Source: Okeania sp. SIO2B3 | GTDB taxonomy: Bacteria; Cyanobacteriota; Cyanobacteriia; Cyanobacteriales; Microcoleaceae | DNA: 64,000 nt | Reading direction: 5' to 3' | Assembly (NCBI RefSeq): GCF_010672525.1 | Contig: NZ_JAAHGH010000032.1 | Coordinates: forward strand, 1-64,000 | In this document: piece by piece, positions 1-64,000 of the stretch | Layout: the number at the start of each line of letters is the position of its first letter | Numbering within the stretch: position 1 is the stretch's first letter | Made by a program: the position numbers and the translations under genes | The notes under the pieces: model-generated | What the model was told of the DNA's origin: nothing | The model's database searches: none | The model's input: the letters and a program-made list of their open reading frames with translations, nothing else

Positions 1-159
1 ATTAGATGCTCCCCTACGTCCAGTTTTCTGTTGGTTTACCCACTGCTCTATCACTTCATCATTGAGCCAAAATGTCAGACTCCCTCTCTGTTTTAAGGAA
101 GCATCATACTCAGACCAGTTGCTGATTTGGTACTTAGACTTGGACTTGGACTTACTCAT
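1..159 (-). CDS. Transposase, N-terminal part (IS5-like), runs off the left edge
   Basis: The minus strand is open from an ATG at 159 to base 1, giving 53 residues. It begins with an SK-rich stretch and then NWSEYDASLKQRGSLTFWL, a pattern typical of the N terminus of IS4/IS5-superfamily DDE transposases in cyanobacteria (from memory of the family). The catalytic DDE residues would lie outside the window. The repeated SK codons look like a short TCCAAG repeat. A likely terminal repeat lies at 214-234. Whether the full gene is intact cannot be told here. Confidence 0.6.
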   Translation of the reverse strand, partial: MSKSKSKSKYQISNWSEYDASLKQRGSLTFWLNDEVIEQWVNQQKTGRRGASN

Positions 160-234
160 GTCTATGTTGGTCTAGGTTTGTTGTGCCACGCACTGTTATT
201 TTTACCCTCTAAGCTCTCTTTGTGCAACAAAGCC
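1..234 (-). mobile_element. End of an IS5-like insertion sequence
   Basis: Holds the 5' part of the transposase above. The probable outer terminus is at 214-234, where the outside-in reading begins GGCTTTGTTGCACAAAG. This resembles inverted repeats of IS5-type elements. The other end lies outside the window, so the pairing of the repeat is not tested. Confidence 0.5.
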
Positions 235-257
235 ATTAATAATTAATAATTAATAAT

Positions 258-527
258 TAGGGTTTACCGATCTAATCTAAAAGCATTGACATATAAAGGT
301 TTTAGCATTTTTTAGTTAAAAAAGTCCAAGCTTTTAGGTCGTAATGGTTCAAACAAATTAGCATTTTAGGCGCATAGTTGCGCAGAATAATCAAGAGATT
401 ATTCTTCCTCCTACCTCCTCTATAATTCCCATTTCTCCTGTCTCTCCCTCCACGGTCGGGGCCCGCGGGTGGGTTGTCTCCTGTCTCCTTCCCTTACCCA
501 TAAGACTAGTGAAGCGCAAACCCTAAT
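258..527. repeat. Dispersed repeat family A, copy 1
   Basis: About 270 bp running from TTAGGGTTTACCGAT to GAAGCGCAAACCCTAA, so the ends are inverted repeats of each other. The interior has the recurring blocks 'tttttagttaaaaaagtcc', 'gcgcagaataatc' and a GGGGAGG/CCTCCC-rich part. Related copies lie near 12215, 15358, 40440, 57013, 57273, 58375 and 63865. No gene inside; a MITE-like element is the best description. Confidence 0.65.
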
Positions 528-693
528 TAACAATTACCTCTCCTTGGAAAGAAGAGGATTGAAGCGTAGCGTGAAAATTTTTTCTTTTCTCTTGGTCTAT
601 TGGATATGGCTCCGAGACCTTGCCATCCAAGCTCCGAAGATCGACCGCTTTTATCCTTTAAAGGAGAGGCTTTAAAGCTTAACTATTCGGTAA
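528..693. repeat. Dispersed repeat family B, copy 1
   Basis: Starts TTAACAATTACCTCTCC and ends GAGAGGCTTTAAAGC...ATTCGGTAA. About a dozen relatives occur in the window, all with an 'aggattga' core, an AAATTTTT tract and an 'AATTATTCGGTAA' end. The short reading frame from 469 to 675 is only repeat sequence. Confidence 0.6.
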
Positions 694-1021
694 GAAAGTT
701 TGCCGGACTTTTTACTGTTAGTAAATAACCAACTCTTGTTTGACATCTCAAATGAAAACGCTATATCGCTAAAAATGTTTGCTTCAATGTACAATAATTT
801 CTGGAAATTATTTTCAGTTAAAATATTTAACCTATACGGTTTATATTTTTGAATGTCTTGGATTTGTTTTACATTCTATTATCATAGTATTTTTATCGGA
901 AATATAACTTCATAGTTACCCTCTCAATGCACGAATTTTATGAAAATCTGTTGGCTAGCATCAATAACCAATTTAAAAACATAACAGCTTCTTCCAACTT
1001 CGGTCTTCCTTCTTCCTTATT
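694..1021. other. Intergenic, no feature seen
   Basis: AT-rich sequence downstream of pstC. No open frame, no clear hairpin with a T run, and none of the window's repeat families were found. The pstA and pstB genes expected after pstC are not here. Confidence 0.6.
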
Positions 1022-1951
1022 TTAATATATTTCGCGATAATGTTTAGCTAGCAAATTACCGATGATATTTAATATTAAAGTTATCAATACTAAAGTTAGA
1101 CCAGCAGCAAAAATTGTTTGATAAGCTAAAGTACCATGAGGTAAATCACCAAGACTAACCTGCACAATATATGCTGTAATAGTAGCAGCTTGGTCTGTGG
1201 GATTCAAAGTAAAATTAGGCTGCAAACCAGCCGCAATAGCAACAATCATTGTTTCTCCTACTGCACGGGAAGCTCCCAGAATATAAGCAGAAGAAATACC
1301 AGAAATAGCAGCCGGAAATACAACTAATAATGATGTTTGAAACCTAGTTGCTCCCATAGCAAAAGAGCCTTCTCGTAAATCTAGTGGAACAGAACGCATG
1401 GCATCTTCACTTATAGAACTAATAAATGGAATAATCATTACCCCCATTACTAATCCTGCACTCAACATATTAAAAGTTGGCAAATTTGGAAATATTTTTT
1501 GTAATAATGGGGTTACATATAAGAGTGCGAAATAACCATAAACTACTGTGGGAATAGCAGCTAATAATTCTAAGAAAGGTTTGAGAGTTTCTCTAAATTT
1601 TATGGGAGAAAATTCACTCAGATAAATTCCTGCTATAGTCCCCAGTGGAATAGCTATCATTAAAGCAACAATTGAAGTTACTAAGGTTCCTGAGACTAAA
1701 GGTAAAATTCCATATTGTGGATTTTGAAATAAGGGAGTCCATTGTGTACTTGTCAGGAAGTCTAATATGGATATTTCTTGAAAAAATAAAACTGATTCTC
1801 TGACTAATATAAACAGAATTGCTATTGTAGTTGCTACAGAAGAAAAAGCTGCTAAAAACAAAATATATTCAATTGTTTTTTCTCGTGTATCTTGAACTAA
1901 TCTTGGTGAAAAATTTGGTAATTTTATTGATTTTAAAAGTTTCTTTCTCAT
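1022..1951 (-). CDS. pstC: Phosphate ABC transporter permease PstC
   Basis: 309 residues, normal length for PstC. One of the two membrane subunits of the PstSCAB high-affinity phosphate importer in the inner membrane. A cytoplasmic N terminus of about 30 residues is followed by six predicted membrane segments (about 32-52, 83-108, 125-150, 155-178, 213-238, 277-300). The permease EAA-type loop is visible around AMGATRFQTSLLVVFPAA. The gene lies downstream of the phosphate-binding protein gene on the same strand, but 831 bp away, so co-transcription is uncertain. pstA and pstB do not follow within the 1 kb to the window edge, where an IS sits instead. Either the operon is broken or the rest lies elsewhere. 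Confidence 0.92.
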   Translation of the reverse strand: MRKKLLKSIKLPNFSPRLVQDTREKTIEYILFLAAFSSVATTIAILFILVRESVLFFQEISILDFLTSTQWTPLFQNPQYGILPLVSGTLVTSIVALMIAIPLGTIAGIYLSEFSPIKFRETLKPFLELLAAIPTVVYGYFALLYVTPLLQKIFPNLPTFNMLSAGLVMGVMIIPFISSISEDAMRSVPLDLREGSFAMGATRFQTSLLVVFPAAISGISSAYILGASRAVGETMIVAIAAGLQPNFTLNPTDQAATITAYIVQVSLGDLPHGTLAYQTIFAAGLTLVLITLILNIIGNLLAKHYREIY

Positions 1952-2782
1952 TCAATACCCAGTGATTAAGTAAATAATAATGGTCAGCATAATGGTCAGC
2001 ATTCAGTTAAGTAAGTAGGTATTTCTAATTAAACGTTAAAAAATTTGTAGGGGCGGGTTTAGCCTAAAGCCTTGATAAATTAGCTATATAGTCCTAAAAA
2101 CCCGGCGTACACTTGTTGCATTTATTTATGCTTACCTACTTATTAGCGGTCAACATTCAGTAGTAAAAATGAATTAGGGTGATGATTCGTTATATAGCTA
2201 AAGTTAGCCGATCTGCTTTTCTTAATACTTTTAATTCTGCCTCATTCTCTCAACGCTTACTTATATCGCAGTCGAAGGAAAGGCTGGAACGTATCAAAAA
2301 CTTAAAACTCAGACAACGCCAGATTTTTCCAACTTCGTTTGTTCCTTTTTCCTTCTGCTATACGGTTGAATCTTGAATGCTTACTAACAATAATCAATAA
2401 TAATTGATGCTTATACCAAATTAATATGAATCTGCATAGAATAATATTTTAATCAGAGTTGACTGTAGATCGAGAAAGACTTGTTAATAAATTTCATAAC
2501 TCTGTACAGCCTCACATAAAATTGATGCTTAGACATTAGCCGAAAATTAGATAAATTATCCGTGTTGCTGAGTGGTAATGATTTTTAGATTAAGTATCAA
2601 GGCGCAACATAAGCTTTTCAATTTTACCTTCAACTACTTACCATTACATTTCAGCAATGCCTAATTTTCAGCATTAATTTACATCATGAAATATGTTTGC
2701 CACTTGAATCTAGTTTAGTATGAAAAATCAAATAATTACTCTACTTAAAAATAGTTTAAGTCTTCATTATAAGATTTAAAAT
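1952..2782. other. Long pstS-pstC intergenic region with repeat debris
   Basis: 831 bp without a credible gene. It contains short degenerate repeats: 'taatggtcagcat' twice near 1978-2000, and a block near 2265-2345 ('cttaaaactcagacaacgcc') that recurs near 51270. A hairpin-like 'cttaagt...gcaatgcc' region precedes pstS. A 65-codon frame at 2179-2376 looks like repeat, not protein. Confidence 0.55.
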
Positions 2783-3766
2783 TTAACTACCACTCCCAAT
2801 AACACGATTTTTAAAACGTTCCATTGCTTGCTGATATTCTAGTTCGGAAAGAGGTACAGAATTTACTTCTTTAACTAATTGAGGAGCATTCTTGAGATAG
2901 AATTCAACAAACTCTTTAACTTCAGGACGCTCTGCCGCTTTAGCATTAACATAAATAAAAATTGGTCTGGCCAGAGGTTGGTATTCTCCACTTCGCACTG
3001 TTTCCAGTGAAGGTTTAACAGGTCCATTACCATTGTCTATAGCTATTGCTTTTATTCGGTCTCGGTTCGCTTCATAATAAGAATAGCCAAAATAAGCAAT
3101 AGCATTAGGGTCATTAGCAACAGCTTGAACCAAAACATTATCATCTTCACTAGGCGTATAGTCAGAACGGCTAGCCTTAGACTGACCAACTATTTCATTA
3201 GTAAAATAGTCAAATGTACCTGAATCTGCACCTGGTCCATACATTCTCAGTTCTGCATCAGGCCAATTAGAGTTCACCTGATTCCACTTCATAACTTTAC
3301 CTTGGGCCTCCGGTGCCCACATCTTTTTGAGATCCTCCACACTCATAGTATCAACAAAGTTTTTAGTATTAACAACTACAGTAATAGCATCATAAGCAAT
3401 AGGTAATTCAATAAATTCAATTCCTGCAGCTTTACATTTTTCTATTTCAGATGGTTGAATAGTTCTGGAAGCATCAGAAATATCTGTTCTAACGGAATCT
3501 TCTAGAGAACAAAATTTTTTAAAGCCTCCCCCTGTTCCAGAAATTCCAACCGTTACCCGCATAACACCTCTTTTCTCTTTTTGAAATTCTTCTGCTACTG
3601 CTTCGGTAATAGGGTAAACTGTGCTAGAACCATCAATTTTAATTATAGACGGGCTTTGAGACCTAACTACAGGAATAGTTATAGCTAATGTTGTAGCTAC
3701 TAGAGCAAAGACACTAGCTAATTTCCGCTTATTCAGCTTCAAATTCTTTACTTTGGTAGTTACCAT
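2783..3766 (-). CDS. pstS: Phosphate-binding protein PstS/SphX
   Basis: 327 residues. Periplasmic phosphate-binding component that delivers phosphate to PstC/PstA. The N terminus is basic (MVTTKVKNLKLNKRK), followed by a hydrophobic segment at about 17-33 and small residues, which fits a signal peptide. The family signatures IDGSSTVYPITEA, GISGTGGGFKKFC, SDASRTI and GPGADSGTFDYF are all present; these hold the phosphate-contacting Ser, Thr, Arg and Asp residues in the family. SphX and PstS are close paralogues in cyanobacteria and I cannot separate them by eye. A three-repeat Pho box about 110 bp upstream suggests induction under phosphate starvation through SphS-SphR. Confidence 0.92.
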   Translation of the reverse strand: MVTTKVKNLKLNKRKLASVFALVATTLAITIPVVRSQSPSIIKIDGSSTVYPITEAVAEEFQKEKRGVMRVTVGISGTGGGFKKFCSLEDSVRTDISDASRTIQPSEIEKCKAAGIEFIELPIAYDAITVVVNTKNFVDTMSVEDLKKMWAPEAQGKVMKWNQVNSNWPDAELRMYGPGADSGTFDYFTNEIVGQSKASRSDYTPSEDDNVLVQAVANDPNAIAYFGYSYYEANRDRIKAIAIDNGNGPVKPSLETVRSGEYQPLARPIFIYVNAKAAERPEVKEFVEFYLKNAPQLVKEVNSVPLSELEYQQAMERFKNRVIGSGS

Positions 3767-3878
3767 ACTCTTGTTTTCCTAGAGTTTTGATCGGATATTT
3801 AGACAATTAAGCATTTATATAATTTAAAAATAATAATTGTTATTCAGAGTATTATTATAATTATTTGAGAAGAAGTAA

Positions 3879-3908
3879 AGTTTAAGTACAGTTTAAATAT
3901 AGGTTAAT
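3879..3908 (-). promoter_or_regulatory. Cyanobacterial Pho box (SphR/PhoB site) upstream of pstS
   Basis: Read on the minus strand this is ATTAACCT, 3 bp, TTTAAACT, 3 bp, CTTAAACT. That is three 8-bp direct repeats spaced by three bases, matching the published cyanobacterial PyTTAAPyPy(T/A) arrangement. It lies 113 bp upstream of the pstS start and 26 bp upstream of the divergent lpxC start. A functional link with pstS is expected; any effect on lpxC is open. Confidence 0.75.
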
Positions 3909-3933
3909 CACTAACAATAATTATGACAAAAAT

Positions 3934-4962
3934 ATGGATAACCAATATACTTTGGCAGCAGAATTTTTACAGTGGGGAGTAGGTCTGCATAGCGGTATTA
4001 AATCTCATATTAAAGTTATACCTGCCCCCAAAAATTCAGGTATATATTTTGTTAGAGTTGACTTACCTGAGACTCCTAGTATTCCAGCTCTAATAAACTT
4101 TGTAGTTTCTACTACTCTCTCTACTGAATTTGGTATTGAAAATATTCGTATTCGTACTGTAGAACATTTGTTAGCTGCTTTGGCTGGAATGGGAATAGAT
4201 AATGCTCGAATTGAAATTGATGGCCCCGAAGTTCCTCTCCTGGATGGCTCGTCTAAAGTCTGGGTAGAGGCGATCGCTTCTGTAGGATTAGTTGCTCAAC
4301 CAGAGGAGGGAAATGGGGAGATGGGGAGATGGGGAGATGGAAAGATGGGGAGATGGGGAGATGGGGAGATGGAAAGATGGGGAGATGGGGAGATGGGGAG
4401 ATGGAAAGATGGGGAGATGGGGCAAAAAAATATTAACAATACCGATCGCCCACAGCCAATAAAGCACATTCTTAATCCAAAACTAAGGACCGAAAATTCG
4501 ATCAACCGACCAATTTGGATCAACCAAGGTGATGCTTTTGTCGCTGCTTTACCTAGCCCAGAAACTAGATTTACTTACGGAATAGATTTTAATCTACCAG
4601 CTATTGGTAATCAGTGGCATAGTTGGTCTCCAGAAACAGAAAGTTTTGCTGAGTTTATTGCCCCAGCTCGTACATTTGCCTTAGCACATCAAATTGACCA
4701 ATTACGAGAAGTTGGTTTAATTAAAGGTGGTAGTCTAGATAATGCTCTAGTTTGTAATGAGTCGGGATGGTTAAATCCACCCTTAAGATTTGAAAATGAA
4801 CCTGTACGTCATAAACTCTTGGACTTAGTAGGAGATTTGAGTTTATTAGGTAGTTTTCCTCAAGCTCATTATCTGGCTTACAAAGCTAGCCATAAATTAC
4901 ATATCCAATTAGCTCAAAAAATTTCCGAGTTATTTGTAAGTAAAACTAATTTTAGATCGTAG
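3934..4962 (+). CDS. lpxC: UDP-3-O-acyl-N-acetylglucosamine deacetylase LpxC with a repeat-encoded linker
   Basis: 342 residues, about 40 longer than usual. Zinc-dependent deacetylase, the committed step of lipid A synthesis in the cytosol. Domain I (about 1-118) carries [11 protein letters not shown] with E77 and zinc ligand H78. Domain II (about 190-335) carries [12 protein letters not shown] with H293 and D297, plus the catalytic-type H320 in AYKASHK. Residues 126-163 are low complexity with an eight-residue period (MGRWGDGE), encoded by an array of GATGGGGA octamers. This lies between the two domains, where an added loop may be tolerated. All catalytic residues are present, so activity is plausible. 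First gene of the lpxC-fabZ-lpxA group. Confidence 0.92.
4314..4424 (+). repeat. In-frame octamer tandem repeat inside lpxC
   Basis: About 14 copies of an 8-bp unit GATGGGGA, with every fourth unit changed to GATGGAAA, giving a 32-bp higher-order period. Because 8 is not a multiple of 3, three units encode one eight-residue repeat and the frame returns after 24 bp. No stop codon arises on the coding strand. Confidence 0.9.
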
Positions 4963-5520
4963 GTCTGAGGTCTGAGGTCTGAGGTCTGAGGTTGTAGGTG
5001 TTTACATATCAAGACTTACGCAAATTGACTATTAAAGCACCATTTGTAAGGGTAAGTAATATTCTTTCTTGCTATATGTAGAGTCTCTGTGTAAGTCCTG
5101 ACATATTTTATTTGAGGTGATACCAATTTGATAAATGTTTCTTACAAATGGTAGGGACGCCCTTATGCAACGTACGTACGAAAGAAGAAGGAGGCAAGGA
5201 GGAAAAAGGGGTAAACATTCAAAAAAATGGAAAAAAGATAGAGATAACTATCTAAAATGAACTGGAGCAGCTATTTTTAAGCATATCCGATCAATATCTA
5301 CCTTTTTGTAGCATCCTTTTTTCACGCTTGGTATGACACAGAATTATGAAATTTATTGCGTTGCACAGCGACGAATGATTTTGGATGTTTGATAAAAATA
5401 ATTTTTGATTTGAGAATTAGTAAAATAAATAAAATCATTTTTCGTAATTTTTGGCCATAAAAATCTATTCACCTATTCCCTATTCCCTAATCTTGCAAAA
5501 AGTCTATATCTTTTTCGGAG
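4963..5520. other. lpxC-fabZ spacer with repeats
   Basis: Begins with four copies of the heptamer 'ggtctga' just after the lpxC stop. Then comes an imperfect palindrome bounded by 'agacttacgc' and 'gtaagtcctga' (5010-5100), related to the 89-bp family E elements. It is followed by a family D repeat (5119-5337). The remaining 180 bp is AT-rich with 'ctattccctattccct' near 5475. No gene seen. Confidence 0.6.
5119..5337. repeat. Dispersed repeat family D, copy 1
   Basis: About 219 bp from TACCAATTTGATAAATGTTT to TTTTTTCACGCTTGGTAT. It contains 'gtagggacgcccttatgcaacg' and 'aagatagagataactatct'. A near-complete inverse copy lies at 15147-15356, and looser relatives lie at 12645-12845 and 48446-48690. 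Termini are inverted (ATACCAA/TTGGTAT), so it is MITE-like. Confidence 0.65.
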
Positions 5521-6090
5521 ATGTCTAATGGTAAAATCAAGACTGCCAATCAAGAACTGTACATAATGTCAACCTCTGAAAAAACTACAACAGATTCAGC
5601 ACAAACCACAGAAAATTCTTCAACTCAGCAAAATCAGGATGCTGCGACTACTGGGGTAAATATTATGACAGTTGAAGAAATTCACAAACTGTTACCCCAC
5701 CGATATCCCTTTGCTTTGGTAGACCGTATTATAGAATATGTACCAGCAGAAAGAGCGGTAGGTATTAAAAATGTGACTTTTAATGAACCCCATTTTCAAG
5801 GGCATTTTCCTGGACGACCAATTATGCCAGGGGTATTAATCATAGAAGCAATGGCTCAGGTTGCAGGCATAGTCTTTGCTCAAATGCCAGAGCTTCAGAA
5901 AGGATTATTTGTATTTGCAGGTATGGATAAGGTTAGGTTTCGTCGCCCAGTAGTTCCAGGAGACCAATTAATATTAAAGACAGAATTATTATCTGTTAAA
6001 GGTGGCAAGTTTGGTAAAGTGCAAGGTCTTGCAGAAGTGGATGGTCAAAAAGCCGCAGAAGGAAATTTGATGTTTTCAATAATGGATTGA
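5521..6090 (+). CDS. fabZ: 3-hydroxyacyl-ACP dehydratase FabZ
   Basis: Up to 189 residues; the hot-dog fold core starts near residue 49 ([16 protein letters not shown]). Dehydrates beta-hydroxyacyl-ACP in fatty acid elongation, supplying acyl chains also used by lipid A synthesis. The catalytic His (H95 in FQGHFPGRP) and Glu (E109 in LIIEAMAQ) are present. The N terminus of about 48 Ser/Thr/Gln-rich residues is not part of the fold. Starts at 5566 or 5665 are possible, 5665 giving a 141-residue protein near the usual size. I list the longest form. It ends 3 bp before lpxA, so the two are very likely co-transcribed. Confidence 0.9.
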
Positions 6091-6093
6091 AGT

Positions 6094-6921
6094 ATGCCTA
6101 CTCTGATTCACCCAACAGCTGTTATTGCTGAAAGTGCCGAATTGCATCCCACTGTACAAGTCGGTCCCTATGCTGTAATAGAGGAACAGGTTAAGGTAGG
6201 TGCGGGAACTACCATTGGCGCTCATGTCGTGATCGAAGGGCCAACAGAAATTGGCTCTGGTAATCGGATTTTTCCTGGGGCAGCTATTGGTATAGAACCA
6301 CAAGATTTGAAATATGCAGGTGCTCCAAGTTGGGTAAAAATTGGCAACAATAACAAAATCAGGGAATACGTTACAGTTAATCGCGCTACTTATGCAGGTG
6401 AGAGTACTGTTATTGGTAATGACAATTTACTGATGGCTTATGTCCATGTGGCGCACAATTGTATTATTGAAGATTCTGTGGTCATAGCTAATGCTGTATC
6501 TTTAGCAGGCCATGTCAAAATTGAGTCAAAAGCTGTAATTGGTGGGGTATTGGGTATTCATCAGTTTGTCCATATTGGTCAAATGGCAATGGTGGGTGGT
6601 ATGAGTCGTGTCGTTAGAGATGTACCACCATTTATGTTGGTCGAAGGACATCCTTGTTTGGTGCGATCGCTCAATTTATTAGGATTAAAGCGTGCTGGTT
6701 TGAACAGTGCAGATTTAGCAATATTGAAAAATGCTTTTCGGATTCTCTATCGTTCGGATAAACTTTTTAGTGAAGCTTTAGAGGAATTAGAGTTACTTTC
6801 AGAGAATAAGTATATCCAAGAATTACATCAGTTCTTAAGTATGTCTCTTGGGTCTAAACGTCGTGGACCGATGCCGGGAAAAATGTCGAAGGGAGTGAAG
6901 TTAGAGGAAGTTGATAATTAA
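6094..6921 (+). CDS. lpxA: UDP-N-acetylglucosamine acyltransferase LpxA
   Basis: 275 residues, close to the usual length. Transfers a 3-hydroxyacyl chain from ACP to UDP-GlcNAc, the first step of lipid A synthesis. The N-terminal two thirds is a left-handed beta helix of hexapeptide repeats (for example IGAHVV, IGSGNR, IGNDNL). The catalytic-type His is H121 in MAYVHVAHNC. The C-terminal helical part (about 195-270) is also complete. It follows fabZ by 3 bp. lpxB normally follows in cyanobacteria, but here 3.8 kb of mobile DNA and an unknown gene intervene. Confidence 0.94.
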   Translation: MPTLIHPTAVIAESAELHPTVQVGPYAVIEEQVKVGAGTTIGAHVVIEGPTEIGSGNRIFPGAAIGIEPQDLKYAGAPSWVKIGNNNKIREYVTVNRATYAGESTVIGNDNLLMAYVHVAHNCIIEDSVVIANAVSLAGHVKIESKAVIGGVLGIHQFVHIGQMAMVGGMSRVVRDVPPFMLVEGHPCLVRSLNLLGLKRAGLNSADLAILKNAFRILYRSDKLFSEALEELELLSENKYIQELHQFLSMSLGSKRRGPMPGKMSKGVKLEEVDN

Positions 6922-7212
6922 TCAAGTTTTTGTTAAGTAGAGGGAGGTAAAAAATTGCTCCAACTGATACAAAGCAATAATTCTCAGACTTTTTCAATTA
7001 TGTATATCATTATCTAAGTAGGGCTTGCAAAATTAATTACACATACTCTAAAGATAAAAAGCTGATGCTGTAAAAATTACAGAGAATAAAATTAGGTAAT
7101 TAATTTTGCTTAAGCACTTATTAAATTGTCTATTGGGACTTACACAAGTAGATGAAGAAAATTAGTCTATAATACCTATAAAATAAAGATTTTATCTCAA
7201 AGATTCATTTCC

Positions 7213-8391
7213 ATGAAAAAGATCACTCCTAGTGCTATGCCTCCTTGCTTTGAAACATGGTGTAAAAAGTTTGATGATTGTTGGAAAAACCAGTCCCAGA
7301 AAACAGGATTTAGGCATTATTTAGGTGGTTTACTAGGAGAGAATGAAAAGAAAAACATATCTCAAATGGCCAATGAATCAATTGGAATAGTCTATAATCG
7401 ATTACATCATTTCATCGCAGATTCTTCTTGGAATACAGATCAAATTAATAAACGTCGCTTGGAAATAATTAACAAATTTTCTCAAACCAATTTCTGTAGA
7501 GGATTTAGTTTGATTTTAAATGATTCTGGACATAGAAAAAGTGGTGATTTTACATCTGGAGTAGGCCGACAATATATTGGATAAATTGATAAAACAAATA
7601 ATAAAATAGTAACGGTAACAACTCATTATTATGATGGCAAAAAAAGTTTACCTTTAGATATTAAATTATATCAACACTCCTATTCTTTAGAAGAAAAGGC
7701 AAGCATAGGAATAGAGTTAATAGACCAAACCCTAAACAGAGGTCATCATCCGGGAATAGTTTTAATTGATACAGACTATGGCAATAATACAATATTTCTG
7801 AAGAAACTAGAAGAAAGGAAATTAAAATATCTAGGAGGAATTGCAAAAAACCGTTTGCGTAGCATTCCGTAGGAAAAAGTAATAGTTAAACAAAAATCCC
7901 AACCAGAAACAGAAATTAGAATAGATGAATTAGCAGAAAGCTTACCAGCAGATACATTTGAATCAGTTATCTTAAGTGTAGAAAAACCAAAAATAATTTG
8001 GGTTACCACATTTAGAGCACCGATTTCACCCCTCGAAGGAGAAAGAGCTTTTACTATCGTTATGAATGCTAGTTCTCTAGAAGAGGCAACAGAAATTGAT
8101 TATTTTATCACAAATGTTGAGAATTCAAAAGCGACATCTGAGTGGATAGTAAATACTTACTCAAACAGAAATTGGATAGAGGTTTTTTACCGAGAAGCCA
8201 AAGGGTGGTTGGAGTTAAAAGAGTATGAACTTAGAGATGAATATCAACTTAGAGATGAATATCAACTTAGAGATGAATGGAGCCTAGAACGCCATTTTAT
8301 ATTGGTATTTTGTGCTTATACTTTTATCATTTGGCATAAGTTAACTGGAGCGTTAGAAAAACAATGGGCAAGTGGCATTGCTGAATTAAAA
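7213..8391 (+). pseudogene. IS701-type DDE transposase, two in-frame stops
   Basis: A single reading frame (frame of 7213) encodes FRHYLGGLLGENEKKNISQM, SLILNDSGHRKSG and VGRQYIG, then after a TAA at 7582 continues with TVTTHYYDGKKSLPLDIKLY and IVLIDTDYGNN. After a TAG near 7870 it continues to NRNWIEVFYREAKGWLELKEYE and ERHFILVFCAYTFIIWH. This is the order of an IS701-family transposase: DDS motif, second Asp region, and the final E in YREAKGWLE. The TAG sits in a short palindromic repeat (GTTTGCGTAGCATTCCGTAG) that seems to have inserted. No frameshift is needed, so decay is recent. The left terminus may be the GGGACTTACACAAG near 7137. Confidence 0.75.
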
Positions 8392-9777
8392 TATGAAAGT
8401 AGGTTTACAGGGAATAGGGAACAGGGAATAGGGAACAGGGAAAAGTTAATATTAACAAGTAGTCCAAACAATTCAACATACAAAAGCGCTCCAAACAATT
8501 CAACATACAAAATAAAAAATACAAAATTATCAAATCATAGGGCAAGTAAACCTTTGACAACGTTAGATAAGGCAAGTAGACTTTTGACAACGTTACTAAT
8601 CTTACATTATCTATTATCTCAATTAGCATTAGCGCTAATTTTAATTAATAGACTTTTTCTCTCCAAGGATTATATAGGGGATAAGGAGCGTTATTGCCAG
8701 AATTCTTATCCATCAGCATACAATAACATTGATGAGTTTAAGGCGGTTTTGCGTGAGGGAGCTAAGGCAGAGGCAGTCGAAAAGTTATTCCCAGAAAATA
8801 AACTTAAAGATTTTATAGGTAAAGATAATGCTACTTCTAAAAGAGAAGAACTGATTCCTATTCTCAAAGAATCTGTAGTTCTAGAAGAAGAAAAATATGA
8901 GAACAGCAAGAGTGATTTGGGTAAGTCTTGCATATATTTCAAGCCAATTCAAAAGCTTGAAGATAAGATGTTTGAGCCTATAGAATTTGAAGTGCCATAC
9001 TGTGCTTCAGATATAAGTGTTTCTGGGAAAAAAATACAGGAAGAAAAAGATGACGCAATAATTGCTCGACTTAAAGAGCATGAACCTAAACTTGGACAAC
9101 GTGGAAGGAAGGAAATTTTAAGCTTGGTGGAAAAGCAGGTTTCTGAGAGAAATTTAAATAGTGAGGAAGATTGTGAACTCAGTGAACTAATCAAGATTAG
9201 TATATTGCCAATCAAGCTTCAGGCAATTTTAACAGCAGATGAATTTAAAAATATACCCGAAGTTAAAGGAGTAGATGAAAACAACAAAAAAGCTGAGTTT
9301 CAATTCACTGTCTTGTCAGACAAGTACAACTGGGAGTTTAGTAGCGATGATAAAACTCAGTTGAAAGGAAAAGATGCTAGTATTCGTAATTTGCTTTCTG
9401 GAGAATATATGATTTTGGGCTTTAGAAAAGTTTCTGAACTAATTAGTGTTGGTACTGCTTCATGCGAGGGAGGAACAGCCACAGAAAATGAGAGATCCAA
9501 AATTAGAGCTGGCAAGTTGGATGAATGGTTGCAGGAAGCTCTAGAAAAGCACAACCTCAAACACAAACCAAGATACACTTTGAACCTAGGAAAGTACAAA
9601 GGAGAATGTTCACCAAAGACTGAACAAGAGACAGCTCCTCAACGTAGAATCATTATCATCGGTATTATAGATAGAGACAAAGACGTAAATTTATCTGAAG
9701 CTCTTCGTAATGCTATGGAAAAGAGGCGAGATTTGTCATTTTATATCAAGAATTATAGTATCTTTGAGTTGGATTGA
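8062..9777 (+). CDS. Fusion reading frame: transposase tail plus an unrecognised ~365-residue region
   Basis: 571 codons, open without interruption. Residues 1-110 are the C-terminal third of the IS701-type transposase, including a tandem EYQLRD peptide repeat. Residues 113-205 are repeat-encoded (NREQGIGNREK, doubled PNNSTYK and doubled LTT segments). Residues 205-571 look like ordinary charged protein with predicted helices and a beta-rich part ending RRIIIIGIIDRDKDVNLSEALRNA. I recognise no family there. The last codons abut the right end of an IS200/IS605 element whose GATTGACATCC supplies the stop, so the original C terminus may be lost. No ribosome binding site was seen at 8062. The unknown part may be a truncated gene rather than an expressed fusion. 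Confidence 0.4.
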   Translation: MNASSLEEATEIDYFITNVENSKATSEWIVNTYSNRNWIEVFYREAKGWLELKEYELRDEYQLRDEYQLRDEWSLERHFILVFCAYTFIIWHKLTGALEKQWASGIAELKYESRFTGNREQGIGNREKLILTSSPNNSTYKSAPNNSTYKIKNTKLSNHRASKPLTTLDKASRLLTTLLILHYLLSQLALALILINRLFLSKDYIGDKERYCQNSYPSAYNNIDEFKAVLREGAKAEAVEKLFPENKLKDFIGKDNATSKREELIPILKESVVLEEEKYENSKSDLGKSCIYFKPIQKLEDKMFEPIEFEVPYCASDISVSGKKIQEEKDDAIIARLKEHEPKLGQRGRKEILSLVEKQVSERNLNSEEDCELSELIKISILPIKLQAILTADEFKNIPEVKGVDENNKKAEFQFTVLSDKYNWEFSSDDKTQLKGKDASIRNLLSGEYMILGFRKVSELISVGTASCEGGTATENERSKIRAGKLDEWLQEALEKHNLKHKPRYTLNLGKYKGECSPKTEQETAPQRRIIIIGIIDRDKDVNLSEALRNAMEKRRDLSFYIKNYSIFELD

Positions 9778-10012
9778 CATCCTCCCGACGCTTTTCTACG
9801 AGACAGGGCGGGATTCCGGCGCCATCGCTAATAGGGTTTCTGCTGCCTCTTTACAGAGGAGTTGCGCTCACAATGCACTTGCCTTCCAGGATTTATTCCC
9901 TTCCGGCCTTACAGTTGGGTATAGTCAAGCCTTGAATCTTTAATTTTTGCGTGTATCTTAGCTACTTTGATCCTTGCTTTGTGATAGTTACTAGATCCTT
10001 TGATTTTATGAG
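9774..10012 (-). mobile_element. IS200/IS605 relic: right end plus tnpB fragment
   Basis: Bases 9774-9819 match, in reverse complement, the right end of the intact tnpB element near 63705-63752 (GACATCCTCCCGACGC, then cgagacagggcgggattcc). Further in, on the minus strand, 9915-10012 encodes KIKGSSNYHKARIKVAKIHA followed by KIKDSRLDYTQL, a piece of the TnpB central region, followed by a stop. The rest of tnpB and the left end are gone. Confidence 0.7.
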
Positions 10013-10754
10013 AAAGTTATTTTTGGGCTAACCTTAATTTTTGGCATTACTGAGGGGCGGGATGAATATAAGTCGTAAGTGGGGGCAGGCATCCTGCCTG
10101 TCCCTGCCTGGGGTGAAAATATCAGGAACGGGTAAGATGCCCATTCCACTTCCACTTCCACTTCCACTTCCACAAACCTATTAAAATCATCCCGCATTTA
10201 TGCAACGCCTAATTTTTTGTGTAACTTGTTCAGGTTATTTTGCTACCTTTGCTTCAACTGCTCTAAATAATATTTTTATTCATTTTAATAAGCTCCAACG
10301 CAGAGCGACAGACTTGTTATCAATATACATCAAAATTGACCGAGTGGCAAAAATCCTGTATTTATTGCATATCAAGACTTGTAGCGTTTATGAAAAGATT
10401 GCTCATACAGGCGCGAAATCGCGATTTTTCCCTCAAATTTGGCTTTCAATAGCTCATTTGAACTTTTTTTGTCAAAATCAGTTTAAATTATAAATAGGTT
10501 AATCAATTAATTATAAGTTTAATTAATATACTATTATTTAAAAGTCTTGTTGCGCTATGGACAAGGCAAAAGTAAAAAATAATCTATGATTGAGTTCAAT
10601 CATTTAGGAATGTCTTAATCTTTGCTTCGATTGGTATATAGTTTCTTTCAGTTGGAATGAAGTAATTGAGGTTTGAATTTTTATATTTGTACCTCTTTTG
10701 CTGATAACTGATAACTGATAACTGACAACTGAAATAACCAGTCCCCTATGTCTT
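10013..10754. other. Spacer before lpxB
   Basis: Contains a hexamer run 'ccactt' (about 10143-10172), the inverted 'ggcaggcatcctgcctg' near 10084, and a 'gataactgat' run just before lpxB (10698-10730). The 97-codon frame at 10200-10493 has no family resemblance and I do not call it. Confidence 0.5.
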
Positions 10755-11951
10755 ATGAAAATTTTTATTAGTACAGGTGAAGTTTCTGGAGATTTACAAG
10801 GGTCTCTATTAGTTGAAGCACTCTATCGTCAAGCTCAACTTCAAGGTTTAAACTTAGATATTGTTGCCTTGGGGGGCGATAGAATGGCTGCTGCTGGTGC
10901 TACTTTATTAGGAAATACGACAAAAATTGGTGCTGTAGGAATTATTGAGTCTTTGCCTTTTGTTTTTCCTACTCTGAAAGTACAACAAAAAGCAAAGGAA
11001 TATTTACATAATGAATCCCCTGATATAGTTGTTTTGATTGACTATATGGGACCTAATATTAGTATTGGTAGTTATATCCGCAAAACCCAACCAAATTTAC
11101 CTATTATTTGGTACATTGCTCCTCAAGAATGGGTTTGGTCTCTGGGAAAAGGTAAAACAAATAAAATAGTAAATTTAGCAAACAAAATTTTGGCAATTTT
11201 TCCGGAAGAAGCAAATTATTTTCAACAAAAAGGAGCTGAAGTTATTTGGGTAGGTCATCCCATAATTGACAGAATAAAAATAGCTCCTAGTAGGGAAAAA
11301 GCACGTCATAATCTGGGCATAAATTCAGATACAATAGCGATCGCTTTATTACCAGCATCTCGACAACAAGAAGTTAAATATTTAATGCCAGTAATATTTC
11401 GAGCAGCACAAATAATTCAGGAAAAATTACCTCAAGTTCATTTTCTGATTTCTCTTTCTTTAGAAAGTTATCGTCATCCTATTGAAGAGGCAATTAAGAA
11501 GTATCAACTACAGGCAAAAATTTATCCATCTCTGCCACAAAATAATCAAGAAATACAAGAAAGTAAAAATTTAGAAATTCTGGCTGCAGCCGACTTAGCG
11601 ATCGCTAAATCTGGCACTGTGAATTTGGAAATAGCTTTGCTAAATGTACCGCAAGTAGTAGTATATAAAGTTAATCCAATAACTGTTTGGATTGCCAGGA
11701 ATATTTTGAGATTTTCGATTCCATTTATGTCACCACCAAATTTGGTACAAATGAAGGCTATTGTGCCAGAATTATTTCAAGAAAATGCTACTCCTGAAAA
11801 TATTGTTTCTGAAGCTTTGAAACTTCTATTAGATTCTCAGCACGGAGAAAAAATGAGAGTAAATTATCAGGAAATGCGTCATGCTTTGGGAGAAGAAGGA
11901 GTTTGTGGTCGTGCAGCTCAAGCAATTTTGGATTCAGTTTTGACCGAATAA
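10755..11951 (+). CDS. lpxB: Lipid-A-disaccharide synthase LpxB
   Basis: 398 residues, normal length. Glycosyltransferase (GT19) that joins UDP-diacylglucosamine and lipid X to make lipid A disaccharide at the membrane surface. Begins with the family signature MKIFISTGEVSGDLQGSLL. Also present are the IDYMGPN segment, WYIAPQEWVW, VGHPIIDR, LLPASRQQEV and the nucleotide-binding SGTVNLEIALLNVPQVVVY. It belongs with lpxC, fabZ and lpxA upstream but is separated from them by mobile DNA. It therefore probably has its own promoter in the 10.5-10.75 kb stretch, which I could not identify. Confidence 0.95.
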   Translation: MKIFISTGEVSGDLQGSLLVEALYRQAQLQGLNLDIVALGGDRMAAAGATLLGNTTKIGAVGIIESLPFVFPTLKVQQKAKEYLHNESPDIVVLIDYMGPNISIGSYIRKTQPNLPIIWYIAPQEWVWSLGKGKTNKIVNLANKILAIFPEEANYFQQKGAEVIWVGHPIIDRIKIAPSREKARHNLGINSDTIAIALLPASRQQEVKYLMPVIFRAAQIIQEKLPQVHFLISLSLESYRHPIEEAIKKYQLQAKIYPSLPQNNQEIQESKNLEILAAADLAIAKSGTVNLEIALLNVPQVVVYKVNPITVWIARNILRFSIPFMSPPNLVQMKAIVPELFQENATPENIVSEALKLLLDSQHGEKMRVNYQEMRHALGEEGVCGRAAQAILDSVLTE

Positions 11952-11963
11952 AGCTTATTGTTC

Positions 11964-12096
11964 ATTAATGGATAATTACCTCTCCCTTTTAGGGAGAGGA
12001 TTGACCAACGCCGAAAAAATTTATTTTTTTTCCCTTGAAAGGGGATGCTAATAAAGCTGAATTGTTTAATTATTTAATTATTTAATTATTCGGTAA
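11964..12096. repeat. Dispersed repeat family B, copy 2
   Basis: Runs from TAATGGATAATTACCTCTCC to TTAATTATTCGGTAA with the 'gaggattga' core and an AAAAAATTTATTTTTTT tract. Confidence 0.55.
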
Positions 12097-12214
12097 AATG
12101 AATATTTTATAGTCATCCTAAATTTTTTGTAGCAAGATGTTAGTAATAGTTAATTATTCATCACTTTTGCTCTCTACAGTATAGTTATATTGATGAATTT
12201 AACCTACCACTAAA

Positions 12215-12551
12215 TAGGGTTTGCGCTTCACTAGTCTTTTAGTAGGGGTAGGAGACAACCCACCCGCAGGCCCCTCCAACCCACCCCTCGCCCCTCACCC
12301 TCCCAGGAGGGAAGGGGAAGACAGGAAACAACCTACCTGCGGGCTCTTTCGGTCGAGGGGAAGACAGGATAAATGGGAATGAGCGAGGAGGTAGGAGTAA
12401 CAATTGTAAGAATGATTTTTCTGCCCAACTATGCGCCTAAAATAAGAGCCATGCATGAGCATGAAGAACCGAAAACCAAGCACTTTTTTCGAGTCCAAAA
12501 AGGCACTTGTCTTTATATGTCAATGCTTTTAGATTTAATCAGCAAGCCCTA
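12215..12551. repeat. Dispersed repeat family A, copy 2
   Basis: From TAGGGTTTGCGCTTCACTAG to TTTAATCAGCAAGCCCTAA. It has the same internal blocks as copy 1, in the opposite orientation, plus an extra 'aggaggggaagacagga' stretch. Confidence 0.6.
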
Positions 12552-13234
12552 AATAATTAACCTACAACCTAAAACCTAAAACTTTCTTCAATAGCGATCA
12601 GAAAATCTATAATTAGAACTATTTTCAGAACACTGGACTAAAGTAATACCAAATTGATAAATGTTTGCTACAAATAGCTAGGGTATTTATTTAGAAGTCA
12701 GGAGTCAGAAGTCAGAAGTTAGAATGAATAGCTTCAATACCAATTTTTAGATTCAGAAATTCTCTTTTTTATCAAAGGGACATCTGCTGCAAAGTCTTTA
12801 GGTCGCACTTATTATTCGTAATATTCTTTTTTCAAAATGGTATTATATCAAATTTCGCGCATTCTTGCTACATCTCCTTGAGAGTAGGGAGTAGGGAGTA
12901 GAGAGAGAGATTAGGGTTCAAATGCATAAGATATCTTGGTTTAATGCCGATAATCGTTACAAACATTGCTTAACCATTATTATTACTTAATAACTGAAGT
13001 CTTTATGAAGAAGAGCATTATTTTTGGAAATTGGTATTATACAATTTCTTATGGATTATTGTTATAGATCAATTTCTTGATAAATCAATTGTAGAGGGTA
13101 ACTCTCCCCTGGGCACTTGTTTAGTAAATTGGTATAATTTATTTTAAGATAAAAGTTGCTCGTATAATTAATATATTAACTACTACTGATTATGAATACT
13201 ATTTATCTTTTTCTTTTACTTTATTCTGACACTA

Positions 13235-13789
13235 TTGACTGATGAGCTAAACACAGAAATAAAAAAAATGCAAAAAAGATTATATAAATTATTTGTTATT
13301 GTCACAAAAATTTTTCTACTTTTAGGTTCTGTAATAGTTTTAAATTCCCTAGTTTTTGCTGGAGAAATTAGAAGTAATATTATTTCTCCAGAGCTGAGAA
13401 AAAAACTAGAGATAAAGGGATTTATTGATGGTTATCAAAGGTCTAAATCTGGTTTAGAGCCATCTATAGAAGCAGAATTTGAAAAATTAAACATAGTAGA
13501 AACAATTGAAAATAACATTTATGCAGATGCTTATCTACAAGGCTATACTCAATTTGAACTTGATTTAGGCGAGTACATAAGTATTAATCAGAATGAACAT
13601 GAGCTACAAGTTATTGCGTTTAAAGATGGTTGTTTGAGGGCAAAAATAGGGATGAATGAATTTCCAGAAGTAGGTATGAATAAATTAGGGTTAGAAGAAT
13701 TAAGAGAACAGTTAATTTATCTTGATGCTTATCAACAAGGTTATACTAGGTGGCTGTTTACTTATTCTTGTATACCTTCACCATATTAA
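13235..13789 (+). CDS. Secreted or membrane-anchored hypothetical protein with short repeats
   Basis: 184 codons; a start at 13268 (MQKRLYKLF) is equally possible and fits a signal peptide better. A basic N terminus is followed by a hydrophobic stretch (about 20-42, LFVIVTKIFLLLGSVIVLNS) and a likely cleavage after VFA. The mature part has four loosely similar segments, IDGYQRSKSGL, YADAYLQGYTQ, FKDGCLRAKIGM and LDAYQQGYTRW, suggesting an internal repeat. I do not recognise the family. It stands alone between repeat-rich spacers. The reading frame is intact and its amino acid composition is normal, so it is probably a real gene. Confidence 0.6.
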   Translation: MTDELNTEIKKMQKRLYKLFVIVTKIFLLLGSVIVLNSLVFAGEIRSNIISPELRKKLEIKGFIDGYQRSKSGLEPSIEAEFEKLNIVETIENNIYADAYLQGYTQFELDLGEYISINQNEHELQVIAFKDGCLRAKIGMNEFPEVGMNKLGLEELREQLIYLDAYQQGYTRWLFTYSCIPSPY

Positions 13790-14434
13790 TATAGTAGAAG
13801 GAAGAGGGGAGAGGGGAGAGGGGAGAAGCAAAAAGAAAGAACTTTTATTATTGATATTCATTCCGTTGTTTGAGCTATTTCATAATACCAAGCTTCAAAA
13901 AAGAATGTTTAGAATAATAATGGGACTTAAAAGATTATTGTTCGGATATCTCTTTGATTAAAAAGGGATACTCAGACTAATAAATGATATAGCACTACGT
14001 CTTTTGGTGTTTGACAATAAATTTGGGTTGTAAGGGAAAAGGGAATAGGGAATAGGAAACAGAAGAATGTCCTAAGGTATTTGCGTAGCGTTATATTTAA
14101 GTTATTTATTCTGACTTCTGACTACTATGAAAAGTCTCACTATTTGTAGCAAACATTTATCAAATTGGTATAAGTCAAATACAGTAATGGTAACTTATAT
14201 AGCAATTCCCAAAAAGCGTGAGGTACAAAACTCTAGGCAACAGCTCCGGAAGGCAATAGTGAAGTAAAGGCAAGAGTGTACCTCACGCTTACTGAGAAAT
14301 GCTATATAACTAAGGAATAAGTTTTACTTCTTAACCAGAGTATTGAACTTAATTGTTTTAGTTTTTTTTAGAGTTAAGGAGTGGGATTGTAGAAGAAATT
14401 TGTTAAACTTACAACTTATAATTTTTATCAAAAG
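13790..14434. other. Intergenic, simple repeats only
   Basis: Contains 'gggagag' runs (13803-13826), 'gggaatagggaatagg' near 14040, a family D fragment ('aacatttatcaaattggtata', 14151-14171) and an imperfect inverted pair around 14210-14310 ('aaaaagcgtgaggtac' / 'gtacctcacgctta'). No gene seen. Confidence 0.55.
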
Positions 14435-14857
14435 ATGAAAAGATATAGAATTACAATTCTAATTTGTTTGATATTTACTGTAATTTTAGGTTTTGCAACT
14501 AAATTTTATGAAGGACTATTTTCGGAATGGCTAAATAATTCTTTTAGTTCAATTTTTTATGAAGCATTCTGGATTTTTTTAGTGATTTTTCTTCGACCTC
14601 GACTTAAACCTGGTTTAGTGGCTTTTTGGGTATTTATTATTACCTGTTTTCTAGAATTTATGCAGTTATGGAAAGCACCTTTTTTACAAGCTATTCGAGC
14701 AACTTTAATTGGCAGACTGTTGTTAGGAAATACTTTTGTCTGGTGGGATTTTTTGTACTATATATTAGGTTGTACATTGACTTGGATATTTTTATGTTAC
14801 TTCAAGTTTTATGATGAGAGGAGTCAGGAGTTAGGAGTCAGTAGGAAGAAAGGATGA
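14435..14857 (+). CDS. DUF2809 family membrane protein
   Basis: 140 residues, with four hydrophobic segments at about 7-24, 40-57, 61-80 and 102-124. The family pattern is visible: a small protein with FLRPRLKP, then CFLEFMQLWKAP and a 'GNTFVWWDFLYY.LG' block near the C terminus. DUF2809 proteins have no established function. The C-terminal residues after YFKFYDERS are encoded by the 'gagtcagga' repeat, so the natural end may differ. No operon partners. Confidence 0.75.
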   Translation: MKRYRITILICLIFTVILGFATKFYEGLFSEWLNNSFSSIFYEAFWIFLVIFLRPRLKPGLVAFWVFIITCFLEFMQLWKAPFLQAIRATLIGRLLLGNTFVWWDFLYYILGCTLTWIFLCYFKFYDERSQELGVSRKKG

Positions 14858-15146
14858 GAGTGGGAATTATCTGGGGATATTCCCGCATTTTATGTCTGCA
14901 TTGAATGGAAGTAGAAAGTGCGATAACTGTATAACTGGATTTTATATCACATACAATTTAGCTAATTTAAAAGATAAAATAGCAGTTCAATAATGTAAGC
15001 GTTCAGCGGTCAGCTATCAGCTATCAGCTATGAGTTATTAATTCATTATCGCACCGAAAGAAAGAGGTGATCGGCTAATCTTAGTAAGTTATTACGTTCA
15101 TCCATCTGTTTGCTTCCAGATTCCGCAGGAAATGTTTACTCAATAA

Positions 15147-15356
15147 TACCGATTTGAAAAAAGAATGCTACAAAAAGGTAGATATTGATCGGATATGCTT
15201 AAAAATAGCTGCTCCAGTTCATTTAAGATAGTTATCTCTATCTTTTTTCCATTTTTTTCAATATTTACCTCTTCTTCCTTCTTCCCTCTTCCTTCTTTCG
15301 TACGGACTATGCAACGTCCCTACCATTTGTAACAAATATTTATCACGCTTGGTATA
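15147..15356. repeat. Dispersed repeat family D, inverse copy 2
   Basis: Reverse complement of the 5119-5337 element apart from small changes. It shares 'tagatattgatcggatatgc', 'aagatagttatctctatct' and 'catttgtaacaaatatttat', and ends CACGCTTGGTATA. Confidence 0.65.
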
Positions 15357-15357
15357 A

Positions 15358-15605
15358 TTAGGGCTTGCGCTCATAAAGCTAAAAGTCAGGATAGCTAAGA
15401 CTTAGGAGCTTTTCATATTCAATTTATATCCTAGTTATTAGCTAGTTTTGCATCAATTTACTGAAATTTTCTGCTGAAATTCAAGAAAATTTCTTCACAT
15501 AAAATGGTCGAAACTGTTGCCTTTTCCCCCCATCTCCGCGTCTGGTGCGTCTGGTGCGTCCGGTGTGTCCTACCCCCACCAACCAATTTTTTCAGCAGAC
15601 CCTAA
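15358..15605. repeat. Repeat with family A ends, copy 3
   Basis: From TTAGGGCTTGCGCTCATAAAG to TTTTTTCAGCAGACCCTAA. Ends match family A while much of the interior differs. It is joined directly to the family D copy on its left, which suggests nested or adjacent insertion. Confidence 0.45.
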
Positions 15606-15719
15606 TTAATATCCTTCTGCTAAGAAACTCAATATCTTTTAGTCTTTATATACTAATTAGGTTTTGCTGAAAAAGTCTTATGAGTGAGGGTAGGAATTAG
15701 GAGTTAGATTTTGTTACTT

Positions 15720-15806
15720 TTAACTTTTGACTTTTGACTTTTGACTTTGAATTCCTTTTTTCTTACTTTTAACTTTTAACTTTTGACTTTTGACTTTTGA
15801 CTTTGA
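15720..15806. repeat. TTTTGAC heptamer repeat overlapping the cobA-hemD end
   Basis: Two runs of a 7-bp unit (ttttaac/ttttgac) separated by 'tttgaattccttttttctta'. The second run lies inside the coding frame. The same heptamer recurs near 26640, 29290, 30860-31195, 38095 and, inverted, at 53733. Confidence 0.85.
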
Positions 15807-17353
15807 ATTCCTACCCACTTAATAATAGCTTCAGTCAACCCCTCCAAAGTATATTCTTCAGCTTCCACATCTACCCTACCTAACAAACTTTGACAACTTT
15901 GAGAAGTTTGAGGTCCGATAGAAGCAATACAAATATTTTCTAACCAATTTTGCGGTAAATTATCCTGATTTTCAGTCGTTAAATAACAAAAATTTCGCAC
16001 TGTTTTAGAACTAGCAAAGGTCATAATATCTATCTGACAATTTTGCAGTGCTAATAAAGCTTCCGGTAGAATATTTTCTGGACAACTAGACTCATAAGCA
16101 GCTACTTCTATTACCTCCGCACCTTGACTATTTAACTCATTCACTAATACTTCCCTACCACCAGTCTCTACTCTGGGAAATAAAACCTTTTTTCCACTCA
16201 AATTTTCTGGGAAATTTACCACCAAAGAATCAGCAACAAAATTAGGTGGAATAAAATCCGCCTTCAAACAACGAGCATTCAAACTTCCCGAAGTTTTTTT
16301 ACCAACAACTGCGATTTTTACACCAGATAAAGCACGACTATCTTTACCTTTCTCTGCCAACCTTTCAAAAAAGTAATCTACCCCATTTGTAGAAGTCAAA
16401 ATTAACCAATCAAAACTATCTATATTATTAATAGCTACATCTAAATCATGCCAACTTGAAGGAGGAGTAATCACTAAAGCTGGCATCTCAATTACTTTTG
16501 CCCCTGCTTTTTGTAAGCGATCGCTAAATTTACTAGACTGACCTGCTGCACGAGTCACTAAAACAGTTTTATTTGCTAAAGGCGCTATTTCTGTTTTTGC
16601 TACTGACTTTTCTCTAAGCATATTATTTGGAGATTTTAAATAATCTCGTAACCTGACTACTTCTCCTACTATTATCACACAAGGGGACAAATATTCAGCA
16701 TAAGTTTGTTGAACAATATCCCCCAAACTACCAATCCAAATTTGTTGTTTTGAAGTTGCACAATTTTGAATAATTGCCACAGGAGTTTGAGATGTTCTTT
16801 TATGTCTTAATAACTGATGTACAATTTCATCTAAATTTCGTGCCCCCATTAAAATTACTAAAGTTTCAATCTGAGAAATTCTTTCCCAATCTAATGCTTC
16901 TATATCGTGAGCAGTCAAGACAACAAAAGCTCTACTCATAACTGCATCTGTCAGAGGAATATTTGCTAGTAAAGGTGCAATTAATGCAGAAGAAATTCCT
17001 GGTACAACTTCAAATTCACAACCAGCTTCAATTAATGCTTGAATTTCTGAAGTAGCACGACCAAAAATAAAAGGATCTCCTCCTTTTAGCCTAATTACTT
17101 GTTTGCCTAATTTACATTTTTCTACTAACAAGCTATTAATTTCTGACTGAGACATACTGGGTTTACCACCACGTTTACCCATCTCTATTTTCAAACAACT
17201 TTCTGGTGCTAATTGTCGAATTGAGTCATCAACTAAGGCATCATAAATTAAGACTTCAGCTTGAGTAATAAGAGAATGTGCTTTGACAGTCAAATATTCT
17301 TTACTTCCGGGTCCAGCTCCAACAATATATACTTTTCCTGGTAATTTAGTCAT
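15776..17353 (-). CDS. cobA-hemD: Fused uroporphyrinogen-III C-methyltransferase / uroporphyrinogen-III synthase (CobA-HemD)
   Basis: 525 residues from the ATG at 17353 (MTKLPGKVYIVGAGPG). ATGs at 17368 and 17443 are also in frame but add residues outside the fold. Residues 1-245 form the SAM-dependent methylase (GAGPG, RLKGGDPFIFGR, VVPGISSALIAPLLANIPLT, VVILMGA-like segment). Residues about 262-510 form the HemD synthase that cyclises hydroxymethylbilane. The protein feeds siroheme, cobalamin and heme synthesis; the fusion is known in several bacteria. The last residues (QSQKSKVKS) are encoded by the TTTTGAC heptamer repeat, so the natural stop has been replaced or extended. Transcribed alone. 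Confidence 0.92.
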   Translation of the reverse strand: MTKLPGKVYIVGAGPGSKEYLTVKAHSLITQAEVLIYDALVDDSIRQLAPESCLKIEMGKRGGKPSMSQSEINSLLVEKCKLGKQVIRLKGGDPFIFGRATSEIQALIEAGCEFEVVPGISSALIAPLLANIPLTDAVMSRAFVVLTAHDIEALDWERISQIETLVILMGARNLDEIVHQLLRHKRTSQTPVAIIQNCATSKQQIWIGSLGDIVQQTYAEYLSPCVIIVGEVVRLRDYLKSPNNMLREKSVAKTEIAPLANKTVLVTRAAGQSSKFSDRLQKAGAKVIEMPALVITPPSSWHDLDVAINNIDSFDWLILTSTNGVDYFFERLAEKGKDSRALSGVKIAVVGKKTSGSLNARCLKADFIPPNFVADSLVVNFPENLSGKKVLFPRVETGGREVLVNELNSQGAEVIEVAAYESSCPENILPEALLALQNCQIDIMTFASSKTVRNFCYLTTENQDNLPQNWLENICIASIGPQTSQSCQSLLGRVDVEAEEYTLEGLTEAIIKWVGIQSQKSKVKS

Positions 17354-17726
17354 ATTTATATTAATCATATAAAATTCGGTTATACAGTTATTGTACTTGT
17401 GCTTCTTCATTAAATATAGACTTTTTAAGGAGTATCTCTGCAAATTCCCACCTAAAAATTATTCCTAATTCCTGAATTCTTACTCTTTGAACACACGATA
17501 ATTAATTAGCCGGATTATAAATAAATATCTTTGAATTTTAGTTCTATCGGAAAGTTTAATCGACCATATTAGATGGCATATATAATAGTTAACTTCCAAA
17601 TTTTTAGCTGATATAGCAAAAGCAAGAAGGAAGGGCTGAAATTGAAGGAAGCTTGATTATTGATACGTAAGCATTCCGCAGGAAATGCTTACATTGATCC
17701 TTTCAAGTTTGAAGCTTTTTCATAAG

Positions 17727-18051
17727 TAAAATAAATATAGCAATGACGACTGCTATATAAAAATATTTTTACAGTATTGATACATTTTTTTGCTCTCAAA
17801 TATTTTGACGGAAAAATTATATCAATTCAGTATTATTTTAATCTGAAACCAAGGTAACGCTGTCTATGAAGTTTAGCTTTTTACCAAATAGGTATTATAC
17901 AAAATTCACGCCAAAGGAGTTATATCTTATTATCTATGTTTTGTGCCTATAGTATCAATTTTCCTCCCTTGCTAATATTGTAAATTTTTACTCTTTGATC
18001 TTATACAATTTATCTGCAAAAATGCGCTTAATAATTGTCGTTCAGACCTTA
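17727..18051. repeat. 325-bp direct repeat, left copy
   Basis: Begins taaaataaatatagcaatga and ends gtcgttcagacctta. Differs from the right copy by only about ten bases, most of them in the last 60 bp. No open frame, so the unit is noncoding. Confidence 0.9.
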
Positions 18052-18162
18052 AAGGAAGGCAGAAGGCAGAAGGCAGAAGGGAAGAAAAGGTTAAAAGGGA
18101 TAAAGTTTTTTTTATAACTGACCCGTCCGTTAGCGTAGCTCCCCCGGAGGGGGAACATGATA

Positions 18163-18487
18163 TAAAATAAATATAGCAATGACGACTGCTATATAAAAAT
18201 ATTTTTACAGTATTGATACATTTTTTTGCTCTCAAATATTTTGACGGAAAAATTATATCAATTCAGTATTATTTCAATCTGAAACCAAGGTAACGCTGTC
18301 TATGAAGTTTAGCTTTTTACCAAATAGGTATTATACAAAATTCACGCCAAAGGAGTTATATCTTATTATCTATGTTTTGTGCCTATAGTATCAATTTTCC
18401 TCCCTTGCTAATATTGTAAATTTTTACTCTTTTATCTTATACCATTTATCTCCAACAATGCACTTAGTAATTGTCGTTCAGACCTTA
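18163..18487. repeat. 325-bp direct repeat, right copy
   Basis: Same 325-bp unit, offset by exactly 436 bp, so the two copies are separated by 111 bp holding the 'agaaggcag' run and a GC-rich inverted repeat. The near identity points to a recent duplication. Confidence 0.9.
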
Positions 18488-18691
18488 TTACACTGACTAT
18501 TCTCATCTTTATATTAAGTGCAACTTCATGGATAAATGGTATTAGTGATCTACCAGGTATGTATAGCCTTTTACAGAGGAGCTAGCACCGACACTACGTC
18601 ACCGTTTTTATAAATTTATCTTTCTTTTTTCCTATTAATAATTTCATAACTATAACAATATTTGAAAAATTGCTATTAATAAGATTAAAAA

Positions 18692-19051
18692 TTAGCAGTT
18701 GCAACAAAAAATCCGATTTTTTGAATAGCACCAATGAGGAAAATCTTGTTTTTCGGAAGAGATATTAACTGTTGTTTCAAAATCAATATATTGAACATCC
18801 TCATACTCAACATTGCAAATTTCTTGAAAATAAAAATGATTTCCAAATATTGCATCACAATCAGGACAACCAAATGAAGTGTATGAGTTTCTAACTGTTT
18901 TGCTATAGCGAGATTTAATTTTGCCCATTTTCATGTTTTGACGTTTAGCTTTTTCAGTCTTCAAGCATTCATAAGCTTTACTTACAATCCCAGGGATAAA
19001 TTGAGGCTCACCATTTGTAATAATTTCCCAAATCAAAATTAACGTCACCAA
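18692..19051 (-). pseudogene. Fragment of an unrecognised protein with a CxxC motif
   Basis: 119 codons. The first residues are encoded by sequence that on the other strand belongs to the permease remnant at 19040 onward, so the original N terminus is missing. The middle reads GCPDCDAIFGNHFYFQE, a possible metal-binding CxxC, and the end is HWCYSKNRIFCCNC. I do not recognise the family. Most likely the C-terminal part of a truncated gene in a region of gene debris. Confidence 0.35.
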
Positions 19052-19930
19052 TGCTTACGCAGGGTCTCTCGCTTGGTCTAACTTTTTCTCTCGCCTCACC
19101 CATTCTCACCCTGGTAGAGTAGTTTGGTTAATTTTCAATGTAGCGATCGCTCTGTTATTAATGGAACTAGGAATATTTGAAACTTTAGAATCTATTTTGG
19201 GTCTCTATTCTAATGTTGCCATTGCCTGGATAGGAACGATAGTCGCCGATCTAGTCGTAAATAAACCCCTCAAACTCAGTCCCTCCTACATTGAATTTAA
19301 ACGCCCTTACCTCTATAACATTAATCCCGTAGGCTTTGGTGCAATGGCGATCGCTTCGGTTGTTGCCATTATGGCATTTGTTGGGTTCTTTGGCCCCTTC
19401 CTACAAGCATATTCCCCCTTTATCGCCCTTACTGTTGCATTCTGTCTATCCCCGATCATCGCCTTAGTTACCAAAGGCAAATATTACATTGCCCGACAAA
19501 ACACCGTCCGGACTCTTAACCTCAGTGACTCTTTACTCACCTGCTCTATTTGTACTGAAAGCTATGAAGCCCAAGATATGGCATTTTGTCCTGTTTATGA
19601 CGGATATATTTGCTCACTATGCTGTAGTTTAGATGCTCGCTGTGACGATCAATGTAAGAAAGAAACACCTGAAATTGCTGAGGATAAAAATAGCTTTAGC
19701 CAGAAACTAATTAGGAGCAAAACTTCACCTCTACTAGGTCAAAGAATTATCAAATTTTTGGGAATCTTTCTTTCTATTGCAGGCATTCTAGCTGCATTTT
19801 TGGGATTACTTTATTATCTACAGATAGAACAGTTATGGGGAATCTCAAGTTACACCAAGCAACTTGTAGCGAGTATCATTGAAGTAGTTTTCTTTTCCGT
19901 TCTACTAAACTTACCCAAACTTACCCATAA
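19040..19930 (+). pseudogene. Remnant of a permease-fused sensor gene (membrane part)
   Basis: The frame is open from about 19040 (NVTNAYAGSLAWSNFFSRLT), upstream of the ATG at 19161, to the stop at 20006. It has eight or so hydrophobic segments and resembles the C-terminal half of purine-cytosine (NCS1-type) permeases (VWLIFNVAIALLLMELG, INPVGFGAMAIASVVAI). A cysteine-rich segment follows (CSICTESYEA...CSLCCSLDARCDDQC), then two more membrane spans. In cyanobacteria such modules sit at the front of hybrid histidine kinases (from memory). The 5' part is absent and the 3' part is cut by the TnpB element; its continuation appears at 21275-21500. Confidence 0.55.
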
Positions 19931-21270
19931 GAGTTTTGGAGCTAGCTTCCTGTCTCACAGAAGATCACTGACCGCAGTCTGTAACTTATCTTCTCCTCAG
20001 GCTTAAAATCGGTGGGAACTCCACCTACTTATTCACATAGTTTTCTAGATTGACCGCAGCATTAAAGTCTCTGTCAGTTTCACAACCACAAGCTCCACAT
20101 TCGTATCGTCTCGCACTCAATGGCATTTTCTGTTTGTGCCCGCACTGAGAACATATCTGAGAACTTGGATAAAATCTATCTGCTATCACTAACTTACTTC
20201 TATACCACTCGCACTTATATGTTAGCTGACGCTTAAACTCATAAAAGCCACAGTCTGCTATCGCACTTGCTATTTTGTGATTCTTGAGCATTCCACTGAC
20301 ATTCAAGTCTTCTATCACTATGGTGCTGTGGTTTTTAGCTAACCATGTTGTTAATTTATGTAGTGCATCGGCTCTAGTATCGGCTACTTTTTTGTGAATC
20401 TTGGCTAGTTTTTTTACGGCCTTAGCTCTGTTTTTTGTTTGCGTAGCATTCCGCAGGAAACCAAGTTCTTTTTTCTTGAGACGCCGTTGATAACGAGTTA
20501 GTCGTTTTTTAGCTTGCCTATATGGTTTAACGTTAGCAAATTTGGTTCCATCACTACAGGTGGCTAAGGTGTTGATACCTACATCTACACCAATAACAGC
20601 TCGTTCTTTAGGAGTAGGAGTAAGATTAGGAACTGGCTCCAAATCATATTTAAAGCTGATGTACCAATTATTTGCTTTTTTTGAGATAGTCACATTTTTG
20701 ACTGGTACAGATGGTAAGATTTCATAAGTTTTGACTCTTCCTATCCTTGGCAATTGTATGTAGTTTCCGTGCAAAATTTTAATATTTCCTTCTAGATAAA
20801 AACTGTCTTTTTGACCTTTTTTCTTAAACTTAGGAAATCTACATTTAGGAATAGTTAAAAAGTTTTTAAACGCCCTGTCTAAATCTCTTAATGCTTGCTG
20901 GGGAGCGCACTTTGATACTTCATAATACCAAGGATTTTCACTTTTAACTTCAGCAATTAAGCGCTTATGCAAGGTAATTGCACTAGGCCGTTTTTTCGTT
21001 AATTTATATTCCTCGATACAAGTATTTAATCCCCAGTTATAAGCATGACGAGCCACACCTGTGTGTTTGGCCAGCAGCGTCTTTTGGTAATTGTTAACTT
21101 TTAACTTGGTCTTAATTGACTTCATTGGAACTGGTAAGCAGCAACAAAAAAAGCTTTTTTATATATAACAAAAGTTACTATAATATAGAAATAGGAGAGT
21201 ATCAGCATATTTTTAATATTTATTAATATTTGTCTAACTTTGTCCAATTATTTTGCTTCAGTAGTAAACC
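19931..21270 (-). mobile_element. IS200/IS605-type element carrying tnpB, inserted in the sensor gene
   Basis: Bounded by the two halves of the interrupted permease/sensor gene, so its extent is defined by the host sequence to within tens of bases. It carries tnpB (20025-21125, minus strand) and no tnpA. The 3' flank of tnpB (19931-20024) contains the inverted segments 'cctgtctcacagaag' and 'tggagctagcttcc' that may fold. Exact ends were not resolved. Confidence 0.6.
20025..21125 (-). CDS. tnpB: RNA-guided endonuclease TnpB family protein
   Basis: 366 residues, normal for TnpB. In the family this is a RuvC nuclease guided by a right-end RNA. Catalytic residues are in place: D181 (GVDVGINTLAT), E272 (IEDLNVSGM) and D353 (DRDFNAAVN). 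Zinc ribbon cysteines are C325, C328, C343 and C346. Residues about 222-229 (GFLRNATQ) come from a copy of the 24-bp family C palindrome at 20440-20464, in frame. They lie in a surface-type stretch before KNRAKAVKKLAKIH. The element interrupts the permease/sensor gene. Start is the ATG at 21125 (MKSIKTKLKV), which gives the usual N terminus. Confidence 0.85.
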   Translation of the reverse strand: MKSIKTKLKVNNYQKTLLAKHTGVARHAYNWGLNTCIEEYKLTKKRPSAITLHKRLIAEVKSENPWYYEVSKCAPQQALRDLDRAFKNFLTIPKCRFPKFKKKGQKDSFYLEGNIKILHGNYIQLPRIGRVKTYEILPSVPVKNVTISKKANNWYISFKYDLEPVPNLTPTPKERAVIGVDVGINTLATCSDGTKFANVKPYRQAKKRLTRYQRRLKKKELGFLRNATQTKNRAKAVKKLAKIHKKVADTRADALHKLTTWLAKNHSTIVIEDLNVSGMLKNHKIASAIADCGFYEFKRQLTYKCEWYRSKLVIADRFYPSSQICSQCGHKQKMPLSARRYECGACGCETDRDFNAAVNLENYVNK

Positions 21271-21274
21271 CTAC

Positions 21275-21505
21275 TCTTACCTATTGGTATAGGGGTGTGG
21301 TGGTTAGTCTTAAGTGAAGAAAGTCGTGAACGAGCTGAGGCAGAACTAGATAAACAAAATATACAATTGCAACAGGAAATTGCTGAACGCAAACGTGCGG
21401 AAATTGCTCTCCAAGAACTTGCCCAGGAATTAGAAATTCGGGTAGAACAACGGACCGCTGAATTATCAGAAGCATTGCAAAACTTAAGAGATCGTAATTT
21501 TCATG
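21275..21505 (+). pseudogene. Remnant of the sensor gene: coiled-coil part
   Basis: Encodes WWLVLSEESRERAEAELDKQ followed by IQLQQEIAERKRAEIALQEL, AQELEIRVEQRTAELSEALQ. This is the signalling coiled coil typical after the input domain of cyanobacterial hybrid kinases. It follows the TnpB element and continues the frame of the remnant at 19040. After about 21505 the sequence switches to unrelated DNA, so the kinase domain is gone. Confidence 0.6.
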
Positions 21506-21563
21506 GCGAACCACTTACAGTGCTCTCTTTCTACAAGCACTCGACAAAGTTACTTTGACAGTA

Positions 21564-22136
21564 TCAGGATATTGCACACCTACAGCCTCCCTGGTTTTTA
21601 CATTCCAAGTAACATAATTTGGTCGCACATACATAGCCGAAAATGTCTTGATTTTTTTTGCTTTTTGCGACTCCCTTAGCATCAAATTCGACATAATCCT
21701 GAAGATCCAATTCCGTCCAATTAGCCGGTCCGACAATAAACCCATTATTTGAACCCATTGCCTTTGAAGAACCGGATGTAACCATGGCATGCGCGACATA
21801 TTCTTGATTAGGCTGGCCCGATGAATTGACTCCAGTAAATATCAGGGCAAATCCTGCAGTTAAGCCTTTTAGTTGATCCATATTTTCGATGCGGTTAGTT
21901 TTGCCTTCGATGAAAAAGTACTGGATAACGTCATTGTTAGTCAGACTTTTTGGGACTACTTTAAAAATCCCGCACAAATATGTGTAATACTGAACTGAAT
22001 TGTAGCATATTTCCACACTAAGCTTTCTGATCTCTTTATCGAAAGTCTTTTGGTCGTAGTGACGCCGACATTTTTCTGTGACTTTATTGGATTCTCTCAC
22101 CTCTTCTGTTATTTTATCGAACTCGCTATATTCCAT
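21564..22136 (-). CDS. Unrecognised 190-residue protein with a cysteine-rich end, downstream of lodAB
   Basis: 190 residues from an ATG at 22136 with a good ribosome binding site (AAAGGAG, 8 bases upstream). The N-terminal 60 residues are charged and helical. The middle (about 85-150) looks like a globular beta-rich domain (LKGLTAGFALIFTGVNSSGQ). The end has five cysteines in 22 residues (VCATKLCYLECKNQGGCRC). I recognise no family. It is on the same strand as lodA and lodB, 562 bp further down, and shares their less AT-rich composition. A role with the oxidase, as a partner or a secreted product, is speculation. Confidence 0.55.
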   Translation of the reverse strand: MEYSEFDKITEEVRESNKVTEKCRRHYDQKTFDKEIRKLSVEICYNSVQYYTYLCGIFKVVPKSLTNNDVIQYFFIEGKTNRIENMDQLKGLTAGFALIFTGVNSSGQPNQEYVAHAMVTSGSSKAMGSNNGFIVGPANWTELDLQDYVEFDAKGVAKSKKNQDIFGYVCATKLCYLECKNQGGCRCAIS

Positions 22137-22698
22137 GTGTGTTCTCCTTTAATCCTAATTTTACTCTTCTGGGTAAACCCGAACGACTGACCTCAAAGCA
22201 TCTTATTGAGCGCAAGCAATTGCTCAAACCAACCAAAAGCAGAATATCCTCGTAAAAAGTGGGATTTCTCCACTACTAAACCCAACCAACAACTCTCGCT
22301 CAAATGATGTTAAAAGCAAGGAGCCGCAAACGTTGAAGTGAAGTCGTATATCTCCAAATTATCTCCAACTTAAGTCTATGTCAACCCCTAAATATTTTTT
22401 TTGTAACCCAATATATATATGCTTTTTAAGCTTTACTACATAAAATAACTTTTGTCAATCCCCCTAAATCAACCTTTTTCAGAGAAGACAAATAAAAGTA
22501 GACTAGCATTCTTTAAATTATTGGGGTTTGGTCTCTACGACACCAAAAACAAACAAAGCGTGCAATTAGTCCACCATGACTCTTTTGCCCGCTTTGTTGG
22601 AGCGATCGCCACCACCAAAAAATCACTCAACTTGCAACTCATACAAATTCCCAAACCCCCACCCAACGCGGACATGATATTACGGGAAAAAACCTGAG
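22137..22698. other. Spacer between lodB and the 190-residue gene
   Basis: Contains a HIP1 site at 22602. A plus-strand frame at 22452-22697 (81 codons, NQPFSEKTNKSRLAFFKLLG) is open but resembles nothing I know and may be debris of another gene. No terminator hairpin was found. Confidence 0.45.
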
Positions 22699-23757
22699 TC
22701 AGTTCATTGATTTCCATACCAAATTATTGTGAAATCTCTGCCGTGTCGCCAGGTAAGCCCCAAAAATTTTCCGCAACTTTTCGGAATAGACTCCCAATGC
22801 AAAATCCGAATCGCTGCCCAAGCGCTCTTCAATAGCCTCCGCCGCTTGCCAGGCCGTGTATACCGCATTGGTTATCCCATGTGAAGACAAGGGGTCGAAA
22901 GCGATCGCCGCATCGCCCAAAGCCAACCAGTCCGAGCCAGCAATTTCATTACTGCAAATCGAATTGGCAGCCGATACAAAGACTGGAGACCAAACTTCAC
23001 CAGCCAGAAAAGCTTGCAATATCTGTGTTTCGGAAAGCAAAGTTTGCCAATGATCATATTCCCGCATTTTCAAGCTTTGAGGGCTGCCCTTTTCAGCATA
23101 AAGTGTCATCACATTAGTCCTTTGATCCAAACTGGATACAATTCCCCATCCACCTTCAAATGCCTCCGTAAATACTCCATGCTTGATTTTAGGGTGTCGG
23201 ATACGAGGAAGATGACAACTGAAAGCGATCTGTTGGTCATACACCGTGCTGCCAATTCCCAGTCTCCTCAATAGAGCTTTCTTCCTTCCCGTGGCATCCA
23301 CAAAAATCTGCCCATATAGATCAAAAGGCTTTTCTACTGAATTTACCCGAATACATCGGTCCTCTTCCTTCCAAGACCAATCCTTGCACTGCAAACTCCT
23401 GTGGCTGTCCAAACAGCCCTCCAATTTGTGCAGCAATAACTGTTTGTCCAGTTTCAAACCATAATTATAGGGGTGCTGGAAATAAAAATTGATATCCTGA
23501 ACCTGAGAACTTCCCCATAGGGAATGATATCCTAAAGTTTTTTCCAGAGCACTTTCCTCAAAAACCTCCCGCAACCCAAGTTGCTGTATCATCGCCAATG
23601 CAGAAGGTGGCAGAGTTTCCGCTAGCGCCATGACTTTCTGCTGCATTTCTCTTGTCAGAAGGAAATATTCAATCCCCTTTCTTTGCAAAAGCACAGAAAG
23701 ACACAACCCGGCGATCCCTCCACCAACGATCGCAACATCACTATGGATCGAAGCCAT
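22699..23757 (-). CDS. LodB/GoxB-like FAD-dependent maturase of a quinocofactor oxidase
   Basis: 352 residues. The N-terminal dinucleotide-binding motif is VAIVGGGIAGLCLS (G12, G14, G17). The C-terminal flavin motif is GDAAIAFDPLSSHGITNAVY (about 277-296), a pattern seen in LodB-like flavoproteins and flavin halogenase relatives. LodB-type proteins are needed to build the cysteine tryptophylquinone cofactor in LodA-type oxidases (established for Marinomonas). Its ATG directly follows the stop of the LodA-like gene (TAGATG), so they are surely co-transcribed. Halogenase motifs (WxWxIP) are not visible, and the neighbour makes the LodB role far more likely. Confidence 0.82.
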   Translation of the reverse strand: MASIHSDVAIVGGGIAGLCLSVLLQRKGIEYFLLTREMQQKVMALAETLPPSALAMIQQLGLREVFEESALEKTLGYHSLWGSSQVQDINFYFQHPYNYGLKLDKQLLLHKLEGCLDSHRSLQCKDWSWKEEDRCIRVNSVEKPFDLYGQIFVDATGRKKALLRRLGIGSTVYDQQIAFSCHLPRIRHPKIKHGVFTEAFEGGWGIVSSLDQRTNVMTLYAEKGSPQSLKMREYDHWQTLLSETQILQAFLAGEVWSPVFVSAANSICSNEIAGSDWLALGDAAIAFDPLSSHGITNAVYTAWQAAEAIEERLGSDSDFALGVYSEKLRKIFGAYLATRQRFHNNLVWKSMN

Positions 23758-25869
23758 CTAATGAATACCACCTTTTCCGTCGTAAGCTACATAGACGATA
23801 TCAGGAATTTCGAGTTCAGGACCCACCTCAGACTTTCGACCTGTCACCATACCAACGCTTTTCCATTTATATACCATAGCAATCAACCCATTCTGGTAGC
23901 CAGCTTCAGCGTGGTAACCTACAAATCCAGTATCGGCGCTATGAAGCCAGGGCAAGCGGTTAGCGTAAATATATCGGCGGGTTTCCGGAATGAGACTTTG
24001 ATCCTGGACTTTTTTGAGGCTTTCAGCCGTCAATATGGTAACAGGTAAATTAGCTGCCCACCAAGCAGGTACTGGATATTGCATATCAATGAATACAGTC
24101 TGGCAACTTCCTGCATCCGATTGCCAAGGAATTCCCATCCATTTAGTCAAGTCTCCAGGAGTGGCTTCCCAGAGCCAATGCTTGGGATTGGATGGGTCAA
24201 GAGATTCCTGGACATCATAGGGAACCATTTCAAATCCAAAATCATTGTAGAAAATCTCTTTTTTGCGTTCTGGACTGGCAGCATTGATGCGAACTTCCCA
24301 TAAACCATAAAATCCATAGGAGAGTTCTTTGCCCTCGTTGACAAATTCATAGATGCGATGGTTTTCGGCATACATCTGATTATGGCGCATAGGCCAGGTA
24401 AGCTCTACCCCTGGGTGGAAACCACCTCCATACAGTGTCTCCAGAACAGCTCTGGTCATCAGCAACGGACTCCTGGCAGGATCTTGAGCTGCTTCCAGAA
24501 ATTGACGTTGGTAAAAACAGCCCATTTCATCCATGTCCTTAAAATTGAAATCGGGTGGAGTGGTAAATTTGCCGTCTCTCCATTGTTTCAATTGTTCGTA
24601 GAGAAAAGGAGGTATGGCAAACCACTGGGCTGGACTACCAGGATAATTGATTCCGTCCCCGGGATAAGTTGGGTATTTCAGTTCGTCTGTTTCAGTACCC
24701 AACTGGGTGAGGTCTGTCTTTTGATTGCTAGGAATCACCGGTTCATTGTCGTAATCGTAAATAGGATTCCGAAACAGGTTAAAAATTTGTTTGCGAACCT
24801 CCTCACATTCTGGGCTGTTGGAATAAATGCAATGAAATTTATTCTGAGCATAGAGTTGATCGATAGTTTCCCGGAAAGAAGGGGCAAGGAAATCACTGGC
24901 ATTGACCCATTGCATGCGGTAGAGCCGATATAGCAAAGGGAAAACCAGGCTCAGTTCAGGAGTAAATGTCTCGTCTGCTGCCCCTACGATCAGGTCAAAA
25001 AGGGTAGAAAGGGGCTGGATTTGGGGAGCATAATCTGGCGGAGTGGTTGCGATCCAAGCAGCGGATTTGGCATCAGTCAAATCATAGCTTTTTTTCGTAG
25101 TTTTGTGGGTAATTTTAGCCGTGATGATACCATCACAAATATCATCGTACCAATTGGAATTATCGGCAAAATCAGTGTTCAGATCGGAAGGATTCAAAGA
25201 AGCCGAAGTGCCGTCTGCTCCATAAAAAATCAGGGTTCCTTCATCGTATTCAACGGTACCTAACTTCACATTTACAGAAGACTTCTTCAATTTTGCAGCG
25301 ATTCTGCTGATTTTGGCTCCACCATCTTTTGAATGATGTGGATAAGGGAACATACCGCAAATCTCCTGCCGGGGGCAATGGGAAGAAACTGTTATCGGGG
25401 GAGGGCTATTGACTAATTCCTTCCGGAAATTTTCTCCTCCATGTTTGCGCAGACCTTCATTCAGGACATTAGGGTTGCGGTATGTGGTGCTGATGGCGGG
25501 AGCAATGCGTTCATCGTAAAAATTAGGACTGAGGTTTTGGTGGTTTTCCAACTGAATAGAAAGGTCTAGACAGTTGTTGAAATTGTACCAAAAAGGCTTT
25601 TTATTAGCCACTTCTGCAGTCCACTCAATGTCATATTCCGCTGGGTCAATCTTCTTTATAGGGTTGCCTGCTTCATCACATTGATAAATGTAAAACCGCT
25701 GGGCCTGTTTCTTGATCTCGCCTTTATCGGTCAAATATTCATTGTCTGTTTCAAATAGATTTGCCCATGGGATTTCCGGGCTGAAGATGACCTGGTCTTT
25801 TTCAGCAGGACCATTCCCAAGGCGTGCAATACCTATGGAGGGATAAATTCTAAATTTAGGATTTTCCAT
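23758..25869 (-). CDS. LodA-like oxidase with a cysteine tryptophylquinone cofactor
   Basis: 703 residues from the ATG at 25869 (MENPKFRIYP); an upstream in-frame TTG adds two. LodA-type enzymes oxidise amino acids (lysine, glycine and others), giving hydrogen peroxide. Family hallmarks: RIYPSIGIARLGNG at the start, the GGGFHPGVE block near 481, and MGIPWQSDAGSCQ near 577. C589 is the predicted cross-linked cysteine and D585 lies four residues before it, the same spacing as D512 and C516 of LodA. The partner Trp is probably W641 (NRLPWLHSAD), with W603/W604 as alternatives. Substrate cannot be read from sequence. No signal peptide. Codon use is less AT-rich than the neighbours. Confidence 0.85.
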   Translation of the reverse strand: MENPKFRIYPSIGIARLGNGPAEKDQVIFSPEIPWANLFETDNEYLTDKGEIKKQAQRFYIYQCDEAGNPIKKIDPAEYDIEWTAEVANKKPFWYNFNNCLDLSIQLENHQNLSPNFYDERIAPAISTTYRNPNVLNEGLRKHGGENFRKELVNSPPPITVSSHCPRQEICGMFPYPHHSKDGGAKISRIAAKLKKSSVNVKLGTVEYDEGTLIFYGADGTSASLNPSDLNTDFADNSNWYDDICDGIITAKITHKTTKKSYDLTDAKSAAWIATTPPDYAPQIQPLSTLFDLIVGAADETFTPELSLVFPLLYRLYRMQWVNASDFLAPSFRETIDQLYAQNKFHCIYSNSPECEEVRKQIFNLFRNPIYDYDNEPVIPSNQKTDLTQLGTETDELKYPTYPGDGINYPGSPAQWFAIPPFLYEQLKQWRDGKFTTPPDFNFKDMDEMGCFYQRQFLEAAQDPARSPLLMTRAVLETLYGGGFHPGVELTWPMRHNQMYAENHRIYEFVNEGKELSYGFYGLWEVRINAASPERKKEIFYNDFGFEMVPYDVQESLDPSNPKHWLWEATPGDLTKWMGIPWQSDAGSCQTVFIDMQYPVPAWWAANLPVTILTAESLKKVQDQSLIPETRRYIYANRLPWLHSADTGFVGYHAEAGYQNGLIAMVYKWKSVGMVTGRKSEVGPELEIPDIVYVAYDGKGGIH

Positions 25870-26249
25870 ATTCAATAAACAATAAACAGTAGTTCATCAA
25901 TGAAGATTTTAAACTAGATAAAAAAACAATTAAAATCCAACAAGACCTATATAAGAGAACTTATCAATGGCATTTCTTTCTGTATCTAAAAGTGAAACAG
26001 TACTACCAGAATAATAATCAATCTCTAGATCTTCTAATAATTAGAATAAACTCCAACCAATAGAAAAGCAAGCAAAAAAGTTCATCTAAAAGTTCATATA
26101 AAACTAACATTTTCATCTAAAAGTTCATATAAAACTAACATTTTCATCTAAAAGTTCATATAAAACTAACATTTTCATATAAGATTTTTTCTAACAAAAC
26201 AAATGAAGGTATATTGAAAACACACTGAAATAAAATTTTTCAAATATAT
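25870..26249. other. Upstream region of lodA, promoter side
   Basis: Very AT-rich, unlike the genes it precedes. It holds the triple 31-bp repeat (26081-26173). No gene; any lodA promoter would lie here. Confidence 0.5.
26081..26173. repeat. Three tandem copies of a 31-bp repeat upstream of lodA
   Basis: Three perfect 31-bp units starting at 26081, 26112 and 26143 (ttcatctaaaagttcatata...), followed by a partial fourth, 'ttcatataag'. Each unit contains two 'gttcat/ttcat' half sites. An array this regular could bind a regulator, or may simply be replication slippage. Confidence 0.9.
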
Positions 26250-26532
26250 GACTAATTTGAATTGACAAAGCAATTTTTAAACTGGCATCTCCTAACCCAG
26301 AAATGTTAATAGTTTCGCGATCGCTACTCAGACGCACTGTAGTAGACTCTTAATCCGTACATCCGTGCCATAATCCGTGTGAGCTTTCTCCCTAAATTCA
26401 AACTCCAGATATAGATCCGACAAATTCTCCTTCTCGGATATTTTCAACTCCTGGGATATTTTTGGCCATATCCACCAGTTTATTTTGGTCGAATCGTTCA
26501 TTTTCGCCGATAAATAAAATCAGTAATTGCAC
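26250..26532 (-). pseudogene. Broken copy of the 123-residue gene at 30227
   Basis: Aligns by eye over its whole length with 30355-30600 (shared 'tgacaaagcaatttttaaact', 'atctcctaa', 'tttcgcgatc', 'ccaccagtttattttggtc'). It has substitutions, a roughly 30-bp insertion near 26352-26384 and loss of the 3' third. Not translatable. Confidence 0.8.
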
Positions 26533-26617
26533 AATTTATAACATTATTTTTTCAAATTGTTACGAGATATTTATCTCAAATTTCGGGGTAGTTTCGTTGT
26601 GAAAAGTCAGACAAAAT

Positions 26618-26988
26618 TATAAATTTTCTTACTTTTGAATTTTGACTTTTGACTTTTGACTTAAATGTGAATATAGAGTTTCCTAGTTTAGTAATATCAA
26701 GTCAAGTTTGTTTCATCAAAAGCTTTTTCTAATTATGGAGTTAATTTTAGATAATTACTCCACAGTCTCAAATAGTCAAAATCTAATATTTTTCGTCTAG
26801 TTTTTAAAACTCCTAATACATCGCGCCATTGTTTTTGAGAGTAATTATCCGCAATTTTGTACCATCTTAATTTCTGTAAAACAATATCTTCAGTAGAAGC
26901 AATATAAATAAGTTTATTTGTAGACAATAATTGCACTTATTGAAGGCGCGACATTGCTGAAAAATCAAAATCATTAGATTGTTTAATC
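26618..26988 (-). pseudogene. Broken copy of the nucleotidyltransferase gene end (as 29355)
   Basis: Nearly identical to 29262-29648, including the TTTTGAC repeat downstream of the gene. The frame encodes STNKLIYIASTEDIVLQKLR and WSNYLKLTP, but a stop follows (codon after LQ near 26940) and similarity ends at 26988 within 'ttgtttaat'. Together with the fragment at 26250 it represents a second copy of the module at 29.3-30.6 kb. Confidence 0.8.
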
Positions 26989-27189
26989 TGACTATATAAT
27001 TGCTCAATATCAATATGTATAAAAAGAACCTAATACCAAATTTCTAAATTCCTGAGAGAAATATAGCATCGAAAATAAAATCCCATTGAAAAATTGTATA
27101 ACCCCTCAACCCCCCTCCCTTTAAGAAAACAGGGAGCTTGGGTGAGAGGTCTTAATTTCTAGATCGTATCAAAAGTTAGCTGAATCGGC

Positions 27190-27735
27190 GGTAAATTAAT
27201 GGGACTCGATGTCCCATTAATTTACAAATATTATCCCAAAGTTTTGGTCTTGAAAAAAACTTGTGTTATTATGTTTTATAATCTCGGAAATTTGCCGTTA
27301 TGCGGATTAAAACTGCCAACGAACTTTTATCAAAACGTGAAGTTATTGCTTATAAAAACTTAAATATTAAAGGACTAGCTAAAACTCATTTGAGTAAATC
27401 AATCAATGATGCGATTTGGGGGACAATTCCTAGCTATTCTTGCTGTCAAAGCTGAGAAAGCTGGGCAGAAAACAATAGCTGTGAATCCCAATGGTACAAG
27501 CCAAGATTGCTCAAATTGTGGTGAAAAGGTTTCAAAAAAAATATCAGATAGAGTTCATTCCTGTCCGCATTATGGTATTGTGATGTGTCGCGATCAAAAT
27601 GCTGCCAGAAATGTAAAACACAGGGCGGTAGGGCCCAGACGTCCTTAAAGCACGCGCTTGTCCGACGGGATACCGGGACTGAGAAATGAGAAGCCAACAC
27701 TATAGCGTCAGCGAGGGTGTGGGAGTATGTCACAT
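27190..27735 (+). mobile_element. Degenerate IS200/IS605 element with truncated tnpB
   Basis: Left end: a 35-bp palindrome at 27191-27225 (halves joined at GGGACTCGATGTCCC). Right end: 27650-27735, ending GTGTGGGAGTATGTCACAT. Both ends recur at 58659-58964 in the opposite orientation. Between them is a tnpB remnant without its N-terminal two thirds. Total about 545 bp. Confidence 0.7.
27301..27648 (+). pseudogene. tnpB: tnpB C-terminal remnant, frameshifted
   Basis: The first frame (from 27301) encodes [20 protein letters not shown], where the conserved catalytic Glu of 'EDLN' is replaced by Lys-Asn. The second frame (from 27406) encodes the zinc ribbon (SQDCSNCGEKV...CPHYG, with the fourth Cys changed to Tyr) and the final RDQNAARN. 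A frameshift near 27410 separates them. Inactive. Confidence 0.75.
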
Positions 27736-27915
27736 AGTGGGACTTGTTTAGATCCCAATATTTAGGAATGAGGATTCAATAAAGTCCAGAATTTTTTGAA
27801 AGAACTCAAATAGTATGGACTTTAAGAAATTTAACTTGTATAGATAATAAAATCCTCATTCCTTATTTATTCAATTTTCAATCTTCAATTTAAAATCTAA
27901 AAGCATTGCCTAAAG
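27736..27915. other. Short spacer between IS relic and the hydrolase gene
   Basis: Contains an imperfect inverted pair, 'gtccagaattttttgaaag' and 'tttaagaaatttaacttg', of no clear function. Nothing else seen. Confidence 0.35.
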
Positions 27916-29061
27916 TTAGGATGAAACCTTAAGCTTCCTGGGAGTCCGATCCTTTATCTTCTGCTTCTTCCGCCGATCAAGAGGGAAAGTCTGTATATCA
28001 CTAATACTTTCAAAGTCTAAGCTACCAACATCAACCTTGCGGACTTGACGGTTGTTTTGAGTATGGTAATAGATTACCTTGTTTGTGATATCGTGAGCTG
28101 TTGTCCATTGGGTTGAACTCCGCATACCTGATGTGTCTATATCGTCATTTCCCTCAGATGCTCCAAGGGGAACATTAAAATTGTCAAGTATACGAAATAA
28201 TTCATACATCGTTTCAGGTCCGTCAGTGGTTTCTCTTGCAGTTTGAGAAAAAGCAACAGCACGGATAAAACGTGATGGAGGTGTAAAGTCTCCTGGAAGC
28301 CCAATCATTCCACTACCGCCACCTAATGGGCTAAAATCAATTGAGCCAATTTCCTGATCTGGAAGAGCTACAGGAGATATATTGACATAATTTCGTAAAT
28401 TAGTAATATGCCAGTCATATGTTGGGGCATTCGTAATAACCCCTAGTTCCGCATCAAAGATTTTTGGTTTGCCTTGTGACCATTCGATGACGATCTGTTC
28501 GCCTGAAGGATCGCTAACCATCAAGTGAGCTGGTGCAGGTATCCCAAGAGCTGGTTCCACAACATTTACCACTACGATCGAGTTTATTGCCTCACGGACA
28601 TCATCTACTGTGGCACAAGTGGAAAGAAGATAGTTGCCAACATCGGTGGGTGCCATTGACTTGTCTGCGATGGTTGGATCATAATCTATATATTCAGCGA
28701 AGCCTGGATGATAAAAGAGTCCGGCAGCCAATCCCTTTTCATTTATACCATCAAGGATAATTGGCTTCTCTAGACCATCTAATCCTACTACTCCATATTT
28801 GCCAGTCCACTTTATACCAGGTAAATGGACATTCTCATCATCAGAGAGTTCAGTAACAAACTCATGGCCCCTGGGCAGGAGCAATATTCGAGATTTAAAA
28901 TCAAATGAGCTCCATTCCAGTGTTCGACCATAGACCATAGCGCCATCTTCTGCTGTTAGGGTGATACCTGTACAAGCGTAAGCAACAGGTATTAGGCTAA
29001 TGAAACAAAACAGAAAGGCTAAAGCCAATGTCAGCACTATTGATTTTATGTTTTTCATCAC
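27916..29061 (-). CDS. Choloylglycine hydrolase family (linear amide C-N hydrolase), exported
   Basis: 381 residues. Ntn-fold hydrolase related to bile salt hydrolase and penicillin V acylase. A hydrophobic signal peptide (about 5-27) ends in VAYA directly before C30 (ACTGITLTAEDG), so signal cleavage would expose the N-terminal nucleophile Cys. Further family segments: VYGRTLEW (R46), INEKGLAAGLFYHPGF, and VMVSDPSG-like HLMVSDPSGEQIVIEW. Also present: ITNAPTYDWHITNLRNY (the conserved Asn) and LPGDFTPPSRFIRA (the conserved Arg). In cyanobacteria the substrate is unknown; N-acyl homoserine lactones or other amides are possible. The basic tail (RRKKQKIKDRTPRKLK) is unusual. It sits between the two copies of the nucleotidyltransferase module. 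Confidence 0.88.
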   Translation of the reverse strand: MMKNIKSIVLTLALAFLFCFISLIPVAYACTGITLTAEDGAMVYGRTLEWSSFDFKSRILLLPRGHEFVTELSDDENVHLPGIKWTGKYGVVGLDGLEKPIILDGINEKGLAAGLFYHPGFAEYIDYDPTIADKSMAPTDVGNYLLSTCATVDDVREAINSIVVVNVVEPALGIPAPAHLMVSDPSGEQIVIEWSQGKPKIFDAELGVITNAPTYDWHITNLRNYVNISPVALPDQEIGSIDFSPLGGGSGMIGLPGDFTPPSRFIRAVAFSQTARETTDGPETMYELFRILDNFNVPLGASEGNDDIDTSGMRSSTQWTTAHDITNKVIYYHTQNNRQVRKVDVGSLDFESISDIQTFPLDRRKKQKIKDRTPRKLKVSS

Positions 29062-29144
29062 TCAGCTAATTTTTGATGCTGTACACAATAAATAATATTT
29101 TCTTCTCTGCGCAGAATACAACAAGTAGTTATACCTAATTTTTT

Positions 29145-29235
29145 TATTCGAGTAATTAGGGAATGTACTTTGACAGCCAAATATTCTTTATTTCCAGGTC
29201 TAGCTTCCACAATATATACTTTTCCTGGTTATAGA
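29145..29235 (-). pseudogene. Short duplicated fragment of the cobA-hemD 5' end
   Basis: About 85 bp matching 17262-17345: 'ctttgacagccaaatattct' against 'ctttgacagtcaaatattct', then 'ccaggtctagcttccac' against 'ccgggtccagctccaac', then 'atatatacttttcctgg'. It would encode KVYIVEARPGNKEYLAVKVH, with the GAGPG glycine pattern spoiled. A stray gene fragment, not functional. Confidence 0.8.
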
Positions 29236-29354
29236 TTCATCTGACTCTGAATGTAGTTTAGTTGTTAAAAGTCAGACAAAATTATAAATTTTCTTACTTT
29301 TGACTTTTGACTTTTGACTTAAAGGTGAATATAGAGTTTCCTAGTTTAGTAATC

Positions 29355-30191
29355 TCAAGTCAAGTTTGTTTCATCAAAAGCTTTTTCTAATTCTGGAGTT
29401 AATTTTAGATAATTACTCCACAGTTTCAAATAGTTAAAATCTAATATTTTTCGTCTAGCTTTTAAAACTCCTAATACATCGCGCCATTTTTTTTGAGAAT
29501 AATTATCTGCAATTTTGTACCATCTTAATTTCTGTAAAACAATATCTTCAGGGGAAACAATATAAATCAATTTATTTGTAGAAAATAGTTGCACTTGTTT
29601 CCGGCGCGACATTGCTGACAAATCAAAATCATTAGATTGTTTAATAGGATAGATATCAGCTTTGATTACTGATGCTGTGTGAATAACATTAAAGGTATTA
29701 GTACTACGCCTCATAGCATCATCTATAGCAACTTCACTTACATAAAATTCTGTTGCTAAAGCTGCTATTAATTGTTGTACTTTTTCTGGTTCTAAAATTA
29801 CTGCTATATCAGCATCTTCTGTTTGTCTCCGTTCTCCCCAGAAGGAACTAGCAAGACCACTACCTAAATAGTAAGGAATGTTCAAATTATCTAATATTTC
29901 ACCAAGATTTACAACTAAATCTATTTCAGAAACAATCATAAAATCCTTATCAATTAATTTATTTATTGAGCAATATTGCTCTCCTAATTTTAATTTTATA
30001 TACTCTATTTTTAGTTGTTTATTGGTTAAATTATTATGTTGCTGTTTAAATAAATCCCACCAGATTTGTTGTGACTGAATAGATGCTCTATGATGTTGCA
30101 TTATTCTCGTTTCTATAGGCATTTTACCTATGAGTTCAAACCAGATTTTTTCAGCTTCTATTGTTGTATCTGCTGCTTGGGTTTTGTACAT
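29355..30191 (-). CDS. Nucleotidyltransferase-fold protein (AbiEii/MNT-like) with a helical N terminus
   Basis: 278 residues. The C-terminal part has the nucleotidyltransferase pattern: G110-S111 (LGSGLASSFWGERRQTEDAD) and D126-x-D128 in DADIAV, followed by a predicted alpha/beta domain through about 225. The N-terminal 75 residues form a separate helical segment seen in other cyanobacterial hypothetical proteins. Relatives include antitoxin/toxin-type nucleotidyltransferases, but no partner of that kind is recognisable here. The 123-residue gene 35 bp upstream on the same strand is probably co-transcribed. A broken second copy of both lies at 26.2-27.0 kb. Function unknown. Confidence 0.65.
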   Translation of the reverse strand: MYKTQAADTTIEAEKIWFELIGKMPIETRIMQHHRASIQSQQIWWDLFKQQHNNLTNKQLKIEYIKLKLGEQYCSINKLIDKDFMIVSEIDLVVNLGEILDNLNIPYYLGSGLASSFWGERRQTEDADIAVILEPEKVQQLIAALATEFYVSEVAIDDAMRRSTNTFNVIHTASVIKADIYPIKQSNDFDLSAMSRRKQVQLFSTNKLIYIVSPEDIVLQKLRWYKIADNYSQKKWRDVLGVLKARRKILDFNYLKLWSNYLKLTPELEKAFDETNLT

Positions 30192-30226
30192 TATTTTCTA
30201 CGACGATATTACTCAAAATATTAATC

Positions 30227-30598
30227 TTAACTGACTGTTTGATAAGACGACTCTAAGATTTTTTGACGCACTTGCTCCAGCGAATTTATCTTATCTAAAA
30301 CTAGCTCGAAACAGTAATCTGAATCCACAGTGATAATTGGTTGAGGATAGCGTTTTTGAATTGACAAAGCAATTTTTAAACTAGCATCTCCTAGCTCAGA
30401 AATACTAATAGTTTCGCGATCACCACTCAAACGCACTGTGGTAAAATCCTCTCCCTCCCTAAATTCAAACTCTAGGATAGAACCGACAAATTCTCCTTCT
30501 CGAATATTTTCAATTCCTGGGATGTTTTTAACAATATCTACCAGTTTATTTTGGTCAAATTGTTCATTTTTACCAATAAATAAAATCAGTAATTGCAT
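30227..30598 (-). CDS. Unrecognised 123-residue protein, partner of the nucleotidyltransferase gene
   Basis: 123 residues from the ATG at 30598 (MQLLILFIGKNEQFDQNKLV). Predicted alpha/beta, acidic, without membrane spans or cysteine clusters (one Cys). I do not recognise a family. It lies 35 bp upstream of the nucleotidyltransferase gene on the same strand, and the two appear together again, broken, at 26.2-27.0 kb. This indicates that they were duplicated as a unit and probably act together. Confidence 0.6.
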   Translation of the reverse strand: MQLLILFIGKNEQFDQNKLVDIVKNIPGIENIREGEFVGSILEFEFREGEDFTTVRLSGDRETISISELGDASLKIALSIQKRYPQPIITVDSDYCFELVLDKINSLEQVRQKILESSYQTVS

Positions 30599-31387
30599 GA
30601 TTTATACAGCATATTCCTCAGAGGATGTCTGAAAAGTTTTTTGATACTTAATTTTGCCCCCCTAACCCCCCAACTTTGGGGGGAATAAGAGTCAATTTGC
30701 TTCTAAAATTCCCCCAATTTTGGGGGATGCGCGGGGGCTTGGATGTAGTAAATGGGACTTCTCAGACAACCTATCCCATAAGAAATACAGATATTAAAAA
30801 TTAAATATTCCCAGTGCGGGCATCTTGCCCGCGATGTGTCTACCTTACCAAAATTATCAACTTTCTTACTTTTGACTTTTGACTTTTGACTTTTGACTTA
30901 AAAAAGACGCGATGTGTCTACCTTACCAAAATTATCAACTTTCTTACTTTTAACTTTTAACTTTTGACTTTTGACTTAAAAAAGACGCGATGTGTGTACC
31001 TTACTAAAATTATCAACTTTCTTACTTTTAACTTTTAACTTTTAACTTTTGACTTAAAAAAGACGCGATGTATCTACCTTACCAAAATTATAAATTTTCT
31101 TACTTTTAACTTTTGACTTTTGACTTACAAAAGATGCGATGTGTGTACCTTACCAAAATTATCAACTTTCTTACTTTTGACTTTTGACTTTTGACTTAAA
31201 AAAGACAGTAAGCATTCAGCTATTAGCTGTCAGCTATCAGCAAAAAGACTCTATGTTATTGGACAGTGTTTAAATTAACAACTGACTTTAAGAGAAAGGA
31301 AGGCAACTTTTGCAGTAAGACAATTCATAAAGCTTTTATCCTAAACTAAAAGCAATAGCTGATAGCTGATGGCTGACGGCTGAATGC
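30599..31387. other. Repeat-rich spacer with G/C hairpin and tandem array
   Basis: Begins with a hairpin of C and G runs ('ccccccaactttggggggaa', 30668-30687, and 'cccccaattttgggggatgc', 30713-30732). Then comes a five-unit tandem array (30831-31207), then 'cagctatcag/gctgatagctgat' inverted runs near 31210 and 31356. No gene. Confidence 0.65.
30831..31207. repeat. Five tandem units of about 71-78 bp
   Basis: Units start at GCGATGTGTCTACCTTACC (30831), then 30909, 30987, 31065 and 31136. Each contains 'aaaattatcaactttcttac', a run of TTTTGAC heptamers and 'ttaaaaaagac'. Spacing is 78, 78, 78 and 71 bp, the difference being one heptamer. Confidence 0.9.
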
Positions 31388-32437
31388 TTAAAAAAGACAA
31401 GCCATCGGAAAAATTAGATATTCTAGGAAAAATAGTTTCCAAATAAATTGATAAAAATCAGCGATCGCTCTTTTATCTTCCAGGTCTACTTTTTGACTAC
31501 GCCACCACATTATACCCAAAGCTAATACATGACTTATTACCAAAAAAATCAAATTAATATTTGCCAACCAAGTCATACCAAATATAATCATACCAACATA
31601 GCAAATTGTTAATACCCACCTTGCTAAATTAAATACAGTAAATGTTCCTAATTTAATTGTAAATGTAGTGATATTAAATTTACGGTCTCCTTCAATATCT
31701 GGAATATCCTTAAAAATTGCAATAGCAAAAGTGAAGACTATCACAAACAAAGTTAGCGCCCATACTGTGGGAGTAATTTCTGGAATTACCAAGATTTTTT
31801 TGAGGAGAATTATTTCACCTACTCCTTCTATCCATTCATACAAACTTCCTGAAACTTTCTCAACTTTTTCTAATCCCCAAACAAAGCTTAAAAATAACCC
31901 TAGATTAACAATTACTCCCCGCACAGTAAAAATACATAACGCTGCCCAAAAAGGAAATCTTTTTAATCTAATAGGAGGCAAAGAATAAAATGTACCAATT
32001 ACTAAACTTATTCCCACCGTACCTAATAAAAAAGGTCCGCCAACTAGAGCAAAACTTAAAGCCAAAACTCCCGTTATTGCCACAATTAGTTGACCAGAAA
32101 ATCGGGAAAATTCACCAGCAGCTATAGGAAGATGAGGTTTATTAATTCGGTCTATTTCCACATCTTCTAATTGATTCAATCCTACTATATAAATATTTCC
32201 GCATAGACAACTTATCCAAGTTACCAATAACAGAATTAAACTATAGATGAAAAAAGATTGATTGAAAAAATCAGAGCGATCGCCTAGAGCAATTAGATAT
32301 ATTGCCAATACACTTAATGTTGTGCCAATAATTGTATGGGGACGTGCAAACTTCCAAAAACTATATAGCCATGGGAAATATTTTTGCACCAAATTAGTTG
32401 TAATTTTTGCTTCCTGATAATGTGAAATTTCTCCCAT
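31388..32437 (-). CDS. hpt: Homogentisate phytyltransferase (tocopherol synthesis)
   Basis: 349 residues, an integral membrane UbiA-family prenyltransferase. In cyanobacteria this enzyme (slr1736 type, VTE2 in plants) attaches a phytyl chain to homogentisate, the committed step to tocopherol. The metal-diphosphate motif is N88-x3-D92-x3-D96 (GLNQLEDVEIDRINKPHLPI), and the second aspartate-rich motif is FKDIPDIEGDRKFN. About nine membrane segments. N-terminal KFARPHTIIGTTLS is typical. The gene for gamma-tocopherol methyltransferase lies 4.7 kb away on the other strand. UbiA relatives such as chlorophyll synthase are less likely given the N-terminal signature. Confidence 0.88.
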   Translation of the reverse strand: MGEISHYQEAKITTNLVQKYFPWLYSFWKFARPHTIIGTTLSVLAIYLIALGDRSDFFNQSFFIYSLILLLVTWISCLCGNIYIVGLNQLEDVEIDRINKPHLPIAAGEFSRFSGQLIVAITGVLALSFALVGGPFLLGTVGISLVIGTFYSLPPIRLKRFPFWAALCIFTVRGVIVNLGLFLSFVWGLEKVEKVSGSLYEWIEGVGEIILLKKILVIPEITPTVWALTLFVIVFTFAIAIFKDIPDIEGDRKFNITTFTIKLGTFTVFNLARWVLTICYVGMIIFGMTWLANINLIFLVISHVLALGIMWWRSQKVDLEDKRAIADFYQFIWKLFFLEYLIFPMACLF

Positions 32438-33018
32438 AACTACCTTGAATGATTTTTCTCTTAATTTACGATAATTTTATAGCAGTTTTCACATAGATAG
32501 ACTACATTCAATAATTAATAATTAATAATTAATAATTAATAATTATCTCTTCTTTTAAAGGAGAGGATTGACTAAAAGGAAAATTTTTATTTTTATCCTC
32601 TTAAAAGGGGAGGCTTTAAACCACATTTTTTTGGTAATAAAAGCATTTTTCTACTCCCTACTCCCTACTCCCTACTCCCTACTCCCTAAGCAAAAATAAT
32701 TTTGTAGTCTACTTAAATGAAAAGCGCCTTCATTAATTTATAATTGACAATGGATAATTGATAATTACCTCGGGTTTTAACCGTTACAGAATTGAATATA
32801 AGGAAATATCCTAGCACTTTTTTCCCATTAAAAGGGGAGGCTTCAAGGCGCGAATTATTTAATTATTAATTATTAATTATTCGGTAATATTAATTTGGGT
32901 GCATCTAAGTATTTGCAAAAATACTTTTTTCCTATATGTTGCCAGATGAGCTGTTGCCTGTTGCCTATTGCCTAAAAGCAATAAATTTTTGGCTTTATTC
33001 AAAATTGAGATGCACCCA
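32438..33018. other. Spacer with two family B repeats
   Basis: Two family B copies (about 32513-32638 and 32740-32888), 'ctccctactccctact' near 32655, and direct 'taataatt' runs. The remainder has a small hairpin near the ktrA stop. No gene. Confidence 0.6.
32513..32888. repeat. Dispersed repeat family B, copies 3 and 4
   Basis: The first copy runs from TAATTAATAATTATCTCTTC to GGGAGGCTTTAAACC...GGTAA. The second runs from TAATTGATAATTACCTCGGG to AATTATTCGGTAA. They are about 100 bp apart and share the 'aaggggaggctt' core. Confidence 0.55.
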
Positions 33019-33786
33019 TTAATTTGGCAACCGATTAATATCTTGATTAGAGCCAAGTACAATCATTATTATTCCTTTAGTTAAAATTGTACTAGGCTTC
33101 GGATTAATTTTAAATTTTTCACCTCGGTCGCTCACTGCCAGTAAATTTAAACCATATTTATTCCGTAGTTCTAAATCAGCAATAGTTTTACCATCAAATT
33201 TTTCTGGTACAATAACTTCTACGATACTATGATCTGGGTCTATATCAAATTGATCGAGTATTCTAGGTTTACTCAATAATCGTGCTAGTTCGCAACCCAT
33301 TTCTCTCTCTGGAAATACCACATAGTCTGCTCCAATCTTGTTTAAAAGTTTGACATGAGTCTCTGAAGAAGCTTTAGCTACTACAAATTTTACTCCCACT
33401 TCCTTAAGATTAAGAGTAGTAATAATACTTTCCGACAAATAATTGCCAATTGCGACAATTACTGTATCAAAATCTGAAATACCAGCTTGTTTAATAGCAT
33501 TAATTTCTGTTGCATCAAGCTCTAAAGCATGGGAAGATATTTTGTCAGTTAAAGCTTGATTTACTCTTTTTTCTTCTCTATCAATAGCCAAAACTTCATA
33601 GCCTAAATTATGCAGAGTTAAACATACTGCTTTACCAAATCTCCCCAAACCAATTACTGCAAATTGTTTAGTTTCAGATTTTAAATTTTGCCAAAAATTC
33701 CAAGACGATAATTTCACTAAAAATTCAACGTTATAGCTTCTATATTGTAAATAGCAAGTAAGCATTTTCTGAGGAATTCTACGCAA
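33019..33786 (-). CDS. ktrA: Potassium uptake regulator KtrA/TrkA
   Basis: 255 codons from 33786; the fold begins near residue 37. RCK-domain protein that gates the KtrB channel by binding NAD(H)/ATP. The nucleotide-binding motif is FAVIGLGRFGKAVC (GxGxxG), with an acidic end of strand two at AIDREEKRV. The C-terminal TrkA-C part runs from about 170 to VLGSNQDINR. The N-terminal 10 or so residues (MRRIPQKML) are encoded by a family C palindrome, so translation may start lower, for example at MLTCYLQYRS. It lies 905 bp downstream of ktrB on the same strand, a larger gap than usual and filled with repeats. Confidence 0.85.
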   Translation of the reverse strand: MRRIPQKMLTCYLQYRSYNVEFLVKLSSWNFWQNLKSETKQFAVIGLGRFGKAVCLTLHNLGYEVLAIDREEKRVNQALTDKISSHALELDATEINAIKQAGISDFDTVIVAIGNYLSESIITTLNLKEVGVKFVVAKASSETHVKLLNKIGADYVVFPEREMGCELARLLSKPRILDQFDIDPDHSIVEVIVPEKFDGKTIADLELRNKYGLNLLAVSDRGEKFKINPKPSTILTKGIIMIVLGSNQDINRLPN

Positions 33787-34190
33787 ACAGCTTTTGAAAG
33801 TAATAACTTACTAAACCAGTTTGATATGAGGTTGCATAGAATGATGAAATTCATTAAATCAATCTATCTTTATCTACGCTTATCTGTGGTCAATTCTGCT
33901 TGAAATATTATTCTATACAGCTTCATTTCAATTTGGTATAAGGTTAACTTGTTACCTTTTTCTTTCCTGCGGAATGCTGCATCAAGATAATTTTGAATTA
34001 TCCTTTTCAGATAATAACTGATAACTGATAGCTGATAGCTGAGTGCTGAATACTTACAATAGCAAACACAACGTTGCCTCCAAATATTTATTTTCAAATT
34101 TTACCAATACTGAGAAAAATTTTGAACAATTAACTAACTTTATTCTCCTAGTTTTTTAGCTGTATTTTTTACTTTAGCATGAATAAGTAA

Positions 34191-34225
34191 GCATTTCCTA
34201 CGGAATGCTGCGCAAACAGCGGTCA
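34191..34225. repeat. Family C palindrome (GCATTYCYACGGAATGC), representative copy
   Basis: Core GCATTTCCTACGGAATGC followed by 'tgcgcaaacagc'. The same core recurs near 7848, 17668, 20440, 33762, 34337, 34375, 36681, 49322 and, shorter, elsewhere. The core is a near-perfect palindrome of about 18-24 bp, often flanked by 'cagctatcagc' runs. Confidence 0.75.
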
Positions 34226-34540
34226 GCTATCAGCTTTAGTGGACAATTTAAGCTAATTTTTTTTGTGCTTCAATTCTTTGTTTAAAAATGTAGTAGAAGT
34301 TAAGCAAATGCTTGCTTCATTAATTAAAAAGCTGTTTGCGCAGCATGACAAACGAAAATTCTGTTTGCGGAGCATTCCGTAGGAAATACTAATAGCTGTT
34401 TGCTTGGATAAACTCAAACAATTATATAGCGTTTCTCAAATTAGTGGGATAGAATTGTTTTGCTTTTTTTCTATCCCCTGTTTCTCGAGTTACTACTCCC
34501 TACTCCCTACCCCCTACTCCCTAAAACAAACGAATTTTTA

Positions 34541-34670
34541 ACCGAAAAATTGTGGGTATGCGCCTCCCCTTTTAAGGGGATAATAAAAAAAAATTTTCAT
34601 TATTAGTCAATCCTCTTCTTTTCAAGGAGAGGTAATTATTAATTATTCATTATTAATTATTCATTATTGA
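34541..34670. repeat. Dispersed repeat family B, copy 5
   Basis: From ACCGAAAAATTGTGGGTATG to GAGAGGTAATTATTAATTAT, with 'tagtcaatcctcttctttt'. Opposite orientation to copy 1. Confidence 0.6.
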
Positions 34671-34690
34671 ACTCACCAATACGAGAATTG

Positions 34691-36022
34691 CTATACAAAT
34701 AAATTTTCCTCTGGATACTGAACCACACTAGGATTTTTTTCAGCAAAAATAGTAGATACTAATAGTAAGACACCGACCCTACCTATATACATAGTTAAAA
34801 TCAATACTAACTGTCCTGGAATTGTAAAATTAGAAGTAATACCTGTAGATAAACCAACTGTAGCAAAAGCAGAAACAACTTCAAAAAAAACTTGAATTGA
34901 CTCTAATTCTGGGTCAGCAAAAGCAGCTAAAGTAGTAGCGATCGCCACTAATGAAGCTGAGGCAAAAACCACACCAATAGCCTTAATAATAACTATCACT
35001 GGAATCTTACGTTGATAACATAAAACTTCTTCCCTACCCTGTAAAGCTGCTTTTGTACTGTTAAATAATATTCTAAAAGTTGTAGTTTTAATACCCCCCC
35101 CAGTGCTACCCGGACTTGCACCAATAAACATTAAAGCAATAGTGATAAATAAACCAGCATCAGTCAATTGCCCAATATCAATAGTATTAAAACCCGCCGT
35201 TCTAGTAGTAACAGATTGAAACCAAACAGCAATTAATTTTTGCCCTAAGTTTAAACTTTCTAGAGTCTGAGGATTGTTAAATTCAGCAATAAAAAAAGTA
35301 ATAACACCAAAAATCAATAAAAAAATAGTTGTATTAGTAACCACTTTAAAATGTAGAGAAAAAGTGTGAAAAACTTGCTCTTTTTGCCAACTACTTTTAA
35401 ACCATAAATACATTTCCATAATCACTTGATAACCCAATCCGCCAAATATAATCAAGCCAGTAATAACCAAATTTAGTAACGGAGATTTTGCATATTTAAT
35501 AAACCCATCTGTATATAAACTAAAGCCAGCGTTATTAAAAGCATTTATACTATGAAAAATAGAATGCCAAAGACCATCTTTAAACCCATAATTTGGAACA
35601 AAAACAAACAAAAGCAACAAAATACCAGTCAATTCAAACACAACTGTTGTAGCCAAAATAGACTTAATTAAAGGTTCTACACCAGCTAACCCTACCTGTT
35701 CCAAAGATTGCTGAAGAGCAACTTTTTCTCGAAGACGAAATTTACGACCAAGCAACAACAAAAGAATAGTTGTAGCAGTCATATAACCCAAAGCTCCAAC
35801 TTGAACCAATAACAATAGAAATAATTGCCCCCAAAACGAATAATATTCTCCCACATTCACAACAGAAAGTCCCGTCACACAAACAGCAGAAGTTGCTGTG
35901 AATAAAGCAGTCACAGGATGACTCCAATTCCCATTACTCATAGAAATAGGTAACATGAGTAATATCGCACCAATAATAATAACAGCAATAAAACCTTGAC
36001 ATACAGTTCTAGCTACACTCAT
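34691..36022 (-). CDS. ktrB: Potassium uptake channel subunit KtrB (TrkH family)
   Basis: 443 residues with about ten hydrophobic segments. Forms the ion-conducting part of the Ktr potassium (sodium-dependent) transporter in the plasma membrane. The first pore loop with selectivity-filter residues is visible (TATSAVCVTGLSVVNVG), as are later loops (SINAFNNAGFSLY, TTRTAGFNTIDIG and VSAFATVGLSTGIT), each with the conserved glycine. The gene for its regulator KtrA lies downstream on the same strand. Length and loop spacing match cyanobacterial KtrB. The third component KtrE is not in the window. The start at 36022 (MSVARTVCQG) gives a short cytoplasmic N terminus. Confidence 0.9.
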   Translation of the reverse strand: MSVARTVCQGFIAVIIIGAILLMLPISMSNGNWSHPVTALFTATSAVCVTGLSVVNVGEYYSFWGQLFLLLLVQVGALGYMTATTILLLLLGRKFRLREKVALQQSLEQVGLAGVEPLIKSILATTVVFELTGILLLLFVFVPNYGFKDGLWHSIFHSINAFNNAGFSLYTDGFIKYAKSPLLNLVITGLIIFGGLGYQVIMEMYLWFKSSWQKEQVFHTFSLHFKVVTNTTIFLLIFGVITFFIAEFNNPQTLESLNLGQKLIAVWFQSVTTRTAGFNTIDIGQLTDAGLFITIALMFIGASPGSTGGGIKTTTFRILFNSTKAALQGREEVLCYQRKIPVIVIIKAIGVVFASASLVAIATTLAAFADPELESIQVFFEVVSAFATVGLSTGITSNFTIPGQLVLILTMYIGRVGVLLLVSTIFAEKNPSVVQYPEENLFV

Positions 36023-37110
36023 TTCAAATTTTTAGTATGTATATTTAAAATTTAGACGAGTTACTTCGTCAGCATTCAGCCATCAACTATTGATGAGAGG
36101 AGAAATTCAAAAATTAATAATTAACAATTAATAATTAATAATTAATAATTACCTCTTCTTATAAAGAAGACCATTGGCTAAAAGAATTTTTTGTCTTCTC
36201 TTGGTCGATTGGATATGGTTAGGAAACCCATCCATCCCACCCTTCGGGAAGCTCCGCTAACGACAGCTTTTTTCTCCATGAATGGAGAGGCTTCATACCT
36301 TAATTTTTCGGTAAAAGCAATTGAAAAATTGAGAGATAATTAAAAGTTACCGAATAATTAATAATTAAATAATTAAATAATTAAACAATTCAGCTTTATT
36401 ACCCTCCCCTTTCAAGAGGAAAAAAATAAATTTTTTCCTTATTGGTCAATCCTCTCCCTAAAAGGGAGAAGTAATTATCCATTATTCATTAATCAATGAC
36501 AATCTACACTCCTTCAACCTTAGAAATAATTATTCATTATTTGCTAAAGTGCTGACTGCCCTCAAGCTGAATACTTACCTTATTTAAATCACAAATAACT
36601 TACACAAACTCACCTTAATAACGGCATAAATTACCGCCTAAACTTACAAACACTTAAACTTTTTTTGCTAAACAAAATGTAAGCATTTCCTGCGGAATGC
36701 TGCGCAAACAGCTATTAGCAGTCAGTTGTCAGTAATTAGTAATGAGTAATTACCTCTAAGGTTTAGGAAGGGGACTTTGCCAATAACTTTTATTCTTTCT
36801 CAATTTTAAAGGTTGCTTTTATCTTACTCAAAATTAATAGCTGAAGTTCGCAGTTCCGACCATAGGAGGCTAGCTAATAGCTGACAGCTGAATGCTTATA
36901 ACAAAATAACTTTTAACCTTTGACTTTTGTGTTAAACATAGCAATCTTATTTAAGTTGTGAGATATTGTAGATTTTAGGAAACAGGGAACAGGGAAAACC
37001 CGAGCTGGGAATGATAAACATCGAAGCAATAAAATTATCACAAATCATTTAGGAATGCCATATATAATAGTTCAGGAAAATAAATCCTCAACCTTAATTA
37101 ATTAACAATT
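36023..37110. other. Spacer between ktrB and the tocopherol methyltransferase
   Basis: Two family B copies (about 36112-36318 and 36348-36495), a family C palindrome (36681-36713), and 'gctgacagctgaatgct' runs near 36880. No gene; a promoter for the methyltransferase should lie in the last 150 bp. Confidence 0.55.
36112..36495. repeat. Dispersed repeat family B, copies 6 and 7, in opposite orientation
   Basis: Copy 6 (36112-36318) opens TTAACAATTAATAATTAATA and holds the longer variant with 'tcggttgatggatatgg'-like sequence, in full 'cttggtcgattggatatggt'. Copy 7 (36348-36495) opens ACCGAATAATTAATAATTAA and closes GGGAGAAGTAATTATCC. Head-to-head arrangement. Confidence 0.55.
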
Positions 37111-37977
37111 ATGACCTCAACCTTAATCGAACAGATTCAACAATTCTATGATGCTTCCTCCAGTCTTTGGGAACAAGCATGGGGCGAACATATGCACCAT
37201 GGCCATTATGGACAAGATGGTAAGGAGAAAAAAAATAGACGACAAGCTCAAATAGACATGATTGAAGAATTACTTCAATGGGGAGCATTAAATGAAAAAT
37301 CAAGTGTCTGGCCTCCCACCTCTATCCTGGACGTCGGTTGTGGTATTGGCGGTAGTACACTATACTTGGCCGAAAAATTTCATGCCACTGCCACAGGTAT
37401 TACCCTTTCTCCCGTCCAGGCCCAAAGAGCCAAAGAACGAGCTGATGCAGCCAACTTAAGTCAATCTACTAATTTTATAGTGGCAAATGCTTTAGAAATG
37501 CCCTTTGCTGATGAATCATTTGACTTAGTATGGTCTCTCGAAAGTGGAGAACATATGCCCAATAAACAGAAATTTTTGCAAGAATGCTATAGAGTCCTCA
37601 AACCAGGTGGAAGTATAATTATGGCTACTTGGTGCCATCGTCCAGTTGGCGGCCTTAATGGACAACTAACTGACGATGAAAGGAGACATCTAGCCGAAAT
37701 TTATCGGGTCTATGCTCTGCCTTATGTTATTTCTTTGCCAGAATATGAAGCGATCGCCCAAAATATCGGCTTTCAAAATATTTGCACTGCGGACTGGTCA
37801 ACTGCTGCTGCTCCTTTCTGGGATGTTGTGATTGAATCAGCTTTTGACCCTAAAGTGATTATGAATTTACTCTTTAGTGGTTGGACAACAATTCAAGCCG
37901 CCCTTTCCCTGGAGTTAATGAGTAGTGGATATGAAAGAGGATTAATAAAATTTGGTCTATTGCGGGGAAATAAATAG
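37111..37977 (+). CDS. Gamma-tocopherol methyltransferase
   Basis: 288 residues. SAM-dependent methyltransferase that converts gamma- to alpha-tocopherol (slr0089 type, VTE4 in plants). The sequence follows the cyanobacterial enzyme closely: IQQFYDASSSLWEQAWGEHM at the start, then SAM motif I ILDVGCGIGGST (about 72-83). Then come FDLVWSLESGEHMPNK, VLKPGGSIIMATWCHRP, and the C-terminal ADWSTAAAPFWDVVIESAFD and GYERGLIKFGLL. Plant and cyanobacterial MPBQ methyltransferases and sterol methyltransferases share the fold but not these tail motifs. Located 4.7 kb from the phytyltransferase gene, opposite strand, so not in one operon. Confidence 0.9.
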   Translation: MTSTLIEQIQQFYDASSSLWEQAWGEHMHHGHYGQDGKEKKNRRQAQIDMIEELLQWGALNEKSSVWPPTSILDVGCGIGGSTLYLAEKFHATATGITLSPVQAQRAKERADAANLSQSTNFIVANALEMPFADESFDLVWSLESGEHMPNKQKFLQECYRVLKPGGSIIMATWCHRPVGGLNGQLTDDERRHLAEIYRVYALPYVISLPEYEAIAQNIGFQNICTADWSTAAAPFWDVVIESAFDPKVIMNLLFSGWTTIQAALSLELMSSGYERGLIKFGLLRGNK

Positions 37978-38303
37978 TTAATTACTACAAATTTTTTTTA
38001 AATTCAGTAGAAGTGAGTCAAAACTTTTATACTTTAGAGATGAAATAATTTCCTGAAATTATGATGAGATTAAAGTTTCGAGCCGATAAAATCTGACTTT
38101 TGACTTTTGATTTTTGAGTTTTGACTTCATCATTAACTTACTGTATTTTAAGTCCTCTTTTTCTGTTCTATTCTTTTCCTTCTCTCCCGATATCATCACT
38201 GCATCTTCAGTAAATGTTAATTTCTGTACCAATATACCTGCTTCTGCTATAATCATCGCTTACAATAGATACACCATATGGGATATTCCTGGAGGTGTAA
38301 TTT
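37978..38303. other. Intergenic, TTTTGAC run only
   Basis: Contains 'tgacttttgacttttgattt' at 38094-38113. The remaining sequence is AT-rich with no hairpin or gene recognised. Confidence 0.45.
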
Positions 38304-38501
38304 ATGTTAGTTATTTTAATGGAAAATCAGCTAGTTGCCCCTCAACAAGTTTGTCAAAGTTGTTTGTTAGCCGATAGAAGTGGTCAACCCCGATGGAAAG
38401 GTGGTCAATTACGTTGTGGTCATCCAGTTCCTAAGTTATCAGATACTCAAGCAGATCAGTATGAGTGTCAAATGGGTTTCCGCGTTGCCAGTATAGAATA
38501 A
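38304..38501 (+). CDS. Small conserved cyanobacterial protein with CxxC
   Basis: 65 residues. It has a good ribosome binding site (GGAGGTG, 7 bases before the ATG at 38304); an internal ATG at 38319 is less well placed. The sequence has QQVCQSCLLAD (CxxC), then LRCGHP and a final QYECQMGFRVASIE. Four cysteines and a histidine could bind a metal. I recall near-identical short proteins in many cyanobacteria, all of unknown function. No evident partner gene. Confidence 0.7.
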   Translation: MLVILMENQLVAPQQVCQSCLLADRSGQPRWKGGQLRCGHPVPKLSDTQADQYECQMGFRVASIE

Positions 38502-39331
38502 TATAGAATCTGGATAATTAGTTATCGTATCGCCCTCGGAGTCAGGACTCAGGAGAAAAGAAGAATTGCATGGGAATTATCTAGAGGTATTCGGTGAAAG
38601 GTCTACATTGAGTGTAGGTAATTTTGCGATAATTGTATAATCGGATTTCATATAATTACAAAAATCACAAAAAATTATTAGGTTCAGGACTTACGCAAAG
38701 ACACTACATATAGCGCATAGTCAACAGATCGATCGCTATAAATTTTAAGCGATCGCCTCAAGACAAGTAGCATAGTTAAAACAAAGGTAAGGATGAAAAT
38801 TAAAAGTAGATTAAAATAGTGAGTTTACCCTTGAAGCTAATAATTTAAATATAGCTTAAAAGTCAACAAAATAGTTCGCTCAGACTTGAGTTGCGTAGAA
38901 AATATCTTAATTAGTGAGCAAAACACAGCTTTAAACACTTAACACTTTAATTATCTACTTTTTTGTTTTTTTGATCAATTATTTAGGACTACTTATTTGA
39001 AGAATATAGAATAATATTTTTAGAGACACCAACAGGTAGAGTCATACAAGTATTCCTTCTATTGCATCATTTTTTAGATGGTGACTATCTACCTAATTAT
39101 AGTGAAACACTAGGCACTTGTGCTTGGAACTTGAGTTAAGAGTCAGGAAAGGCCTACCTTTTACTTTTTCCCAAAGAAAGTATTTTTCTTTTTTCCTTAA
39201 AATTACTTAAAATTTGAAAGTTTAGTGATTTTTTAGGCCACAAAACACTTTCCAGGGCTGAAGTTATCTAACTACTGCGCTATCCTGAATTTATATGTAC
39301 TTATTATCATCAAACTCAGGAGTATTTGACA
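38502..39331. other. Long spacer with partial family E element
   Basis: A half copy of the 89-bp palindromic element (AGGACTTACGCAAAGACACT, from 38693) followed by two HIP1-type sites (38732-38756). Otherwise AT-rich without repeats or genes. The last 100 bp should hold the promoter of the Tic20-rpsF pair. Confidence 0.5.
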
Positions 39332-39805
39332 ATGACTTGGCGTGGTTCTACAACTGTTCAAGACCGAATTTTTGCTAGCTTACCTTACCTATTACCCTTG
39401 CTAGATGGGTTAGTATATGGGAGATATTTATTTCAACAGTTCCCTCCCATACAGATAATACCAGTTCTTCTAGCCCCTTTATTACAGATTTATAGAGGTA
39501 TACCCTTCTTTGGCTTAATAGTTTTCTTTGCTCTGTTCTTGTTAGTTGTGAGAAATGAAAATATATCTCACTTTATTCGTTTCAATACCATGCAAGCAAT
39601 TTTACTGGATATTATTTTAATCTTGTGTGGTCTAATTCTGCAAATCTTGGGAGCAAGTTTAGGAGGATTTATTCTGGAAACTTTCTCTAATATGATATTC
39701 ATTGGAATTCTAGCATCATTTATCTATGCAGTAGTTCAATCAGTTATGGGTCGCTACGCAGAAATACCTACTATTTCTGAAGCTGTTTATATGCAAGTGC
39801 GCTAA
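39332..39805 (+). CDS. Tic20 family protein
   Basis: 157 residues from the ATG at 39332, preceded by AGGAG nine bases upstream; an in-frame TTG six bases earlier is less likely. Four predicted membrane segments at about 45-60, 65-82, 87-112 and 120-142. The sequence starts with the cyanobacterial Tic20 pattern (MTWRGSTTVQDRIFASLPYL, then LPLLDGLVYGRYLF), followed by HFIRFNTMQAILLDI. Tic20 in plastids is part of the inner-envelope protein import channel; the role of bacterial homologues is unproven. It precedes rpsF by 121 bp, a gene order I recall from other cyanobacteria. Confidence 0.82.
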   Translation: MTWRGSTTVQDRIFASLPYLLPLLDGLVYGRYLFQQFPPIQIIPVLLAPLLQIYRGIPFFGLIVFFALFLLVVRNENISHFIRFNTMQAILLDIILILCGLILQILGASLGGFILETFSNMIFIGILASFIYAVVQSVMGRYAEIPTISEAVYMQVR

Positions 39806-39926
39806 ATTTTTTTCACACTCACACCCTTTATTTTGTCAATGCGGGTGAAAATTTTGTAAGATAAAAGATCCTTGCTTCTACATAAAATTTGCTAGAAGCC
39901 ATGTAGTCCAAAAGGAGATTATTTCC

Positions 39927-40295
39927 ATGAAACCATTCATTTACGAAACAATGTATATTCTGCGTCCAGACCTGATTGAAGAACAGGTAGAACAGACAAT
40001 TGCAAAATATAAAGATTTATTGCAGGAACAGGGCGCTTACGACCTAGAAATTCAACATCGTGGTAAGCGTCGTTTAGCTTATGAGATAAACGATCATCGA
40101 GAAGGTACATATATTCAGATGAACTATCAAGGTCCTCCCACTCAAATAGCTGTATTGGAGAGGGCAATGCGTTTGAGTGAAGAGGTTATTCGTTACTTAA
40201 CGATTAAACAGGAAGTACCCAAAAACACGACACCAGATACTACTACACCAGATACTCAAGATCAACCAGAACCATTAGCAGCATCAGTGGAATAG
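39927..40295 (+). CDS. rpsF: 30S ribosomal protein S6
   Basis: 122 residues: about 95 residues of S6 fold plus a low-complexity tail rich in Thr, Pro and Gln ([16 protein letters not shown]) typical of cyanobacterial S6. S6 binds 16S rRNA in the platform of the small subunit with S18. Start at 39927 ([20 protein letters not shown]) follows AAAGGAGATT. The conserved [17 protein letters not shown] segment is intact. The usual partner rpsR is not adjacent. A hairpin at 40401-40420 may end the transcript. Confidence 0.97.
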
Positions 40296-40400
40296 TAATA
40301 TTTCACGGCAGCCAACATTATTTGGACTAAAAGATTTGAGAGTTTTGATTCACCCAAAAAAGGCAAGCTCAACAAAAAAGTAGAACTTGAGCATCTCAAA

Positions 40401-40424
40401 TAGGGGAGACTACTCTCCTATTTC
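40401..40424 (+). terminator. Possible terminator after rpsF
   Basis: Stem TAGGGGAG, loop ACTA, stem CTCTCCTA, then TTTCCTC. Eight pairs with one G-T. The T run is short, so only moderate support. Confidence 0.45.
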
Positions 40425-40439
40425 CTCATACATTATTAA

Positions 40440-40625
40440 TTAGGGATTGCTGATTAAATCTCAAAGCATTTGCATATAAAGGTTTTCGGCTTTTTAGAGC
40501 GAAAAAAGTGCCTGGTTTTCAGCTCTTCATGCTCAGGCATGGAACACATTTTGGGCAAGAGTTGGGCAAAAAAATTACTCCCCTACTCCCCTACTCCCTA
40601 AAAAGACTTTTTCAGCAAACCTTAA
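40440..40625. repeat. Dispersed repeat family A, copy 4 (short form)
   Basis: From TTAGGGATTGCTGATTAAAT to GACTTTTTCAGCAAACCTTAA. About 186 bp, lacking the middle block of the longer copies. It fills most of the rpsF to coiled-coil gene spacer (40296-40704), where I see nothing else. Confidence 0.6.
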
Positions 40626-40704
40626 TTATATTAGTTATGAGGCTATACTATTTCTAAATATAAAATTATACAAGAACTACTGAATAATTAGGAGCCAACC
40701 TAAA

Positions 40705-41262
40705 GTGAACCAGATGCAAAAGTTAAATTCACAACAGCTGCAACTTGAAGTATCTCGTCTTAACGAAGAATTACAAATGCGAGACCAATTAATTCAACAA
40801 TTGTCTCAAGAACTTTTTCGATTAGTTAAGGGAAATACAAGTATAGTACCAACATCAACAGTTCCTGAAAGTTACCAATCTCAAATGCAAAGCTTAAAGG
40901 AACAACTCAATGAAGTTGAACAACAAGTAAATTTTTATCAAGAACAAATTGCTGAACGAGATGCAGAAGTATATAATTTACGCCATTCTGTGCAAGAGTT
41001 AACAGACCGCTCCCAAATGTTAGAACAAGTAGTACAAGAGCTACCAGAAGTCTATCGTCAAAAATTCTCCGAACGACTTGCAGAAGTACTTGAGAAAGTG
41101 GAAACTTTGCAAAAGGAAAATCGTCAATTACACGCAGAATTACAAAGCGTTAGTTATCGTCTAGCAGTGAGAAATCGTCGTGCTAATGGCCTAGACTTAC
41201 CTGCTTTTGGCCAGGGACAAACAGGTTCTTCTGTAGAAATGCCGACCTTTGGAAATGCTTAA
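40705..41262 (+). CDS. Conserved coiled-coil protein of unknown function
   Basis: 185 residues; GTG at 40705 or ATG at 40711 (MQKLNSQQLQ). Residues about 5-145 are almost continuous heptad-type sequence rich in Gln, Glu and Leu (LQLEVSRLNEELQMRDQLIQ, EQQVNFYQEQIAERDAEVYN), predicted to form long coiled coils. The C-terminal 30 residues (RANGLDLPAFGQGQTGSSVE) are flexible and Gly/Pro-rich. Similar proteins occur in other filamentous cyanobacteria; no function is established to my knowledge. The reading frame is complete, with normal codon use. A convergent hairpin terminator lies downstream. Confidence 0.75.
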   Translation: MNQMQKLNSQQLQLEVSRLNEELQMRDQLIQQLSQELFRLVKGNTSIVPTSTVPESYQSQMQSLKEQLNEVEQQVNFYQEQIAERDAEVYNLRHSVQELTDRSQMLEQVVQELPEVYRQKFSERLAEVLEKVETLQKENRQLHAELQSVSYRLAVRNRRANGLDLPAFGQGQTGSSVEMPTFGNA

Positions 41263-41393
41263 TTTAAGTAAATATTTGCTGAGATAGGTAACAAACTTTA
41301 TCTTAGCATTATTATCAAGTTTTACCTCAAGAGAATAGTGTTTTTATAATTAGTGAACTGCGATAAAATCCTATTGATTTTAATTTATAAGAA

Positions 41394-41428
41394 CGGCTCA
41401 GTTACTATTACATTTAGAATCTGAGCCG
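41394..41428. terminator. Bidirectional hairpin between convergent genes
   Basis: Perfect eight-base stem CGGCTCAG at 41394-41401 and CTGAGCCG at 41421-41428, flanked by AT-rich DNA on both sides. Placed between the coiled-coil gene (plus) and the STAS gene (minus), as expected for a shared terminator. Confidence 0.55.
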
Positions 41429-41449
41429 ATAATTTTAAATTTGCTTAAC

Positions 41450-41806
41450 TTAAGCAGTTAGTAATTTTTTATGAGAATCTAAAAAAATATCATCAATAGT
41501 ATCAAAAATTTGAAAGACCCTATCTAACTGAGTAATTTCAAAGACCAATCTAACTGTGGGATTAAGGCTACAGATAGCTAGACTATAGCCATGTTCACGA
41601 GCCTTTTTTAAACCAATAACTAATGCACTTAAACCAGAGCTATCTATAAACTCTACATTGCCCATATCAATAATCCAAAGATTATATTTTTTTTCTAGTA
41701 AAGATACGAATTCCTGCTTAATCGCATTTGCTCCAGCTAAGTCTAAGCGGTGATTCGGAATTATAATCGTATGTTGACTGACATCAATAGCTTTCATAGG
41801 TATCAC
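41450..41806 (-). CDS. STAS-domain protein (anti-sigma factor antagonist type)
   Basis: 118 residues, a single STAS domain as in SpoIIAA/RsbV proteins. The phosphorylatable-serine motif is FIDSSGLSALV (S56 or S57), preceded by the beta strand YNLWIIDMGNVEF. Such proteins bind an anti-sigma kinase when unphosphorylated, or act in similar partner-switch systems. Partner kinase and PP2C phosphatase genes are not next to it, though a PP2C gene lies 19 kb away. An ATG at 41797 (MKAIDVSQH) is an alternative start; a run of AAAGG lies about 8 bases before the longer one. Confidence 0.85.
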   Translation of the reverse strand: MIPMKAIDVSQHTIIIPNHRLDLAGANAIKQEFVSLLEKKYNLWIIDMGNVEFIDSSGLSALVIGLKKAREHGYSLAICSLNPTVRLVFEITQLDRVFQIFDTIDDIFLDSHKKLLTA

Positions 41807-42703
41807 CTTTAATTAAAAGGAAAAAAAATAATTTTTGACTTTGCTCTGAAATATAAGTTGCTTTAGATTGAAGATCGTTCACTACACCCTAATTATTCAC
41901 AATCCAAAAGTTGTAACTATACACAGGAAATTCACTTTTCTAGGAATAGAGTTTCCTGTATAAAATACAAAATTGACAATAATTACTATCAATTATAGTG
42001 CAAGTTGTTAACTTTTGTTATATATTTAAAAGTTATTGCGTACATTTATGAATTATCTATAATCTATAAAGACCACTTGAGTGATAAATAAGTTCCCTTG
42101 ACCGAAAAATTGTGGGTATACGCCTCCCCTTTTAAGGGGATAATAAGCGCTCCAGGGATGGCGTTAGCGGAGCGGCTCTGTCAAGAGCAGGTCTCGGAGC
42201 CATATCCAATCGACTCCTGTGAAGAAAAATTTTCATTATTAGTCAATCCTCTTCTTTTCAAGGAGAGGTAATTATTCATTATTCATTATTCATTATTCAT
42301 TGTTGAAATATAACTACTGGTCTATCAACTTTGAAATGATGGATAGATTTTGTAACGTGTAATTTTTGGGCAATGCTTTTCAAGATTGGCCAATCATCAA
42401 AACCATCTTTACTGAATAATTAAGGTTTCAAGCCTCTCTCTCCTTGTAAAGGAGAAAAAAGCGGTCGAGGAATGGCGTTTTGCTCCGCAATATGTAAAGC
42501 AAAGTGGCTCTGTCACTATTCGGGTCTCCTCGCTGGCGGACCATCAACCAAGATAAAAGAAAAAATTTTCACGCTCCGCGTCAATTCTATCCGTTTTCAA
42601 AGAGAGGTAATTGTTAATTATTAATTGTTGAAGGACCACTATCCCCCAATAAAATATAAAAAAATGATAAACTCTATTGAGTTCGCTTAAACATTACCCT
42701 ATA
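41807..42703. other. Spacer with two family B repeats
   Basis: Family B copies at about 42103-42302 and 42411-42630, both of the longer variant with 'ggagccatatccaatcgact' or 'gcggtcgagg' inserts. The first 290 bp is AT-rich with a small inverted pair 'taggaatagagtttcctgta'. No gene. Confidence 0.55.
42103..42630. repeat. Dispersed repeat family B, copies 8 and 9 (long variant)
   Basis: Copy 8 opens ACCGAAAAATTGTGGGTATA and closes with 'gaggtaattattcatt'. Copy 9 opens with 'actgaataattaaggtttca' and closes 'gaggtaattgttaattatta'. The inserts in the two differ, as if a second element had entered and decayed. Confidence 0.5.
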
Positions 42704-43333
42704 ATGCACTTGGAATTTGTATCATTAGAAACAATTCAATTAATAGCCCATAAATACGGCTATCTAGCCATTTTTTTAGGAATAGCCCTCGAAAATGCAG
42801 GAGTCCCCTTACCTGGAGAAACAGTGACACTCGTAGGTGGTTTTCTTGCAGGTAGTGGGGAATTAATTTATAGATATGTACTTAGCTGTGCAATTATAGG
42901 TGCAGTATTCGGCGACAGTTGTGGATATTTGATTGGTAAGTATGGTGGCTGGCCATTTATGTTGAAGTTAGGTCAGATATTTCGGATTAAAGAAGAAAAA
43001 CTGATAGACGCGAAAAATCAGTTTAGTAAAAATGCAGCTAAAGCAGTATTTTTTGGTCGGTTTATTACATTACTACGGATTTTTGCTGGCCCTTTGGCGG
43101 GAATTGCTCAAATGCCTTACTGGAAATTTTTATTATGTAATGCTAGTGGAGCGACTATTTGGGCATTGACAATGGTCAGTTTATCCTTCTTTTTGGGACA
43201 AGTTGTACCTCTAGAAAAATTAGTATCTTGGGTTGCACAATTTGGTGTGGGTGCTTTGGTATTAGTGGTAGCTTGGATTTTGATTCCTATTTGGTTAGAG
43301 TCTTTGAAAAAAGGAAAAGAAAATATAGGTTGA
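42704..43333 (+). CDS. DedA family membrane protein
   Basis: 209 residues from the ATG at 42704 (MHLEFVSLET). An upstream in-frame TTG at 42677 would add nine residues without support. DedA (SNARE-associated/VTT) proteins are inner-membrane proteins linked to lipid carrier recycling. The family pattern is clear: ALENAGVPLPGETVTLVGGFLA near the N terminus, GDSCGYLIGKYGG, then FFGRFITLLRIFAGPLAGIA with the conserved Arg residues, and a final hydrophobic segment. Four or five hydrophobic stretches. Stands alone. Confidence 0.85.
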   Translation: MHLEFVSLETIQLIAHKYGYLAIFLGIALENAGVPLPGETVTLVGGFLAGSGELIYRYVLSCAIIGAVFGDSCGYLIGKYGGWPFMLKLGQIFRIKEEKLIDAKNQFSKNAAKAVFFGRFITLLRIFAGPLAGIAQMPYWKFLLCNASGATIWALTMVSLSFFLGQVVPLEKLVSWVAQFGVGALVLVVAWILIPIWLESLKKGKENIG

Positions 43334-43675
43334 TAATTTACGGTGGAAAAGTCATTTCAGTTACAAGTTAAACATCTAATATTTTTTTTAGTCAACTATT
43401 GCATTCGGGCAACAATTCTTTCTTCCCATTCAATCGCTTCTGACTTAATATTAATCATAAAAATCATAAATAAGCTCTTTAGTCAGCTGTTCATTTACTA
43501 CCTGAAATTTTGAAAGGTTTTTGTCCCTCGAATATATATTAATTACTGGATTTAGCAACACCAATATTTCCATTAGTTGAGATTTAGATATGAAGAGATA
43601 AGTTTTGATGTTAATTGCTCAAGTTAAGATATACTAAGTATCATAAAAATTTTGTGAAAAAGGTAGGTAGATTTT
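43334..43675. other. Spacer upstream of psbK
   Basis: 342 bp of AT-rich DNA. No repeats of the window's families and no frame over 40 codons. It should hold the psbK promoter; a ribosome-binding AAGGTAGG lies just before the ATG. Confidence 0.5.
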
Positions 43676-43813
43676 ATGGAATTAGCAATGTTATTGGCAA
43701 AACTGCCAGAAGCTTACTCAGTTTTTGACCCGTTAGTTGATGTTTTACCAGTAATTCCTGTTTTCTTCTTGTTGTTAGCTTTTGTGTGGCAAGCAGCAGT
43801 TGGTTTTAAATAA
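43676..43813 (+). CDS. psbK: Photosystem II reaction centre protein PsbK
   Basis: 45 residues: [20 protein letters not shown], then [25 protein letters not shown] (written in two parts). The first eight or so residues are the cleaved leader, and the mature protein begins near KLPEAY. Contains one transmembrane helix ([15 protein letters not shown]) and the conserved PVIPV turn. PsbK is a small subunit at the periphery of the PSII core near CP43, in the thylakoid membrane. This gene is too short for most ORF listings. An AAGGTAGG ribosome binding site precedes it. Confidence 0.95.
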
Positions 43814-43864
43814 ATACTAATCTCAAAGATAGCTATCAGTTACCATAAAATTGGGTTTAAAGCC

Positions 43865-43886
43865 TCGCCCTTCTTGGGCGACTTTT
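43865..43886 (+). terminator. Possible psbK terminator
   Basis: Stem TCGCCC, loop TTCTT, stem GGGCGA, then CTTTTCAT, 52 bp after the psbK stop. Six perfect pairs. Confidence 0.5.
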
Positions 43887-43959
43887 CATATTATGACTTT
43901 TTATGTTATATTAAAATTGGTTTATAAACCCGCCTTGTCTCATAAATACTGATTAAAAG

Positions 43960-44256
43960 AAGATGTTTGTCGAAACTCCTTCAGTTGAGAGCTGAACTTG
44001 GGAAGCTTTCAGGTCAAGGAGCGAACTGCTCATTAAAAGCACAAATAAGCACCCATAAGAATTTTTGCTCTTGTCGCGGGAGGGCATTCCGAGACTCGTG
44101 CGCGGACGTGGAGGCAAGCGTAACCCACCCCCATCCCCTCCCGGGAGGGGAGCAAGAGGGGTGGGTGCAGCAGCCTGTGAGATGTCAACTCGCTGAAGAG
44201 CTACGGCTCGGTAGGAATACCCGCGCCTTTAGGCCGGGGAGGATGTCAATCATCTA
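43960..44256 (+). mobile_element. Right-end remnant of an IS200/IS605 element (no tnpB)
   Basis: Ends with GCCTTTAGGCCGGGGAGGAT and GTCAAT (44230-44255), the same GGAGGATGTCAA terminus as the intact tnpB element near 63752. Upstream are the hairpin-forming segments GGTAGGAATACCCGCG and CGGCTCGGTAGG that characterise IS605 right ends. The open frame through it (43967-44260) is not protein-like. The segment 44100-44165 is a GC-rich family A-type piece (ccccatcccctcccgggagg). Confidence 0.6.
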
Positions 44257-44467
44257 TTGATAATTTGTTTTCCAAAGTGATTTGGTGTTGCATATAGGAG
44301 GATAAAACTACTTTTAGGGAATAATTAATTGCTTATTGAAAATTAGCAATTACCAATTCTCCATTTAATATGCAACACTAATCATTTTTCTTGATTTATG
44401 TCTTTTTTCTACTTATTTATTACTGGAAAATCATTTGATTATCGTCGCTAAAAAAACTTAGATCAAT

Positions 44468-45025
44468 CTAAGATAGATTACCAATTGTCTTTTGAAAAGC
44501 AGGTCTTTCAGATATACGTTTGATATAAGTCAAAACATGAGGATAAGAACTTAAATCCAACTTTAGCATCATAGGAATATAAGCTAAAACTGAACCTAAT
44601 GCTACATCTGCTACATTGAATTCTTCACCCATTAAATAAGATTGAGTCTCAAAAATTTTATTCAATGGAGTTAATAAACGAGGAGTTTCCTTTTCACGAC
44701 TTGCCTCTACAAAAATTCCCGGTCCGACAGTAGCATTAGCAAACAATACCCACTGAAAAATTTCAGCTTTCTGTTCTAAAGAATCAGGCATTTTGCCATA
44801 TTTTTCTGCAACATATAACAGAATAGCTCCTGACTCCCAAAGTTTAAATTCTCCATCAACAATAGCAGGAACTTTTCCCATCGGATTAATCTCTAAAAAA
44901 TCTGATTTGAGATGCTCTCCTGACTGCATATCAAGAGTAATAAATTCATAATCAGCTTCTATTTCTTCAAGATACCAATGAACGATTGATGCTCGACTAC
45001 GAGCGCCACCATAAAGTTTTAGCAC
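44468..45025 (-). CDS. Glutathione S-transferase family protein
   Basis: 185 residues, somewhat shorter than classical GSTs. The thioredoxin-fold half is clear: MLKLYGGARSRASIVHWYLE, then NPMGKVPAIVDGEFKLWESGAILLYVAEKYG, where ES is the glutathione gamma-glutamyl contact. The C-terminal helical half includes LMGEEFNVADVALGSVLAY with the conserved Asp of the N-capping box. Likely cytosolic, role unspecified (detoxification or redox). Located 66 bp downstream of the 154-residue gene on the same strand, so perhaps co-transcribed. Confidence 0.88.
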   Translation of the reverse strand: MLKLYGGARSRASIVHWYLEEIEADYEFITLDMQSGEHLKSDFLEINPMGKVPAIVDGEFKLWESGAILLYVAEKYGKMPDSLEQKAEIFQWVLFANATVGPGIFVEASREKETPRLLTPLNKIFETQSYLMGEEFNVADVALGSVLAYIPMMLKLDLSSYPHVLTYIKRISERPAFQKTIGNLS

Positions 45026-45091
45026 GACTATATACCTAATTTTTCAGAACAGTAACTTCTACAATTTTACCTAAATAAATTAACAGAAATA

Positions 45092-45556
45092 TTAAAGAAC
45101 TTTGTGAGTATATTCATGTTGCTTCACATTATCTTCTGAACTGACAATATTTTCAGCATTTAGTATCCGTTTACGCTCCAAAGAATAATTCAAATCATCA
45201 CGGCGAGTCCCTAGAGGAATTAAAGATTTAACTTCTGGGTGAATTTTATATGTACGAGTAGTAGCGATCGCTCTTGAAGCAAAATTATCAGAGAATTGAG
45301 CTTCAGGAGGAAAATCTTGAGGTAGTATGGGTGTGTCCCCAGATAAAACTGCACCCAAAGTAGTCCCACAAGCTATTTGATATGAAGTAGGAATTCCTTT
45401 CACAATAGCTTCGAGAGCTGCTGAGGGTATTGGTTCAACAACTTTTACTTGAGAAACTTCACCATCTTCCTTAATAAAGCAGGTTGCCAAACCAATAACC
45501 AAATAATCATCAGTAGATAAATCTGGGGCATTGGGATAAGCAGAAACAGTTGCCAT
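45092..45556 (-). CDS. Conserved cyanobacterial hypothetical protein
   Basis: 154 residues starting MATVSAYPNAPDLSTDDYLV. Mixed alpha/beta, without signal peptide or membrane segment; three scattered prolines in PQDFPPEAQF. I recall similar proteins in other cyanobacteria but no assigned function. Immediately upstream of the GST gene (66 bp), same strand, so the pair is likely one transcript. A HIP1 site lies inside (GCGATCGC at 45265). Coding quality is good. Confidence 0.65.
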   Translation of the reverse strand: MATVSAYPNAPDLSTDDYLVIGLATCFIKEDGEVSQVKVVEPIPSAALEAIVKGIPTSYQIACGTTLGAVLSGDTPILPQDFPPEAQFSDNFASRAIATTRTYKIHPEVKSLIPLGTRRDDLNYSLERKRILNAENIVSSEDNVKQHEYTHKVL

Positions 45557-46144
45557 AAGCTATTCTAATTTTTAATTCTTTAGATACTAAGTCTTATTTT
45601 ACCAACTTAGGGAACTCAGCCCTCAAAAAAATCTGATATTAAAATTGACCAAACCAAAATTTTGTGTAAAAATAAGCTTATGTAAGTTATTATGGTCTAT
45701 CTTTTGACTAAAAATATATTAGATACTACAGCTGTACCCATAAGCTTAGTATATTTACCGAAAAATTGTGGGTATGCGCCTCCCCTTTTAAGGGGATAAT
45801 AAGCGCTCCAGGGATGGCGAGGTCTCGGAGCCATATCCAATCGACTCCTGTGAAGAAAAATTTTCATAATTAGTCAATCCTCTTCTTTTCAAGGAGAGGA
45901 TTGACACAAAAGTGAAATTAATTTATTGTTTCTCTTTTAAAGGAGAGGGATTTTACCTTAATTATTCGGTAATAGAACAGACCCGAACGATCAGTTAAAA
46001 ATTATCTTTTCTTTTATCGGTTTAATACCCCACCGTCTACACAGCGCTTAAAATGGCTTGGGGTTTGTAGACACAAAGTGGCTTGTTGTTGATGTCCATA
46101 AGCAACTTTCCCTTCTGCCTTCTGCCTTCTGCCTTCTGCCTTCT
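45557..46144. other. Spacer with a family B repeat
   Basis: Family B copy (about 45756-45973), then four 'cttctgc' heptamers (46112-46142) that run up to the stop of the next gene. A possible hairpin 'ccccaccgt...cggtttaatacc' is weak. No gene seen. Confidence 0.55.
45756..45973. repeat. Dispersed repeat family B, copy 10
   Basis: From TTTACCGAAAAATTGTGGGT to TTACCTTAATTATTCGGTAA, the termini being clear inverted repeats (TTACCGAA/TTCGGTAA). It shares the 'cagggatggcg' insert with copy 8. Confidence 0.65.
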
Positions 46145-46813
46145 TTAAGGTTTAACCCCAGAAAGAACTTCTAAATTCAAAGATGTCAACTTATCAAAAG
46201 CTGACTCAATTACTCGTTTACCCCTCAAAGCACCAGTATTAGCACCAGGACAGATGTACTGTAGAGTCTGTGGTGAAAATCGGTCAATCAAAAATTTAAC
46301 ACTCTGAAGCTGTCTAGGCCAATGAAAAGTTTTAGCAATACGCAATGGCAACGGTTGCCCTTGACTATTGGGCAACAAATGACGGCCTGTAAATAAGACC
46401 CCACCATTTTCTGAATAGTATAAACAAGAAGAACCAGGAGAATGACCAGGCGTCCAGAAAACAGTAGTATATTGACTTAAACTAAACTCTTGCTCAAAGG
46501 TTGTTACTTTAAGGTTAGGCAATAAATAGGCTTCCTGTTCTTGAATCAAAATCTCACAGTTGAAAGCTTTTTGAATCTCTTGTGCCTTGCCAATAGCACT
46601 ACGATGAGTAATATACAACCACTTTACTCCTCCCTGTTCAACTAGAAACTTTTGATTGGTTTTATTATCAGCAGGACAATCAATGAGAATGTTGGTCTGA
46701 TTATCTACAATAAAATAAGATGTTCCTCCTAAAGTATCCCGATTTGGCGAAAAGGCAAAAATATTTTCTAGGACAAACTGGGGATATTTAGAGACAAAAG
46801 GCTGTTGTGTCAA
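46145..46813 (-). CDS. Metallo-beta-lactamase-fold protein with lost metal ligands
   Basis: 222 residues. The fold is recognisable: NILIDCPADNKTNQKFL, WLYITHRSAIGKAQEIQ, then FWTPGHSPGSSCLYY, LFTGRHLLPN and YICPGANTG. However the HxHxDH motif is replaced by THRSAIG, the bridging Asp after LFTG is Arg, and the last His after PG is Ala/Asn. Only the His in TPGHSPG remains. It therefore cannot bind a standard zinc pair, and is probably a pseudoenzyme conserved for another role. Divergent from the M50 protease gene 45 bp away; they may share a promoter region. Confidence 0.72.
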   Translation of the reverse strand: MTQQPFVSKYPQFVLENIFAFSPNRDTLGGTSYFIVDNQTNILIDCPADNKTNQKFLVEQGGVKWLYITHRSAIGKAQEIQKAFNCEILIQEQEAYLLPNLKVTTFEQEFSLSQYTTVFWTPGHSPGSSCLYYSENGGVLFTGRHLLPNSQGQPLPLRIAKTFHWPRQLQSVKFLIDRFSPQTLQYICPGANTGALRGKRVIESAFDKLTSLNLEVLSGVKP

Positions 46814-46858
46814 AGCAGTATTCTCAGATTAAAAATAAACTGAACTCATTAAACTATT

Positions 46859-48358
46859 ATGCTCTTTTTATTGATTTTATTAGGGTTGATGACATACTTC
46901 ATGTTACAACGCAGCGTAAGTAAAATTACTCGCACTCCTATCTGGATATTATGGCTAGTGATGATGACACCAGCTTTAATATGGACAACTTGGATGTTAA
47001 TTTATGGTGAAAGGCAAATACCACCAGTATTAATCATCATTCCCTTTATTTTCTGTCCTTATTTATACTGGTTACTGGTGCAATGGGGACATCATCAACC
47101 CAGTCAATCAGAATCAGATCGATCCACAAAAGATAATAGTAATTCCCAGACTAAAGCAAAAATAGTTCCTACTCAAACTCTCAATCAAACTCCACCCAAA
47201 CTAACAATAGATAAGGCAGAAGAAGCTAGTCTGAGAAATTGTTTTCCTTGGACAGTTTACTATCTCAGGAATCTTGAATTTAGACCTCAAGCAGTTATTT
47301 GTCGAGGTCAGTTACGCTCAAACCCAGAAAAAGCTTATCAAACAGTAAGAGAAAATATAGAAGGAAAATTTGGCGATCGCTTCCTAGTAGTGTTTCAAAA
47401 TAGCTTTCAAGGTAAACCTTTTTTTGCTCTAGTTCCTAACCCCCGTGGCAAAAATGACGAAGCTCAGATTTCTCAGGAGTCTCAAAAACCTGTACTCTTG
47501 GCTTTAGGATTATTGCTCATAACTTTATTCACCACTACTTTAGTAGGAGCTAGAGAAATAGTTGGTATTTCTGAAGATGCCATACAATCTAACCCTAATT
47601 TATTAATCCAGGGTTTACCTTATGGAGTTGCTCTGATCCTGATTCTAGGATTACATGAGTTTGGCCACTACATAACAGCTCATATATACAAGATTCGTAC
47701 TACTCTACCATATTTTATTCCAGTACCATTTTTCTTAGGGACTTTTGGAGCATTTATTCGGATGCAAAGTCCCGTACCTAATCGTAAATCTCTATTTGAC
47801 GTTAGTATAGCAGGGCCAATTGCCGGATTAGTAGTGACAATACCATTATTAATTTGGGGTTTATCACAATCTAACATAGTTCCTTTATCTGAGGAATCAG
47901 GAATATTATCAATAGACTCTTTAAATCCCACTTTTTCTTTTTTATTAGCTGTATTAAGTAAATTAGCATTAGGTACAGAATTAACTTATAACAAAGGCAT
48001 AGATTTACATCCAATAGCAGTAGCAGGTTATGTAGGTTTAGTAGTAACTGCATATAATTTAATGCCTATTGGACAACTGGATGGCGGTCATATAGTACAC
48101 GCAATGTTTGGGCAAAGAACTGGGATGGTTATTGGTCAAATTTCTCGGTTTTTGTTATTACTATTAGCTTTTATAAATCAGGAATTTTTATTTCTCGCAA
48201 TCTTTTTATTTTTAATGCCTCTTGCCGATGAACCTGCTCTCAATGATGTTAGTGAACTAGATAACAAACGTGACTTTTTAGGATTATTAATGCTAGGTTT
48301 ATTGGTAATGATTTTATTGCCTGCACCAAAGATGGTAATACAGTGGTTAAGTTACTAA
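46859..48358 (+). CDS. Site-2-type intramembrane protease, M50 family
   Basis: 499 residues. Zinc metalloprotease that cleaves within membranes, of the cyanobacterial slr0643/plant EGY type. The active site is H266-E267-x-x-H270 in ILGLHEFGHYITA, with the third ligand D408 in NLMPIGQLDGGHIV. N-terminal part: two membrane helices, a charged linker rich in Ser/Gln (75-115), and a soluble domain (about 120-205). Seven or so membrane segments follow. In plants and cyanobacteria these proteases affect chloroplast development or stress response; the substrate here is unknown. Starts at ATG 46859. Confidence 0.88.
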   Translation: MLFLLILLGLMTYFMLQRSVSKITRTPIWILWLVMMTPALIWTTWMLIYGERQIPPVLIIIPFIFCPYLYWLLVQWGHHQPSQSESDRSTKDNSNSQTKAKIVPTQTLNQTPPKLTIDKAEEASLRNCFPWTVYYLRNLEFRPQAVICRGQLRSNPEKAYQTVRENIEGKFGDRFLVVFQNSFQGKPFFALVPNPRGKNDEAQISQESQKPVLLALGLLLITLFTTTLVGAREIVGISEDAIQSNPNLLIQGLPYGVALILILGLHEFGHYITAHIYKIRTTLPYFIPVPFFLGTFGAFIRMQSPVPNRKSLFDVSIAGPIAGLVVTIPLLIWGLSQSNIVPLSEESGILSIDSLNPTFSFLLAVLSKLALGTELTYNKGIDLHPIAVAGYVGLVVTAYNLMPIGQLDGGHIVHAMFGQRTGMVIGQISRFLLLLLAFINQEFLFLAIFLFLMPLADEPALNDVSELDNKRDFLGLLMLGLLVMILLPAPKMVIQWLSY

Positions 48359-49429
48359 GAAGGAAGAAGGAAGAAGGAAAAAGGAAGAAGGAAAAAATAA
48401 TTCTGTGCCAATTCACATAAAATTGGTATAAAACCTAAGACCTAATACCAATTTTAAAAAAGAATGCTATATTTAAGTGACACTTCAATTATTAAGTAAT
48501 TAACACAGACTGAATATTTTTTTTGATAATTAGCACGCCAGTTATTGTTAATTATTCTTATTTTTACCTCTCCCTATACGGACGTTGCATAAGGGCGTCC
48601 CTACTCACTCCCCTATTTCCCCTCCTGGGAGGGGTTAGGGGTGGGTCCCCCGCAATGCGAAAATGTAGCAAACATTTATCAAATTGGTATAACACCTAAA
48701 AATTGGTACAAGAGTTAAATGATTGATTTAGAGAGTTAATTCCACTTAATCTGGAAGATAATTTATTTAAGTTGGAACGAGAAAAAAATACAGTAGAAAT
48801 TGATAGATAAAAGAAAAGAAAAACAAAGGAATATTCTCTTTTTTTTATACCCTTAAAAGGGGGAGACTTTAGACGAAAATTTCTAGGTCAAGAAGGAAAA
48901 AAAAATTGAAATTTTACTTTGGTAGGGGCTATATTAACTTGAAACGAAATTATCTGAAATATAGTCTATAATTTCATACTTTTGAGCAGATATTTTCAAA
49001 CTCAACAGTTGACAGTGGAAACCTCTAACTTGCAATGGAAAAGAAATGAAAGAATGCCTTTTTCAATATACAGCTAATTTCCGGAAGTGCGATATACAGT
49101 TTAAGACTAATCTATAACTTTTATGTAAGCATTCAGCCGTCAGCTATCAGTCAGCCTCCTCCGGAGGAACTACGTTAACAGCTATTGCTTTTAATTTTAA
49201 ATAAAAGCTTTACTAATTGAGTCAGAATTTATACTTACGCTCTCTAGCTGGCTGAAACAGTCTATATTAATTAAAACCTCCTTCTTTTGCGCTCGAGATG
49301 ACAGCTAATAGCTGTTTGGGCAGCATTCCGCAGGAAATGCTTACACTTTTATTAATTCCTTTTTACCTGTTTCCTAAAAGTATAAAACTTTGTACCTTAT
49401 CAACCTGAAAACTGCTGTAAATTAATTTG
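48359..49429. other. Long spacer with family D and C repeats
   Basis: Begins with 'aggaagaaggaaaa' runs after the protease stop (48358-48393). Then a family D copy (48446-48690), and family C debris with 'cagctatcag' runs and a palindrome at 49318-49342. Between, about 400 bp of AT-rich sequence. No gene seen. Confidence 0.55.
48446..48690. repeat. Dispersed repeat family D, copy 4
   Basis: From ATACCAATTTTAAAAAAGAA to AACATTTATCAAATTGGTAT. It shares the outer 30 bp and 'gacgttgcataagggcgtcc' with copy 1, but has a family A-like GGGGAGG block (48606-48640) inside. Confidence 0.55.
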
Positions 49430-49990
49430 ATGACTAATTTAAAAAAATGGAAGCTTTTACAATCTCGGTTAGTAATTAATAATAAATGGTGTCTGGTCAG
49501 ACAAGATAAAGTAGAGTTATCAAATGGTACGATTATAGATGATTTTTTTATTAATGTTAGACCAGATATTGCACTTGTTTTTCCTGTAACGCCTCAACAA
49601 GAAATTGTATTTGTGCGTCAATATAGACATGGAGTCAAAGAAGTTTTATTAGAGCTACCTGCAGGTGCTTTTAGTCCTATAGAAGAAACAGGTGAAGTTG
49701 CTGCTGCTAGGGAACTTACTGAAGAAACTGGATATATTGCTAAGAAATTAATTAAATTAGCAACTCTATATGATAATCCGGTTAAAGATACAAATTCGAT
49801 TCACTTATTTATAGCAGAAAATGTTATTAAATCTCAGCAACAAAAACTTGATATTACAGAAGAAATTGAAGTAGTGCTAATACCTGTCGATGAAGTTATT
49901 AAGAGAGTATTGATAGGAGAAATAAGTGTTTCTGGAACTGTAGCAGCAATATTTTTAGGATTGGAATATTTGCACAGTTCTAAATGTTGA
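49430..49990 (+). CDS. Nudix hydrolase, ADP-ribose pyrophosphatase type
   Basis: 186 residues from the ATG at 49430 (a TTG three bases earlier is also in frame). Cytosolic hydrolase of nucleoside diphosphate derivatives, probably ADP-ribose. The Nudix box spans GAFSPIEETGEVAAARELTE plus ETGY, with the metal-binding REL-TEE core present; the spacing from the first Gly to the Glu is six rather than five residues, a common variant. The VRQYRHGVKEVLLELPAG segment upstream is typical of ADP-ribose pyrophosphatases. No neighbours linked to NAD metabolism. Confidence 0.85.
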   Translation: MTNLKKWKLLQSRLVINNKWCLVRQDKVELSNGTIIDDFFINVRPDIALVFPVTPQQEIVFVRQYRHGVKEVLLELPAGAFSPIEETGEVAAARELTEETGYIAKKLIKLATLYDNPVKDTNSIHLFIAENVIKSQQQKLDITEEIEVVLIPVDEVIKRVLIGEISVSGTVAAIFLGLEYLHSSKC

Positions 49991-50121
49991 TTTTTAACTG
50001 TGGATTAATCAGTTAAATTATTAGGTATCTATTAGGCATCTCCAATAATAAAAAATAAAATAAATTATCCCGTGGAAATTATCAATTCTTCCCCTCCTGG
50101 GAGGGGTTAGGGGTGGGTTCC

Positions 50122-50451
50122 CTACTCCCTACTCCCTACTCCCTCTTTTGCGGAGATATCTATGGACTCATAATCAGAACAATATTTACATGGACCGAAA
50201 GGGTTAACAGCACAACGAATCAGAGGAGACCTAGCATTGAACTTACAACTTAGGTCTCCTATGATATATCCTAATCCATCAATATATTGTTGTTCTGGTT
50301 GACTAGATATAGTTGGTATTCCTGTATAGTTTACTGCTAATCTAACAGATATAAGTCTTTGTCTAGTTCTTGCTCTAAACTTGTGAAGTATCCACAAAGA
50401 AAATATCCAAGGAGTCATTCCTATCAAAAAAATTAGTAAAATTTTAAACAC
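50122..50451 (-). CDS. DUF6464-type small membrane-anchored protein
   Basis: 109 residues with one N-terminal membrane helix (about 4-23) and a basic patch (HKFRARTRQRL). The C-terminal region contains YIDGLGYIIGDLSCKFNARS and IRCAVNPFGPCKYCSDYE with four cysteines. It resembles a family of cyanobacterial proteins annotated as DUF6464 (from memory). The last residues (AKEGVGSRE) are encoded by the 'ctactccctactccc' repeat, so the true end may be altered. Function unknown. Confidence 0.65.
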   Translation of the reverse strand: MFKILLIFLIGMTPWIFSLWILHKFRARTRQRLISVRLAVNYTGIPTISSQPEQQYIDGLGYIIGDLSCKFNARSPLIRCAVNPFGPCKYCSDYESIDISAKEGVGSRE

Positions 50452-50549
50452 ATTATATTCTAATTTATTATAACTTCAGAATTACTCTCTCGCTGCTAAC
50501 TAATAATATCAACGCAAAGTTATTTATCCTTTTAAGCAATAAATTTTGA

Positions 50550-50753
50550 TTATCGGTTAATCAAAGCCTTGATGTTTGTTAGATTTGAAGAAGTAAAAGT
50601 TTTTTCCACAAGTAATATTTTTGGCATCTCACTGTCTGCTTTATTAGCAGAAGATAGATAAACAAAAGGCAATTTAATATCAGATAAATCTATCCCTACA
50701 AATATATGTAAAGATAAAGTAACAGCAACTGCTAACCAAATTTTTTCCCACAT
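50550..50753 (-). CDS. Small hypothetical membrane protein
   Basis: 67 residues from the ATG at 50753 (MWEKIWLAVAVTLSLHIFVG), which has a strong ribosome binding site (AAAGGAGGG) just upstream; longer forms use sequence that contains that site. One membrane helix or signal peptide (4-22) and a polar tail. I do not recognise a family. About 100 bp upstream of the DUF6464-type gene on the same strand, so possibly co-transcribed. Confidence 0.55.
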   Translation of the reverse strand: MWEKIWLAVAVTLSLHIFVGIDLSDIKLPFVYLSSANKADSEMPKILLVEKTFTSSNLTNIKALINR

Positions 50754-51445
50754 CTCACACCCTCCTTTAAATGCAATTAAAATATAGAACAATTAATTTG
50801 GAGGCTACCTTCGACAACCACTAGTTAATAATTAACTCTCCTTGAAAAGAAGAGGATTGACTAATTATGAAAATTTTTCTTTATTATCCCCTTAAAAGGA
50901 GAGGCTTTAAACCACAATTTTTCGGTAATAAATAGATATTACAAAACAAATCTACTAATTGTCTGTGACTTGAAAGTAGGTCAAATAGTGAGTTTAATCA
51001 CTGTTTAATTAATAAATTAATCAAGAGCAATTAATTCAAATGATTCAGATGTAAGGTGGGGAAACTCTATAGCGCTACGCGCAAGTCAGAACTCAGAACC
51101 CAGAACTCAGAACTCAGAAGTAATTCCTGATTAACTTTGATCATTTATCAATGTCCGCGTCCTATTTGCGCAGTGCCATAGCTACATATGCCTAGTTAGT
51201 CCACTACGATCGGTTGAAGTTAAAAATGTAGAAGTTATAGCAGTCTAAGCAAAGGTTAGGATAGAATCAAAAGCTTAAAACTCAGACAATGCAAGATTTT
51301 TCTTTCTATCCTGGATAACTAAAGCCTTCTCTGCTTCTTCCTTCTTCCCTCTTCCCTCTTTCTTCTTCCTTCTTTCTTCTTCCTTCTGCTATTGAACGAT
51401 AAAATTACCCCATATACCAAACATATAATGGGAGTACCTCAACTT
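50754..51445. other. Spacer before ycf66
   Basis: A family B copy (about 50818-50932), runs of 'cagaactcaga' (51084-51118), a block 'cttaaaactcagacaatgca' shared with 2300, and polypyrimidine 'cttcttccttctt' runs (51330-51385) just before the start. No gene. Confidence 0.55.
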
Positions 51446-52582
51446 ATGCTGACAAAAATACTGGCCTTAGCTGTTGGTCTTGGTAGTTTAGCCTTATATC
51501 TGGTGGCCTTTTTCTTTCCAGAAGTCCATCGAAAAAATGATTTTATCTGGAGTGGTTTGGGTCTTTTCTATGCCTTAATATTATGGTTCTGTGCAGGTAG
51601 AATTACAGGTGCAGTGTTATTGGGTCAAGTGGCAAGTGTAGCTTTATTGGGTTATTTTGGTTGGCAAACCCTGACATTGCGTCGCCAAGTTACTCCAGTA
51701 GCAGAGCAAACAAGAGTATCTACTCAGAAAAGTACTAAAGACATAACTCAAGAACAACCAACTACTATTCCTCAAGGATCATCTGACGAAGTAGACACTA
51801 TTCCAAATTCAGATATTACAGAAACAGTAACCTCTACTCAAGAGGTAGAAAATGAAGTCGAACCTGCGGAAATTGAATCTGAATTAGTATCATCTGAAAC
51901 TATTTTAGACTCAAGTAATATAACACAAGATTCTGAGGTAGACACAACTGAAAGTACAACAGAAAAAAATGTCATAACAGATACGACTAAAGATTTTTCA
52001 GAAATGCCTCAGGAATCACAGAAAAGTTCATCTAAAAAAGGTGGTGGTTTTTCTCAGTTATTGACACCTGTTAGTGGTTTATTGAGTAATATTAAAAACG
52101 CAATTAAAGGTAAAGAGAGTAAAAATACAGATACAAATTCTGACTTAGTATCCAAAGAAAATCAAGTTGAGACAGAAGAATTAACCTCTACTGAAGAAGT
52201 TACTTCTGAAGTTGATAAGTTAGTTAGTGATGGAAAAGAAAATTCATCTGAGCCAGAATTTTTAGTAGAAAAAGAAACACCTGTAGTATCTGATGTAAAA
52301 AAAGAGACTACTTTAGAAGAAGTTGAGGAAGAATCAACCTTATCTTCAGATATAAAGGCTACATCTACGGATGCTGAAAAAGCCACTTTAGAGACTAATA
52401 CACAAATTCTTGAAACTCAAGATAGTTCGGCTTCATCAGATGAAATAACTCCTCAAGATAGTGAAAATTTGGAAGTAAAAGATACTTCTATTTCTTCTGA
52501 GGAAAAAGAGGAAAAATCTGAAAATAAGAATTTAGAATCGGATTTATCAAAGGATATTACAGGCAAGTCAGTAGATACGTAA
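51446..52582 (+). CDS. ycf66: Ycf66 family protein with a long acidic tail
   Basis: 378 residues from the ATG at 51446 (MLTKILALAVGLGSLALYLV); ATG 51428 and an upstream TTG are in frame but precede the conserved start. The first 85 residues match the Ycf66 N-terminal domain with three membrane segments (FFPEVHRKNDFIWSGLGLFY, CAGRITGAVLLGQ). The remaining 290 residues are Ser/Thr/Glu-rich and low complexity, with a short basic island (SSKKGGGFSQLL) near the middle. Ycf66 is conserved in cyanobacteria and some plastids; its role is not known. A strong terminator follows. Confidence 0.78.
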   Translation: MLTKILALAVGLGSLALYLVAFFFPEVHRKNDFIWSGLGLFYALILWFCAGRITGAVLLGQVASVALLGYFGWQTLTLRRQVTPVAEQTRVSTQKSTKDITQEQPTTIPQGSSDEVDTIPNSDITETVTSTQEVENEVEPAEIESELVSSETILDSSNITQDSEVDTTESTTEKNVITDTTKDFSEMPQESQKSSSKKGGGFSQLLTPVSGLLSNIKNAIKGKESKNTDTNSDLVSKENQVETEELTSTEEVTSEVDKLVSDGKENSSEPEFLVEKETPVVSDVKKETTLEEVEEESTLSSDIKATSTDAEKATLETNTQILETQDSSASSDEITPQDSENLEVKDTSISSEEKEEKSENKNLESDLSKDITGKSVDT

Positions 52583-52632
52583 AGTGAAAATTGTACAGAC
52601 TAAAAAATTAGTAATAACAAATACAAAATTCT

Positions 52633-52678
52633 CAGGGAATTTAAAGGAAAACTAGCAGATAAATTCCCTGTTTTTTTT
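52633..52678 (+). terminator. Rho-independent terminator of ycf66
   Basis: Stem CAGGGAATTT (52633-52642), loop of 18 bases, stem AAATTCCCTG (52661-52670), then eight T. Ten perfect pairs. Confidence 0.85.
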
Positions 52679-52765
52679 ATTGTATAGCAGAAGGAAGAAG
52701 GGAAGAAGTAAGAAGGAAGAAAGAAAAATCTGGTGTTGTCTGAGTTTTAAGCTTTTGATATGTCA

Positions 52766-52854
52766 AGGACTTACGCAGATACGCTATATATAGTACTCAT
52801 AACTATTGTCCAATAGTTACTGGACTCTATACACAGTGTCTTTGCGTAAGTCCT
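52766..52854. repeat. 89-bp palindromic element (family E), copy 1
   Basis: From AGGACTTACGCAGATACGCT to GTCTTTGCGTAAGTCCT. Terminal inverted repeat of about 12 bp plus an imperfect inner stem around 'actattgtccaatagt'. It is the exact reverse complement of the copy at 55901-55989. Other 89-bp copies lie at 55370 and 55607. Confidence 0.9.
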
Positions 52855-52915
52855 GATGTCATCATCTTTGCTTCGACTGCTATAATTTTTTTTCTTAGAT
52901 ATATGAGGTTTTTGA

Positions 52916-52964
52916 GTGAGCAAAAATTCAGTAGCTAGACCTTTTTTAAAATGGGCAGGAGGTA
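52916..52964 (+). CDS. dam: DNA adenine methyltransferase (Dam type), exon 1 of a split gene
   Basis: Sixteen codons plus one base from a GTG (52916; GAGG eight bases upstream): M/V-SKNSVARPFLKWAGG. The next base in the exon is the A of an AAA codon whose remaining AA begins exon 2 at 56184. The joined text reads KWAGGKRQLLPELIKY, which is conserved motif X of Dam-type enzymes. The remainder is described under exon 2. The interruption is a group II intron. Without splicing or an alternative start, motif X would be missing. Confidence 0.88.
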
Positions 52965-53889
52965 GTGCGACTCGTTAGGTCGAAACCGCTTTAAAGCGGG
53001 GGATGGCCTGGGTTGATTTTTTTAGATCGACTACAACTGTAGAGAGTTTCTAGGTTTAAGTCCTAGCATCGAGATGTTCGATTGAATCCATTATCCCCAT
53101 TAAGGAGAGTGGCGCTCGAATTAGTGAAGCGGGATAAAAAGCAGGTAATATAGCTGAAGTCAGAAGTCAGAAGTCAGAAGTCAAACTCTTGCTGTGACTA
53201 AATTTGAGAGGAGCGAGAATGTCCTAATAGTAATGGCGACTGCTATAACTAACCTATCTAAGTTAAATCCCTGCAAGGGAGGTCGAAAGGGTTAACATTG
53301 GTGAACTGATGATGGAAGCGTCGTTAGTCCAAGATGGAGATACGATAGGTCAAGTCTCTATCGAAAATATAGCAATAGACAGATAGGGCACGGACATAGT
53401 GATAATGATCTTTAGACAGGGAAATGTTTTTCCTACTATTCCCTGTTCCCTATTCCCTGCTATAGGAATGAGAATCAGAGAATTTCCTCTTTCTGATTAA
53501 CATCCTTTTCTTACCCATAAGAGCATTCCTCGGCGTATAGTCAGAACCCAACCCGACCAGACAAAACCTCTACGGAACGAAGTAACCCGAATAAAGTTCT
53601 CATTGAGTAGGCTAGCCAAGCTATAAACTTTATTGGGGAAGGATGATGTCAAAAGCGAATGTCTGGAGTAATTTCCAGGATATGCAGACGGACATCCCTA
53701 AGACTAGAGAGTAGAAAATAATACCGTTTCACGGAAGTCAAAAGTCAAAAGTTAAAAGTTAAAAGTAAGATTTTATAAGCTCAAAACTTTGATGATACGG
53801 TAATTTCAGGAAATTACTTAACATTTAGGTAAAGGAGCGAAACTATTTGTGACATTTTTGAAGTGAATTGGTATTAAGTAAGAGGCAAA

Positions 53890-55353
53890 ATGACCAATAC
53901 GAGTGAAACAACTACGGTGGAAATGAAATGGAGCGATATTAACTGGAAATTGGTTAATAGAGCAGTATTTCGCCTTCAGAAAAGAATCTACAAAGCGTCG
54001 CTAAATGGTGATACCAAAACTGTCAGGAAATTACAGAAATTACTGGTAAAGTCTAAATCAGCTAAATTACTCGCAGTCAGGAAAGTAACACAGGACAATA
54101 GGGGTAAAAATATTCCAGGAATGGATGGGATAGCTAAAATAGCCCAAAAAATTCAACTGGATGGCAAAGCTAAACCTATCCGCAGGATTGAAATTCCTCA
54201 GTCAAGCAAACAGGAGAAAAGACCATTAGGAATTCCCATAATGGAAGACCTGGCTAAACAGGTATTAGCTAAAATAGCTCTGGAACCAGAATGGGAAGCA
54301 AAGTTTGAGGCTAATTTTTATGGTTTTAGACCGGGAAGAAGTGCCAAAGATGCGATCGCAGCTATCTATAGTGACATCAAAAGAAGGAGTTACTATGTTC
54401 TAGATGCTGAAATAGAAAAGTGCTTTGACCAAATAAACCATAGAAGGTTACTAGATAAACTCAATACTTATCCAGCTATGCGCCGTCAAATTAAAGTATG
54501 GCTCAAAGCAGGTGTTATTGAGAAGGATGTCTTCTACAAAACTGAAAATGGTACTGCAAAAGGTGGTGTAATTTCTCCGTTATTAGCTAACATAGCTTTA
54601 CATGGAATGGAGGAGGCATTACAAGAGGTATTTTCCCAGAAATATACTACCTATGAGATACAACCCAATATCAATTTCAATCCACCTCTATTCCACAGAT
54701 ATGCGGATAATTTTGTCATCTTACACGAAAGCAAAAAGGTGATAGAGGAATGCCAAGAAATTATCAATGACTACTTGGAAAATATTGGTCTAAAACTAAA
54801 AGACTCAACAACAAGAGTTGCTCACACTCTAGGAGATGGAAAAGTCCAGACAGGATTTGACTATCTAGGGTTTAATATCAGGCAATATCCAGTCAAAGAT
54901 ATAAACAGTGCAACGGATGGAAATGGTAAAAAATTAGGGTTTAAAACTCTAATAAAACCTGCAAAGGAAGCTATCAAACGCCATACCAGAGTCCTAAAAC
55001 ATACAATCCGACTGTATCGCAATGCACCGCAAGAGAAATTAATAGAAATGCTAACACCTAAAATTAGGGAGTGGTGCAATTATTATGACTCTGTGGTAAG
55101 TTCAAGAGTCTTTGCAAAGATGGATAATATCTTATTTCATCAACTTCTCAGATGGGGATACTATCGTGGGCCCACGCAGGGTAAAAAGCATATAGTAAAC
55201 AAATATTGGGGAGTCGATAAGGGAAAAGGATGGAAATTCATCACGCCAGACGGGAAAGTATTGCGAAACCATAAAGACACTCCCATCAAAAGAGCGATCA
55301 GACTCCAAGAGAAGAAATCGTTATTTGATGAAGACTGGGTGTACTGGAGATGA
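53890..55353 (+). CDS. ltrA: Group II intron-encoded protein: reverse transcriptase with altered catalytic residues, maturase
   Basis: 487 residues. Reverse transcriptase domain (about 80-330) with GFRPGRSAKDAI, GTAKGGVISPLLANI and FDYLGFNI, then the maturase (X) domain (about 350-450, PKIREWCNYYD). Motif A reads LDAEIEKCFDQI where family members have DADI, so the first catalytic Asp is Glu (E174). Motif C reads RYADNFVILH with N274 in place of the second Asp of YADD. Reverse transcription is therefore unlikely, while the maturase domain looks whole. The frame ends DWVYWR, where relatives continue into an HNH domain, whose remnant is at 56013. Confidence 0.85.
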   Translation: MTNTSETTTVEMKWSDINWKLVNRAVFRLQKRIYKASLNGDTKTVRKLQKLLVKSKSAKLLAVRKVTQDNRGKNIPGMDGIAKIAQKIQLDGKAKPIRRIEIPQSSKQEKRPLGIPIMEDLAKQVLAKIALEPEWEAKFEANFYGFRPGRSAKDAIAAIYSDIKRRSYYVLDAEIEKCFDQINHRRLLDKLNTYPAMRRQIKVWLKAGVIEKDVFYKTENGTAKGGVISPLLANIALHGMEEALQEVFSQKYTTYEIQPNINFNPPLFHRYADNFVILHESKKVIEECQEIINDYLENIGLKLKDSTTRVAHTLGDGKVQTGFDYLGFNIRQYPVKDINSATDGNGKKLGFKTLIKPAKEAIKRHTRVLKHTIRLYRNAPQEKLIEMLTPKIREWCNYYDSVVSSRVFAKMDNILFHQLLRWGYYRGPTQGKKHIVNKYWGVDKGKGWKFITPDGKVLRNHKDTPIKRAIRLQEKKSLFDEDWVYWR

Positions 55354-55369
55354 TGACTTTCTTATGATT

Positions 55370-55458
55370 AGGACTTACGCAGATAAGCTATATATAGCGC
55401 TTGTAACTATTGTCCAATAGTAGTTAAACCCTATAAATAGTGCCTTTGCGTAAGTCCT
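55370..55458. repeat. 89-bp palindromic element (family E), copy 2
   Basis: AGGACTTACGCAGATAAGCT ... CTTTGCGTAAGTCCT, inserted 17 bp after the stop of the intron-encoded protein. Between copies 2 and 3 lies a further palindrome, 'aagcaatctccgcg' / 'gagattgcttcc'. Confidence 0.9.
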
Positions 55459-55606
55459 GATTATATCAAATCCGGATAATTACTATATTCAAGTCCGCAG
55501 CAACTGTAACGGAGTGGAAGGAAGCAATCTCCGCGCACCTCTGAGATTGCTTCCTATAGTCGATAGGAACGACTATTCAACCGGATTCTATATTAGACAA
55601 TAGTAT

Positions 55607-55695
55607 AGGACTTACGCAGATGCGCTATATATAGCGTTCAAAACTATTGGACAATAGTCTTTTAACTCTATAAATAGTGCCTTGGCGTAAGTCCT
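55607..55695. repeat. 89-bp palindromic element (family E), copy 3
   Basis: AGGACTTACGCAGATGCGCT ... CTTGGCGTAAGTCCT. A half copy (AGGACTTACGCACGAGG) starts at 55704. Confidence 0.9.
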
Positions 55696-55900
55696 GTAGT
55701 AATAGGACTTACGCACGAGGCACGAAAAAGTAAGGTTTGAGATTGCTTCCCTCTCGGTCGCAATGACCGAAATACGAGTAGTGCTGCATTGTAATGGTAC
55801 AGTGGGAGCATCTTGCTCCCGTTCTAAGTGTTCCTTGTCTCCACCTATCATTATGCGAGCAGGGTTACTGAAATAAGTTCTACTGCATAAGTTCTAAGTC

Positions 55901-55989
55901 AGGACTTACGCAAAGACACTGTGTATAGAGTCCAGTAACTATTGGACAATAGTTATGAGTACTATATATAGCGTATCTGCGTAAGTCCT
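55901..55989. repeat. 89-bp palindromic element (family E), copy 4
   Basis: AGGACTTACGCAAAGACACT ... GTATCTGCGTAAGTCCT. Exact inverse of copy 1 at 52766, 3.1 kb away. Confidence 0.9.
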
Positions 55990-56012
55990 ATAAGTAATAA
56001 AGAGAAGTCACA

Positions 56013-56111
56013 ATGCTGATGAAAAGACAGAAAGGTGAATGTGCCTTATGTGGAGGATATTTTACCAGTGAAGACAGGTTGCGATCGCAAGTCAAACTAG
56101 CTAGGAGGAGC
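56013..56111 (+). pseudogene. HNH endonuclease remnant of the intron-encoded protein
   Basis: Encodes MLMKRQKGECALCGGYFTSE followed by DRLRSQVKLARRS. The first part matches the start of the C-terminal HNH domain of group II intron proteins (K-QKGxCxxCxxxF). The HxxP/His half that should follow is missing, and the link to the main frame is broken by about 650 bp of inserted repeats. Target-strand cleavage is therefore lost. Confidence 0.7.
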
Positions 56112-56183
56112 TGAATGAAGGGGAACTTTCATGTTCGGTTCTGAAGGAGAGTTTGGGATAGTGATATCTCATTCGACTCTAAC

Positions 56184-56992
56184 AAAGACAATTATTGCCT
56201 GAATTAATCAAATATATTGATGAAAAATCTCTAAAAAAGCATACCTATTATGAACCTTTTATTGGAGGTGGAGCGCTTTTATTTGAGTTACAACCAACTA
56301 CGGCAGTTATTAATGATAAAAATCCGGAATTAATTAACTGTTACGAAGTAGTTAGAGATTCATTGGATGATTTAATTGTGGAGTTAAAAAAACATCAAGA
56401 AAAAAATAGTTCGGATTATTATTATGACATGAGAAATTTAGACCGTATGTCTGAATATAAAAGTCTGTCAGCAGTAGAAAGGGCGGCTAGGATTATTTAT
56501 TTAAATAAAACTTGTTACAACGGTTTATTTAGAGTTAATTCTCAAGGTCAATTCAATGTTCCTTTTGGTAGATACAAAAAACCTAATATTTTGGATGAAG
56601 ATGTTTTAAAAGCTGTGAGTAAATATTTGAACAAACCTCAAGTAAAACTATTAAAGATGGATTTTGCTGAGGCTGTTAAGGAGGCAGAAAAAGGTGATTT
56701 TATCTATTTCGATCCACCTTATGATCCGGTTTCTGATACAGCATCTTTTACTGGATATGATGCTAATGGTTTTAACCGGAATGAACAGGAAAGATTGAAG
56801 CAAGTTGTTGATGATTTAACAGAGAGAGGTTGCCGAGTTATGTTGAGTAATTCTCAGACTGATTTTATTATGGATTTATATCAAGATTATCAGGATAAAA
56901 TTCACATAGTTAAGGCAGCACGAAATATCAATTCTAAAGGTTTGAAAAGAGGTAAAGTTAATGAAATTTTAGTTTTAAATTTTTCAGTGTAG
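56184..56992 (+). CDS. dam: DNA adenine methyltransferase (Dam type), exon 2
   Basis: Joined to exon 1 the gene has 286 codons including the stop. D12-class N6-adenine methyltransferase, probably of GATC specificity (solitary Dam or DpnM relatives). Motif X is restored by splicing (KWAGGKRQ). Motif I reads THYYEPFIGGGALLF-like TYYEPFIGGGALLFEL, and catalytic motif IV is FIYFDPPYDP. The target-recognition region lies between (about 75-170). Motif order fits the alpha class. No restriction endonuclease gene is adjacent, so it appears solitary. GATC is the core of HIP1 (GCGATCGC). An internal ATG-less start at about 56195 would lack motif X and probably be inactive. Confidence 0.9.
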
Positions 56993-56999
56993 AGTTACC

Positions 57000-57796
57000 G
57001 AATAATTAATAATTAGGGTTTGCTGAAAAAGTCTTATGGGTGAGGTTAGGATACAGGAGACAACCCACCCCTCGCCCCTCCCAGGAGGGGAGAAATGGGA
57101 ATGTAGAGGAGGTAGGAATTAAGTTTTGTTCCTTAATTTTTCTGCCCAACTCTTGCACAAAATGCTAGTTTTTTTGAGCTTTCTTGACCGAAAACAGGCG
57201 CACTTTTTTCAATCTAAAACAGCTAAAACATTTATCTATCAATGCTTTGATATTTAATCAGCAGAGCAATAACTATGGTTTGCTGAAAAAGTCTTATAGG
57301 TGAGGGTAGGAGACAGGAGACAGCTATACTTGAGACAGGATAAATTGGTACTTAGAGGAGGTAGAAGCAAGAATTGTAAGAATGATTTTTCTGCCCAACT
57401 ATGCACCTAAAATATTAACTTTTTGAGGGTTTTAGACGTGATACTAGGCACTTTTTTCGACTCCAAAAAGGCTCAAATCTTTATCTGTAAATACTTTTAG
57501 ATTTAATCAGCAAGCTCTAACTATTGGACAATAGATCAATAGAACATCAATAATCGCGAAAGAGAGCAATATAGCTGCGGAATGGATGTTAAGAACCCTA
57601 CTTTGATGCAACAAAGCTACATTTCATTATTAATATCTGTACTTCATTCTTGGAATATGCTGTATATTATTTACCAAAAAATTGCGGTCTAAAACCTCCC
57701 TATAATTGGGTCTAAAACCCAGCCTTTTAAGGCGAAATTTTTTGGAGGGTTGCTTAAAAACAACTTCTGAATTTTGACTTCTGACTTCTGACTTCC
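57000..57796. other. Spacer with two adjacent family A repeats
   Basis: Two family A copies back to back (57013-57272, 57273-57520), then 270 bp of AT-rich DNA with a hairpin-like 'gggtctaaaacccagcc' (57706-57722) and a 'gacttct' run before the dinB relic. No gene. Confidence 0.6.
57013..57520. repeat. Dispersed repeat family A, copies 5 and 6 in tandem
   Basis: Copy 5 opens TTAGGGTTTGCTGAAAAAGT and copy 6 opens CTATGGTTTGCTGAAAAAGT. Both contain 'ctgcccaact' and close in TTTAATCAGC. They lie head to tail, sharing the junction at about 57272. Confidence 0.65.
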
Positions 57797-58300
57797 CTAA
57801 AATTCAGCCTCTGGTAACCACAATAAATCTGTTACTCCGAAATCTTTACCACATTGACTAATTAAGGTAGTAAGTTGACCGCGATGATGAGTTTGATGAT
57901 TGAAAAAATGTAAGAGTAAAAACCAAACTGGAAATGTACATTTTCGTTTCTGAGACTTACTTATAAAAGTCAAAGATTCAGACAAATTTTCTTCTTTTAA
58001 TGAATCAATATAACTCTGAATTTCTTTGTCCGTTTTTTGATGTTATTCCCATAATAAATCAAATTCAGCAATTAATTATTATCTTAAAGATTCAATTTCA
58101 AAAGTATAATTTTCAAAACGACTTAACCACAATTTATCTGCTAATAAAATATGGTTGAGTGTGCCGTGAATTGAATTAAAAAATGCTCTCTTATCTTCCC
58201 GACGTATTTCATCGGGTATGGATGCACAAGCTTGGTAAATTTTTTCGTTCATCCATTGGTTATATTGAGATAATCTTTGAAAATAATTGGTTGTTTTCAT
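57797..58300 (-). pseudogene. DinB family protein gene with three in-frame TAA stops
   Basis: One frame from ATG 58300 (MKTTNYFQRLSQYNQWMNEK) to 57797 (DLLWLPEAEF) covers a normal DinB length of about 168 codons. The pieces include SIHGTLNHILLADKLWLSRF, WFLLLHFFNHQTHHRGQLTT; the metal-binding His residues (H in HGTLNH, HQTHHRG) are kept. Stops TAA, TAA and TAA fall at 58079-58081, 58076-58078 and 58043-58045. By comparison with the family at least two replace Gln codons (CAA to TAA). No frameshift. DinB-type proteins are putative metal-dependent thiol transferases; this copy is dead unless read through. Confidence 0.78.
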
Positions 58301-58374
58301 AAGGGAGGAGTCAGGAGTCAGGAGAAAAGAAAGAAGAAGAAAGAGAAAGTTTTTTTATCACTAATTAGGGTTGG

Positions 58375-58630
58375 CTGAAAAAGTCTTATGGGTAAGGGTA
58401 GGAGACAACCCACTCCTCGCCCCTCCCCCTCCCAGGAGGGGAAGACAGGAGGAACGGGGAATTATAGAGGAGGTAGGAGGAAGAATAATCAAGGGATTAT
58501 TCTGCGCAACTATGAGCCTAAAATGCTAATTTTTTGAACCATTACGACCTAAAAGCTTGGACTTTTTTTGACTAAAAAATGCTAAAATCTTTATATGTCA
58601 ATGCTTTTAGATTAGATCGGTAAACCCTAA
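58375..58630. repeat. Dispersed repeat family A, copy 7
   Basis: From TTAGGGTTGGCTGAAAAAGT to TTAGATCGGTAAACCCTAA. Nearly the inverse of copy 1, including 'gcgcaactatgagcctaaaa' and 'taatcaagggattattctg'. Confidence 0.65.
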
Positions 58631-58658
58631 TTATCCAGACATGATATTACTGCGTAAT

Positions 58659-58964
58659 GTGACATACTCCCACACTAAGCTGAAGCTATAGTGTGAGCTT
58701 CTCGTTTCGCAGTCCCGGTATTCCGTCGGACTCCACGAGCTTTAAGGACGGGATGCCCCGCCGCCCTTCCAATCAAAAAGCTGCTCACCTAGGGCCGCCA
58801 TCAGATTTGACATTCCCAACGGATTACTAGGATTTCTGGGATCTCACACCATATCTGATTTGATTTTCATGGTTGATCGCTGGCGGTTGTTAACTCAAAC
58901 CAGCTTAAATTTATCATAACATAAAATTTGTAAATTAATGGGACTCAATGTCCCATTAATTTAC
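58659..58964 (-). mobile_element. IS200/IS605-derived element without tnpB (MITE-like)
   Basis: Its right end (GTGACATACTCCCACAC) and 35-bp left-end palindrome (centre GGGACTCAATGTCCC) match those of the relic at 27190-27735 in opposite orientation. The interior of about 230 bp contains no tnpB sequence I can recognise. Because both ends are kept, it could be mobilised in trans by a related TnpA. Confidence 0.65.
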
Positions 58965-59178
58965 CGTCGATTCATCTGGTCACCAAATTTTCAATTATGG
59001 TGTGAGGCTTCTCGACGCTCTAGCTAAAATCTGCTTATACAGTATATGTATATGTGGATAATTCTATAATTACTTCAATATCCAATCTCCCCTACTTCCC
59101 CACTCTCTCCAACTATATAAACCGGATTTTATATAACTTCTAAATTCTCAATTCTAAATTCTGACTTCTGACTCCTAA

Positions 59179-60324
59179 TTAAATAATTGGTTGATGAATT
59201 TCTCCTAACATTACTTTGGCTTTAGCTCCAGTAACTTCTGGCAAATTACTAGGAATTTTTAAAGAACGCCAATAAGCTAAAACTGCAAAGGCGATCGCTT
59301 CTTTAAAATCTACATCTACACCTACTTCAGCAGTGGTAATTACTGGAATTGGTACTAATAAATTCTGTATCCGTTCTTTTAAATATAAATTATGACTACC
59401 ACCGCCACATAATAATATTTGATCTGGTAATTTTGGCAAAAAATTTCGATAGCTATGATTAATAGAAGCTGCTGTTAATTCTGTGAGAGTTGCTAGTATA
59501 TCAGCAGCACTTAAATTATAATTTTCTCCATCAGCAAGACAGTTAAATAAGTAGTCTTTGCCAAATAATTCTCTACCTGTAGATTTTGGTGGTTTTTGTT
59601 GGAAAAAGTCTTGTTTTAACCATTTTTCTACTAAGTCTTGACATGGTATTCCACTAGCCGCCCATTCTCCATTTTTATCGTAGGTTTTTCTACCTTGAGA
59701 ACAGTGTTGTACTGCTAAATCTAATAGTGTATTACTCGGACCTGTATCCCAACCTAAAATACTATTTTTGAAGTCTGGTGATTTTTGACTTTTAATATAA
59801 GCGACATTTCCTATACCACCTAAATTTTGAATGCAGCGACTATATTTAGGGTGGCTCAGTAAATGAATATCTACACAAGGAACTAAGGGTGCGCCTTGAC
59901 CTCCTGCAGCAATATCAGCAGCCCGAAAATTACTAATAGTGGGAATACCTGTGATGTTAGCAATTAATTCACCACGTCCTAACTGAAGGCTATAACCTAA
60001 TTGTTGAGATGGTGGACGGTGATAAACGGTTTGACCATGAGAGCCAATAATTTCTGCTCGTATATCACTTTTTTGATTAATTGTAAATGCTGCTTGGGCA
60101 AATTCTTGGGCAATAGCATCATCAAGTTCTGCCAGTTCAGCCATTGATAGAGATGCACCCCCACAAACACTCAGAATTTGCGAGCGTAATTTTTCTGAGT
60201 AGGGATAAGTAGCTGCTGCTAGTAGTTCAACTTTTAAATTTGTTTGACCACCAGCAACATCAACCAAAGCTGCATCTATACCATCGACAGAAGTGCCACT
60301 AATCAAACCAATAATTTTGGTCAT
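59179..60324 (-). CDS. anmK: Anhydro-N-acetylmuramic acid kinase
   Basis: 381 residues, normal length. Phosphorylates and opens 1,6-anhydro-MurNAc released during peptidoglycan turnover, in the cytosol. The sequence begins with the ATPase-fold phosphate loop [20 protein letters not shown]. Also present are [66 protein letters not shown] and LCGGGSHN, the classical AnmK order. Its ATG overlaps the stop of the PP2C gene (ATGA, 60321-60324), so they are translationally coupled. A HIP1 site lies near the 3' end (59289). Confidence 0.95.
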
Positions 60325-61052
60325 TTTTCATTACCAGCAATGACAATTACTACTGTGATATTATCGCGACCTCCTCCATCTTTAGCTGCATCTACAAGTT
60401 CTTTAGCAATAGGTTCACAATCATCACTAGAACTTAAGATCGGGACAATTAGCGTGTCAGATAAGTCTTCTGTCAATCCATCACTACAAAGTAATAGGCG
60501 ATCGCCTGTTTGAATATCAACAGGTAAGATATCTACTTTACCCATATCTTCCCTACCTAAACATTGAGAAAGTACATGACGCCAAGGATGTACTCTAGCT
60601 TGGTCGGGAGTTAAAGCATTCTGTCTCACTGCTTGAGCTACCCAAGTTTGGTCTTCTGTAATTTGTTCTAACTTTTGGTCTCGAAGTCGATAGAAGCGAG
60701 AGTCACCTACATTTGCACACCAATATTCTTGTTCTCGGAAGATCAGCACTACAGTAGTGGTGCCCATATCTGAACGTTCTGGGTTTTCTAGTTGGTCGTA
60801 TAAAATTGCTTCATTGGCTTTGAGAAAAGCATCTTCTAACAACTTTGGTGATTCTATAACATCCTGCCAATGGCTAACAAGATAGTTTTTAATTACTTCC
60901 GCAGCAATTCTACTAGCTTCTTGGCCACCTGCGTGTCCTCCCATACCATCAGCAACAATAAAAAATCGTCCTTCAGGGTCTATGTAGTAAGAATCTTGAT
61001 TAACTGAGCGAATACAACCTTTATCAGTAGTACCTGCGAAATTCAATTTCAT
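60321..61052 (-). CDS. PP2C-family Ser/Thr protein phosphatase
   Basis: 243 residues from the ATG at 61052 ([20 protein letters not shown]). An in-frame ATG at 61100 would add 16 non-conserved residues. Metal-dependent phosphatase of the Stp1/PrpC type. Metal ligands lie in [37 protein letters not shown] and [12 protein letters not shown], all with Asp present. In bacteria such enzymes oppose Hanks-type kinases; no kinase gene is next to it. Translationally coupled to anmK, a pairing whose meaning (cell wall control) is inference. Confidence 0.92.
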
Positions 61053-61239
61053 AGAATTTAGTTGAAGGCTTTTTGTCCCATTTTGATATTTATTATCCAC
61101 CTATATATTTAATATCCCAATTTTTATATACTTTATTTGTATTCTAGCACTACAATGTTGCTAATTAATAAAGTATATATCTTGCCAGAAAATTACAGCA
61201 GATTCGGTGATTAATGTTCTGAAATTTACGGGGTCATTT

Positions 61240-62110
61240 CAGTTATCAGTTAATAGTTTACGTTGAAATTTACCTAACTTTTTGAGATTTTTTGTAAGTG
61301 GTTTTGGTGCATTAATTTTCTCACCATTATTTAATGTAGCAAAAGTAGAGATACCTAAGTCAATTGGTATTTACTTATCAGACTTTGGCAAATACTCTGC
61401 ACAAGTTTTTACTACAAAACTCGCAAAATATCTATTTGCTGAATCTCTAATGATAGTTACTGATGTTGGCTTACTTGCTAAGGATCTTGACCAAACAATT
61501 TTTATTTTGCCTATTTTTTAGTAAGTAAATTTTATCTTGACCAATCTTGTAATTAGCTCCTACGAACCTAGTAGATTGTCTGGAATTTCTACTTTTCAAC
61601 TTAGGAGGTTTAACTTTGATACCTCTATCTTTGCCACAATAGCTATTAAAGAAGTTTTTATATGCAATATCTAAATCTTTAAGAGATTGTTTTCATTAAT
61701 TGATAATTGATAATTACCTCGGGTTTTAACCGTCCTTGATTGAATATAAGGAAATATTATTTCTTCTCTTGGTCGATGGTCGGACAGCGAGGAAACCTCG
61801 CCATCCCACCCTACGGGAAGCTAGGCTTTACATGTTGCGTAGCAAAACGACCGCTTTTTCCCCGATCCAGGGGAGGCTTCAAGGCGCGAATTATTTAATT
61901 ATTAATTATTAATTATTCGGTAATGGTGTAGATGCAATTTCTTTCAACTAGACCAGCTCTTTCTTAGCTTGAGTTATGAGTTGTTTGGTTAAATCAACAT
62001 AACTAGGCTTTTTTTGATGATTAGCATACATTTGATTACAATACACTAATGATTGATTCCAAACATATCGCAAACAGCCAAATACTTGATTTAATTTAGT
62101 TATTTAAATC
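61240..62110 (-). pseudogene. tnpB: tnpB pseudogene split by a family B repeat
   Basis: Minus strand, reading from 62110: LNQVFGCLRYVWNQSLVYCN, SYVDLTKQLITQAKKELV, a stop, KEIAST. Then the repeat at 61697-61925. Then QSLKDLDIAYKNFFNSYCGK, SRQSTRFVGANYKIGQDKIY, and IVWSRSLASKPTSVTIIRDS to the RuvC-I region (IPIDLGISTFATLNNGEK), ending near LKKLGKFQRK. It parallels residues 15-222 of the tnpB at 62411 closely. The C-terminal half, including zinc ribbon, is missing, and several stops are present. Confidence 0.8.
61697..61925. repeat. Dispersed repeat family B, copy 12, inside tnpB
   Basis: From AATTGATAATTACCTCGGGT to TTAATTATTCGGTAA. Because the tnpB sequence on both sides continues, the limits of the inserted element can be read to within a few bases. 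Confidence 0.75.
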
Positions 62111-62234
62111 TGTTATGGAGATATACTATATTTGTATCTTGCTTTCATTTTTTTCGACCTTTATTAACACTAAGACTTAACTGTCTAGCAGTATTATATA
62201 CTATTATTATAGCATGATTTGTTTGTCAGTGATA

Positions 62235-62366
62235 GTTGGCGTTCATCCTGACACCAAATTTTAAATTATGGTGGGGGTTTTCTGGCAACATTTTAGATAA
62301 ATTTATCTAAATGTTGGCAGAAGACCCGCGCTCTCCCGTAGGGGAGCGTCGGGATGAATGCCAACC
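62235..62366 (+). mobile_element. Short IS605-like palindrome-bounded element, or left end of the following tnpB unit
   Basis: 132 bp from GTTGGCGTTCATCCTGAC to GTCGGGATGAATGCCAAC. It contains the hairpin CACCAAATTT/AATTATGGTG (62251-62272) also seen at 58980, an inverted pair 'ccaacattt..aaatgttgg'-type stem, and CGGGAGAG/CTCTCCCG-like 'gctctcccgtaggggagc'. It sits 45 bp before the tnpB start. Confidence 0.55.
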
Positions 62367-63752
62367 CGTGCTATAATAATACTACTTAATATTAGTAACA
62401 GGCTAAAACATTGAAAGCCAGATACAAGTATCGCATATATCCAAATCATATTCAAATAATCAAATTAAATCAACTATTTGGTTGTTGCAGATACGTTTGG
62501 AATAGTGCATTAGCACACTGTAACCAACTGTATACTAATGGTCACAAGAGACCTAGCTATGTGGACTTAAGCAAACAATTTATAACTCAAGCTAAAAGAG
62601 AATTAGTTTGGTTAAAGGAAGTAGCATCTACTCCATTGCAACAGTCTCTCAAAGATTTAGACCAAGCTTACAGGAATTTCTTTAACAGTTGTACTGGAAA
62701 ACGTAAAGGAATTAAAGTTAAACCTCCTAAATTCAAGAGTAAAAAGTCTAGACAAGCAGTTAGATTTGTCGGAGCTAATTACAAAATTGGTCAAGATAAA
62801 ATCTATCTGCCAAAAGTAGGAAAAATTAAAATTATTTGGTCAAGACCTAAGCCGCGCAATTCTAGCTCAGTTACTATAATTAAAGATAGTGCAGGACGTT
62901 ACTTTGCTAGCTTTGTAGTAGAAACTTGTGCTGAACATTTACCTAAGACTGAAAACTCAATAGGCATTGACTTGGGCATTTCAACTTTTGCAACTTTGAG
63001 TAATGGTGAGAAGTTTGAAGCTCCTAAACCACTTAAAAAAAACCTCAAGAAATTAGGTAAGTTTCAACGTAAATTTGCCAAAACTGAGCTAGGTAGCAAA
63101 CGTCGTGAAAAGGCAAGGGTTAGAGTTGCTAAACTTCACGCAAAAGTCAAAGACATTCGTACGGATTTTCTACACAAGCTATCAACTGATTTAGCCATAA
63201 ATTACGATACTATCGTATTAGAAGACTTAAATGTTTCCGGCATGGTTAAAAACCGCAAATTAGCGAAAGCAATTAGTGATTTAGGTTGGAGGCAATTTAG
63301 AACTTTAACTGAGGCTAAGTGCAAGAAATATGGTAGAGAATTTAGAACTATTTCTAGGTGGGAGCCTACATCTCGAAAGTGCTCTAATTGTGGTTTCAAA
63401 GGAGGCAAAAAAGAGCTAAATGTTAGAGAATGGACTTGCTTAAATTGTGGCACGTTTCACGACAGAGATATTAATGCAGCAGTTAATATTTTAGAAGCTG
63501 TTCAACCGAAAACCAAGGTTGAAATAGTCAAAGGAACAGTAGCAAAAAATCCTGTACAGCTATCACTTTTTAATGAAGTCGCCGAGGGTCAACCGGAGAC
63601 AATTAAACGGACACGGAGGAAACGTCAGACTGAAAAGCCAGCAGATTCCTGTGATGTGTCAACCCGCCCTGAGTCATTCCTTCAGCAAAGGTCTGTTTGA
63701 TTGATGGATGGGAATCCCGCGCTGTCTCGCAGAGCAGCGTCGGGAGGATGTC
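62367..63752 (+). mobile_element. IS200/IS605-type element with intact tnpB
   Basis: Carries tnpB at 62411-63700 and ends at the right terminus GTCGGGAGGATGTCAAC (63735-63752), preceded by the stem 'gctgtctcgcagagcagc'. No tnpA gene. The left limit is not certain; it may include the 132-bp segment before it. The right end also appears, alone, at 9774 and in related form at 44256. Confidence 0.65.
62411..63700 (+). CDS. tnpB: RNA-guided endonuclease TnpB family protein
   Basis: 429 residues from a TTG (62411; no ATG nearby). Helical N terminus with RIYPNHIQIIKLNQLFG, wedge-type beta part, then RuvC domain with D187 (GIDLGISTFAT), E271 (VLEDLNVSGM) and D353 (DRDINAAVNI). Zinc ribbon cysteines C324, C327, C343, C346. 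All catalytic residues are present, so it may be an active nuclease using a right-end RNA; its tail of about 65 residues after the ribbon overlaps the sequence that would give that RNA. Longer than the other tnpB (366) because of that tail. A decayed near relative lies immediately upstream at 61240-62110. Confidence 0.85.
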   Translation: MKARYKYRIYPNHIQIIKLNQLFGCCRYVWNSALAHCNQLYTNGHKRPSYVDLSKQFITQAKRELVWLKEVASTPLQQSLKDLDQAYRNFFNSCTGKRKGIKVKPPKFKSKKSRQAVRFVGANYKIGQDKIYLPKVGKIKIIWSRPKPRNSSSVTIIKDSAGRYFASFVVETCAEHLPKTENSIGIDLGISTFATLSNGEKFEAPKPLKKNLKKLGKFQRKFAKTELGSKRREKARVRVAKLHAKVKDIRTDFLHKLSTDLAINYDTIVLEDLNVSGMVKNRKLAKAISDLGWRQFRTLTEAKCKKYGREFRTISRWEPTSRKCSNCGFKGGKKELNVREWTCLNCGTFHDRDINAAVNILEAVQPKTKVEIVKGTVAKNPVQLSLFNEVAEGQPETIKRTRRKRQTEKPADSCDVSTRPESFLQQRSV

Positions 63753-63864
63753 AACTAAAAATCAACTCACAGCTATTATTCCTAAATTGGCTCTAAATAA
63801 AAGAAGTTTTTTTGACTTGAAGAGGGAGTCAGAATCAATTAGTGGTATTCAGACCTGCCACTAA

Positions 63865-64000
63865 TTGGGGTTTGCGCTTCACTAGTCTTTTAGTAGGGCT
63901 AGGAGACAACCCACCCCTCCCCCCTCCCCCGACCGTGGAGGGGAGAAAAGGGACGAGAGCGAAGAGGTAGGAGCGGGCGTTTTGTCCCAAGATTGTTCTG
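63865..64000. repeat. Dispersed repeat family A, copy 8, cut by the right edge
   Basis: Begins TTGGGGTTTGCGCTTCACTAG and includes 'cccccgaccgtggaggggag', the inverse of the 'ccacggtcggggcc' segment in copy 1. It continues past the window end. Confidence 0.6.

Follow-up and report, generated by a model that had tools for sequence, protein, structure and literature searches.

The window, the 64,000 nucleotide stretch of Okeania sp. SIO2B3 analysed here, carries two adjoining genes on the minus strand. In brief, a goxA/lodA-like gene (23758-25869) encodes a predicted cysteine-tryptophylquinone (CTQ) oxidase of 703 amino acids that matches LodA_N and LodA_C, and a lodB/goxB-like gene (22699-23757) encodes a putative maturase of the FAD type, 352 amino acids long, for which the LodB and GoxB models were the best. 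The start codon of lodB directly abuts the stop codon of lodA (TAGATG), the junction reading CAT TAG ATG GCT. An alternative lodA start codon, TTG, is located at 25875, two codons upstream. The initial annotation had placed a LodA/LodB-like pair joined stop to start at 22699-25869, and both reading frames occupy exactly this interval. The hallmarks it named, RIYPSIGIARLG (residues 7-18 of the GoxA-like protein), D585 and C589, were found where it had put them.

Downstream of lodB is an open reading frame of 190 amino acids (21564-22136, minus strand) with no family assigned. Among the matches listed for this region in the six genomes searched, only those of genome G003 show the reading frame, and it probably lies outside the two-gene unit. 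Further along are the two parts of a remnant gene with histidine-kinase domains, at 19013-19898 and 21269-21486 on the plus strand. They are split by an insertion (19899-21268) that holds an IS605 OrfB/TnpB-type reading frame at 20025-21125 on the minus strand. In genome G285 the histidine-kinase-domain gene is intact (966 amino acids) and adjoins the same pair. The insertion is absent at this place from G003 and G285 and thus appears to have arrived later.

A LodB-like reading frame was found in 48 of 50 homologous loci from public genomes, and in the other two (L045 and L056) the contig ends with lodA. The gene-family grouping of the same loci counts lodB in 47, as it missed locus L033. Among four close cyanobacterial copies dN/dS was 0.15-0.18 for lodA and 0.25-0.31 for lodB. 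The number of homologous loci, the recurrence of the LodB-like frame and the low dN/dS values argue that the pair is not a product of chance. No third gene that seemed part of the lodA-lodB unit was seen among the 25 largest gene families of the 50 loci. Besides lodA and lodB, almost every family common to at least three loci consists of neighbours from a single genus; families 11, 16 and 21 link different genera. A promoter scan gave 7 sites (9.0 expected) and a terminator scan 5 (3.5 expected).

By sequence the oxidase belongs to the LodA family, within which it resembles the glycine oxidase GoxA and not the lysine oxidase LodA. Pfam LodA_N matches with an E value of 4.1e-39 (135.2 bits, cut-off 26.3) and LodA_C with 4.1e-24 (85.4 bits, cut-off 25). 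The sequence match in the PDB is far stronger to PlGoxA (E 1.4e-184) than to LodA (E 2.8e-16), and the fold search lists PlGoxA chains in rows 1-44 and LodA chains, at 8.8e-15 or weaker, in rows 45-50. A profile comparison of LodA against GoxA, proposed in the initial annotation, left the oxidase below both curated NCBIfam cut-offs: it scores 357.6 with the GoxA model NF038173 (cut-off 750) and 113.1 with the LodA lysine epsilon-oxidase equivalog NF038172 (cut-off 600). All six relatives tested, two from Pseudoalteromonas included, likewise fall below the GoxA cut-off (363-395). We class the oxidase as GoxA-like and not as an NF038173 equivalog. What had been called a LodA/LodB-like quinocofactor oxidase pair thus keeps its family and its LodB-type flavoprotein, but groups with GoxA and not with LodA.

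The predicted cofactor residues are C589 (codon 24103-24105, minus strand, computed from 25869), corresponding to LodA C516, and W604 (codon 24058-24060, minus strand), corresponding to LodA W581 and PlGoxA W697. D585 (codon 24115-24117, minus strand) aligns with PlGoxA D678 and LodA D512; according to PMC7876137, mutation of D678 in GoxA does not abolish CTQ formation. A Cys and a Trp aligned with LodA C516 and W581 are the rule in the LodA-like family (PMC4417212), and C589 and W604 are the same in all 39 close and all 14 distant sequences. When a second LodA of the same genome (described below) was aligned with LodA 3weu, W581, counted by hand along the alignment row, fell on the second W of a WW motif, and this W aligns with W604.

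Trp 641 had been put forward as the candidate cofactor residue. It is present and does not vary among the 39 close sequences. Five of the 14 distant paralogs, however, have F, Y or a gap there, and W641 is therefore not the cofactor residue; alignment with LodA W581 predicts W604 in its place. W582 was also rejected, since it is invariant yet precedes C589, whereas W581 follows C516 in LodA. Two further tryptophans, W603 and W669, are absent from seven and four of the distant paralogs, respectively.

Five residues of the oxidase, F234, H485, D585, Y652 and H653, correspond to PlGoxA F316, H583, D678, Y766 and H767, which are mutated in glycine-bound or glycine-soaked PlGoxA structures (residues taken from the structure titles). 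Every one of the 39 close sequences retains all five; of these residues, only D585 is present in each of the 14 distant paralogs. The predicted structure of the oxidase has the right fold, but pLDDT is below 50 in the active-site segments 481-492, 578-609 and 643-664.

For the LodB-like protein, the LodB (148.4) and GoxB (147.6) models score far below their cut-off of 400, as do the partner flavoproteins of Kordia and Pseudoalteromonas (190.4 and 186.3 at best). Its predicted structure (mean pLDDT 87.9) finds its matches among flavin halogenases and hydroxylases; the peptidyl tryptophan dihydroxylase QhpG (PDB 7ctq) stands at rank 16. On this model the second gene product has an FAD-binding fold of the halogenase/QhpG type and is a LodB/GoxB-type flavoprotein. 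QhpG is alike in its flavoprotein fold and in its role in tryptophylquinone formation. It differs in that its substrate is QhpC and both oxygens are added to an unmodified Trp (PMC7876137).

In the literature examined, CTQ glycine oxidases have been characterised from two marine heterotrophs, Marinomonas mediterranea and Pseudoalteromonas luteoviolacea. The enzyme of the latter, PlGoxA (PDB 6byw, 6eer and mutants), is homologous to the window oxidase over its full length and shares the five probed active-site residues and the Asp-x-x-x-Cys and WW motifs; PlGoxA has approximately 85-90 extra residues after position 57. Pseudoalteromonas relatives are 43-48% identical to the window oxidase, and a LodB-like gene adjoins in three of them. 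Loci of Kordia algicida OT-1 and Tenacibaculum ovolyticum DSM 18103, at 64 and 65% identity and with a LodB-like gene downstream, appear to be the group II copies of PMC4417212. The window differs from these in its cyanobacterial host, and the lodB reading frame of K. algicida starts approximately 250 bases past lodA, not at the stop codon. LodA/LodB of M. mediterranea, a lysine epsilon-oxidase, shares the family fold, the Asp, Cys and Trp of the CTQ site and a LodB-type partner, but is only 18% identical in the structural alignment.

We suggest that the pair encodes a CTQ glycine oxidase with its own maturase, probably cytosolic, that came from a Bacteroidota-type source and then passed between cyanobacterial families, and we consider this reading likely as a whole. 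Cofactor, maturation and substrate we infer from characterised relatives. In brief, the GoxA-like protein would first be made as an unmodified precursor. W604 would be hydroxylated first, autocatalytically, as supposed in relatives, and the LodB/GoxB-type flavoprotein would then drive another oxygenation step and the joining of W604 to C589, which gives CTQ. Oxidation of glycine by the mature enzyme would yield hydrogen peroxide together with glyoxylate and ammonium, the last two formed in the cytosol. The cytosolic place and the physiological role are likewise only inferred. We found no secretion signal in the oxidase, nor the twin-arginine export signal that is a trait of group IIA/IIB GoxA, since an N-terminal extension of at most 8 residues is possible, and the enzyme is therefore probably cytosolic.

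A different role, compatible with glycine oxidase chemistry, would be that of an exported or released enzyme that uses peroxide as a weapon or takes part in biofilm dynamics; the initial annotation had named an antimicrobial or a nitrogen-scavenging function as possible. The first descriptions of LodA and AlpP were as antimicrobial proteins (PMC4417212), and supernatants of M. mediterranea LD contain peroxide that depends on glycine and an antimicrobial activity that is sensitive to catalase (PMC3948610). M. mediterranea GoxA has a twin-arginine signal (PMC3948610), whereas in the window oxidase residue 7 already begins the conserved RIYPSIG core and the reading frame permits at most 8 further N-terminal residues. 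The signal is also missing from those group II proteins of Kordia, Tenacibaculum and P. citrea that are unclustered (PMC4417212), and the strongly antimicrobial band of P. luteoviolacea was a flavoenzyme and not PlGoxA (PMC6316408). Export is thus possible but doubtful.

It is less likely still that an enzyme of the same CTQ class acts mainly on a small amine or amino acid other than glycine. Identity to the Pseudoalteromonas group is only 43-48%, we found no tested member of the sub-lineage, and several LodA-like groups showed no lysine oxidase activity and have no known substrate (PMC4417212); against this, the oxidase retains each of the five residues that were probed in PlGoxA structures with glycine.

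The proposed horizontal acquisition of the glycine oxidase pair is probable from sequence comparisons. In the phylogeny called for in the initial annotation, the GoxA-like proteins of cyanobacteria branch from within Bacteroidota (100/98; AU p 0.0008), which argues against vertical descent. All 14 distant cyanobacterial rows of the tree fall outside the 40-row GoxA-like clade. In G251, a cyanobacterium of another family, LodA is 92% identical, compared with 61-68% for two control proteins. The pair is absent at this site from G001, of the same genus, and from G002 and G285, the last of which carries it at another place. Vertical descent from an ancient cyanobacterium, followed by many losses, could accommodate the scatter of LodA-like genes (present in 16 of the order's 291 genomes, the one analysed here included; nine cyanobacterial genomes in 2014, PMC4417212) and the LodB tree, by which, taken by itself, a single clade of Bacteroidota is not rejected (AU p 0.079), but the nesting, the separate distant rows, the excess identity to another family and the sites without the pair make it highly improbable.

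The pair stands out in G+C content, as the initial annotation had noticed. Values are 44.6% for lodA (42.5% at third codon positions) and 46.0% for lodB (46.7%), the two highest among 27 reading frames examined in the window, which averages 35.5%. This high G+C matches G251, which suggests that the last donor was a cyanobacterium of approximately 44% G+C and not a typical member of the Bacteroidota. Passage from a Bacteroidota-type source to cyanobacteria and then between cyanobacterial families is the probable route. A border search at the pair revealed neither a clear terminal repeat nor a target duplication, and we therefore name no mobile element.

Contamination of the G251 bin is an unlikely cause of the 92% match. 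Contig C717 of G251 has 44.5% G+C, and five other sampled contigs have 42.6-44.8% (a sixth was only N). A 72-base stretch of C717 occurs at at least 31 places in G177, of the same genus as G251; among the matches listed none was in G000, G003, G285 or G001. Against this, the repeat did not recur in the few stretches of G251 examined, and another part of C717 shares 86% identity with G000 and G003.

Photorespiration in photosynthetic cells also has glycine as an intermediate, and a peroxide-making glycine oxidase would therefore be an unusual addition to such a cell. The enzyme type is already known; new are its presence and movement among cyanobacteria, and we found no cyanobacterial CTQ glycine oxidase in the open-access papers searched. 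The cyanobacterial pair is complete, its active site is intact and purifying selection acts on it, which suggests that the cofactor system moves as a cassette of two genes, first across phyla and later from one cyanobacterial family to another. The short, signal-free oxidase is a candidate for studies of cofactor maturation.

Another contig of the same genome carries a true LodA/LodB pair above both NCBI cut-offs. Its LodA scores 759.6 (cut-off 600), where the LodA model gives the window oxidase 113 bits, and its maturase scores 423.3 for LodB (cut-off 400). G251 also has a LodA/LodB pair above the NCBI cut-offs in addition to the GoxA-like pair, and one G251 contig holds these pairs, a third pair and a flavin amine oxidase. 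We would only tentatively speculate, and think it rather improbable, that the GoxA-like pair provides a one-step route from glycine to glyoxylate and ammonium outside the glycine cleavage system, a trait passed between cyanobacterial families as a cassette with a lysine oxidase pair. Comparing the window with G003 in 200-base windows gave identities of 86.5-95.5% in lodA and 94.5-98.0% in lodB, a possible sign of recombination in lodA.

The LodA-family oxidase gene (703 residues, 25869-23758) and the LodB-family flavoprotein gene (352 residues, 23757-22699) are both encoded on the minus strand, and the oxidase stop codon abuts the flavoprotein start (TAGATG). The oxidase matches the Pfam domains LodA_N and LodA_C. 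Its partner contains an FAD-binding domain (Pfam), and its top NCBIfam models are the LodB and GoxB maturases. The open reading frames, the junction and the domain matches all agree with the oxidase/flavoprotein pair proposed at 22699-25869 in the initial annotation. The pair is also richer in G+C than its surroundings, as stated there: lodA has 44.6% (42.5% at third positions) and lodB 46.0% (46.7%), against 35.5% for the window, and both measures are highest in these two genes among the 27 window ORFs examined.

The earlier label "LodA/LodB-like" holds for the family and for the LodB-type partner, but the oxidase itself is closer to GoxA. Compared with solved structures, it matches PlGoxA, the cysteine-tryptophylquinone (CTQ) glycine oxidase of Pseudoalteromonas luteoviolacea, at E 1.4e-184 and LodA, the lysine epsilon-oxidase of Marinomonas mediterranea, at E 2.8e-16. 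In the first 50 rows of a fold search, PlGoxA chains occupy rows 1-44 and LodA chains rows 45-50. Structures of PlGoxA with the substitutions F316A, H583C, D678A/E/N, Y766F and H767A are present in the PDB, each titled as glycine-bound or glycine-soaked. By alignment with hand-counted positions, these five residues correspond to F234, H485, D585, Y652 and H653 of the window oxidase, which are all identical in 39 of 39 close sequences; the same residues occur in 8, 6, 14, 0 and 1, respectively, of 14 distant cyanobacterial LodA-like paralogs. A profile search gave 113.1 on the NCBIfam LodA model (cut-off 600) and 357.6 on the GoxA model (cut-off 750), so that both cut-offs are missed; all six relatives tested, including two from Pseudoalteromonas, scored 363-395 on the GoxA model. 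Judged from these comparisons, we class the oxidase as a GoxA-like member of the LodA-like family, without assigning it to the curated GoxA equivalog.

A second pair is encoded outside the window, on contig C23 of the same genome (locus L103, C23:12000-21866). It consists of an 810 aa oxidase (L103 5507-7939) matching the LodA structure at E 1.3e-152, and a 394 aa partner (L103 8033-9217) scoring 423.3 on the LodB model (cut-off 400). The oxidase scores 759.6 on the LodA model, versus 113.1 for the window oxidase, and thus serves as an internal control for that model. This second pair is a predicted lysine epsilon-oxidase LodA/LodB. Since it passes the LodA and LodB cut-offs, the genome combines one pair of the LodA type with one of the GoxA type, an arrangement also described for M. 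mediterranea (PMC4417212). A LodA/LodB pair resembling it is found in G251, a cyanobacterium of another family (L100 5563-9194; scores 779.0 and 438.0). The G251 contig C717 (L100 and L101, 29 kb) is an amino-acid oxidase island with three LodA/LodB-like pairs of 774+384, 514+390 (one gene between) and 701+351 aa; its other products include a flavin amine oxidase (PF01593), one protein with a sigma-70 domain and one with CxxCH.

The CTQ residues of LodA are given as C516 and W581 (PMC4417212). Aligning the second oxidase with structure 3weu (hand count) placed C516 and D512 in an Asp-x-x-x-Cys motif and W581 at the second W of a WW motif, which in turn aligns with W604 of the window oxidase. 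Because the second oxidase links W604 to LodA W581, W604 is the predicted cofactor Trp. It is present in 14/14 paralogs; W641, the candidate first put forward, is present in only 9/14 and is here replaced. The predicted model of the oxidase has pLDDT < 50 at the cofactor region and contributes no evidence on these residues.

The LodB-like model (mean pLDDT 87.9) resembles flavin halogenases and hydroxylases, with QhpG at rank 16, and a LodB-like ORF accompanies the oxidase in 48 of 50 related loci. According to PMC7876137, LodB and GoxB are needed for CTQ and act on mono-hydroxylated Trp; the paper regards the first hydroxylation as probably autocatalytic and involving an Asp, and reports that GoxA still forms CTQ when D678 is lost.

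These 50 loci come from a genome-collection scan with six peptide patterns of the window protein, which is biased to close relatives. They comprise three cyanobacterial loci at 91-93% (Okeania sp. SIO1I7, Symploca sp. SIO2E6 and Okeania sp. SIO3I5; the copies in G003 of the same genus, in G251 and in G285 of the same family), a cut-off Leptolyngbya cf. ectocarpi locus (70%), 42 Bacteroidota loci (56-68%), a Polyangium locus (62%) and three from Pseudoalteromonas (43%). The LodA alignment leaves out 12 of the 50 (L014, L015, L027, L030, L031, L037, L042, L044, L045, L049, L051 and L056, the last put back for the first tree) and the LodB alignment 17 of 48, including Polyangium, omissions that kept the sets small. 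The Pseudoalteromonas root is an assumption.

In the first tree, of 54 LodA-like proteins and with long paralog branches flagged, five cyanobacterial sequences group (95/86) within a set with Bacteroidota (100/99). In a reduced set of 39 proteins, with paralogs and the partial row dropped, all four full-length cyanobacterial sequences join 14 Bacteroidota at 100/98. A single clade of 31 Bacteroidota is rejected (AU p 0.0008), under a constraint that also separates Polyangium and was set after the first tree was seen. The LodB tree (32 rows) places the cyanobacteria within Bacteroidota at 90/83, and a single Bacteroidota clade is not rejected there (p 0.079).

Counting the window's own genome each time, LodA-like matches occur in 16/291 genomes of the order, 3/386 of a phylum-wide draw and 3/5 of the genus, and the close form is otherwise found only in G003, G285 and G251. 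Two control proteins of the window have 95 and 96% identity in G003, 87 and 84% in G285, and 65-68 and 61-62% in G251. The corresponding values are 93, 92 and 92% for the LodA-like protein and 95, 90 and 89% for the LodB-like protein. Measured against the two controls, the copy in G251 is closer than vertical descent would allow. The proposal of horizontal acquisition is supported by the nesting of the cyanobacterial GoxA-like proteins in Bacteroidota and by this copy.

The locus flanks lie approximately 1 kb apart in G001 (same genus, no LodA-like match), with nothing like the pair between them, and approximately 2.9 kb apart, also without the pair, in comparison genome G002. In G285 they are approximately 0.2 kb apart on one contig, and the pair is on another, adjoining a 966-residue gene that is intact and carries histidine-kinase domains. 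In the window only fragments of this neighbour remain, and their left border coincides with that in G003; the fragments are split by an IS605-type insertion absent from G003 and G285. The fragments fit a transfer or relocation that took along a broken piece of the neighbour gene. The intact gene (L099 3105-6005) has HisKA/HATPase_c domains and an N-terminal half read as transporter-like, without a Pfam match; a relative with 67% DNA identity is located on C237 of the window's genome.

The G+C content is 42.6-44.8% in five sampled G251 contigs and 45.2% in G251 lodA; among eight Bacteroidota lodA genes it is 35-42% in six and 45-46% in two. The last donor of the pair was probably a cyanobacterium of the G251 type. 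Between the window and G003, lodA patches at 25492-25193 and 24592-24193 are 86.5-90.5% identical and lodB 94.5-98.0%; these divergent patches suggest recombination within lodA.

Most likely, the adjoining genes yield a precursor oxidase and a flavoprotein, C589 and W604 form CTQ, and the mature enzyme converts glycine to glyoxylate, ammonium and peroxide. M. mediterranea GoxA is reported to yield peroxide and ammonium from glycine and to carry a twin-arginine signal (PMC3948610), and PlGoxA is reported to be very specific for glycine (PMC6316408). The open frame of the window oxidase has no room for a twin-arginine signal. Among the N-termini listed, 17 of 23 proteins have 5-8 residues before the conserved core; six Aquimarina-type ORFs have 26-40 and a nearer internal ATG. 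The main rival explanation is that the enzyme serves as a peroxide weapon. We infer instead a cytosolic enzyme of glycine turnover.

An earlier survey counted LodA-like genes in 9 of 313 cyanobacterial genomes, and its group II text, as far as consulted, names no cyanobacterium (PMC4417212). The open-access literature searched yielded no account of a CTQ glycine oxidase from a cyanobacterium. The family is known; this cyanobacterial member is new, with a well-supported transfer history.

Several other features surround the locus. The minus strand at 27916-29061 encodes a protein that resembles choloylglycine hydrolase/penicillin V amidase (CBAH, 233 bits) and whose N-terminus is hydrophobic. 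In G001 and G285, which lack the oxidase pair at this site, its gene is likewise retained next to it. A 190-aa ORF at 21564-22136 (minus), with C-terminal GGCRCAIS and no Pfam or NCBIfam match, is also found in G003 (L098 4219-4791); the corresponding position in G285 holds another ORF, of 214 aa and likewise lacking a Pfam match. Short repeats are located at 26070-26193 and 30830-31207, the latter with many overlapping matches in comparison genome G004 (L106).
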